From a virus: a DNA stretch of 31,841 bases. The position numbers and the translations under genes were made by a program. Positions within the stretch are counted from its first letter, which is position 1; every line of letters starts with the position of its first letter. Shown piece by piece: positions 1 through 31,841 of the stretch. The notes under the pieces were generated by a model, which was not told the DNA's origin, made no database searches, and saw only the letters and a list, made by a program, of their open reading frames with translations. The stretch spans positions 1-31,841 of IMG/VR virus record IMGVR_UViG_3300005602_000008; one strand, written 5' to 3'.

Positions 1-1
1 T

Positions 2-736
2 TCTGTTGTTGTTCCCGATCCCGCGCTCACTCCGGAACCGTCCATAGAACCATCGGTCCCTGGGGAAAAGACTGTTCCGGTGTCAGTGATGGTACGAGAG
101 ATTTCGCCGCTCCGCGCCAAAGTGCGCGAGACTGAGGCGGAATTGGCGAATAGCCGGCGCACGATTGCCGAGCAGAACGAATTGCTTTCGCGGCTACAGA
201 AGCCCGGCGATCAGCAGCCGCCGGTTCGCCAGGTACAAGAGCCGCAATCCGACGACGTGGACCGCCGTGCTGCCGAGATTGTCTTTCAACGGGACGCCCA
301 GCAAGTCAGTGAGACCGGCCTGAAAACCTATGGCCAAGGTTGGGTCGATGCCGTTAATGCACTCAATGCCTATGGCGTGAATTCTGCGGATTTTGTTTCC
401 TCCGTCATTGAAATCGACCGCGCCAAGGCCCACGAAATCATGCACGCGATTGCGCAAGATGGCGAAAAGGCGATTGCGCTTGCAAATATGTCGCCTGCGC
501 GTAGGATTGCGGAAATCACGAGGATGGCAATGGCTCCCGCGACCGAAAAAACTCCCGCAGTCGAGCCGCCCAAGACGCCTGTGGTTGCAAAAACCGTAAG
601 CCGAGCTCCCGCGCCGCCACCGCCGGTCGATCCGAGTGCGTCGAAAGTTGTGGATTGGCGCAGCGACGATGCGAGCGACGATGACTTTACGAAGGGTTTT
701 AACGAAATGATGACGAAGCGCTCTGCGCGTCGTTAA
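2..736 (+). CDS. Scaffold-like phage head protein, 5' end outside window
   Basis: The frame is open from the first bases of the window, so the true start is probably upstream; the GTG at 80 is only the first internal candidate. The visible part is low in hydrophobic residues. It has a Pro/Glu-rich N-terminal stretch, a short coiled-coil-like segment (about residues 10-40 counted from GTG 80, with RAKVRETEAELANSRR), a central helical region, a Pro-rich linker and a basic C-terminus ending KRSARR. A basic C-terminal tail that binds coat is typical of scaffolding proteins. The position directly before a P22-type coat gene matches P22, where scaffold gene 8 precedes coat gene 5. The assignment rests on position and composition, not on a diagnostic motif. 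Confidence 0.6.
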   Translation, partial: SVVVPDPALTPEPSIEPSVPGEKTVPVSVMVREISPLRAKVRETEAELANSRRTIAEQNELLSRLQKPGDQQPPVRQVQEPQSDDVDRRAAEIVFQRDAQQVSETGLKTYGQGWVDAVNALNAYGVNSADFVSSVIEIDRAKAHEIMHAIAQDGEKAIALANMSPARRIAEITRMAMAPATEKTPAVEPPKTPVVAKTVSRAPAPPPPVDPSASKVVDWRSDDASDDDFTKGFNEMMTKRSARR

Positions 737-739
737 GAA

Positions 740-909
740 CTGAGAATCGACCGTATCAGGCGGAATCCTGAGTTAGTATCCGCGCCGTTGCGCTGCGACC
801 TGAGCATTATCAGGGTTTCCCGCCCTTGTCCGCGTCGGGACCGGACAAACACCGCACAGCAATGTGCTCCCAGAAACAAATGCGCCGGTGATGGCGCGCT
901 GATTCTCAG
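740..909 (+). ncRNA. Structured intergenic leader upstream of the coat gene
   Basis: A perfect 9-bp closing stem (CTGAGAATC at 740-748 with GATTCTCAG at 901-909) encloses several local hairpins: TCAGG/CCTGA at 756-771, CCTGA/TCAGG at 799-814, TTGTCCG/CGGACAA at 826-848, GCAC/GTGC at 854-867 and GCGCC/GGCGC at 882-897. The 3' strand of the closing stem overlaps the coat Shine-Dalgarno (AGGAG at 907-911), so folding could limit access to it. No ORF was found here. That it is a cis-acting mRNA leader is an inference from the pairing and the position. Confidence 0.45.
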
Positions 910-920
910 GAGCCATCCCG

Positions 921-2180
921 ATGGCGAATAATATCCTCACACCGAGCATGATTACTCGGTATTCCATTCGTATGTTTCTGAATACGAATTATTTCATCCA
1001 AAACGTCTCCCGCCAGTTCGAATCGCAATTCGGGATCGAAGGCGCGCGAATCGGTGCGCAGTTGCGCATTCGTTATGCCAACCAATATACCGTCACGGAC
1101 GGCCCCGGCATCGCGATCCAGGATACGACCGAACAACAATTCCTGCTCACGGTTGCGACGCAGCGTCATGTGGACGTGGCCTTCACGTCGGCGGAAACGA
1201 CCTTGGACGTAGACGATTATATGGAGCGTATCGTTCTGCCCCGGGTCAATGCACTCGCGGCAAACGTAGCTCTCCAGGTCATGGTGAATACCGCGACGGC
1301 TTGCAGAAATGCGACCGCCAATGTGGACGCCAACAACAACATCCTGCCGATCACGGATGGGCCGATTGCGCTCGCGCGTGCCCTTTTGGAAGAAAACTCC
1401 GCGCCGAACTTTGGCGAAATGGGGATGCGCAAAGTCGTTCTTGCTCCCCGTTCCGATACGCGGCTGCAACAGTCGCTCCGCGGTCTTTTCAATCCGGTCG
1501 AATCGATCTCTCGCCAGTACAACACCGGCATGATGTATGAGGCGTTGCAGTTCCGTTTATTCGAAGATCAGTCGGTGGTCTCTCATACGACGGGTTCGCT
1601 GGCGACGGCAACCGTTAACGGTGCGACCCAGACCGGCAGTGCTCTCACTGTCAATGCATTGGGTGGAACGATCAATGCCGGCGACGTCTTTACCATCGCG
1701 GGTGTGAATGCGGTCAATCGCGTAAACTATTCGAGTCTCGGAACGCTTGCACAGTTTGTCGCCCTCCAAAATGCAGCGGCAGGCGCCACGCAAATCTCGT
1801 TCTATCCGCCAATCGTGCCCCCGGCTTCGAATGTGCCGTATGCCGGGCTGCCTTACACCCCGCAGCAGTATCAGACGGTCACGGCGTCGCCGGCCAATAA
1901 CGCGACGATTACGCCGTTTGCCAATGCGAGCGTGACTTATCGCGAGAATCTGGCATATGCGCCGGATGCGATCACGCTCGTTATCGCGCCGCTGTGGATT
2001 CCGCCAAATGAGAAGGGCGTGATTGCCGCTGCGAGACACGAATATGATCGTCTATCGATGCGTAGCCTTGTCTGTTACGAACCGACAACGGATCAGCCGA
2101 TCGACCGTTTGGATATTCTGTTCGGTAGCGGCGTGCCGCGGCCGGAATGGATCGTCCAGGCGATGGACTCAACGCCGTAA
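921..2180 (+). CDS. Major capsid (coat) protein, P22 gp5-like
   Basis: A 419-aa protein, about the length of P22 coat (430 aa). It forms the icosahedral shell of the head. The N-terminal half resembles the HK97-fold P22 coat family: ESQFGIEGARIGAQLRIR, then VDVAFTSAETTLDVDDYMER and a helical NALAANVALQVM spine segment. It also has the FNPVESI/RQY region and a central inserted beta domain with GTINAGDVFTIAGVN at about residues 250-265, which parallels the GDKISFAGV segment of P22 coat. The C-terminus has PDAITLVIAPLWIPP. The start is supported by AGGAG at 907-911. The gene stands alone between two unusually structured intergenic regions, unlike the tightly overlapped genes downstream. Confidence 0.88.
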   Translation: MANNILTPSMITRYSIRMFLNTNYFIQNVSRQFESQFGIEGARIGAQLRIRYANQYTVTDGPGIAIQDTTEQQFLLTVATQRHVDVAFTSAETTLDVDDYMERIVLPRVNALAANVALQVMVNTATACRNATANVDANNNILPITDGPIALARALLEENSAPNFGEMGMRKVVLAPRSDTRLQQSLRGLFNPVESISRQYNTGMMYEALQFRLFEDQSVVSHTTGSLATATVNGATQTGSALTVNALGGTINAGDVFTIAGVNAVNRVNYSSLGTLAQFVALQNAAAGATQISFYPPIVPPASNVPYAGLPYTPQQYQTVTASPANNATITPFANASVTYRENLAYAPDAITLVIAPLWIPPNEKGVIAAARHEYDRLSMRSLVCYEPTTDQPIDRLDILFGSGVPRPEWIVQAMDSTP

Positions 2181-2181
2181 A

Positions 2182-2255
2182 CGAGAATCGTACCTTCCGC
2201 AGCTAGGAGAGGCCGCACTCTGCGCAGACACGCCCCCGATCCGGAACGATTCTCG
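2182..2255 (+). ncRNA. Structured intergenic element after the coat gene
   Basis: It begins one base after the coat stop. CGAGAATCG at 2182-2190 pairs with CGATTCTCG at 2247-2255, and after a 4-nt bulge TTCCG (2195-2199) pairs with CGGAA (2242-2246), giving about 14 bp in total. An internal AGAG/CTCT hairpin lies at 2208-2221. The GAGAATCG core is also at the 5' end of the element before the coat gene. It could be a transcript-processing or attenuation site that sets the coat mRNA level. There is no U-tract, so it is not a typical intrinsic terminator. The rest of the gap to 2362 shows nothing clear except the next gene's Shine-Dalgarno. Confidence 0.4.
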
Positions 2256-2362
2256 GGCTCATGGTGTTTACGGAAATCGAGGGGAGAAAGTGCAGTCGCC
2301 GAATATCTGAAATGAGTCGGGTTACGGCGCCTGCATCGGTCAAAGAATTATAGGAGACTCCC

Positions 2363-2983
2363 ATGGCTTTCGATCCTGAGAATCACGAAATCGATCCACA
2401 AAGTGGGTTCATGGTGCACAAGGATACGGGCCATCCGATTGGCCTTGTTCCGCCGCCGCTGCATTCTCCGCACGATATTGAGTGGCCGAAATGGGTGAAG
2501 GTCCACGACAGCCATATTCTGCGCAAGAAGGTCGATGGCGCTCCCGATCATGTGAGCGTTCCGGCATATCCGGAATATCATGTGGATCGCCTGACGGGGG
2601 ACGTGAGCGTGTTGGTTCACGATGAGGATCAGGAAAAAGTCGCCACGGCGGAAGCCGTAAAGGCTGATGACGATCAGAAGCAATTACCCGGTCTCGACGA
2701 ACAGGTGCGCCGGCAAGTGCATCAGGATGTTGAACTGACTGAGCGCGAGCAAGCAGCAGCCGTGACCGCTACGATTCAGCGTGAACGCGAGAAGGTCGAA
2801 GCTGAGGAAACCCGCCGCCGCATGGCCGAGGATGAAGCGCGGCGCGCGGAGAACCTGAAAACCGCTGCGGACATTGCCGCGGCCGATCAAGCGGCGTTGG
2901 ATGCTCAGATGGGTGCTCCCGTCAGCGAGGAACGCCGTCGTATCCTCGCCGAAGAGGCTGCGCGCAAGCCAGCTGTCACGTAA
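2363..2983 (+). CDS. Phage head-associated protein of unknown function
   Basis: A 206-aa protein starting at an ATG with a strong AGGAG at 2352-2356. The N-terminal half (about 1-95) is compact and aromatic, with PPPLHSPHDIEWPKWVKVHD and VPAYPEYHVDRLTGDVSVLV. The C-terminal half (about 110-206) is a charged, Ala/Glu/Arg-rich segment predicted as a long helix or coiled coil. There is no signal peptide or membrane segment. It follows coat and precedes the gp4-like adaptor, a place that often holds head-completion or decoration proteins. I do not recognise the family. The coding call is strong because of its start signal, length and codon use. Confidence 0.7.
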   Translation: MAFDPENHEIDPQSGFMVHKDTGHPIGLVPPPLHSPHDIEWPKWVKVHDSHILRKKVDGAPDHVSVPAYPEYHVDRLTGDVSVLVHDEDQEKVATAEAVKADDDQKQLPGLDEQVRRQVHQDVELTEREQAAAVTATIQREREKVEAEETRRRMAEDEARRAENLKTAADIAAADQAALDAQMGAPVSEERRRILAEEAARKPAVT

Positions 2984-3010
2984 CGTCACCAATCAACCGG
3001 AGAGTTGCCT

Positions 3011-3799
3011 ATGCCCTTTGTTCTGCCGTCCCGCCGCGAGGTAGGACACCTTGATCCCGCAATCGCTGGGGAAGGTGCAAAAGTCATCATGTCTGATGGT
3101 GACGTGATTACTTACAATCCCCCGCCGCCGAAACCCGTGATGCCCGATTGGTCCACGATCAAATCCATTCGGCATTATTTCAATCGGACGGATTATCGGG
3201 TTTGGCCGGCGTGGCTCTATCATCCGAAAGATCAGCCGCGCTTGATCAAGACGGCGGATGAGGCGGCAGAGCTTGGCGTCTGTTATCGCGAATCGACCAT
3301 CGATGAAAAGGGCCGGTATGGTCGCGATCATGTGTGGGACTGGCAGGATGATTGCCAATGGCGCCCGCAGCCTTGGCCCGGTACTCAGAAATTCGATCCG
3401 TTCAAAGCTGAGCAGGGCAAGACGTATATTGCCTCTCCGATCAATCCGACAATTGCTCAGCACGATCTTGCGGCGCTTTTGATTCCGCAAGTGGCGGCGG
3501 CGGTTGCACAGGCTCTGAAAGCCTCGGGACCGGCTGCTCCGGCTAGCGTCGATGCGGCGCAATGGGAGCAGTTTTTGGCTTTCCAAGCGTGGCAAAAATC
3601 GACGGAAGTTGTCGGCGATGCCGTACAGCGTGCGGCCCAGCCGGAAGCGCCTGGGCTCGGTTTGCAGGGCGGCGGTGCTCAGACTGGCCCCGACGCCGAA
3701 CGCGCTGCATGGGAGGCGGCGGCCGAACAGAAGGGCATCAGAATCGACCGGCGCTGGTCGCTTGAACGCTTGAAGTCCGAGGTCGAAAAGGCGGCTTGA
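3011..3799 (+). CDS. Phage structural protein with C-terminal HeH/LEM-like helix pair
   Basis: A 262-aa product. The ATG at 3011 is preferred over the in-frame TTG at 3005 because GGAGAG (2999-3004) lies six bases upstream of the ATG and abuts the TTG. The N-terminal part contains IRHYFNRTDYRVWPAWLYHP, a tryptophan-rich fold. The last 35 residues (EAAAEQKGIRIDRRWSLERL) resemble the small helix-extension-helix module often appended to phage head proteins, which is thought to bind DNA or protein. The middle is Ala/Pro-rich linker. It ends five bases before the gp4-like gene. The specific role is unknown, and head-associated is inferred from the neighbours. Confidence 0.65.
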   Translation: MPFVLPSRREVGHLDPAIAGEGAKVIMSDGDVITYNPPPPKPVMPDWSTIKSIRHYFNRTDYRVWPAWLYHPKDQPRLIKTADEAAELGVCYRESTIDEKGRYGRDHVWDWQDDCQWRPQPWPGTQKFDPFKAEQGKTYIASPINPTIAQHDLAALLIPQVAAAVAQALKASGPAAPASVDAAQWEQFLAFQAWQKSTEVVGDAVQRAAQPEAPGLGLQGGGAQTGPDAERAAWEAAAEQKGIRIDRRWSLERLKSEVEKAA

Positions 3800-3803
3800 T
3801 GTC

Positions 3804-4571
3804 ATGGCAATGCCTCCCGCAGAACCGGCCCTCCCGGTCGATACCTGTGGGGCATTGCTGACAAATGCCCTGATCGATGGGGGAATCGTCGGTGTAGATG
3901 AAGCAATCGAGCCGGCGATTCTCAATCGGGCATTTACTCAGGCCAATTGGCTTTTAGCGCAATGGGCACGCAAGCGTTGGTTGGTTTATCGGATTCAAGA
4001 CTACTCTTTCGTATGTACCGGCGCGTTGAATTACAGCGTTGGGTTAGGACAGACAGTTAATATAAATCCCCGGCCTGATCGTTTGGAATATGCCTTCTTG
4101 CGTTTTCTGAATCAGTCTCCGCCCAGCGGTTTGTTTGTCGATATCCCGTTGGATATTATCCAGTCGCATGAGGATTATTCGCGGATTGCAGTCAAGAATG
4201 TCGGGACCTTGGCGTGGCGGATTTTCTACGATCCGGTGTGGCCGGTGGGTTTGTTGTTTCCGTGGCCCGTTCCGCAATCGACGATTTATGAAATTCATGT
4301 GGGGTTCAAGGTGGTCCTTCCCCGTTTTAGTTCTATTCAGCAGCCGATAAACTTTCCGCCGGAATATGAATCTGCGATGAATTGGTGCCTTGCACGCCGC
4401 TTTCGTGCAACATATCAAATGCCTGCCGATCCTGAAATTAACGCGCTGGCGCGGGATGCGCTAAATGTCATCCGTCTCGCAAATCAGGCGGTTGGGGTAT
4501 TGAGGATGCCGAGTTTCCTGCGTAATAGAAATCGTGGGTACGACTACCGAGGCGACTCGGACTCTTACTGA
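3804..4571 (+). CDS. Head-to-tail adaptor, P22 gp4-like tail accessory factor
   Basis: A 255-aa protein starting four bases after the previous stop. The N-terminal part is a helical bundle (ALLTNALIDGGIVGVDEAIE, then FTQANWLLAQWARKRWLV). The length and the pattern of aligned Leu/Trp resemble the packaged-DNA-stabilisation gp4 family, whose members dock under the portal ring and build the neck. The later part has FPPEYESAMNWCLARRFRAT and a C-terminal helical segment, as in gp4-like proteins where ALRYNLA-type helices close the domain. P22 gp4 also has muramidase activity; no catalytic site is recognisable here. The position in the coat-gp4-gp10 order supports the call. Confidence 0.65.
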   Translation: MAMPPAEPALPVDTCGALLTNALIDGGIVGVDEAIEPAILNRAFTQANWLLAQWARKRWLVYRIQDYSFVCTGALNYSVGLGQTVNINPRPDRLEYAFLRFLNQSPPSGLFVDIPLDIIQSHEDYSRIAVKNVGTLAWRIFYDPVWPVGLLFPWPVPQSTIYEIHVGFKVVLPRFSSIQQPINFPPEYESAMNWCLARRFRATYQMPADPEINALARDALNVIRLANQAVGVLRMPSFLRNRNRGYDYRGDSDSY

Positions 4572-4588
4572 GAACAAGGAGACTGCAA

Positions 4589-5050
4589 ATGTTCAGAACG
4601 CTTCGGGATATGCTGTTGGGTGCGTTTGTTTGTGCTGCTATCGGCGCGGCGGTTGCTGCGGTAGGGACGCCTCCCGGTACAGGTCCGGGCCTTGTTGACG
4701 GCGCGTGGCTCAATGGCTTGGCAGGTGGTCAGAATTACACCTATCAGTCGGGAATTTCCGCCGCTGGTACGACGCAAGCAACCGGAACTCAGTTGCCGAC
4801 AAATATCTATCTGATCGAGATTGATACCGTCGCGTCGAGTACGGGAGTCAATCTGCCTCCCTGTATACCCGGCACACAGATACAAATCTACAACAACGGC
4901 GCCAACACGCTCACGATCTATCCGGCGGTCGCGAATAATCCTATCACGGCGGCGCAGGATACGATCAATAACACAACGTCGATCACTCTTAATTCTCACG
5001 TTGCTACGTCGCCGGCATGTGCGAAGGCTGGGGTCTGGTACGCATCCTAA
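4589..5050 (+). CDS. Small exported or decoration-like phage protein
   Basis: A 153-aa protein with a strong AAGGAG at 4576-4581. Residues about 8-28 (MLLGAFVCAAIGAAVAAVG) form a hydrophobic helix that looks like a Sec signal peptide or membrane anchor, which is unusual for a gene in a head/neck cluster. The remainder is a Thr/Asn-rich beta-type domain with YNNGANTLTIYPAVANNP, a pattern common in small phage decoration or fibre domains, and it ends CAKAGVWYAS. Two Cys residues in the mature part could form a disulfide if it is exported. The family is not recognised. The role is inferred only from its composition and neighbours. Confidence 0.6.
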   Translation: MFRTLRDMLLGAFVCAAIGAAVAAVGTPPGTGPGLVDGAWLNGLAGGQNYTYQSGISAAGTTQATGTQLPTNIYLIEIDTVASSTGVNLPPCIPGTQIQIYNNGANTLTIYPAVANNPITAAQDTINNTTSITLNSHVATSPACAKAGVWYAS

Positions 5051-5056
5051 ACGAAC

Positions 5057-6142
5057 ATGGCGGCAAGCAAGAAACGCAAAGAACGTCGGGCGGCTGAGCG
5101 GGCGCAGCGATTAGCGGCACCCGCTCCTGCTGTTGTGGAGGTAGTCCATGCGAGTTCGCCCCCAATATTACGGTTGGTACGATCCGAAAGCGTTTCTCTA
5201 CCGGTTGAGTCGACTGCCGCCGGACGCGCCAGTGAGGATATCTCTGCCGTTCCAAAAGAAGAGCGATCTGACGGAATTTCTCGACAAGAGAAAAGCGACG
5301 GTCTTGTGGTCGCCACCATTGCCGATAGACCTGCCAAACGATCTATCATCGTTGATTCCATCCCCCACAATCTTGTAAGGCGCAGTTTCGACGCGGACGA
5401 AATCAATCCAATTCTCAATGATCCGTCCGTCTTTAAATATGCGGCTTATGAAGGACTAAGCTCATTTGATCTAAGTCCCTTGTTAGCTGACAAACGGAAC
5501 GTTTTGTTGATGGCCGATCATGGGGGGATGGTCTTTCATTGGCAGGCGCTTGGAGTTTATCAGGTCCACACGAATTTTCTTAAAGTGCCGCGCGGCTATT
5601 CAGGTCCAGGAACCTATGTCCTTAATGCTTGTCGCGCGGCTTATCGGTGGATGTTTACACATACCGATTGCGTCACTTTGCTCACATTAATTCCGGCTCA
5701 TAATCGTGCAGCAGCAATGTTTGCTCCGATGGCTGGATGGACGAAGGAATTTGAACGCACTGCCGTTTGGCCGTCCGTGGAGGATGGACTAGTGAATATG
5801 TCGTTCTTGGCGCTGCGTTACGACGATTGGGTGCGCAAGACGCCCGAACTTATGCTTTCGGGCAGAGACTTTCACGATCAGTTGGAACGTGAATTCGAGC
5901 GCCATGGCGCACAGGACAAGAAGCATCCCGATGAAGGCTGTCACGATCTTCATGTGGGGGCTTGTTACGAAATGATCCGAGGGGGTCAACTCGACAAAGC
6001 CGTGATTCTCTATAATCGCTGGGCGCAATTTGCCGGCTATGGATCGATTGAAATTGTCTCACATAATCCTGTCGTGCTGAACATTGGGACGTGTTTGATC
6101 CAGATTTACGGCGACACTTTCAAAGTTTTGAAGGTGTACTGA
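5057..6142 (+). CDS. GNAT-fold phage protein, P22 gp14-like
   Basis: A 361-codon frame. From about residue 105 on (VRRSFDADEINPILNDPSVF, then RAAYRWMFTHTDCVTLLTLI and PAHNRAAAMFAPMAGW) it has the layout of acetyltransferase-fold phage proteins that sit in the P22 gp14 position and assist head assembly or DNA ejection. The last 90 residues resemble a small accessory helical domain (HDLHVGACYEMIRGGQLDKA). The first 100 residues are basic and then low-complexity, lack a Shine-Dalgarno, and overlap a different-frame ORF that has an excellent one, so the true N-terminus is uncertain. The stop overlaps the next start (TGATG at 6140-6144). Acetyltransferase activity is not implied. Confidence 0.65.
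   Translation: MAASKKRKERRAAERAQRLAAPAPAVVEVVHASSPPILRLVRSESVSLPVESTAAGRASEDISAVPKEERSDGISRQEKSDGLVVATIADRPAKRSIIVDSIPHNLVRRSFDADEINPILNDPSVFKYAAYEGLSSFDLSPLLADKRNVLLMADHGGMVFHWQALGVYQVHTNFLKVPRGYSGPGTYVLNACRAAYRWMFTHTDCVTLLTLIPAHNRAAAMFAPMAGWTKEFERTAVWPSVEDGLVNMSFLALRYDDWVRKTPELMLSGRDFHDQLEREFERHGAQDKKHPDEGCHDLHVGACYEMIRGGQLDKAVILYNRWAQFAGYGSIEIVSHNPVVLNIGTCLIQIYGDTFKVLKVY
5148..5378 (+). CDS. Small ORF overlapping the N-terminal part of the GNAT-like gene
   Basis: A 76-aa ORF in a different frame from the surrounding 5057-6142 frame. It has GGAGG at 5137-5141 six bases before its ATG, a better start signal than the longer ORF. My rough count of third-codon G+C is higher in this frame (about 60%) than in the overlapping one (about 45%). 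The product starts MRVRPQYYGWYDPKAFLY, is rich in aromatic and charged residues, has no membrane segment, and reads like a normal soluble protein. It ends just where the conserved part of the GNAT-like domain begins. Either the two genes truly overlap, or the long ORF starts later and this is the real gene. Confidence 0.5.
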   Translation: MRVRPQYYGWYDPKAFLYRLSRLPPDAPVRISLPFQKKSDLTEFLDKRKATVLWSPPLPIDLPNDLSSLIPSPTIL

Positions 6143-7653
6143 TGGCTCAGATTGCACTCAATTCCGGGGCTTATAGTTCGGAATCTATAATTGCAAATGC
6201 GCAGAGGGCCGTGAATCTTTTCAGTGAAAAGAATCCAGCGAATACGACTCCAACGTTCCCAACGACGCAATATGTCCGCCCCGGATTGAAGCCATTAGGC
6301 GCCCCTCCCGTTCTGGGATTATCGCGGTGTCTCTATGGAGCAACAAATGGCGACGGCTATGCCATTATCGGGCAGACGGTTTATTACATCGATCCGAATT
6401 GGAAATTTACTGCGCTGGGAAATCTAATCGCCAATAAGGGCACCCCTGCTTCTATGGCGGATAATGGAAAAAACATCATTCTCGTCGATGGGTCGCCTCA
6501 GGGATATACGATCAATTTAACTGGAATTCCCTTGCGCGTCATGACGCAGATTGCCGATCCCAATTTTCAGGGGTCCGACCGTGTCGATTTTATTGATTCG
6601 TTTTTAATTTTGAATGTTCCTGGAACCAATCAGTGGTATTGCACACTTTCGGATGATATTACATTCAATGCGCTTTATATTGGAGTCAAGACCGCGTGGC
6701 CCGATAATATTCTCTGTGTCGTCGCTATCGAGCGCGAGGTTTGGATTTTTGGTCCGAAGAAGAGCGAGCCTTGGTTTAATGCCGGTGCCACGCCATTTCC
6801 GTTTCAGATTCTTCCTGGAGTGATTATCGAACAGGGATGTGCGGCAAAGTATTCTCCGGCGAAGATGGATACGAACGTTTATTGGTTGTCACAGAGTCCA
6901 GAAGGCGCGCGGATGGTAATGAGGGGGAACGCGCAGAATGTGGCGCAACGAATCTCGACTCATGCCATTGAAAAAGAGTTTTTGAAATATCCGCGCGTGG
7001 ACGATGCCGTTGGTTCTGTTTATCAGATAGAGGGTCATTCATTTTACGAATTGCACTTTCCGACTGCCGACAAGACGTGGGCAGTCGATCAGGCGACGGA
7101 ACAATGGTTTGAGGATTGCTCCATCGATAATAATGGAGTCCTTCATCGTGCCCGGAATGCTTTTACAACCTATCTTTACGGCAAGAATGTCGCTCTCGAT
7201 TGGGCAACCGGTCAATTGTATGAGATTGATCTAAATACGTTTACTGACAATGGTCAGGTGATTCTCTGGATCAGGTCGTTTCCGCATTTTACCAATGAAC
7301 TGAAATACGTGAATCAGGCCGCAATTGTTGGGGATTTTATTATTGGTACTCGCCCAAATACCGGAGAGGTCAATCAATTTACGAGTCCATGGAGTTTAGG
7401 TTTTAGTTCTGGATTTGGGCCTTTGACGCAAGTTGCGGCGCCATCGATTAACTTGCGCATTTCGCGCAATGGTGGGGCGGAATACGGAAACAACAGGCCG
7501 AAGGGGCTTATCAGTTCCGGCCGATATAGATCGATGATGCGTTGGCGCGGTAACGGGTTAGCGAGAGATTGGGTTTTGGAATTCAGTTCAACCTCGGAAA
7601 TGTCCGGTGGTTTGAACGGGGCGTATGTCGATCCGATTGGGGCTGGGGCATGA
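6142..7653 (+). CDS. Packaged-DNA stabilisation protein, P22 gp10-like
   Basis: A 503-aa product. The start at 6142 overlaps the previous stop and is preceded by GAAGGTG; the in-frame TTG at 6091 is inside the upstream gene. The N-terminus MAQIALNSGAYSSESIIANA is followed by QRAVNLFSEKNP, the typical opening of P22 gp10-type tail accessory factors (start '..G.Y...S..A..QR.VN.Y.E..P'). The following beta-rich repeats (TVYYIDPNWKF, VDFIDSFLILNVPGTNQWY, EREVWIFGPKKSEPWFNAG) match a propeller-like hub. Gp10 closes the neck under gp4 after DNA packaging and holds the tail. The length is close to P22 gp10 (472 aa). Confidence 0.85.
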   Translation: MAQIALNSGAYSSESIIANAQRAVNLFSEKNPANTTPTFPTTQYVRPGLKPLGAPPVLGLSRCLYGATNGDGYAIIGQTVYYIDPNWKFTALGNLIANKGTPASMADNGKNIILVDGSPQGYTINLTGIPLRVMTQIADPNFQGSDRVDFIDSFLILNVPGTNQWYCTLSDDITFNALYIGVKTAWPDNILCVVAIEREVWIFGPKKSEPWFNAGATPFPFQILPGVIIEQGCAAKYSPAKMDTNVYWLSQSPEGARMVMRGNAQNVAQRISTHAIEKEFLKYPRVDDAVGSVYQIEGHSFYELHFPTADKTWAVDQATEQWFEDCSIDNNGVLHRARNAFTTYLYGKNVALDWATGQLYEIDLNTFTDNGQVILWIRSFPHFTNELKYVNQAAIVGDFIIGTRPNTGEVNQFTSPWSLGFSSGFGPLTQVAAPSINLRISRNGGAEYGNNRPKGLISSGRYRSMMRWRGNGLARDWVLEFSSTSEMSGGLNGAYVDPIGAGA

Positions 7654-8105
7654 GCATTCTTCATCCCCAAGGATTATTTAACGGGCGCGCGCCTTTGGTC
7701 GATCCGGAAACTGGGATTCCAACGACTGCCTATGGGCGGGGATGGTTACAGGCAATCGATACCAGGACGGGCGCCGGCACTGGTATTGTGCCCAAAGTGA
7801 GCGTTCCGACAGTGACCGCAACTGGCGCTACAATAGCGGATGCCTTCCAACTTACGACGGACTGGAACGATATCGAAGCGGGTGCGGCGGGTGCCGGCGT
7901 TGCAATCGCGTCTGCCCTCGGGCTTCAACCGGGTAACGATATTTGGGTATTTAACGGGACGGCTACGAATAAAAATGTGTATCCGCCCGATTCGCAGACG
8001 CAAATAGATGCTTTGGGGGCAGGGATGCCGTATGTTCTTGGTGCTGGAAAGTTGCGATGTTTTCAGTGTTGGCAGGCGACGCAGTTTCGCTCATACGGGA
8101 ATTGA
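7650..8105 (+). CDS. Small phage structural protein of unknown function
   Basis: A 151-aa product starting at the ATG in an ATGA overlap with the gp10-like stop; an upstream in-frame start at 7569 would lie inside gp10. The N-terminus MSILHPQGLFNGRAPLVDPE precedes a domain with ATGATIADAFQLTTDWNDIE and ending FNGTATNKNVYPPDSQTQID, then YVLGAGKLRCFQCW. The '..NG...N..VYPP....I..LG....Y.L..GK...F' pattern recurs in small phage surface or decoration domains and loosely resembles the 4589-5050 product. There is no signal peptide. It was probably part of the neck/tail assembly, from its position between gp10-like and gp7-like genes. Confidence 0.6.
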   Translation: MSILHPQGLFNGRAPLVDPETGIPTTAYGRGWLQAIDTRTGAGTGIVPKVSVPTVTATGATIADAFQLTTDWNDIEAGAAGAGVAIASALGLQPGNDIWVFNGTATNKNVYPPDSQTQIDALGAGMPYVLGAGKLRCFQCWQATQFRSYGN

Positions 8106-8114
8106 GAATCAGGG

Positions 8115-8864
8115 ATGCCGGTCGGTGCAGCCATCGGTGGGGCGCTTGGAGCGGCGGGCTCTATCGGCGGGGCTTTGCTCGGATCAAGTGCGTCTAAGAG
8201 CGCGTCCGCTGCACAGCAGGCGCTTGGTCAGCAGGCATTGACGCAGCAGCAGGGCATGTGGAGTCAGGCGCTCGGGGCAATTCAGCCCGTACTAAACCTT
8301 GGAACGAATGCGGCAGGTGGAGCTCTGTCAACGCTGCAAAAACTATTGACGCCTGGTCCCAGTATGACTGCGACTCTTTCGCAGATTCCTGGGTTTCAAT
8401 TTGCTCAGGATTGGGGACAAAAGGCGGTCCAGAATATAGGGTCCACGACGGGACTCGGGGGTAATACGCTTACGGCTGGCGCAAATTTTGCGACTGGGCT
8501 TGCTCAGCAAGGTTATGGGAATATTGTCAATTCGCTGAATCAGTTGTTCAGTTCTGGAATCGGCGGGGCTGCAAGTGCGGCGAATAGTTTGGGTGGTACG
8601 GCTTCGAATTTTGGACAGCAGATTGGGAGCACCCTTACAGGAATCGGCCAATCGCAAGCGCAGGGTATTTTAGGTTCGGCAAACGCCTTATCTTCGGGAT
8701 TGCAAGGTGCGGCTGGGAGTGCTGGTAATGCATTATTGCTTAGCCGCTTGCTGGGTGGCGGGGCAAATGCTGGGGCTGGAATTTATACCGGAGGTTCTAA
8801 TACTGTAGGTGCTGGCGGCGGTGGGCTTCCGTCTAGTGGAATTCTTGGGCAGTCGGTGGGTTAA
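8115..8864 (+). CDS. DNA ejection protein, P22 gp7-like
   Basis: A 249-aa, Gly/Ala/Ser/Gln-rich protein. It opens with a glycine-zipper hydrophobic stretch (VGAAIGGALGAAGSIGGALL), suited to membrane insertion. The middle holds the pattern diagnostic of gp7-type injection proteins: a PGFQFAQDWGQKAVQN helix, then GLGGNTLTAGANFATGLAQQ and GYGNIVNSLNQLFSSGIGGA. Such proteins are packed in the virion and pass into the host envelope to form a DNA channel. Its position, first in a run of four or five ejection-type genes, agrees. It begins ten bases after the preceding stop, and GAGAATCAGGG lies just upstream. Confidence 0.75.
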   Translation: MPVGAAIGGALGAAGSIGGALLGSSASKSASAAQQALGQQALTQQQGMWSQALGAIQPVLNLGTNAAGGALSTLQKLLTPGPSMTATLSQIPGFQFAQDWGQKAVQNIGSTTGLGGNTLTAGANFATGLAQQGYGNIVNSLNQLFSSGIGGAASAANSLGGTASNFGQQIGSTLTGIGQSQAQGILGSANALSSGLQGAAGSAGNALLLSRLLGGGANAGAGIYTGGSNTVGAGGGGLPSSGILGQSVG

Positions 8865-8867
8865 GCG

Positions 8868-9470
8868 ATGGCTGCGAATCAAAACGCATTGTCCGGGGGG
8901 ATGTCACCACGCTCGCGTGGTGCGGCGCTTTCGGCTGGCGCGTTGCCGCCGCCACCTCCTATGCTCGCGGGGCAGCAGCAACAGTCTCCGATGCCGCAAG
9001 GTGCTCCGAATCAACAACAAGGGCCGGGAATGCAACAGGCCGGGCAACAGCAGGCGCCGGCTCCTACGCATGGACAGACGGTTGCGGCGTTGCGGCATTT
9101 CAATGCGGTTTTGGGTGAATTGAAGGGGCTTCTCGGAAATCCGGATTTGGGAAAAGCTAATCTCAAATCGAGTATCATCGATGGTATGACAAAACTCGTA
9201 GCCGAGAGAATCATTCCGCCTGCCGCCGCGGTGAGTCAGCTTGCGAGCGTGCCGGATCAGCCGTTCCAGCAAAAACAATGGGCAATGAATCACTACGCGC
9301 AGACGGTACAAGCTCAGGCGGCTGTATTAGATCATCATCGCCAATCGGCGATGGGAACCGGAGATTATAATCTGGAAAACGCTCTGCATGGGGATGAGAG
9401 TGATCCTGAAACGCATATGGAAACCATGCAAGGGGCGATGCAGCAACACTATGCGGGAGGGCAGCAGTAA
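8868..9470 (+). CDS. Gln-rich ejection-region protein
   Basis: A 200-aa protein with a low-complexity, Pro/Gln-rich N-terminal third (about residues 20-68) and a helical remainder (VAALRHFNAVLGELKGLLGN, then KSSIIDGMTKLVAERIIPP). It starts 3 bp after the gp7-like stop and overlaps the next start by TAATG. No membrane segment is seen. Its place between two ejection-type genes suggests an accessory internal-virion or assembly-chaperone role. I do not recognise a family, and the function is inferred from context only. Confidence 0.65.
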   Translation: MAANQNALSGGMSPRSRGAALSAGALPPPPPMLAGQQQQSPMPQGAPNQQQGPGMQQAGQQQAPAPTHGQTVAALRHFNAVLGELKGLLGNPDLGKANLKSSIIDGMTKLVAERIIPPAAAVSQLASVPDQPFQQKQWAMNHYAQTVQAQAAVLDHHRQSAMGTGDYNLENALHGDESDPETHMETMQGAMQQHYAGGQQ

Positions 9471-10825
9471 TGCCCGATGCTTCGAGCCTCTATCCCTCGC
9501 CGCCACAACCGCAACAGGGGCTGCTCAGCGATCCATCTAAACTCTATGGCTTCATCGCTGCTGCGCAAGCTGCGAAGCAATTTGCTGCGAAACAGGCACT
9601 CGGCAATGCTTATCAAGGAGGTTTAAACGCGGATGGAACGGTCGATCTCGGCAAGGTTGCGACCGCACTAAAGAACGATCCCAATGCCGGTTTTGTTTTG
9701 CCCGAGGCCACGAATAATATTCTGGCTCAGCACGGGCAGATGATTTCAAACGATACGGCATCTTTCGATCAGTACGCAAAACAAAGCGGATTTGTGCAGC
9801 AATGGCTTGCGAGTCGCGCGAATCAGCCGAACGTGAAGCCGGAAGATATTTTGAACGATGCCGTGACGCTCAGCCGTAATACCGATCCAAAAGTATTACC
9901 GTCTGGCGTAATTAATTCGGTGATCGGGGGGATTCTGGGCGATCCGGGAGGCATCAGGGCCGGACTGAATAACACTCGAAATCGCGTTATGGGTGCGGCT
10001 GCTGCGACGGCGCCAATTCAAGGACCTCCTACTGCTGGCGGTGCGCCAACAACAATGCCCCTCGGGGCAACTGGGCAAACGCAACCTGGAGCGCCGCCGT
10101 CGGCAATACCGGGACAGATTGTAACGGGTCAACCGCAGGGCCAGGAAATCACGCAAAAGGCCGCCGCGGAAGCTGCCAAGAATCTTGAGGATACTACGAC
10201 GACATCGCCGCTCTATCACGCTAATCTTGAAAATTTGAAACAAGATTCGTCCGTACTCGATAATCTCGGAGGCCCGACACTTGATGTCGAACGAAAACTC
10301 AATGCCTTGACGCAACGCGTCGGGAATTTTGGCATCACTATGTCTCCGGATCAGATGAAGGCGGCCGATAGTTTCAGTAAGATTGCCAACCAAATCAGTC
10401 TCCAACAATCGCAAGCGTTCGCAGGTACGGATGCCGGCCGGATGATGACCGTTCACGCAAATCCCAGTTTGGAAATGTCGCGCTATGGCCGCGACGGCGT
10501 GATTGATATGTTGCAAGGTAATCAGGATGCGCAGGATACTATGCGCAACATCTGGTTTCAGGCCAAGCGCAATGGTGCCCCGTCGAATTCATATTATGAT
10601 TTTACGCAGACACTCGGTAATGAGCCTCTTAATCCCAAAACCGGAGCAAAATTTGATCCGCGCGTGTTCCAGTTTAATCGCATGTCGCGCGATAATCAGC
10701 AAAAGTTTTTGAGCCAAGTGGGACCGTCCGAACTGCCGCAATTCGAAGCTAACTATAAGGAGGCCATCGCGCGAAAATGGGTCAAACCTCTCGACACGAG
10801 CGGGAACGCGAATGCCCCTCAGTGA
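9470..10825 (+). CDS. Internal virion or ejection-type protein
   Basis: A 451-aa protein with GGGAGG at 9455-9460. The N-terminal region is helical and alanine-rich (KLYGFIAAAQAAKQFAAKQA), followed by a Pro/Gly/Gln-rich linker around residues 175-225. The C-terminal half has ERKLNALTQRVGNFGITMSP and a cluster of polar helices. The size, modular helix-linker-helix build and location after the gp7-like gene resemble the P22 gp20/gp16 place in the ejectosome, but I see no diagnostic signature. The gene overlaps the following SleB-type hydrolase gene by 14 bases. Confidence 0.65.
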   Translation: MPDASSLYPSPPQPQQGLLSDPSKLYGFIAAAQAAKQFAAKQALGNAYQGGLNADGTVDLGKVATALKNDPNAGFVLPEATNNILAQHGQMISNDTASFDQYAKQSGFVQQWLASRANQPNVKPEDILNDAVTLSRNTDPKVLPSGVINSVIGGILGDPGGIRAGLNNTRNRVMGAAAATAPIQGPPTAGGAPTTMPLGATGQTQPGAPPSAIPGQIVTGQPQGQEITQKAAAEAAKNLEDTTTTSPLYHANLENLKQDSSVLDNLGGPTLDVERKLNALTQRVGNFGITMSPDQMKAADSFSKIANQISLQQSQAFAGTDAGRMMTVHANPSLEMSRYGRDGVIDMLQGNQDAQDTMRNIWFQAKRNGAPSNSYYDFTQTLGNEPLNPKTGAKFDPRVFQFNRMSRDNQQKFLSQVGPSELPQFEANYKEAIARKWVKPLDTSGNANAPQ

Positions 10826-11336
10826 TAATGACCGTGATCTATTGGCGCGCACAATGCTTTCGGAGGCCGGCATTGACGGCGACGATGGTATGAAAGCTGT
10901 GGCAGCTGTCATTAAGAATCGTGTGAACTCTGATGCATTTCCCAACAGCATTGCGGACGTGATTCATCAGCCGGGGCAATTTTCGGCATGGGGCTTGCCG
11001 CGTACCGATCCGAACAACCCCAATAATTTTGGAAAAAAGAATCCGAACATGCTGCGTGCGGGAGCTATTGCGGATTCCGTCTTTGCAGGACAGGGACCTG
11101 ACCCTACGAACGCCGCGACGTACTACGCGAATATTCCGATAGTGAAAGCGAACTTGCGGCCCGGACAAAAGATGCCTCCATTCACGCAATATCCGCAGAC
11201 GGCCCAGATTGGGCATCATACTTTCTTTTCGCCGGATGGCGGTAATTCTCAATCGGCGATTCGGTCGGCTATCAATCCGCCGAATTCAATGGACGCGATC
11301 AGGTCGGCAATTGGATCGATGGATACCGCGCAATGA
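10812..11336 (+). CDS. Virion-associated cell-wall hydrolase, SleB/Hydrolase_2-like
   Basis: A 174-aa protein. Residues about 8-70 (LLARTMLSEAGIDGDDGMKA, then VAAVIKNRVNSDAF and a QFSAWG motif) match the SleB/CwlJ cell-wall hydrolase domain. Family members cut the peptidoglycan glycan strand, with Glu of the (S/E)EA motif catalytic, here Glu18. The C-terminal 35 residues are a low-complexity tail with repeats of AIRSAI. There is no signal peptide, as expected for a hydrolase that travels in the virion and locally opens the wall during DNA ejection. It is embedded in the ejection cluster, away from the lysis genes. The stop overlaps the next ATG (ATGA). Confidence 0.8.
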   Translation: MPLSDNDRDLLARTMLSEAGIDGDDGMKAVAAVIKNRVNSDAFPNSIADVIHQPGQFSAWGLPRTDPNNPNNFGKKNPNMLRAGAIADSVFAGQGPDPTNAATYYANIPIVKANLRPGQKMPPFTQYPQTAQIGHHTFFSPDGGNSQSAIRSAINPPNSMDAIRSAIGSMDTAQ

Positions 11337-13387
11337 GCGATGTCGGCGGCGGATTATTTTCAGCGGCGGGATTTTCGGTTCCGGGCGCCGCGCCGCCTGC
11401 TCAGTCTCCGGACGCCGGGACTCTTTTTAAATCGGCTGGTTTTGTGTTGCCATCTGATAAGCCTGCGCCAAAACCGTCTGGGCAATATCCCGATTGGGGA
11501 CCGGTTTCAGTTCCTGGGACCGCTACTGCCGACAATCCGAAGAATATCGATCATGGTGCGGCGGATACTTTAGAAAACAAAATTGCTTCAATGAAGGGGT
11601 CGTATGACGATGCCTTTGTACCATCTTTCGATCCTCTAAAAGTTATTCCTGGTGCCGCGAGTTCATGGTGGGACGCTACAAAGAAAGCAGCACTGAGTTC
11701 TGGTGAACAATATCGAACTGGACTTGGGCAAGTCAGAAACAATCAACCGGCGACAGGTGTGGCGAATATTGGACTCGGAACGCTCGGCTTTGCATTATCT
11801 CCATTAAGCGGAGCAACGGATGCTTTTATTAAACAGCCGGTTACTCAACTAACCGGCAATCCTGGTATCGGCGAAGATATTGGTAATTTGGGGACGCTTT
11901 TGCTCCCCACCAAGGGCGGCGCGGCGGCAGTTAAGACCGTTAACGAAAGCCGCGCCATTAATACGCTTGTCAAAGCGGTTGGTCCTGAGAATGTTCCCGC
12001 CGCACTGTCGCGGATGCAGAATAATCCGCGTTTGTCTTTGATGGATGTGTCCGATCCAGTGCGAACAATGGCACAAGGGTTGATTGATCCGGCGCAGCCG
12101 CAGGCGCAGAATATTTTGACGCAGGCTGTGCGTGGTCGGGCGGCGACGCTACCTGCTGCATCAAACAGCGCCTTTACCGAGGCAATGGGGCCGACGCCGA
12201 ATGTGCCGCAGATGCTTGCTGGGCTCAAGCAGCGCATGAACGATGTTGGGACAAATCTCATTCAACCCGCGCTCGAAAATGCCAAGCCGGTAAATGTCAG
12301 TCCGGTATTGTCGGCAATCGATGCCGATCTAAAGCCGGGTATAGCGGCGCAAGCAAAGTCCAATTTACCGTTGTCTCCCTATCAAGAAGAACTCACGCGG
12401 CTGAGACAACAACTGACGGACGATACGACCGGAGAAACCCTAACCAATGCAGCGCGATTGCATTCCATCCAATCGACGTTGCGAGCGCAGGCGCAGAATC
12501 TTCTTACGAGTGCTTCTGGTGCCGATAGGAATCTTGGTGGTCAGTTGATGGGAATGCGCAATAAACTTGTTGATGCAATCGATGCCGCGTCGCCGCCTGT
12601 GGCGGGGGCCTCTGACGTGGCTGGGCGGTCATATAAAACCGGCCTAAAGGCTTATCGAGACGCGAATCAGATCGATGAGGCGTTTGATGCTGGATTTGAT
12701 ACATTGAAAAACAGGTCCGGTCGCGCCGGTCTTGAAGATCGTCCGGATATGTTTGAGCAGTCGTTGAAACAATCAACTCCTGAGGAACTTGTCGCGCGCC
12801 GGCTCGGAACGAGACTTGACGTAGACCAGAAAATTCGTGGCGTTAAGAATCAATCGCTCGCAGCTCAAAATATTACATCTATCGAATACAATCGTGAAAA
12901 GCTTGCGGCGCTTTTTGGTGAAGGCGAGGCCGATCGGTTGGTTAGAACAATGAACGATGCGTCTGATGAGGCGCGGACTAACGCAAAAATGTTGGAAGGG
13001 TCCAAAACTGCGGAGACATTGGCCGGGCGTGAAGCCTTGAAGGTTCCGCAAGTCGGCGGTGGAAATGTTCTTAATTATGTTGGTGGTCCTGCCGCCGAAA
13101 TGGCCGGCGAATATCTTTTGGGGCCTGCGGGGGTCGGGGTGGGAGGCGCGCTCTTTGGGGGCGCCAAGGCACTCCAATATGGAACACAATTTGCCGCGCG
13201 CAAGATGGCTCTTTCTCGAAACGTCGAATTTGCAAAAGCCGCCTCAGCTACCGGGCCGGCGCGAACGAAAATCATTGAGGCGCTTGCGAACCACCCGGAC
13301 GTTGTAAAGGCGATTGGTTCTAGGGCTCGTGGTGGCGTTCCGCAGTTGTCGAATTCTTCCGGCGCGCTCACGGCGCTCCCACCATAA
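11333..13387 (+). CDS. Large internal virion or ejection protein
   Basis: A 684-aa protein starting in an ATGA overlap. The first 130 residues are Pro/Gly-rich with two short repeats of a 'G.LF..AGF..P' unit (at about 7-17 and 29-39). The centre is helical and Gln/Asn/Ala-rich, and residues about 555-600 hold a glycine-rich hydrophobic stretch (AGEYLLGPAGVGVGGALFGG) able to enter a membrane. Proteins of this kind are the largest ejectosome component in P22-like phages (gp16 position). It is the last gene of the coupled virion operon. Exact homology is not established, and the name is based on order, size and composition. Confidence 0.65.
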   Translation: MSDVGGGLFSAAGFSVPGAAPPAQSPDAGTLFKSAGFVLPSDKPAPKPSGQYPDWGPVSVPGTATADNPKNIDHGAADTLENKIASMKGSYDDAFVPSFDPLKVIPGAASSWWDATKKAALSSGEQYRTGLGQVRNNQPATGVANIGLGTLGFALSPLSGATDAFIKQPVTQLTGNPGIGEDIGNLGTLLLPTKGGAAAVKTVNESRAINTLVKAVGPENVPAALSRMQNNPRLSLMDVSDPVRTMAQGLIDPAQPQAQNILTQAVRGRAATLPAASNSAFTEAMGPTPNVPQMLAGLKQRMNDVGTNLIQPALENAKPVNVSPVLSAIDADLKPGIAAQAKSNLPLSPYQEELTRLRQQLTDDTTGETLTNAARLHSIQSTLRAQAQNLLTSASGADRNLGGQLMGMRNKLVDAIDAASPPVAGASDVAGRSYKTGLKAYRDANQIDEAFDAGFDTLKNRSGRAGLEDRPDMFEQSLKQSTPEELVARRLGTRLDVDQKIRGVKNQSLAAQNITSIEYNREKLAALFGEGEADRLVRTMNDASDEARTNAKMLEGSKTAETLAGREALKVPQVGGGNVLNYVGGPAAEMAGEYLLGPAGVGVGGALFGGAKALQYGTQFAARKMALSRNVEFAKAASATGPARTKIIEALANHPDVVKAIGSRARGGVPQLSNSSGALTALPP

Positions 13388-13534
13388 GCAAGTAAGCCAT
13401 GTGATAGCAGGTTCGGCGAGGATCGATAGATAAAGAAAGGGGATAAATAATGCGGGGCGATAGCGGCGTTGTGTCATGGGATGGATTTTCAGCGCGGAAT
13501 CTGTTTCATGTAAGCGGAGCGAAAAGCGAGAGGA

Positions 13535-13786
13535 TCATCGGTCACCAATGCGTTCCAGATCGCGCAAAACCTTATGTAACTTGGCGGGTGTGATGCCGTC
13601 GCAGCGATTGTCGATAATTAGAGCGTCGATTTCGTCGCGCAAATCTTCACGGGATTGTACGGTTTTGTTCATCCACGATTCACCTGATTTTACAGTTTCG
13701 CAATTTGACGGCGGCTTTTCGGAACAATTCATGAGCAAAAAGGATATGCCGCAAACGAACGGTATGGTGATCGATGGTGCTCGCAT
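13535..13786 (-). CDS. Possible small antisense protein between virion and tail genes
   Basis: An 83-aa ORF on the strand opposite to its neighbours, with GGAG six bases upstream of its ATG. A hydrophobic N-terminal stretch with Cys (IPFVCGISFLLMNC) is followed by a soluble, charged C-terminus, SREDLRDEIDALIIDNRCDG and then KLHKVLRDLERIGDR, that reads like real protein. An internal ATG at 13672 also has AGGTGA upstream and would give a 45-aa soluble protein. It could be a small cargo gene. The 453-bp gap 13388-13840 holds no other convincing gene. An opposite-strand ORF ends in a GTGA overlap with the next gene, so the strand call is not certain. Confidence 0.45.
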   Translation of the reverse strand: MRAPSITIPFVCGISFLLMNCSEKPPSNCETVKSGESWMNKTVQSREDLRDEIDALIIDNRCDGITPAKLHKVLRDLERIGDR

Positions 13787-13840
13787 TTTTCACTCCGCTT
13801 TCATGACCCAACCAAAAACCGCCCCACAATCGAGGCAGCC

Positions 13841-15739
13841 GTGAAAAGATTCGGCCATCTTAGCATCATCCTTGCGCTTGCGCTATCGTGGTTTGCGCCT
13901 CAAAAGGTATATGCACAAGCTACCCTGCTACCTCTCGCAGAATCGTGTTTTGTAGGATTAACGCCGGTTTCAGGGGGACCAGGGGGTACCGGCACGGGCT
14001 TTGTGGGCCTCCTAGGCACGATTACGGGGGGCTCCGGGGGCACGAACGGCACCTACGGCGGCGTAGCCCTGACAGGCGGCAGCGGCACTGGCGCCACGGC
14101 CAATATCACAGTTTCGGGAGGGGCCGTTACGGCGGTAACCATCCTCAACCCCGGCAAGCAATACGTGGTCGGAAACGTCCTCTCCGCAGTCTCCGCGACC
14201 ATCGGCAATGTGACGGGCTTTTCGGTCCCGATTTCAAGCGTCTACATCAATCAATCCTTGGCCGGCGGGACGGTCACCTATTACGTCCCAAATACGAGTA
14301 CATTCAAACAAACGTGGTTCAATGCCGATCAGGCATCGAATCACCAAAACACAAATCCGGTTACCCTCGACGCCAACGGCTGTGCGATTGTTTATGGCTC
14401 GGGAATCTATCGGCAGGTTCTCCAAGACTCGCTCGGCAATACGATCTGGGATCAGCTAACCGCTTCGACCAATCAAAATAATCCCTATTGGGCCAATCTC
14501 GCGGGCGGAACGCCGAACGCAATCACGGTTGTCGATACGGCATTTTCAGGGACCGATGGTCAAATCATCGGATTTATTCCGCTCTTTACAAACACGGGAG
14601 CAGCGACGCTTACGCCTTCTGGATTTGGAACTTATTCTATTCTGAAAGATACATCCGCGGGTGCGGAAGCTCTGACCGGCGGCGAGATTGTAGCAAATTC
14701 TCCTTCGAACGTCGTTTATGTTTCCTTCTCTGCTACTCAGCAGAATTTTCATATCATCAACCTTGTGCAGCCGTCGCAAAGCGCCGCTCCGGTTCAACCG
14801 CCGCAAGGTTATTTGACGCTCATAAATCTTGCCAATGGAGGACCGGTCCAGGGCGCCGGTGATGCCCCGGCAGAGACGAACGTTTTTTACAGTCCCTATA
14901 TAGGCAATCAAATTCCGATCTGGAATGGATCGACATTTTCAGTTCTTGTGTTTCCTGAATTGACGCTCGTTCTATCAAGTTCGGCTCAAGCGTCGAATAC
15001 GGTTTATGATGTCTGTGTGTTCAACAACAGTGGAACGCCAGTCGCTGTTTTTGGTCCGGCATGGTCAGTGTCGTCCGGCGCAAGTGCAAGCAGGGGAACT
15101 GGTCCAGGATCGGCGCAGATAGCAAAACAAAATGGAATTTATGTAAATTCTGTTTCTATCAGTGCCAATAATGGCAGTAATACTTACACGATTCCGGCCC
15201 TGCAATGTACTTATGTGGGGTCGGTCTTTATCGATGCCACGGCAGGTCAAGTCAGCAATTACCGTTCATGGGGATCAAGCCGAAAGTGGGGAGTGTGGAA
15301 CGCTTATTGGCGCACGCCTATCTGCCTCTTGGCGGGGGACAGTACCGCGAATTGGAATTATCAGATGGCGACGATTCGCGAAGCTCACGGTTTGACGACA
15401 AATACGCTGGCAATTTTTAGTGGATTGTCGGAAGAGGAATTTACATTAGGCTACACAATCGGCGTATCGACGACCATTAATAATAATGTTGGCGGCATAC
15501 AAATAGGCATAGGTTACAACAGCACAACCGCATTTTCTGGAACAACCGGCTATTGGTCATTCAACAATGGGGTTTCCACGAATATAATTTTCAATGGTAG
15601 CCCAATTGCCTCCTATATAGTGCCTCCCGTCTTGGGGGTTAATAATATCAACGCACTTGAATTAGGGCAGGGCGGTGCTGGAACTACAATGTTGGGAACA
15701 CAAGCTAATATGGTCCTCAGCGGCTGTTGGCGAGGATGA
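13841..15739 (+). CDS. Tail-fibre-like protein with Sec signal peptide
   Basis: A 632-aa protein starting at GTG, with GAGG at 13832-13835. Residues 1-26 are a textbook signal peptide (basic KR, hydrophobic IILALALSWFA, cleavage near VYA-QA). The mature part starts with Gly/Thr-rich repeats (GGSGGTNGTYGGVALTGGSG, AVTAVTILNPGKQYVVGN) of a kind common in phage tail fibres. It continues with TYYVPNTSTFKQTWFN and LDANGCAIVYGSGIYRQVLQ, as in tail-spike head-binding domains, then beta-rich distal domains. It probably recognises the host surface. A signal peptide on a virion protein made in the cytoplasm is unexpected. Its stop overlaps the next gene. Confidence 0.75.
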   Translation: MKRFGHLSIILALALSWFAPQKVYAQATLLPLAESCFVGLTPVSGGPGGTGTGFVGLLGTITGGSGGTNGTYGGVALTGGSGTGATANITVSGGAVTAVTILNPGKQYVVGNVLSAVSATIGNVTGFSVPISSVYINQSLAGGTVTYYVPNTSTFKQTWFNADQASNHQNTNPVTLDANGCAIVYGSGIYRQVLQDSLGNTIWDQLTASTNQNNPYWANLAGGTPNAITVVDTAFSGTDGQIIGFIPLFTNTGAATLTPSGFGTYSILKDTSAGAEALTGGEIVANSPSNVVYVSFSATQQNFHIINLVQPSQSAAPVQPPQGYLTLINLANGGPVQGAGDAPAETNVFYSPYIGNQIPIWNGSTFSVLVFPELTLVLSSSAQASNTVYDVCVFNNSGTPVAVFGPAWSVSSGASASRGTGPGSAQIAKQNGIYVNSVSISANNGSNTYTIPALQCTYVGSVFIDATAGQVSNYRSWGSSRKWGVWNAYWRTPICLLAGDSTANWNYQMATIREAHGLTTNTLAIFSGLSEEEFTLGYTIGVSTTINNNVGGIQIGIGYNSTTAFSGTTGYWSFNNGVSTNIIFNGSPIASYIVPPVLGVNNINALELGQGGAGTTMLGTQANMVLSGCWRG

Positions 15740-15741
15740 AG

Positions 15742-18321
15742 ATGACCCGCGCTCGTTCCATCGTCGCCGTGCTTGCGCTGATATTGCTCAGCGCACTCCC
15801 GTCATTCGCGCAGACCGGGTCGCCGAAAACGCAAGCGCAATTGAATGCCGAGATCGGGGCAAATTTCTGCTCAGCCCCGGGGTGCCTCTACCCTGATCAA
15901 AATTTTGGAGTAATTACGCCGCTCGCATTGCGCCAGGGATTGCTTGATATTGCCGCTTCAATATTCTCAGGAGGGATCGGCCCAACGATTCAGCCTGGCG
16001 CGGTGTGCGGCAACAATGGAACGGTGGCAGCGCCGTGTGCATCGATTCCGGCGCGCACGCAGCTTATCGGCACTGCCAGCTATTACGTCAATGGAAATTC
16101 AGGAAGCGCAGCGGCTTGCGGTCCTACCGGAGCTTCGACGTGTTCGGCAGGTAGCGACAGCAACAATTGTCTGACGCCAGCGACGGCATGTCTGACGGTG
16201 CAGCACGTCGTTAATATACTAATTCGCAGCACCGACTTTGCCGGCTTTACGGCGACAATCTATCTCGCTCATGGGGCCAGCAACAATTACGCTTTCACTT
16301 GTACGGCTGGCCCCGTTATCGGACAATCGAGTTTTGGCATTCAGGGCGACAGCAATGCGCCGACTGCGGTGACAATGGTTGCGACGAGTGCGGTGGCCTC
16401 TGTCAAGGATGGCTGCACGGTCGCGATTAGTAATGTAGCTGTGTCCGACAATGGCACCAACAATGCAGGAAATTTTTTCAATGCAGGGACTGGAAATTAC
16501 GGGCATATCGACCTTCAAAATATAGCCTTTGGTCCGCTGACCATTGGGACTGCGCTCACAATCTCTTACGGCGGATCAATTACGCTTGTCGGAACAAATT
16601 CAATTACGGGCAGCGAGAATGCCTTTTTCAGTGTTGCGAATGGTGGCGCGCTTGAAATTGACGGAACGGTTGCGGGTTCAGCAGGAATAACCTGGGGCAC
16701 GGCTGCGGCAGTCATCCAACAAGGGGGAGCCGTCGCTGCCGTCACGCCTTCAACCTTCACTGGATTTTCCGGTGTGAGTGGACCGCGCTGCTTTATTTCA
16801 ACGATCAGTTCCCCGGACGGCTACAATCCGAATCAACTTTATCCAGGCAGTACCGATTGTATCATCATTCCGACTTTCGGCGCCCTTGGTCTACAAAAGG
16901 GCAGCGGCGGCTCATCGACGATTGATTATGGAGCGGCTGGGACGTGCCTTAAATCTGGCGGCGGTAGCAGCACACTAGATGTGTGGGGCGGATGTGCCGG
17001 CGCAGGCGTTCCGCAAAACAACCTCAACACCCAATCCGGCAACTACTCGATCCAAACAACCGATTGCGGCAACACGATCAACGCGACCGGCGCGCAAAGC
17101 ACGATCACGCTGCCATCGGTTTCCGGCTTCGCGACAAATTGCGTTCTTGCGGTCTACAACGCGAGTAGTACCAGAGGACAAATTCTTTCCGGCTTTCCAG
17201 GGGCTCTTGCTGCCGCACCCGCCAACATTCTTTGGCCGTTGGATACCATTACGGTCCAGATCGTCAACGGAGCGTGGTCGCTCCAATCGTATCCCGCGCG
17301 GCATAAAATCACTGCGTCGATCACCCTTTTTGTTGATAACACGAACGGCAACGATGCAAATGACTGTCTCGCCGCTACTACGAGTGCATGCAAGACGAGA
17401 CAAGGCGCCTTCAACTACATCAATACATGGGACGGAAACGAACAAGCGATCCTAGTCTCTGTCGCGGCCGGAACTTATACCGCAAACCTCACACAGAACG
17501 GACCATTTCACGGCAATCCCACCGTCACGCTGACAGGCGATCTTACAACTCCATCCAATGTCCTGATTTCAACCACGAGTGTCGATGCCCTCGACTTGAG
17601 CAATGGCGCGGCGCTCACAATGGGCGGTTTTAAGATCGTTACGACAACGGGCGGTAACGGGATTGTCGTCAGCAATGCCTCGTTTCTCAACATCACCGGG
17701 GCGATGGAATACGGGGCCAGCGCGAACGCTCAGATAAACGCCAAGTCCGGATCGACCATTACGATCACGGCAAACTACACGATTTCAGGGGGTGGCAATA
17801 TTCATTGGTTGGCTATTCAAGGTGCGCAAATTCTTAGTTCGGGTAGCCGCACGATTACGCTGAGCGGGACGCCTGCGTTTGCGGTGGCGTTTGCTTCCAC
17901 GTCAACCGGCGGATTGGTAGGTGCCGGCGCTACGACATTCAGCGGAAGCGCAACGGGGCCATCGTTCGTTTCCAGTACAAACTCTTATGTGAACAACAAT
18001 CCGGCCAGTGCGCTTCCTGGCAGCCTGAGCACGAGTACCGTTGCGACACATGCTTATGTCACGGCGCCCGGAACGCCGGGTGTGTCATCGTGCGGCGGCT
18101 CGCCTGGCTCCGCAACCGGCACCGACTTTTCCGGCCACGTCACCGAAGGATCGACCGCCACGGGGTGCACGATTACGTTCTCGACGGGATCGACATTCAA
18201 TTCGTGCAATGTCTCTCTGAGCACGGGCGCAGCGGTTGGAATCTCGACGCTTGGTTCGACGCTGGTAGTGACGCACGCGAGTCTGAGCGGCAATGTGTTG
18301 TATTGGACGTGTGCGAATTGA
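15742..18321 (+). CDS. Tail-spike-like protein, two beta-helix modules, Sec signal peptide
   Basis: An 859-aa protein. ATG 15742 has GAGG six bases upstream; ATG 15736 overlaps the previous stop but abuts GAGG. A signal peptide (SIVAVLALILLSALPSFAQ) is evident. Two pectate-lyase-like modules follow. The first opens with YYVNGNSGSAAACGPTG and SNNCLTPATACLTVQHVVN. The second, about 400 residues later, opens with LFVDNTNGNDANDCLAATTS and ACKTRQGAFNYIN. Each then has short turns typical of right-handed beta helices. The C-terminal about 85 residues (GTDFSGHVTEGSTATGCTIT) match a module common at phage fibre ends. Such spikes bind or cleave surface polysaccharide; no catalytic site is identified. 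Confidence 0.75.
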   Translation: MTRARSIVAVLALILLSALPSFAQTGSPKTQAQLNAEIGANFCSAPGCLYPDQNFGVITPLALRQGLLDIAASIFSGGIGPTIQPGAVCGNNGTVAAPCASIPARTQLIGTASYYVNGNSGSAAACGPTGASTCSAGSDSNNCLTPATACLTVQHVVNILIRSTDFAGFTATIYLAHGASNNYAFTCTAGPVIGQSSFGIQGDSNAPTAVTMVATSAVASVKDGCTVAISNVAVSDNGTNNAGNFFNAGTGNYGHIDLQNIAFGPLTIGTALTISYGGSITLVGTNSITGSENAFFSVANGGALEIDGTVAGSAGITWGTAAAVIQQGGAVAAVTPSTFTGFSGVSGPRCFISTISSPDGYNPNQLYPGSTDCIIIPTFGALGLQKGSGGSSTIDYGAAGTCLKSGGGSSTLDVWGGCAGAGVPQNNLNTQSGNYSIQTTDCGNTINATGAQSTITLPSVSGFATNCVLAVYNASSTRGQILSGFPGALAAAPANILWPLDTITVQIVNGAWSLQSYPARHKITASITLFVDNTNGNDANDCLAATTSACKTRQGAFNYINTWDGNEQAILVSVAAGTYTANLTQNGPFHGNPTVTLTGDLTTPSNVLISTTSVDALDLSNGAALTMGGFKIVTTTGGNGIVVSNASFLNITGAMEYGASANAQINAKSGSTITITANYTISGGGNIHWLAIQGAQILSSGSRTITLSGTPAFAVAFASTSTGGLVGAGATTFSGSATGPSFVSSTNSYVNNNPASALPGSLSTSTVATHAYVTAPGTPGVSSCGGSPGSATGTDFSGHVTEGSTATGCTITFSTGSTFNSCNVSLSTGAAVGISTLGSTLVVTHASLSGNVLYWTCAN

Positions 18322-18375
18322 CACATTACGGAATCGGAGTCAGGGTTCACCACATCAAAGAATCAGGACCGCGCC

Positions 18376-18603
18376 ATGATCCTATCCGTCGAAGAAATTT
18401 GGGTTGGCTTCATGGAAGGTGTCGAAGGCGTGTGCGTGGTTGTGAATAGGGGGACCAAGACCGAAACCATCATGTCAATTCGGATGTGGACGGCGTTCAA
18501 CGCTGGGTTGGAATTGTCAAGGAGAGGGGCTATTCTGATTTCCGATGTTCGGGGTCAGGAAACAAAGGCGAGCATCGAGAATATTAAAAGGATGCATTCG
18601 TGA
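18376..18603 (+). CDS. Small phage protein of unknown function
   Basis: A 75-aa ORF with AGGA about eight bases before the ATG. The product, beginning MILSVEEIWVGFMEGVEGVC, is a compact mixed alpha/beta protein without a signal peptide or clear membrane helix. Its stop overlaps the GTG of the next gene (GTGA), and that gene overlaps the endolysin gene by ATGA, so the three are probably one translational unit at the head of the lysis region. I do not recognise the family. Confidence 0.6.
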   Translation: MILSVEEIWVGFMEGVEGVCVVVNRGTKTETIMSIRMWTAFNAGLELSRRGAILISDVRGQETKASIENIKRMHS

Positions 18604-18821
18604 GGCATTTTGGTCACGCGAGTCCTTCGCGAACTGAAAGACCGGACTCGGTCATCGATCCGTATGAGAGAGACTTTCCGTGTGAGGTTCCGGTTAGGGT
18701 TGTGGGCGATTCGGAAAAACTGACGAGCTATGAGCGCGTCGTTCTGTTTGCCGGTATTGGGCTGGGTGGCCTTTTCGGTGGGATGGTTGGGTATGGCTAC
18801 TATGTGGAGTTTTTGAAATGA
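18600..18821 (+). CDS. Small tail-anchored membrane protein
   Basis: A 73-aa product starting at GTG with AGGA seven bases upstream. The N-terminal 48 residues are hydrophilic, and residues about 50-70 (VLFAGIGLGGLFGGMVGYGY) form one glycine-rich membrane helix close to the C-terminus. A protein of this topology next to an endolysin gene could be a holin partner or antiholin, but no family signature supports that. It overlaps the genes on both sides, GTGA upstream and ATGA downstream, so expression is coupled to them. Confidence 0.6.
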   Translation: MRHFGHASPSRTERPDSVIDPYERDFPCEVPVRVVGDSEKLTSYERVVLFAGIGLGGLFGGMVGYGYYVEFLK

Positions 18822-19561
18822 GCAATCCGTACATCGCACAACGCCGACAACAATTCGCGGCGGAAGTGTCCGATCCGTCTATTCGCGACGAAGTATGTGC
18901 CATGATGATTACGGAGGATGGCGCCAACCCTGTCCCGTGTCTGGAAAGTCTGTGCAACCGGACGGATTACGTCAAATCCAGCGGCCGTTCTCAAACTATT
19001 CGAGGAATGCTGCACAGCGGATTTTACGGTCCATACAATCGCGGAATGTATCCGCGAACCATCGCGCAGCTTCATGCCAATCCTAGTTTGAAAGCAAAGA
19101 TGGAAGCGGCAATCGCGACCGTTTTTGCCGGCAGTAACATCATCCAGGGCTTCACCGACCAGGGGCTTCCGACCGATCCAAACGGCAAACGCCTACCCCA
19201 TCTTGTCATCGGCGGGAACGTGTTCAACGACTGGGGCGGCGGCCCTGGCGGTCACGATGGCGCCGAGGCGTGGCGACAAGCATTTCAAGCCGAGGCCGCC
19301 AAGGCCGAGCCGCCCCCGCCGTCTCGTCCGGTGCTATCCGCAGAATCGGCTGCAATTCCGGTCGTGGGACTGCATACAACGGACAACTTGCAACTCGCGC
19401 TGAACCATTTTGGCTACACCCCGCCGCTTGTCATTGACGCTCAAAACGGCGACCTGACCAAAGCGGGCACCAAATGGTTCCAGGCACGTCAATCGCTTGT
19501 CGTTGATGGTGTACCTGGCCCAGCGACATGGGCTGCAATCGACGCTAAATTGACTGCATAG
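18818..19561 (+). CDS. Putative endolysin with C-terminal peptidoglycan-binding domain
   Basis: A 247-aa protein with GGAG about eight bases before the ATG. The C-terminal about 65 residues (LQLALNHFGYTPPLVIDAQN, then TKAGTKWFQARQSLVVDGVP and TWAAIDAKL) fit the three-helix PG_binding_1 fold that anchors hydrolases to murein. The N-terminal 150 residues (EVCAMMITEDGANPVPCLES and SGFYGPYNRGMYPRTIA) look like a lysozyme- or SleB-like catalytic domain; Glu40 in ITEDG is a candidate catalytic acid, by inference. A Pro-rich linker (PPPPSRP) joins the two. There is no signal peptide, so release would depend on a holin, which the next gene appears to encode. Confidence 0.75.
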   Translation: MSNPYIAQRRQQFAAEVSDPSIRDEVCAMMITEDGANPVPCLESLCNRTDYVKSSGRSQTIRGMLHSGFYGPYNRGMYPRTIAQLHANPSLKAKMEAAIATVFAGSNIIQGFTDQGLPTDPNGKRLPHLVIGGNVFNDWGGGPGGHDGAEAWRQAFQAEAAKAEPPPPSRPVLSAESAAIPVVGLHTTDNLQLALNHFGYTPPLVIDAQNGDLTKAGTKWFQARQSLVVDGVPGPATWAAIDAKLTA

Positions 19562-19572
19562 GAGAAAACGAA

Positions 19573-19911
19573 ATGCCTCATGTTGATCCGACAGTACGAT
19601 TCTGGATTAGCGTCGTAGTGACGCTCGCCATCGGTGTTTCCAGTGGAACGCTGGTTCTAACGAATGCTGTGCCGCCCGAACTGATTAAGCCGATCACGGC
19701 ATGGTGTGGCATCATCGCCTTTGTGGGCTCTGCCGTCATGAGCACGTTGAGCGGCATGGGCATGACCACGCAAAGTCGCTTGGCGAGTGCGGCGGCTGAT
19801 CCGTCAGTTAAAGCCATCGTGACCAACGCGACGGAAGCGGCGGCGGCGCCCAGCGATAAGGTGGTGCCCACGATACAGGCTGCACAGGTTGTCGCGGCGA
19901 AGGCTGCGTGA
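19573..19911 (+). CDS. Holin-like membrane protein
   Basis: A 112-aa protein with AGGAG eight bases before the ATG. There are two hydrophobic helices, residues about 9-29 (FWISVVVTLAIGVSSGTLVL) and 40-58 (PITAWCGIIAFVGSAVMSTL), joined by a short loop, followed by an Ala-rich soluble tail. Two-helix small proteins directly after an endolysin gene are typical holins, which open the inner membrane for endolysin. The 'I.P.TAWCGIIAF.GSAVM' segment is familiar from Rhizobiales phages. It overlaps the next start by one base (TGATG). Confidence 0.7.
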   Translation: MPHVDPTVRFWISVVVTLAIGVSSGTLVLTNAVPPELIKPITAWCGIIAFVGSAVMSTLSGMGMTTQSRLASAAADPSVKAIVTNATEAAAAPSDKVVPTIQAAQVVAAKAA

Positions 19912-20279
19912 TGAGCAATTTCGTCATCGACATGGCCGCGCACGCTGCCGGACTTTCCGATGCACAGCTTGCGAAACTCGAAGCCGATGCGCCGGGAATC
20001 GCTGCGCTGGTACATACCTTGCGGGAGAATACGCCGCTGATCCAACAGTGGCAGGCGCTCTATGAGGCCGGAAAGCCTCTGCTCTCACAGGCAACTCCGC
20101 TGTTCACTCAGACGCAGGCTCTTTATGAAAAGACGAAGCCGCTGATTGCGCAGGCCATCGCCGAATTTCCTACGCTCGACGCGGATGCCCAAATTATCGT
20201 CGGTATACTGACGAAGGGTCGCGCCGTACCGGCCGGCTCTGGCGCTGGCTCGCAATCCGGAGGCGGCATCGGATCATGA
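19911..20279 (+). CDS. Soluble helical protein of the lysis region
   Basis: A 122-aa protein starting in a TGATG overlap with the holin-like gene; the in-frame GTG at 19908 is less likely. It is helical, with an imperfect internal repeat 'PL.....LY..GKPL..QATPLF', seen in ALYEAGKPLLSQATPLF and ALYEKTKPLIAQAI, and a Gly/Ser-rich C-terminus. No signal peptide or membrane segment is visible. It overlaps the next tiny ORF by ATGA. Function is unknown; the context suggests an accessory of the lysis cassette. Confidence 0.6.
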   Translation: MSNFVIDMAAHAAGLSDAQLAKLEADAPGIAALVHTLRENTPLIQQWQALYEAGKPLLSQATPLFTQTQALYEKTKPLIAQAIAEFPTLDADAQIIVGILTKGRAVPAGSGAGSQSGGGIGS

Positions 20280-20362
20280 GCAAACAAAATTGGCTCATGG
20301 TAGCAACTGCCTTCTTGGCTCTGACTCTCGCGGAGTGTGTTGCCTCTTGGGTGGTATCGTAG
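20276..20362 (+). CDS. 28-aa membrane peptide
   Basis: A mini-ORF in an ATGA overlap with the preceding gene. It encodes MSKQNWLMVATAFLALTLAE followed by CVASWVVS, a single hydrophobic helix. GGAGG lies about 12 bases upstream of the ATG, somewhat far. It ends one base before the next mini-ORF starts. Evidence is the overlap, the hydrophobic helix and the unbroken coupling from the holin gene; no family is recognised. It could be a small lysis regulator. Confidence 0.45.
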   Translation: MSKQNWLMVATAFLALTLAECVASWVVS

Positions 20363-20363
20363 C

Positions 20364-20486
20364 ATGGAGCACGCAATCACCATCGGTGACATTCTGAAAT
20401 GGGGATTGGGTATTGGTGTCGGCGTCCTTGTGTTGGGTGTTATCTGCTATTTTCTGGCGGCTTTTGGTCGCGGGATGAGCCGATAG
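20364..20486 (+). CDS. 40-aa membrane peptide
   Basis: A mini-ORF starting one base after the previous stop. The product MEHAITIGDILKWGLGIGVG continues into a clear membrane helix (VLVLGVICYFLAAFG) and ends in a short basic tail RGMSR, which fits an inner-membrane single-pass peptide with its tail in the cytoplasm. It has no strong Shine-Dalgarno, so reinitiation after the previous ORF is likely. It is the last gene before the structured element at 20505-20642. The role is unknown. Confidence 0.5.
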   Translation: MEHAITIGDILKWGLGIGVGVLVLGVICYFLAAFGRGMSR

Positions 20487-20504
20487 GGGTTGTGTAAAAG
20501 TTTG

Positions 20505-20642
20505 TTTGGTTAGCTTGGCTACCTAGTCTCTCGATAGTTCTGTAAGATTCTTACGGCCATAGAGAGTGGAGAAAAATGCAAGCCTCTATGGCGGTACAAA
20601 CCCCTCGGTGACGTGAGCGACAAGGTAGCCAGTCTAACCAAA
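20505..20642 (+). ncRNA. Long-range hairpin element between lysis genes and the OMP cargo
   Basis: 20505-20524 and 20623-20642 pair over 20 positions (18 Watson-Crick, one G-U, one mismatch): TTTGGTTAG..TGGCTACCT against AGGTAGCCA..CTAACCAAA. Inside are a 5-bp hairpin GTAAG/CTTAC with a 3-nt loop (20542-20554) and a perfect 9-bp stem GCCATAGAG/CTCTATGGC (20556-20564 with 20584-20592). The loop of the latter carries GGAG followed by an ATG. No flanking target duplication was found, which argues against a MITE. No known RNA family was recognised. Confidence 0.5.
20576..20611 (+). CDS. Possible leader peptide in a hairpin loop
   Basis: The 11-codon ORF MQASMAVQTPR starts at ATG 20576. GGAG sits four or five bases upstream, in the loop of the inner 9-bp stem, and the early codons form the 3' strand of that stem. 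Ribosomes translating it would open the structure. It precedes the OMP gene, but that gene also has its own promoter-like sequence downstream, so a regulatory link is speculative. It may also be a chance ORF. Confidence 0.25.
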   Translation: MQASMAVQTPR

Positions 20643-20650
20643 TACTGTCC

Positions 20651-20679
20651 CTGTCATTTAATCTGTGATGTGCTAAAAT
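20651..20679 (+). promoter_or_regulatory. Promoter-like sequence before the OMP gene
   Basis: CTGTCA (20651-20656), 17-bp spacer, TAAAAT (20674-20679). This has 4/6 and 5/6 matches to sigma-70 boxes, and the expected start point is near 20686, about 50 bases before the OMP ATG. With the hairpin at 21481-21504 it would frame a stand-alone transcription unit. Confidence 0.4.
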
Positions 20680-20734
20680 TGTCACGGCCTTATCTGTTAA
20701 GCGTGTGGTTGTAAATAAACAAACGGAGACAATC

Positions 20735-21454
20735 ATGCGCAAGATGTTTGGAATCCTCGGGGCGCTGGCGCTCCTGAGTTCGACGGTGGCGATGGCGGCG
20801 GATATGCCGATCAAAGCCCCTCCCCTCTCGAATATCTACCCCACGACCAAATGCGGCCTGTTCTACGGCATCAATGCCGAGGGTGGTTCCGGTATCGTCA
20901 ACGGTGCGCCGGCCGGGACGGTCCAGATCGGCGGCGACGTTGGCGGATTGGTGGGTTGGGCCTGCCCGACTGCCGGCATCCCCTATTTCGTCCAGGCCAA
21001 TTTCGACTTCCAAAACCTCAACGCCGGCAATGCTGGCTTCTCTATGAAAGGGCCGGCGCATTTCACGCAACTGGCGGCCATCCAGACGCCGCTGGTGAGT
21101 TGGGTGTCGGGCTGGCTCAATATCGGCCAGAGCAACATTCCCGCCGTGGTGCCCCTTCTGCCTCCCGGCGTGAGCATCGTCGGCACGCCGCAGAACTACG
21201 TCGGCATCACCGCGACTGAGGATGATGTGACGGCCAGCGGCGCGGGCCTCGGCAGTGCTCGCAAGTGGCTCTATTCGCCTGGCGCCCGCGTGGGCCTGCT
21301 CTACAATGCTATCGGCGGTGCAAACAAGACTCCGCTGGTCATCGATACCTACGCCGGCATCGAGTGGCAGAGTAACGCTGTGTGTTTTGGCGCGAAGGCG
21401 ATGTGCCCGAAGCTCGGGGATCGTTTTGTCGCGGGCATCGACTTGAAGATGTAA
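20735..21454 (+). CDS. Outer-membrane beta-barrel protein encoded as phage cargo
   Basis: A 239-aa protein. ATG 20735 is chosen over an upstream GTG at 20705 because GGAG lies just upstream and the signal peptide (MRKMFGILGALALLSSTVAM, cleavage after AMA/AAD) starts there. The mature N-terminus ADMPIKAPP is the hallmark of Rhizobiales Omp25/Omp31-like barrels, and alternating beta strands follow, ending in FVAGIDLKM. The terminal residue is Met rather than the usual aromatic, so barrel assembly is not certain. Base composition is more GC-rich and regular than its neighbours. It has its own promoter and terminator. Phage-encoded porins can alter receptors and exclude other phages; that role is inferred. 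Confidence 0.65.
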   Translation: MRKMFGILGALALLSSTVAMAADMPIKAPPLSNIYPTTKCGLFYGINAEGGSGIVNGAPAGTVQIGGDVGGLVGWACPTAGIPYFVQANFDFQNLNAGNAGFSMKGPAHFTQLAAIQTPLVSWVSGWLNIGQSNIPAVVPLLPPGVSIVGTPQNYVGITATEDDVTASGAGLGSARKWLYSPGARVGLLYNAIGGANKTPLVIDTYAGIEWQSNAVCFGAKAMCPKLGDRFVAGIDLKM

Positions 21455-21480
21455 TCGTGTGTCCCGAACCTCCCAAGACT

Positions 21481-21504
21481 TATGGACGCGCAAATGCGTC
21501 CATA
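21481..21504 (+). terminator. Hairpin terminator after the OMP gene
   Basis: A perfect 9-bp stem TATGGACGC/GCGTCCATA with a 6-nt loop GCAAAT, followed by CTTTTG. The T-run is short, so termination may be partial. The 10-bp direct repeat TCCCAAGACT flanks it (21471-21480 and 21517-21526). Confidence 0.5.
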
Positions 21505-21650
21505 CTTTTGTCTCGGTCCCAAGACTTTAGTACTGAACCAAACCTGTGTAATGGTACTTAAGGATGAAGGTGGGGAGTCCTTTCGTCGTGGTACGATTGT
21601 AGGAATCAGGTGCAGACGTGAACGCCACCGTTGCTACTTTGGGATGCAGG

Positions 21651-21878
21651 ATGCCCCCTCACAGGTCACTAGACGACCGGCTCTTTGATCTTGAACGAGA
21701 GTTGGAGACTGAAAAGCGCGAGCGGAAAGAGCTTGAGAATAGCGTCAAACCAATCCTTGATTTCTACAGCGCGGGAACGCTAATTGGGAAACTCCTGTGG
21801 ATCATCGGCGGCATCGTCACCGGCTCGGCAGCGGTATGGGCGGTAATTTCCGGATGGGTTACCAATCATCCAAAATGA
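21651..21878 (+). CDS. Coiled-coil, single-helix membrane protein (XhlA-like topology)
   Basis: A 75-aa product from ATG 21651, which has GGGA six bases upstream; a GTG at 21618 in frame gives 86 aa. The N-terminal part is a charged coiled coil (LDDRLFDLERELETEKRERK) and the C-terminal part one membrane helix (LLWIIGGIVTGSAAVWAVIS). This topology resembles haemolysin XhlA/holin-associated proteins of phages, where a coiled coil precedes a C-terminal membrane segment. The stop overlaps the next gene (ATGA). Function as a holin partner is suggested by its location, not shown. Confidence 0.6.
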   Translation: MPPHRSLDDRLFDLERELETEKRERKELENSVKPILDFYSAGTLIGKLLWIIGGIVTGSAAVWAVISGWVTNHPK

Positions 21879-22345
21879 CCATGTTGCTCAAATGCCTTTC
21901 CCGACTGGCCCCGCTGGCCGTGGCAAGCTGGATTGTTGTAGTTGCTGTGTTTGTCTATTGGAAATTTTTGGATAATCCCGATCCCGTCGTTGTCCACGAA
22001 GTCTCTATCCTGCCTCCCGCTCCACATCGTCCGGGCGATACCGTCACCCTTCACGTCGATGTTTGTCAGACTAGGCCAGGCGTACCGGGAACGGGCATCC
22101 GCATGATAGCAGGACCGATCATTCCCAGCGGAGATAGAACCGGTGGTTTCATGCACTTTTTGAACGGCAATTATATTGACCCGTCGATTGAGTGTACGAA
22201 GCACGAGCGTCCAATTGAGTTGCCACGGGACTTGGCTCCGGGAAAATACAATTACGTTTTTCAAGGGGTCTATCAGATCAATCCAATCAAGACGAGGGTC
22301 TTTACGCAGCCACCTGTGCCATTCGAGATAGTCGCGGGGCCGTGA
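21875..22345 (+). CDS. Membrane-anchored protein with Ig-like periplasmic domain
   Basis: A 156-aa product; the ATG in the ATGA overlap is chosen, and a second ATG lies at 21881. One N-terminal membrane helix (LAPLAVASWIVVVAVFVYW) is followed by a beta-sandwich-like region (VVVHEVSILPPAPHRPGDTV, PGKYNYVFQGVYQINP) of the kind seen in Ig-like folds. Two Cys residues (in DVCQTRPG and IECTKHE) could form a disulfide, consistent with export. It may act in the envelope during lysis or modify the host surface, but no family is recognised. It ends one base before the next gene. Confidence 0.6.
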   Translation: MTMLLKCLSRLAPLAVASWIVVVAVFVYWKFLDNPDPVVVHEVSILPPAPHRPGDTVTLHVDVCQTRPGVPGTGIRMIAGPIIPSGDRTGGFMHFLNGNYIDPSIECTKHERPIELPRDLAPGKYNYVFQGVYQINPIKTRVFTQPPVPFEIVAGP

Positions 22346-22751
22346 TGTGGCTGACACCAAGGGTGACGTTCAACTCTCATGGATGACTGTAGTTGCCGCC
22401 TGTACGGTGGTTGGGCTTATGGCGGCGGCCGGCTGGACGATATTTCAAAACGAATTCGCCAACGTTAAAGAAACCGCAGCGGAAGATCGCAAGCAATCGG
22501 CGATTTATTATAATACCAATCGGGAGGATTTGATCCGCAGAGAAACGGAAATCAAAGCGACCTTCAATCTCTACCTGACAAAGGATGAGCACAGGGCCTT
22601 CTTGGACGGTGTTAGCAGAGACATAGCCACCTTAAAAGATCGGCTGGATACTATTCAGCGCATTCAAGAATCGCGGTCATCTAAATTAGCGCGCGATCCG
22701 GTTGAGCAGAAAACCATCGACGCAATCAATCAGGCAATCGACAAGCGGATC

Positions 22752-22759
22752 GATTTGAT
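22752..22759. repeat. Target-site duplication, left copy
   Basis: GATTTGAT, identical to 25885-25892, directly abutting the left terminal repeat. Eight bases is the usual duplication length of IS1595-family elements. Confidence 0.9.
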
Positions 22760-22783
22760 GGGGATTATAACCTTGACAAAGCA
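22760..22783 (+). repeat. Left terminal inverted repeat
   Basis: A 24-bp sequence starting GGGGATTATAACCTTGACAA, the exact reverse complement of 25861-25884. It contains the TTGACA box of the inward promoter. Confidence 0.93.
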
Positions 22784-22800
22784 GTTTCCATAGGTAGTAT
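22773..22800 (+). promoter_or_regulatory. Transposase promoter inside the left end
   Basis: TTGACA (22773-22778), 16-bp spacer, TAGTAT (22795-22800); the transposase ATG is at 22824. The -35 box lies in the terminal repeat. The boxes are close to sigma-70 consensus. Confidence 0.6.
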
Positions 22801-22823
22801 GGGGGTAGAAAGGAACTGCCCCG

Positions 22824-23771
22824 ATGACCGCGAACGTGCAAAACCCGATCTTCACCGATGAGACCAAGGCTAGGGAATGGCTTGAGGCCCGGGTTTGGCC
22901 GGATGGCCCTGTATGCCCTCACTGTGGCTCTACAGGCGACGATGTGACCGCCCTACAGGGTAAGGCCCACCGCGCGGGCCTTTACCAGTGCGCCGGCTGC
23001 CGCGAGCAATTCACGGTCACGGTCAAGACGGTTTTCGAGCGCAGCAAGGTTCCGCTGTCTAAGTGGCTTGCGGCGCTGTTCATGATGACTTCTTCCAAGA
23101 AAGGCGTCTCAGCCCACCAAATCCATCGCTCGCTCCAAATCAGCTACAAGACGGCCTGGTTTCTCTGCCATCGCTTGCGCGAAGCCATGCGCAGCGGCGT
23201 CCTCGCGCCCATGGGCGGCTCAGGAAAGATCGTTGAAATAGACGAAACGCTTATGGGGCGCGTCGAAGGCGCTCCGCGCACGCCAAGGTGGGGCCAGAGT
23301 GCCAACTGGCGCAATCACGTTTTAACCCTTGTCGAGCGCGATGGTTCGGCGCGTAGCTTTCATATCAGCAGTTCGACCATGGCAAAATTGTTTCCGATCA
23401 TTCATGCCAACATTGACCGTGAGACTACGGTGATGACGGATGAATTGCCCGCTTTCAAAAGGCTCGGCAACGATTTTGCCAAACACGAAGTGGTCAATCA
23501 TACCGACAAAGAATACGTCCGCGCCAACGTTACAACGAATACGGTTGAAGGATATTTCTCAATCTTCAAACGCGGAATGCGCGGCACGTATCAACATTGC
23601 AGCGAAAAGCATTTGCATCGTTATCTCGCGGAATTCGATTTTCGCTACAACCATCGCATCAAATTAGGCTTCAATGATCTTATGCGCGCGGAAGCTTTGG
23701 CCTCTGGCATCAAGGGGAAGCGCCTGACCTATCGACGGCCTCACAAAAGCATCGAACCACTTCCTTTTTGA
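22824..23771 (+). CDS. IS1595-family transposase
   Basis: A 315-aa protein. The N-terminal zinc ribbon has CPHCG (about residue 31) and CAGC (about 51). The helix-turn-helix-like KWLAALFMMTSSKKGVSAHQ precedes a DDE-type domain. Candidate acidic residues are in IVEIDETLMG (first D), VMTDELPAFK (second D), and the family's NTVEGYFSIFKRGMRGTYQH block, where Asn/Glu replaces the simple third acidic residue. The C-terminus has EFDFRYNHR, a family hallmark. All motifs are intact, so the protein may be active. The start lies about 24 bases after the promoter, and the gene reads away from the left repeat. Confidence 0.93.
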   Translation: MTANVQNPIFTDETKAREWLEARVWPDGPVCPHCGSTGDDVTALQGKAHRAGLYQCAGCREQFTVTVKTVFERSKVPLSKWLAALFMMTSSKKGVSAHQIHRSLQISYKTAWFLCHRLREAMRSGVLAPMGGSGKIVEIDETLMGRVEGAPRTPRWGQSANWRNHVLTLVERDGSARSFHISSSTMAKLFPIIHANIDRETTVMTDELPAFKRLGNDFAKHEVVNHTDKEYVRANVTTNTVEGYFSIFKRGMRGTYQHCSEKHLHRYLAEFDFRYNHRIKLGFNDLMRAEALASGIKGKRLTYRRPHKSIEPLPF

Positions 23772-23824
23772 GCGTGAGCTAAAGCGCTTTATCAAGAATT
23801 GGCACAAGCGTAGGAGTATACGCG

Positions 23825-24046
23825 ATGGCTGAGGAAAGATGGCTGTTCTTATCGCCTCAAAGTCTTATTTTTGGAATTAATCCGAAACGGAATGTTTCAA
23901 TCCGATTAGATTATGACCGGACTGAACTAGGTCTTGCTCCTGGTGTCCATCTTGCGATGGAATTAACCCCCGCTGAAGCCCGACAATTAGCCTCTGTTCT
24001 ATTTCGAAAGGCGGATGAGGCTGAAGCTTCACAACCTCAACATTAG
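23825..24046 (+). CDS. 73-aa passenger protein
   Basis: ATG with GGAG about nine bases upstream, 53 bp after the transposase stop. The product (MAEERWLFLSPQSLIFGINP ... LTPAEARQLASVLFRKADEA) has an N-terminal beta part and a C-terminal helix with the 'LTP.EAR.LA..L.RKADEAE' pattern familiar from small Rhizobiales proteins of unknown role. There is no membrane segment. It may be co-transcribed with the transposase and is followed at once by a bidirectional terminator. Function is not recognised. Confidence 0.65.
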   Translation: MAEERWLFLSPQSLIFGINPKRNVSIRLDYDRTELGLAPGVHLAMELTPAEARQLASVLFRKADEAEASQPQH

Positions 24047-24048
24047 AT

Positions 24049-24071
24049 ATTTGGTTTTTCATCAACCAAAT
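24049..24071. terminator. Bidirectional terminator
   Basis: A perfect 8-bp stem ATTTGGTT/AACCAAAT with loop TTTCATC lies between converging genes. AT-rich flanks with short T-runs are present on both strands. Confidence 0.6.
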
Positions 24072-24074
24072 TTA

Positions 24075-24431
24075 TCAGTTTGAGTTGGCTAATGGAAGTT
24101 TCTCATAAAGATTTTGCACAGCTTCCAGAAAAGTAGCGAGAGGTCGTTCGTTACAAAATGCCCTTATCGTTTGTTGCTGAGCGTTGATTGGTTCTGCATT
24201 TAGATCATGAATTGGCTTTTTAAGTGCAACCAAAATTACATTCATTCCAGACATATATCCCTGTGCCCAGTAGAAAAACGTTGTATCGATATGCTCCGGG
24301 CTTTTTTGATATTGCTTGGCAAATTCCGCGCAAGAGAAAGTACCCGCTCCCATTGTGGCGCCGGGGCCAGAAGCTCCATTAGCTTCTATTGCGATTAAAC
24401 AAAAAAGAATAACCAAATAGGCCCGCAGCAT
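24075..24431 (-). CDS. Secreted passenger protein
   Basis: A 118-aa product from the ATG at 24431, which has GGAG about nine bases upstream; a longer frame to 24467 exists. The N-terminus MLRAYLVILFCLIAIEANGA is a Sec signal peptide. The mature part has FSCAEFAKQYQKSPEHIDTT, FFYWAQGYMSGMN and FCNERPLATFLEAV; the two Cys residues likely pair. The 'C..(12-18)..W..G.(M/L)SG.N ... C..P...l..A...L' layout resembles small periplasmic Rhizobiales proteins loosely related to HdeA/Rap1a-type folds. The gene starts one base after the lipoprotein gene stop and forms a two-gene operon with it. Role unknown. Confidence 0.65.
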   Translation of the reverse strand: MLRAYLVILFCLIAIEANGASGPGATMGAGTFSCAEFAKQYQKSPEHIDTTFFYWAQGYMSGMNVILVALKKPIHDLNAEPINAQQQTIRAFCNERPLATFLEAVQNLYEKLPLANSN

Positions 24432-24432
24432 A

Positions 24433-24795
24433 TCAGCATGCTCCGTTCCATGAATAAGAATTGACAATCCAATCGTTCAAAGTCGGATCGGTTTTTTGCG
24501 TGGTTGCTCGGAGAGAGATCATGCAACTCTCTTGGCGCGGCGGAACAGCAACAAGAATTCCAGAGACAGGAACAACAGCGCCCGCGCCTTGTCGCGTTAT
24601 AACCCATTGAAATAAACGTTCATTGGGACTGACGACGATAGTATTTGTTGGTGGACCTTTGGCAACAATGTGATCGGTAATTGGGCGCCCAAGATAAAAA
24701 TCAAGCGCGGTTTTCATTGTAGATGATTGATCTGAAAGACAACCAGACAACAGCAATGCTAATGAAATGCCGACAACAATTTGAGATTGCGCCAT
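24433..24795 (-). CDS. Lipoprotein passenger
   Basis: A 120-aa protein with a signal sequence ending in a perfect lipobox, LLSGC, with Cys19 as the predicted lipidated residue. The mature domain includes MKTALDFYLGRPITDHIVAK, ERLFQWVITRQG and a C-terminal pair of Cys residues (ESCMI and WNGAC). The arrangement recalls the common short envelope lipoproteins whose function is unknown, some being SmpA/OmlA-like. A G-run (GGGGGA) lies upstream of the ATG. Being cargo in a transposon and having an envelope signal, it may change surface properties of the host; this is inference. Confidence 0.7.
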   Translation of the reverse strand: MAQSQIVVGISLALLLSGCLSDQSSTMKTALDFYLGRPITDHIVAKGPPTNTIVVSPNERLFQWVITRQGAGAVVPVSGILVAVPPRQESCMISLRATTQKTDPTLNDWIVNSYSWNGAC

Positions 24796-24803
24796 TTAAA
24801 ATC

Positions 24804-24825
24804 CCCCGTGTTCAACCGCACGGGG
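24804..24825 (-). promoter_or_regulatory. Hairpin over the lipoprotein gene's ribosome-binding region
   Basis: CCCCGTG (24804-24810) pairs with CACGGGG (24819-24825) across an 8-nt loop. On the leftward transcript the CACGGGG strand (24810-24804) includes the G-run in front of the lipoprotein ATG (24795), so folding could hide the ribosome site. This is structural inference. Confidence 0.35.
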
Positions 24826-24838
24826 TGAGCCGGGCGGT

Positions 24839-24956
24839 TAGATGCGCGCGAACACAGGAAGCGCGCCCCACGTATTTCCTTTGGGGGTATTGTATTCCGT
24901 GGGCCACCCGACGTGGCCGGGATACCTGTGTTCGCGCAAATCGCCCCCTGCATCTA
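24839..24956. ncRNA. Large structured element inside the transposon
   Basis: Outer stem TAGATGC/GCATCTA (24839-24845 with 24950-24956), then a perfect 13-bp stem GCGCGAACACAGG/CCTGTGTTCGCGC (24846-24858 with 24925-24937), with a 12-nt bulge on one side. Inside, CCCACG can pair with CGTGGG (24867-24872 with 24898-24903) or, alternatively, GGCCAC/GTGGCC forms a tight hairpin (24902-24918). The competing folds are a feature of switch-like leaders. It lies upstream of the leftward lipoprotein gene and has no supported ORF. The strand is uncertain. Confidence 0.45.
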
Positions 24957-25005
24957 CGCCGGAGGCTCACGGATTATTGCACACGGATAGGTGGTTGGCG
25001 AGAGG

Positions 25006-25173
25006 CTATGATCGCTTGGTTTTGCGCGGTTTCTTAGGCGCTTCTTTAGATTTTGGCGGCACAGTCTTGGTGCGATGCTGGGGTGGGCTTTTAGCGACGA
25101 CATCGACGGCGCGCTCGAAGCGCTCCCATGCATCCGGCTCAAATTCGATTTTTGGATGAAGCGGTTTTGCCAT
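25006..25173 (-). CDS. 55-aa passenger protein with basic tail
   Basis: The ORF encodes MAKPLHPKIEFEPDAWERFE followed by RAVDVVAKSPPQHRTK and a Lys/Pro/Arg-rich tail ending KTKRS. The N-terminal 30 residues are a neat amphipathic helix, and the tail could bind nucleic acid. Its ATG and the ATG of the rightward HEPN-like gene share the palindrome CATG (25171-25174), so both genes start on the same bases in opposite directions. The pattern is like small accessory proteins of Bradyrhizobium-type genomes. It is not recognised as an antitoxin, though this position next to a HEPN gene makes the question worthwhile. Confidence 0.6.
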   Translation of the reverse strand: MAKPLHPKIEFEPDAWERFERAVDVVAKSPPQHRTKTVPPKSKEAPKKPRKTKRS

Positions 25174-25756
25174 GAGTAACGGATTCTCGCCTCGGATTTT
25201 CAGCGATAGATATTACCGTGCCCTGGGAAAATTCATAGCCGAGTTTGCCGAAATCGAAGGCTTGATGCTTTCGGCATTATGGTACTTCACAAAAGTTTCT
25301 ACACCTGTCGGCAAAGCCGTATTCTCTGGCGTCCGAGCCGAGGATGCGTCCGGCAAAATTAAAAGGATTGCGGATGCAGAAGATTGGCCGCAATCAAGAA
25401 AAGATGAATGGAAAATTATCTCAGATCATCTAACCATTCTACGAGCATTAAGAAACGATCTCGTTCATTACGGCGTTTATTGGGATTCAGTTGATACCTG
25501 GTACAGCACCAATAAGCGGATTGCTCACTTGCCTGAAAGGGTAACAATTCGGCAAATCACGCCGACCATTCTCCGCAACGCTACCAATGATTTAAGGAAA
25601 CTCAGCGTTTTGATTTTCGTTTTTCTTTACGGCGATCAGATGGCTGTTTCTGCTCGCAAGAAACTGAGACCGGTTCTAAAGCGCGCATGGCTCTATACAC
25701 CTCCTGCACAAGAGACATCTCAATTATCGGGACGCCGTGCCAATCAAAAGCGGTAA
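25172..25756 (+). CDS. HEPN-like domain protein (passenger)
   Basis: A 194-aa, almost all-helical protein. RNDLVH at Arg94-His99 is the R-x4-H motif of HEPN domains, and it sits after an RALR helix turn and before YGVYW, as expected. HEPN proteins are often RNases in toxin-antitoxin or phage-defence systems, but many relatives are inactive. The first helix (FIAEFAEIEGLMLSALWYF) also resembles uncharacterised HEPN-like proteins that scan as 'R....L.H' domains. The start lacks a clear Shine-Dalgarno. The 3' end overlaps the opposite-strand 89-aa ORF by about 155 bp. The family call is from the motif and fold pattern only. Confidence 0.55.
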   Translation: MSNGFSPRIFSDRYYRALGKFIAEFAEIEGLMLSALWYFTKVSTPVGKAVFSGVRAEDASGKIKRIADAEDWPQSRKDEWKIISDHLTILRALRNDLVHYGVYWDSVDTWYSTNKRIAHLPERVTIRQITPTILRNATNDLRKLSVLIFVFLYGDQMAVSARKKLRPVLKRAWLYTPPAQETSQLSGRRANQKR

Positions 25757-25871
25757 GGCCAGCGTCCAGCATTTCGTTCGTGATCTCAATTTCGGGCGCG
25801 CCAGCGCCGTGCGACGCAAGCGAATTGCACGGTGCGGTTGTATTATCTAGCTTTTGTGGGTGCTTTGTCAA
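25602..25871 (-). CDS. 89-aa passenger ORF reading from the right transposon end
   Basis: The leftward ORF starts at TTG in the right terminal repeat (the TTG of TTGACA); ATG 25772 is the first internal alternative. The core EIEITNEMLDAGLTAFDWHG, then LVQEVYRAMRAL, matches the 'EITPEMIEAG...VYRAMRAL' pattern of small phage or Rhizobiales proteins, and the rest is a basic tail (DRRKEKRKSKR). If transcription begins at the promoter inside the repeat, translation from TTG is impossible and a later start must be used; the TTG has GGGGA upstream that would come from external transcription. It overlaps the HEPN-like gene tail to tail. Confidence 0.5.
   Translation of the reverse strand: MTKHPQKLDNTTAPCNSLASHGAGAPEIEITNEMLDAGLTAFDWHGVPIIEMSLVQEVYRAMRALEPVSVSCEQKQPSDRRKEKRKSKR
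25842..25871 (-). promoter_or_regulatory. Inward promoter in the right transposon end
   Basis: On the minus strand TTGACA (25871-25866) is followed after 18 bases by GATAAT (25847-25842). The TTGACA is the same base block as in the left repeat. It would drive leftward transcription into the 89-aa ORF. Confidence 0.5.
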
Positions 25872-25884
25872 GGTTATAATCCCC
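25861..25884 (-). repeat. Right terminal inverted repeat
   Basis: The exact reverse complement of 22760-22783; the last bases are ATAATCCCC at the outer edge. Confidence 0.93.
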
Positions 25885-25892
25885 GATTTGAT
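25885..25892. repeat. Target-site duplication, right copy
   Basis: GATTTGAT, identical to 22752-22759, directly after the right terminal repeat. Confidence 0.9.
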
Positions 25893-25995
25893 CCAAACTC
25901 AAATCACCGACATTAACCGGCAGATTGCAGCGGCGCTTATCATCATCGATAACAATAGTTCTGCGCCAAGGAAAAATCCGGTACTTCCTCCATAA
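25893..25995 (+). pseudogene. Displaced 3' end of the coiled-coil membrane protein gene
   Basis: Read in the frame of 22347-22759 this segment continues the coiled coil as IQTQITDINRQIAAALIIID and ends NNSSAPRKNPVLPP with TAA at 25993. It has no start of its own; it is the tail cut off by the transposon. Rejoining gives 516 bases, exactly 172 codons with the stop. Translation from within the transposon's reading frame would also reach it, so it may be expressed as a fusion. Confidence 0.8.
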
Positions 25996-26002
25996 AGTAA
26001 GA

Positions 26003-26029
26003 GCGCCGTTCCGTTTTCAGAAACGACGC
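26003..26029. terminator. Imperfect hairpin after the rightward genes
   Basis: GCGCCGTT (26003-26010) pairs with AACGACGC (26022-26029) in 7 of 8 positions across an 11-nt loop, just after the TAA at 25995. There is no T-run. It could be where convergent transcription ends. The rest of 25996-26239 has no ORF; the only other repeat is TCCACA/TGTGGA at 26139-26164. Confidence 0.3.
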
Positions 26030-26239
26030 CCCTGCGTGACAGTTCGTCCAAGAGTAAAGGGTTTGTACGTGGTTGTGAGTGTCCTACATGCAGGGTTCTC
26101 CGCACAGGTTTAGTTGCGAGGGTGAGTGTTTCAAGGTGTCCACAGGTTGTCAACGTCTTGTGGAAGGAAGGGAAGGTGCTGACTCATTCCTGATCACGGG
26201 TTGCGGAGACGACACGGAAATTCACACGACCGTTTGTGA

Positions 26240-26548
26240 TTAGCTCCCCGCAGCAGGAAACCAGAGCCATGGCACATGCCGAACTACCATCACTAGCAGA
26301 AAGGTAAACGCGGCGCCGATGCCAGCGGCAATCAAAAATTCTCCGATAATGCGTCCGGTCGGCTGCAAGTGCGCTCGCGCCATGTACTCACCCTCGAAAT
26401 GACAAACGGCGCGCATGACCAGCAACAAGACTAGAATCATTGCGCTCGTCACCATCATCGCGAAGCCAGGATGCTGCATCGAAGCGGAGAAGCCCCAAAT
26501 AATCAGCAAGAGCCAGATTGAAAGGCGTTTGGTTGCCAGCGTGTCCAT
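26240..26548 (-). CDS. Three-helix membrane protein
   Basis: A 102-aa protein with a strong AGGAG six bases before its ATG. Hydrophobic segments are at about 10-24 (SIWLLLIIWGFSAS), 29-46 (FAMMVTSAMILVLLLVM) and 72-92 (FLIAAGIGAAFTFLLVMVV), with a Cys/His-containing loop between the second and third. It is the last gene of the leftward pair of membrane proteins. No family is recognised; an envelope or superinfection-related role is possible from context. Confidence 0.65.
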   Translation of the reverse strand: MDTLATKRLSIWLLLIIWGFSASMQHPGFAMMVTSAMILVLLLVMRAVCHFEGEYMARAHLQPTGRIIGEFLIAAGIGAAFTFLLVMVVRHVPWLWFPAAGS

Positions 26549-26613
26549 GATTGCTCCTGAAGTTTTTTGTCCCGATAAGATAGACCGCTCGGGACCACAC
26601 GGCGGGGAGAAGA

Positions 26614-27147
26614 TCAGGCTACGTCGCGCTCGCGGCGGAACGGCTTCGGATCGTTGGCGGCCGGCGTCTGTTGTGCAGCCGCCGCTTTCGCTGCCGCCTC
26701 ACGAGACTTGCGGGCGAGCTTCCGCTGCGACTTGCGGGCATGTGAGAACAGAATGCCAGCAAAGAACAGCATGATCGCTTCCGCGATAGTCCAGAGCGAA
26801 AAGTAGAAGGACAACGAGCCCTCCAACATGACGGTCTGGTAGGCGTGGAAACCGCCGTTGGCGAGAATGTTCGCCATGAACAGCCCGAATAGCGCCGTGT
26901 CGGAGAACTGCAAGTCGTCGGCGTGGATCGTCACGTCGTCATCGTCGTCTTCATCCGCGAAGAAGGCGGGACCGACAAGGCGAAGAAAGCCCATGCCAGC
27001 GAAGAGAATGTCGATGAACATCTTGCCGAGCCACATTGCCGAGACAGACCCGCTCGAATTGACCATTGCGGGCCAGTCCTGGAAGATCAGCAACGCGACC
27101 GCGTAGCCGATGATTGCGATGTAGAGAACGCGTTTGGAAAGGTGCAT
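26614..27147 (-). CDS. Multi-helix membrane protein with acidic loop
   Basis: A 177-aa protein with GGGAG about nine bases upstream of the ATG. Membrane segments are at about 7-22, 37-60, 82-100 and 112-135. A run of Asp (DEDDDDDVTIHADD, about residues 66-79) lies in a loop and may bind cations. The C-terminus is very basic and Ala-rich (ARKSQRKLARKSREAAAKAA). The promoter region before it contains repeated TTGTACCC boxes shared with the divergent regulator gene, so it is probably regulated by that protein. The unusual composition has no known match I can name. Confidence 0.6.
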   Translation of the reverse strand: MHLSKRVLYIAIIGYAVALLIFQDWPAMVNSSGSVSAMWLGKMFIDILFAGMGFLRLVGPAFFADEDDDDDVTIHADDLQFSDTALFGLFMANILANGGFHAYQTVMLEGSLSFYFSLWTIAEAIMLFFAGILFSHARKSQRKLARKSREAAAKAAAAQQTPAANDPKPFRRERDVA

Positions 27148-27178
27148 GTGTGGGTACTCCCTGATTGAAGATCAACCG

Positions 27179-27240
27179 TTGTACCCACGTTTGTACCCCC
27201 ACGTCAAGGGGCTTGAAATAAATTCCGATTGGGGGTACAA
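27179..27240. promoter_or_regulatory. TTGTACCC operator-like repeats in a divergent promoter region
   Basis: TTGTACCCACGT (27179-27190) and TTGTACCCCCACGT (27191-27204) are direct repeats, and GGGGGTACAA (27231-27240) is the inverted copy of the second. On the minus strand TTGACG (27206-27201) with TACAAC about 18 bases on, and on the plus strand TTGAAA (27213-27218) with TACAAG, overlap the boxes. Binding here would control both the leftward membrane-protein gene and the regulator. Confidence 0.5.
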
Positions 27241-27247
27241 GACCCCG

Positions 27248-27424
27248 ATGCCAAAGGACGCCACAGAAAAATTTCGCCTCAGTTCCGAGGAAAAGGCCGC
27301 GCTACGCAAGACGGCGAGGCTCGCAAATATCCCCCTATCCGTCCTGATTCGCCTCTGCCTCACATCGCAGCACCATGTGGGTACACATCCCAAAACCCTG
27401 CGCCGCGCGGCAGCGCGGCCATGA
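27248..27424 (+). CDS. Ribbon-helix-helix-like DNA-binding protein
   Basis: A 58-aa product starting at ATG 27248; the frame is open further upstream but that part is intergenic operator sequence. The EKFRLSSEEKAALRKTARLA segment, then NIPLSVLIRLCL, fits ribbon-helix-helix or MobC-like small regulators: the N-terminal beta strand 'KFRLS', two helices and a hydrophobic core ('PLSVLIRLCL'). The C-terminal tail is basic. It lies immediately beside the TTGTACCC repeats, as expected for an autoregulated repressor. The Shine-Dalgarno is not obvious. Confidence 0.55.
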   Translation: MPKDATEKFRLSSEEKAALRKTARLANIPLSVLIRLCLTSQHHVGTHPKTLRRAAARP

Positions 27425-27542
27425 TGCCAACGGTTGAACGCGACAGCCAAGCCGCTCGCGTCCATCAAGAATGACCCAACACCTGACCTTGCTTCCTAAC
27501 TTTCCTTCGCCTACAATTCTCAAACAACAGGAGGGCTAGATA

Positions 27543-27896
27543 ATGAGCGAAGACAATCGGGATGAAGCTGTCCAACTGGCCGGCGCACTACAGGTCAAGG
27601 TGGAGGATATCTTCGCTCGTAACGATCAACTCGAAGCCGAAAATGATTCCCTCAGAGTTGGCTTTGAAGCGGTGTCAGCGGAAAACACAGCGCTACGTAC
27701 CGCACTCGACAAGCGCACGCGTCAGCGTGATACCGCCTCCCGCGAAGCAGATTTGCTCAAGGCCCAAATCCAAAAAATCCTAGCGACGGCGGCTGAAACA
27801 ATGCGTGCGATTCGGCCCGAGCGGGGCGAAAAGCTGCCGCCGGTCGAGAGTGCGGCTAACCTTGCTTTTCTCAAGAGGCCGGCCGTGGGCGGCTAA
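27543..27896 (+). CDS. Coiled-coil protein of unknown function
   Basis: A 117-aa soluble protein with a strong AGGAGG before its ATG. Residues about 15-90 are a continuous heptad-type helix (VEDIFARNDQLEAENDSLRV, AENTALRTALDKRTRQRDTA). The Asn/Leu/Glu spacing suggests a dimeric coiled coil. Its stop TAA overlaps the stop of the opposite-strand gene (TAA/TAG at 27893-27896). Because its neighbours are lysogeny-arm genes it may be a phage regulator or DNA-associated protein, but there is no domain to prove it. Confidence 0.6.
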   Translation: MSEDNRDEAVQLAGALQVKVEDIFARNDQLEAENDSLRVGFEAVSAENTALRTALDKRTRQRDTASREADLLKAQIQKILATAAETMRAIRPERGEKLPPVESAANLAFLKRPAVGG

Positions 27897-28138
27897 CTTG
27901 TCTTTAGTAGGGCGGTTCTAGGCTGCTTGTCTATCGGCTCCCAGCCTTCAAGGTCATCATCGTAAGCCCAGAAATAAGCGCCGCTTTCGGCGCGCGCCCA
28001 CCAATAAGGTGTGCCTGTGGAAAGCGGACGATTACGGGCTATGCCAGTAAGCATGGTGCGCGGATTGTTGTTCGTTCGCTGCTTCCTGAAAACGCGGATA
28101 GCGCGACCATCAAGCGGAGCTTCCGACATCGGTCTCAT
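27893..28138 (-). CDS. Small phage protein beginning MRPMSEAPLDGR
   Basis: An 81-aa product in an ATGA overlap with the upstream gene; the longer frame to 28249 runs through that gene and is less likely. MRPMSEAPLDGRAIRVFRKQ and the later YWWARAESGAYFWAYDDDLE, EGWEPI, follow the DUF551-like 'M.PMSEAP.DG.....' / 'GW.P' pattern common in phage and Rhizobiales proteins. There is no membrane segment. It is the last gene of the leftward operon. Function unknown. Confidence 0.65.
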   Translation of the reverse strand: MRPMSEAPLDGRAIRVFRKQRTNNNPRTMLTGIARNRPLSTGTPYWWARAESGAYFWAYDDDLEGWEPIDKQPRTALLKTS

Positions 28139-28296
28139 TCCGACATACTCTTGTTCAGTCGTTCGCGGCGTTCTTTTATGGCGGTGATCCACCAATTTAA
28201 AGAGTAGTCGAACCACCAATCCCACAATGGGAAAAATAAAAAAATCCAAAGCACAGTGGCGATGACGATAGCCGTGATGGGGAATATCTGGTCCAT
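28135..28296 (-). CDS. 53-aa membrane protein
   Basis: From ATG 28296 the product is MDQIFPITAIVIATVLWIFL, then FFPLWDWWFDYSLNWWITAI and a basic tail KERRERLNKSMSE: one long hydrophobic, Trp-rich helix and a cytoplasmic tail. An open frame extends upstream to 28452 but into another gene's region. The Shine-Dalgarno is weak. It overlaps its downstream neighbour by ATGA. Function unknown. Confidence 0.55.
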   Translation of the reverse strand: MDQIFPITAIVIATVLWIFLFFPLWDWWFDYSLNWWITAIKERRERLNKSMSE

Positions 28297-28330
28297 GCTA
28301 GTCTCTTGTTTGCCGGCATTTGCAGCCGGA

Positions 28331-28576
28331 TCAGTCCGCGCGGTATTCCTTGCGGTAGATAAGCCGCTTACAGCTTGAGCATTTGATGTCAATTGTTGCC
28401 CGCTGCGCTTCGGGACCAAAATCGTAACTGCCCTCGCCATGGCTCGCGTCAATGTCGTAAACGCGGATCATGTTGTCATCCCAAGGCGCGCTGCAAAACG
28501 GACAGAGCGGGCGAGCGCCGGGAGCAAATCCATCGATAACCTCCTGGGTCATTTCATTCCCCTGCTTCTTGGCCAT
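28331..28576 (-). CDS. Zinc-ribbon phage protein
   Basis: An 81-aa protein. CPFC (about residues 25-28) and CSSC (about 66-69) form a CxxC...CxxC zinc-binding pair, with DIDASHGEGSYDFGPEAQRA between. Such short zinc ribbons are typical of early-region phage accessory proteins. Its ATG overlaps the previous stop (TAATG). A second start at 28552 has a better Shine-Dalgarno (AGGGG) and would remove eight residues. Binding partner unknown. Confidence 0.6.
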   Translation of the reverse strand: MAKKQGNEMTQEVIDGFAPGARPLCPFCSAPWDDNMIRVYDIDASHGEGSYDFGPEAQRATIDIKCSSCKRLIYRKEYRAD

Positions 28577-28857
28577 TACTGTTTGCTTTCACGCATTCGT
28601 TCAAGCCACATTTCCTCGCATGGCTCGCACCTAAATTTATAAAAATGAACTTCATTTTTGGTGAGAGGATTAGAACAATCGATGCAAGTTGTAACAGGCA
28701 ATAATGTTGCCTGCGCCTCGGAGACGGCGCGATGAATTTCGGCAAGTGTCACTTTAGGGTGCATACCCTGCCACCTATCTATCGCTTGGCAAATTTTGTC
28801 GGCTAGGTCGTGCGCCATTTTATTCCCGAATAATCGGCGGTTAGCGCCTGTTTTCAT
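28576..28857 (-). CDS. Cys-rich protein with two CxxC pairs
   Basis: A 93-aa protein. The N-terminal 55 residues are helical (MAHDLADKICQAIDRWQGMH, VTLAEIHRAVSEAQATL). The C-terminal part holds CIDC and CEPC, CxxC pairs about 20 residues apart, suggesting a zinc ribbon. It starts in an ATGA overlap with the methyltransferase stop and ends in a TAATG overlap with the next gene. It is likely to be a nucleic-acid- or protein-binding accessory of the same operon. No family is recognised. Confidence 0.6.
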   Translation of the reverse strand: MKTGANRRLFGNKMAHDLADKICQAIDRWQGMHPKVTLAEIHRAVSEAQATLLPVTTCIDCSNPLTKNEVHFYKFRCEPCEEMWLERMRESKQ

Positions 28858-29504
28858 TCGGCGGCTTGTCGAAACGCAGACAGATGCTCATGAGCCGCAG
28901 CCGCTCGCCCGATGTATTTGGCGTAGGCCGGCGGAATAGCCTCTGACATTTCAGCGCCCGTCATCCAGTCGATGCCCATGGCTTCCGGGCCGCAATAGGT
29001 GCCCACGTCGCCGGTTATCGTGATGAAGCCGCCATTGGCCCAATGTGCGCGGCGATTTTCACCACGACGATTGACCCTGACCGCATGTTTCGGGTGTTCG
29101 GGCTGCTTAACGGGAAAACTGCACTCGAAAAAACGATGTCGATAGCTCCGCAGGCCAAACATTGCGCCGCAAAGCATCAGATCGTGGCGCACCGGAGCGC
29201 CCGGAACGTTTTCAATCACAAACGGCACCCCGTTGGCGGTTAGGCGCGCACGTATGGGCTCAATTAGATCGGGGTAGCCAGATAGGTCCTCCCGAGTGTT
29301 GAGCGCACAGAACCTTTGGCATGGCGGCGACGCCCAAATGAAATCGTATCCTTCCAACGGAAATGTCAGCGCGTCAGCTTGGTGAAAGCCAAAAGGATAG
29401 CGGGGCTGGGGTTTAATATCGACACCGACAACCAGGAATCCAGCTTGATGCAGCCCCATTGAAGCGCCGCCGGCACAACAGCAAAGGTCAAGTGCTTTTA
29501 GCAT
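28854..29504 (-). CDS. Minimal C5-cytosine DNA methyltransferase
   Basis: A 216-aa product from ATG 29504; a GTG at 29522 adds six residues. Motif I is LDLCCCAGGASMG (SAM-binding), motif IV ASPPCQRFC with catalytic Cys62, motif VI ENV (98-100), and motif VIII RHRFFE (R122 and R124). Motif X is near the C-terminus (AIPPAYAKYIG). The region between motifs VIII and IX is short, so the target-recognition domain is minimal; typical C5 MTases have 300 or more residues. No restriction gene is near, so it is an orphan that would mark DNA as self or regulate genes. It overlaps the zinc-ribbon genes on both sides. Confidence 0.85.
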   Translation of the reverse strand: MLKALDLCCCAGGASMGLHQAGFLVVGVDIKPQPRYPFGFHQADALTFPLEGYDFIWASPPCQRFCALNTREDLSGYPDLIEPIRARLTANGVPFVIENVPGAPVRHDLMLCGAMFGLRSYRHRFFECSFPVKQPEHPKHAVRVNRRGENRRAHWANGGFITITGDVGTYCGPEAMGIDWMTGAEMSEAIPPAYAKYIGRAAAAHEHLSAFRQAAE

Positions 29505-29628
29505 CTTCGGTCTCGTTTCCACAGCGCGGGCAACGCTTCCCGGCGGAACAATCCTCGACGTAGCAAACGAAACGGCAACCTCCCTTGCGGCAGCGCCGAT
29601 ACTCTTCTTCCTTCTTAGTCTTTGCCAT
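29488..29628 (-). CDS. 46-aa Cys-rich zinc-ribbon protein
   Basis: From ATG 29628 (GGGA seven bases upstream) the product is MAKTKKEEEYRRCRKGGCRF, then VCYVEDCSAGKRCPRCGNET and a short tail. Cys residues in CRKGGC, CYVEDC and CPRC give a compact zinc site. The longer in-frame ORF to 29691 has no better start. It overlaps the methyltransferase gene by several codons and lies just after the 195-aa gene. Function is unknown; it is consistent with a small DNA- or RNA-binding accessory. Confidence 0.55.
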   Translation of the reverse strand: MAKTKKEEEYRRCRKGGCRFVCYVEDCSAGKRCPRCGNETEDAKST

Positions 29629-29663
29629 GAGTGTTTCCCGACATACGTCCTGACTGTCGCCGA

Positions 29664-30251
29664 TTACCAATAAGCTTCGACGCTGCGCCACTCGGGGTGG
29701 TGGTTATCGAGATAGGAGCACGCCGCTTTGTCCGCTTCATCTTGATCGGAATATTCTTTGAAGGGGCCGCGCTCAAATAGGATTTGCCCGGTTGCCGTAT
29801 CTTTGGCGTTCGAGTAGCGGTTTTTGTAGTCCTCGCCACGATAGTCGCCGCCGGCCGTGTAGCGCGTCGTGAGGTAGAAATTGGCGCGGCGGTCATAGAA
29901 AGCCGCCTTATAGAAAACTGCCCCACGCTTGCGCCCCTGGTCATCGTGGATGTAGCTGCGCATGGAGTGGTCGGAGGGGCGCAGTGTCCAGCCCGTAGGT
30001 GGCGTGATGGAGACAAAGAGTTCATCAATGTCCTTGCCGGCCACAAAGCCGAGGCGGTCGAGGATTTGGCCGTACCGATCAAACCCCTCCTTGGGCAGTT
30101 GGTTGAATTTAAGGGTGAGCATCGCTTGACCGGCGGTCTCCTGCGCCTCGATGCCGCCCGGCGTGCCCGCAACGATAGTGTTGTGAATGTCGCCGCGAGC
30201 GAGCGCAGAAAGAGCGGCGGGGTTGCGAAGATTTAGGCTCTGGTCCTTCAT
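29664..30251 (-). CDS. Phage early-region protein of unknown function
   Basis: A 195-aa protein with a strong AGGAG before its ATG. The N-terminus (MKDQSLNLRNPAALSALARG) is followed by a helical region and a central beta-rich segment (FVSITPPTGWTLRPSDHSMR, DDQGRKRGAVFYKAAFYDRR, FYLTTRYTAGGDY). The last 40 residues include a helix with ADKAACSYLDNHHPEW. No catalytic signature is seen. It resembles Rhizobiales phage proteins of unknown function in overall layout. It is a member of the leftward operon downstream of the integrase. Confidence 0.65.
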   Translation of the reverse strand: MKDQSLNLRNPAALSALARGDIHNTIVAGTPGGIEAQETAGQAMLTLKFNQLPKEGFDRYGQILDRLGFVAGKDIDELFVSITPPTGWTLRPSDHSMRSYIHDDQGRKRGAVFYKAAFYDRRANFYLTTRYTAGGDYRGEDYKNRYSNAKDTATGQILFERGPFKEYSDQDEADKAACSYLDNHHPEWRSVEAYW

Positions 30252-30286
30252 GATTTTCTCCTTTGATTTGGGGCACTAACCCAGTG

Positions 30287-30517
30287 TTATTCGGCTTTAC
30301 ATTTGGGGCAAAGTGTGCGCTTCGCTCCGCGTACATTCTTGACTTGCCAACCAGGGAAGCAACGATTGGCAATCTCAACGTCTGATGCCTCGTGCTTGTA
30401 AGGCTTGCGGATGAAAAGTCCGCAGTTCATGCAATTCACGGCAACAGTCCTGGTGCTTCGACCGTGATCGAGACAGACCGCTCGGCGCTCATCGATTGAA
30501 AGATATGGGACTGTCAT
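30287..30517 (-). CDS. Zinc-ribbon phage protein
   Basis: A 76-aa protein with Cys residues in AVCLDHG, VNCMNCGLFIRK, NRCFPGW and LCPKC; CMNC (about residues 29-32) and CPKC (about 71-74) form a likely zinc-ribbon pair. The sequence around IDERRAVCLDHGRSTRTVAV has mixed character. It lies 24 bases after its upstream neighbour. It could be a small regulator or DNA-binding accessory. No family is recognised. Confidence 0.6.
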   Translation of the reverse strand: MTVPYLSIDERRAVCLDHGRSTRTVAVNCMNCGLFIRKPYKHEASDVEIANRCFPGWQVKNVRGAKRTLCPKCKAE

Positions 30518-30541
30518 TGGGTTTCTCCGACTGTCGACGCA

Positions 30542-30748
30542 TCAACCGTTAGCCTGTACGCTTTCGCGCGTAGGCGCTGGTGATTTAGCTTCGTCGCTAT
30601 AATCGTTGGCAATCTCTACACAGCGACGAATTAGATGCCAGCGAGCACGTCGTTCCTCGAACGACAAATCGTCGTCATCCAGATTTTCTTGACAGTCGCG
30701 TAGATCAGCCAACGTATTCTGAAACCGGCAATAACTCATGTTTGACAT
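30542..30748 (-). CDS. Small acidic helical phage protein
   Basis: A 68-aa protein, MSNMSYCRFQNTLADLRDCQ, then ENLDDDDLSFEERRARWHLI and IRRCVEIANDYSDEA. The 'MS.MSYCRF.NTL.DL.DC.......LS.EE......L...C..I...Y' pattern is common in Rhizobiales and phage small proteins. It is helical and acidic, and starts ten bases after the integrase stop. Function unknown. Confidence 0.65.
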   Translation of the reverse strand: MSNMSYCRFQNTLADLRDCQENLDDDDLSFEERRARWHLIRRCVEIANDYSDEAKSPAPTRESVQANG

Positions 30749-30757
30749 GGTTGTCTC

Positions 30758-31792
30758 CTAAGCCACCTTCTCGCTGCTCTTTTCCATCCGCATCCGCTGC
30801 ACGGTATGGGTGTTCTCCCGGCTGGCGCGGCTGTAGTCCATTGTCTGTGAAACGTCGGAATGAGTCGCGGCATCGCGGACGTGCGCAGCCTGGGCGCCCA
30901 TGGCGATGGCTTCGCTGATAGCGCCGGCCCGCGCGTCACGGTTCTGCACATTCAACGGCACGCCACATTCGGTCGCGATGATCCGCCATTCTTCGCGGAA
31001 GTCATCGGCCTTGTAGGGGAAGCCGCTGTACTCATCGATAATCACAGGGCCGCTTGCGGGCAGCAATGATCGATCGACAGAGCATCCGGGGTACATATGT
31101 TCAAGCTCGGCCATGACCAACGGCGCCAATGTCAGGTCAGGCTCCGACAGTTTCTTGCGCTTGCTAGTGACATGGTGAACAACAAGGCCCGCGTCGATTT
31201 CTTCCCAGCGTAGACCCTTGAGCCATTTCATGGGGCCTTTTTTCGGGTGCATCGAACAAACGTCAGATAGGCCCGGCTCTCCAATCGGAAGCCATTCGCC
31301 AAGCACGTCCTTTTGTCGCCATGTGCATTCAAATTGGAGAGCCTGCGCAAGCGCGACCATAGGAAGCCTCGGGCGTGCGGCATTGCAAATTGCCGTCGCC
31401 TGCTCGCGCGTGATTTGGACGGTGCGCGGCTTGCCGTTGGCGAAGCGCATTTTGTGCAGGATGTTGGCGACGCGCTCGCAGTCCTTATCGTCAAGCGCGT
31501 AGTCGCCAAAATTTACCAGCGTGCGCAGCATACTGACCAAGGCATGGCCCATTGATATTTTCTGATCGCCGCTTGTCCATTCGCGATGCCATGAAAAGAT
31601 GCGGCGCCCGTTGATGGTGCTGATGTCCGTAAAGGCTGCGCAGTGGCAATCGTAGCTATCGTCGGCGATCCACCACGTCCGCGCAAGTTGGTCCATCAGC
31701 CGGTTATAATATTTCCGCGTGCAATATTCGAGCTTGTAGAAACCCGATATTGGGTCGCTGCGGTAGGTGGACATGAGGGTGCGCAGGTTCAT
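30758..31792 (-). CDS. Tyrosine-recombinase-type integrase with atypical HxxR box
   Basis: A 344-aa protein. The N-terminal about 120 residues fit a core-binding domain. Catalytic elements, numbered from ATG 31792, are Arg159 in FECTWRQKDVL, Lys211 or Lys213 in VTSKRKK, R285-D-A-R288 in NRDARAGAISEA, His311 in ATHSDVSQ and Tyr320 in TMDYSR. The usual HxxR box reads RxxR here, a variant seen in Rhizobiales-type integrases ('NRDTRAG....AGHSD.STT..Y.R'). The function would be site-specific integration and excision of the phage. The ATG overlaps the stop of a gene entering from the right edge; GGAA is six bases before it. The att site is outside or unrecognised. Confidence 0.8.
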   Translation of the reverse strand: MNLRTLMSTYRSDPISGFYKLEYCTRKYYNRLMDQLARTWWIADDSYDCHCAAFTDISTINGRRIFSWHREWTSGDQKISMGHALVSMLRTLVNFGDYALDDKDCERVANILHKMRFANGKPRTVQITREQATAICNAARPRLPMVALAQALQFECTWRQKDVLGEWLPIGEPGLSDVCSMHPKKGPMKWLKGLRWEEIDAGLVVHHVTSKRKKLSEPDLTLAPLVMAELEHMYPGCSVDRSLLPASGPVIIDEYSGFPYKADDFREEWRIIATECGVPLNVQNRDARAGAISEAIAMGAQAAHVRDAATHSDVSQTMDYSRASRENTHTVQRMRMEKSSEKVA

Positions 31793-31841
31793 TTTGCTTT
31801 CCGATACGCGGTTACAGGCTTTACGGCTTCGATGCCGAGGG
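31789..31841 (-). CDS. C-terminus of a leftward ORF cut by the right edge
   Basis: Reading leftward from the edge, 17 codons are open (LGIEAVKPVTAYRKAK and stop). They end in an ATGA overlap with the integrase start, the same coupling used elsewhere in this operon. Nothing can be said about the product. The frame in which the integrase itself could extend upstream is also open to the edge, so the integrase start is not fully certain. Confidence 0.35.
   Translation of the reverse strand, partial: LGIEAVKPVTAYRKAK

Follow-up and report, generated by a model that had tools for sequence, protein, structure and literature searches.

A 3.1-kb transposon that sits in a phage gene and encodes at least six proteins besides its transposase raises the question of whether it carries one functional system or serves as a vehicle for exchangeable cargo. 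We addressed this question for an element in a 31,841-nucleotide stretch of viral DNA (the window; IMG/VR record IMGVR_UViG_3300005602_000008), which an earlier note, made from the sequence alone, had described as a possible carrier of an uncharacterised defence or envelope system.

A complete IS1595-family element in a phage gene

The element spans 22760-25884 (3,125 bp; Table 1). The size given in the earlier note is right, but the bounds 22752-25892 take in the target-site duplications. The 24-bp inverted repeats are perfect, as had been noted, with the two arms 100% complementary, and the exact 8-bp duplication GATTTGAT seen at both flanks is present only once where a related phage contig (L118, 84% DNA identity) has an empty site and an unbroken phage ORF. 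Removal of the element and one repeat in silico makes this 171-aa ORF whole again, and the ORF is also unbroken in the related viral contig L119; the element is thus a complete insertion within a phage gene. The absence of any other locus with the same ends, which the earlier note had named as grounds against its reading, does not hold: the identical 24-bp end recurs in four other viral contigs and in Bradyrhizobium (L005), where the element has an 8-bp duplication of its own. In two related phages the elements differ, as do the sites they occupy.

The transposase is an intact 315-aa ORF matching the DDE_Tnp_IS1595 domain (PF12762, 4e-33), an N-terminal zinc ribbon (PF12760, 2e-10) and NCBIfam NF033547 (E 6e-58, 196 bits with a cut-off of 75). 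These matches, together with the terminal repeats and 8-bp target duplications, place the element in the IS1595 family, as had been proposed. Elements of the ISNwi1 subgroup have ends that start GGnnATTAT and a DDE transposase with a zinc ribbon, and are short, about 1.1-1.2 kb. The end of the window element, GGGGATTAT, presumably fits the consensus of this subgroup.

Table 1. Features of the element and its insertion site (window positions)
Feature	Position	Strand	Remarks
Interrupted phage gene, 5' part (171 aa when whole)	22347..22759	+	in-silico excision; L118/L119
Target-site duplication, left copy GATTTGAT	22752..22759	.	single copy at empty site of L118
Left terminal inverted repeat, 24 bp perfect	22760..22783	+	inward -35 box TTGACA at 22773-22778
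Promoter-like site for transposase, TTGACA-16-TAGTAT	22773..22800	+	10/12 consensus matches; consensus match only
IS1595-family transposase, zinc ribbon and DDE domain, 315 aa	22824..23771	+	PF12762, PF12760, NF033547
Acidic protein orf73, 73 aa, pI 5.6	23825..24046	+	no clear homologue in other elements
Predicted secreted protein	24075..24467	-	likely start 24431; signal peptide judged by eye
Predicted lipoprotein, LLSGC lipobox	24433..24795	-	lipobox judged by eye
Hairpin resembling Rfam RF02221 sRNA-Xcc1	24821..24912	-	directly upstream of lipoprotein gene
Small basic protein, 55 aa, pI 10.3, class C of conserved accessory protein	25006..25173	-	start overlaps HEPN start, CATG 25171-25174
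Internal homology island, core of small gene	25073..25155	.	alignment with other elements
HEPN-superfamily ribonuclease-like protein, 194 aa, R94-N-D-L-V-H99	25172..25756	+	alignment and structure model
orf89, convergent small ORF, pI 7.8	25602..25871	-	only in HEPN elements; putative start in/near right repeat
Promoter-like site, right end, inward, TTGACA-18-GATAAT	25842..25871	-	11/12 consensus matches; consensus match only
Right terminal inverted repeat, 24 bp perfect	25861..25884	-	
Target-site duplication, right copy GATTTGAT	25885..25892	.	
Interrupted phage gene, 3' part	25893..25995	+	in-silico excision; L118/L119

A constant chassis with two bays

Cargo had been regarded as the exception among IS1595 elements. 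Among relatives of the window element it is the rule: all 68 with mapped ends carry cargo and measure 1.8-6.2 kb, in contrast to the 1.1-1.2 kb of ISNwi1 elements, and 64 of them have exact 8-bp duplications (the caller of terminal repeats and duplications returned no element in 44 mismatched control pairings). Of 48 close pairs (transposase regions of 75% identity or more), 42 have no cargo gene in common. What relatives typically align over is the transposase, a core of ~70-110 nt in a small gene, and the terminal repeats. In the best case (L071/L072) the transposase regions are 95.7% identical, the islands 92.6% and the ends 26/26, with PIN as cargo on one side versus DUF3800 on the other. 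The window element likewise aligns with L005, L084 and L004 over transposase and island, and over the end where the fetched stretch includes one; the island is its only internal match to these three and L097 outside transposase and ends. The three-island alignment and the scarcity of common cargo in close pairs indicate a cargo transposon with two bays whose contents turn over rapidly. They speak against the ORFs forming one system, a possibility raised in the earlier note, since the two bays flank the conserved small gene and close relatives have replaced their cargo.

The chassis consists of the left end with the transposase, the right end and, between them, the gene of the small basic accessory protein; bay 1 runs from the transposase up to this gene, and bay 2 from there to the right end. 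Movement would result from the transposase acting on the 24-bp ends, generating the 8-bp target duplication. We infer cargo exchange from end-states, and turnover would most simply occur when elements recombine with one another in the transposase, the core of the small gene and the ends, although repeated independent capture of cargo may account for it instead.

The element is a transporter insertion sequence (tIS) like ISNha5, tISCpe8 and MTnSag1/tISSag10, which combine an IS1595-type transposase with ~25-bp repeats, 8-bp duplications and passenger genes (PMC5704250, PMC11891212): HEPN, lipoprotein and secreted-protein ORFs lie between its ends and give way to other cargo in relatives whose transposase is of the same type. 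However, tIS passengers are cited as single cases, such as a transcription regulator in ISNha5 and lincomycin resistance in tISCpe8 (PMC5704250, PMC11891212), whereas here nearly every member has cargo in two bays, divided by a conserved small gene, that includes toxin- or defence-type genes. Fast turnover of small, mostly uncharacterised cargo, toxin RNases included, also recalls integron cassettes, but the element has no integrase, and exchange seems anchored on the transposase, small-gene core and ends.

The small gene encodes a basic protein of 45-70 aa between transposase and right end in 61 of the 68 elements; it is almost absent from the flanks (2-3 matches among 5,946 ORFs in 728 kb). 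An AlphaFold model shows one helix, with the rest of the chain unstructured. Common descent of its three classes (A, B and C) is plausible but unproven, because only weak profile similarity (hhalign probability 6-19%) connects them. The protein might act as a common antitoxin, or as a regulator of expression, for the cargo toxin, making element and cargo one unit. Its gene indeed abuts or overlaps the effector gene, through a CATG head-to-head start overlap in 14 of 16 HEPN elements, a head-to-head arrangement with some DUF3800 genes and a stop/start overlap with PIN genes. We nevertheless hold this reading to be rather unlikely: class A persists beside unrelated cargo (DUF3800, PIN, PD-Lambda-5 and others), and class follows the transposase tree, with 8 changes versus 27.8 in shuffles (the DUF3800 label of L008 on this tree is not Pfam-confirmed, and DUF3800 counts given here are the 11 Pfam matches). 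The narrower idea of a dedicated HEPN antitoxin is weakened because the small protein occurs with many cargo types.

Alternatively, the island could be a DNA site, for recombination or cassette attachment, and the small ORF incidental. This would agree with an island that can exceed the transposase region in identity (93.7% versus 83.4% in L072/L073) and with homology that stops near its edges. Differences between small genes, however, fall mostly at the third codon position and least often at the second (480/263/199 at positions 3/1/2), a coding pattern that weakens the idea of a DNA site only, and relative to the transposase, class A genes have the opposite orientation to those of classes B and C, leaving this explanation improbable.

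Contents of the bays

All the named ORFs, at least six besides the transposase, exist. In bay 2, the suggestion of a HEPN-like protein was borne out: R94 and H99 of the Rx4H motif are the sole invariant columns in 17 aligned proteins, and the R is followed by a polar residue (N, D or H), as in the HEPN motif Rx4-6H. The structure model (pLDDT 85) has helices at 12-40, 56-69, 74-99 and 131-156, and R94 and H99 close helix 74-99; in HEPN domains the motif closes a long helix that precedes the final one (PMC3710099). The placement predicted by the model, like the association with a mobile element, is that of the HEPN RNases ApeA, HepT and those of integron cassettes (PMC3710099). The protein differs from them in that no solved HEPN matches it significantly: Foldseek returned no significant match in the PDB and one borderline, unnamed viral match in BFVD (E 2.7e-3), and a PDB sequence-profile search aligned its catalytic R and H with those of ApeA HEPN, without significance (E 0.24). 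No Pfam, PADLOC or PHROGs model matched it, and searches of IMG/VR and plasmids gave no relatives. A HepT/MntA pair is also not indicated, as profile searches found no MNT gene in the element and the motif surroundings, RNDLVHYG, lack the HxY of that system. The candidate partners here are instead the small basic protein and orf89. ORFs like orf89 occur in 11 elements, all with HEPN (Fisher p 2e-8), and adjoin the HEPN relatives L038, L097 and L098; none was detected in 7 of 18 HEPN elements. The HEPN protein is a putative RNase, with orf89 its possible partner or antitoxin.

The basic and acidic proteins noted earlier correspond to the class C protein and orf73, respectively, whereas the right-end ORF, orf89, is near neutral. 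We rejected orf73, in bay 1, as a gene common to the elements, having found no clear homologue elsewhere in the group. The secreted-protein ORF exists as described, but the ATG at 24431 is its more likely start; among 199 genomes of the family that includes Bradyrhizobium, 22 encode similar proteins and 4 encode homologues of the lipoprotein. The structured segment proved to be a hairpin that resembles sRNA-Xcc1 in sequence and fold over the full 87 positions, on the same strand as its downstream gene, although its score in the element scan (41.8 bits, E 2.9e-5) is below the gathering score of 53. Similar DNA occurs on two plasmids. Whereas sRNA-Xcc1 is also found in integron cassettes upstream of symE (PMC12444791), here the downstream gene encodes the lipoprotein.

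The notion of a cargo vehicle gains support from the defence-type genes of relatives, while that of a single system does not. A PD-Lambda-5 pair is present in three elements and DUF3800 in 11 proteins (Pfam); other cargo includes PIN, Panacea, AbiL-like, GmrSD/HNH and methylase/Mrr restriction-like genes. PADLOC models matched other elements, in contrast to the window HEPN. In the literature searched (Siguier 2009 and ISfinder lay outside it), only chance co-mention tied IS1595 to anti-phage cargo or HEPN. From gene families and their arrangement, we propose a role in defence or as a toxin-antitoxin system.

Explanation and implications

The element is probably an IS1595-family transporter transposon, with a fixed chassis and two exchangeable bays, the second holding a toxin-like module. 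In the window, the predicted HEPN ribonuclease, head-to-head with the small gene and with convergent orf89 as putative partner or antitoxin, may act as an addiction or abortive-infection module that would benefit the transposon and the carrier phage or lysogen. The two predicted exported proteins of bay 1 form a distinct pair, probably with the structured RNA at their head.

Cargo might instead serve the phage directly, for example by superinfection exclusion through the bay 1 exports, with the HEPN module secondary. The lipoprotein and secreted protein are encoded within a phage genome, and a related phage (the contig of L085/L119) carries an element of the group at another site. That element, however, has a HEPN gene and no detectable homologue of either exported protein, and most group members lie in bacterial contigs; we give this explanation little credence. 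Least probable is random hitchhiking of trapped host fragments, with HEPN and the rest inconsequential passengers, since, although in bay 1 the proteins are similar to ordinary exported ones of the host family and most cargo ORFs have no known family, cargo is enriched in nuclease/toxin families absent from the top families of the flanking-gene control, the HEPN catalytic residues are invariant across unrelated elements, and HEPN and orf89 co-occur non-randomly.

Extending the two-bay transporter reading to the group, we lean towards a widespread, unrecognised and compact IS1595-type cargo-swapping platform, with constant transposase, small basic protein and ends, that ferries mostly uncharacterised nuclease, toxin-antitoxin and anti-phage modules in its bays between alphaproteobacteria and phages, and whose bays could be mined for new defence systems. 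If the pattern holds, the transposase clade and the small basic protein mark cargo modules that are minimal, complete and about 1-5 kb long. Since a PD-Lambda-5 pair and defence-like genes were found by blind sampling, the uncharacterised cargo becomes a list of anti-phage or toxin-antitoxin candidates, which would include DUF3800 proteins, HEPN with orf89, and others. The pattern also raises the question of how a small transposon swaps cargo yet keeps an internal gene, and what the role of that gene is. For phages, it shows such modules inserting in phage genes.

A cargo element within a phage gene

The phage in the window carries a genuine, clearly delimited IS1595 transposon with cargo. The ends of this element are perfectly complementary over 24 bp, GATTTGAT flanks it on either side as the target duplication, and its transposase has matches to the two IS1595 domains of Pfam and to the IS1595 model of NCBIfam. 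Removal of the element and one repeat in silico fuses the flanks into a 171-aa ORF, and this gene is uninterrupted in two related viral contigs: L118 aligns across the junction at 84% identity with one copy of GATTTGAT, and L119 aligns with the insertion site at 78% identity. The window, an entire virus record of 31,841 bases that is possibly a genome fragment, encodes a P22-like coat protein; its integrase-like gene suggests that the phage may be temperate.

The exact window end is present in four other viral contigs and in Bradyrhizobium diversitatis (locus L005), there with its own 8-bp duplication. The contig containing the empty site L119 (IMGVR_UViG_3300031718_000011) carries, at another place, a complete 2,271-bp element of the same IS1595 group (L085), with the duplication CTTTCCAG and a HEPN gene. 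Two related phages have thus taken up different members of the group at different sites. A further phage contig, L087, has one exact right end; its inverted partner, 60 bp off, matches it poorly, and terminase-like genes are nearby. This pair could be what is left of an element, or a very small non-autonomous one.

Coordinates of the features discussed
Feature	Sequence	Position	Strand	Details
IS1595 cargo element	window	22760-25884		3,125 bp; 24-bp ends and 8-bp duplication
sRNA-Xcc1-like hairpin	window	24821-24912	-	full-length Rfam match, 41.8 bits, below gathering threshold of 53
Small basic protein gene	window	25006-25173	-	class C product
HEPN gene	window	25172-25756	+	bay 2
orf89	window	25602-25871	-	bay 2
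Integrase-like gene	window	30758-31792	-	PHROG 1; at window end
sRNA-Xcc1-like hairpin	L088	5001-5087		plasmid; near IS1595-family transposase
sRNA-Xcc1-like hairpin	L089	5001-5089		upstream of small exported-looking proteins
End pair	L087	4583-4606, 4643-4666		right end and inverted partner

Cargo across the group

Querying genomes with only the transposase gave 80 loci, and around the transposase of each we looked for inverted ends accompanied by a target duplication. With the window element and L085 counted in, this made 68 mapped elements of 1,824-6,232 bp, 64 of them with an exact 8-bp duplication; the other loci were left unmapped, partly owing to contig ends. The same procedure called no element in 44 mismatched control pairings. 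Cargo is the rule in this IS1595 group; as the loci were picked by transposase only, the search itself cannot account for it.

With 11 of the 102 larger cargo proteins, DUF3800 is the most frequent Pfam family, followed by PIN, Panacea and methyltransferases; Pfam also adds one GmrSD/HNH and one methylase/Mrr protein. PADLOC models matched both PD-Lambda-5 proteins between the ends of three elements (L061, L069 and L070), full-length in L069 (E 1e-124 and 2e-117). Further PADLOC matches, in other elements, are AbiL-like, RmrA-like and methylase proteins. The top families of 101 flanking control proteins include ordinary ones such as kinases, glycosyltransferases and metabolic enzymes; the contrast is one of top families.

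Two bays around a small basic gene

Clustering of all cargo ORFs revealed three classes of small basic proteins (~45-70 aa). These combine a short core that looks helical with a TPPKP-like motif and a tail rich in lysine. Profile searches found such a protein in 61 of the 68 elements, and gave two or three matches among 5,946 flanking ORFs (728 kb). The gene is coding, since the differences that separate close copies number 480, 263 and 199 at codon positions 3, 1 and 2, respectively. No Pfam family matched any of 26 members tried. Similarity between the classes is weak; from their position and common core we infer a single origin. Class follows the transposase tree, with 8 changes versus a shuffled mean of 27.8.

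The small gene separates bay 1, on the transposase side, from bay 2, which runs to the right end. In 42 of 48 close pairs (transposase regions at least 75% identical) no cargo gene is common on either side of it; bay 2 alone is common in five pairs and bay 1 alone in one. Most of these pairs have alignable DNA at three places only: the left end with the transposase, ~70-110 nt of the small-gene core, and the terminal repeat. In the clearest pair, Henriciella L071 and L072, these places are identical at 95.7%, 92.6% and 26/26, and one of the two carries PIN cargo, the other DUF3800. Comparison of the window element with L005, L084 and L004 gives the same picture. Recombination between elements at the common stretches would be the simplest explanation of this turnover.

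Contents of the window bays

Three proteins are encoded in bay 1 of the window: one acidic, of 73 aa; one predicted to be exported, which has relatives in 22 of 199 genomes from the family that includes Bradyrhizobium; and a predicted lipoprotein, whose relatives occur in 4 of the 199. The sRNA-Xcc1-like hairpin lies upstream of the lipoprotein gene, on the same strand, and two sphingomonad plasmids (L088 and L089) carry DNA resembling it. According to one recent study (PMC12444791), in integron cassettes sRNA-Xcc1 lies upstream of symE. Our guess is that the RNA is a leader; instead of being a free sRNA, it may act in cis as the leader of small mobile genes.

The HEPN-like protein of bay 2 has 194 aa. 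R94 and H99, the only invariant residues among 17 aligned homologues (most from mapped elements), make up the Rx4H signature of HEPN RNases. The predicted model (pLDDT 85) puts both residues where a long helix ends, the position described for this motif in the HEPN superfamily (PMC3710099). The ApeA HEPN motif aligns residue for residue (E 0.24); neither structure nor profile searches turned up a significant relative of solved structure. In 14 of 16 HEPN elements having the small gene, the two genes could start head-to-head on a shared CATG, which leaves no intergenic promoter. The terminal repeats contain an inward TTGACA, which is unaltered in 45 of the 68 left ends, and the two best promoter matches of the window element are its ends (10 and 11 of 12). 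Total promoter matches in that element are not above shuffles, so a role of the ends as inward promoters is suggestive only.

Relatives of orf89, a small ORF convergent with the HEPN gene, occur in 11 elements, every one a HEPN element (p 2e-8), and adjoin HEPN relatives in other contigs (L038, L097 and L098). We propose orf89 as a candidate HEPN partner. Which codon starts it in the window is uncertain; the right repeat may contain it. Several HEPN elements (L004, L018, L020 and L046) have ATGACA in place of TTGACA in the right repeat, which creates an ATG; in L004, L020 and L046 an orf89-like ORF could start there, inside the terminal repeat.

Taken singly, the window element belongs to an already known type. 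What appears to be new, as a variant, is the systematic two-bay design, in which a dedicated small protein goes with cargo of defence or toxin type.
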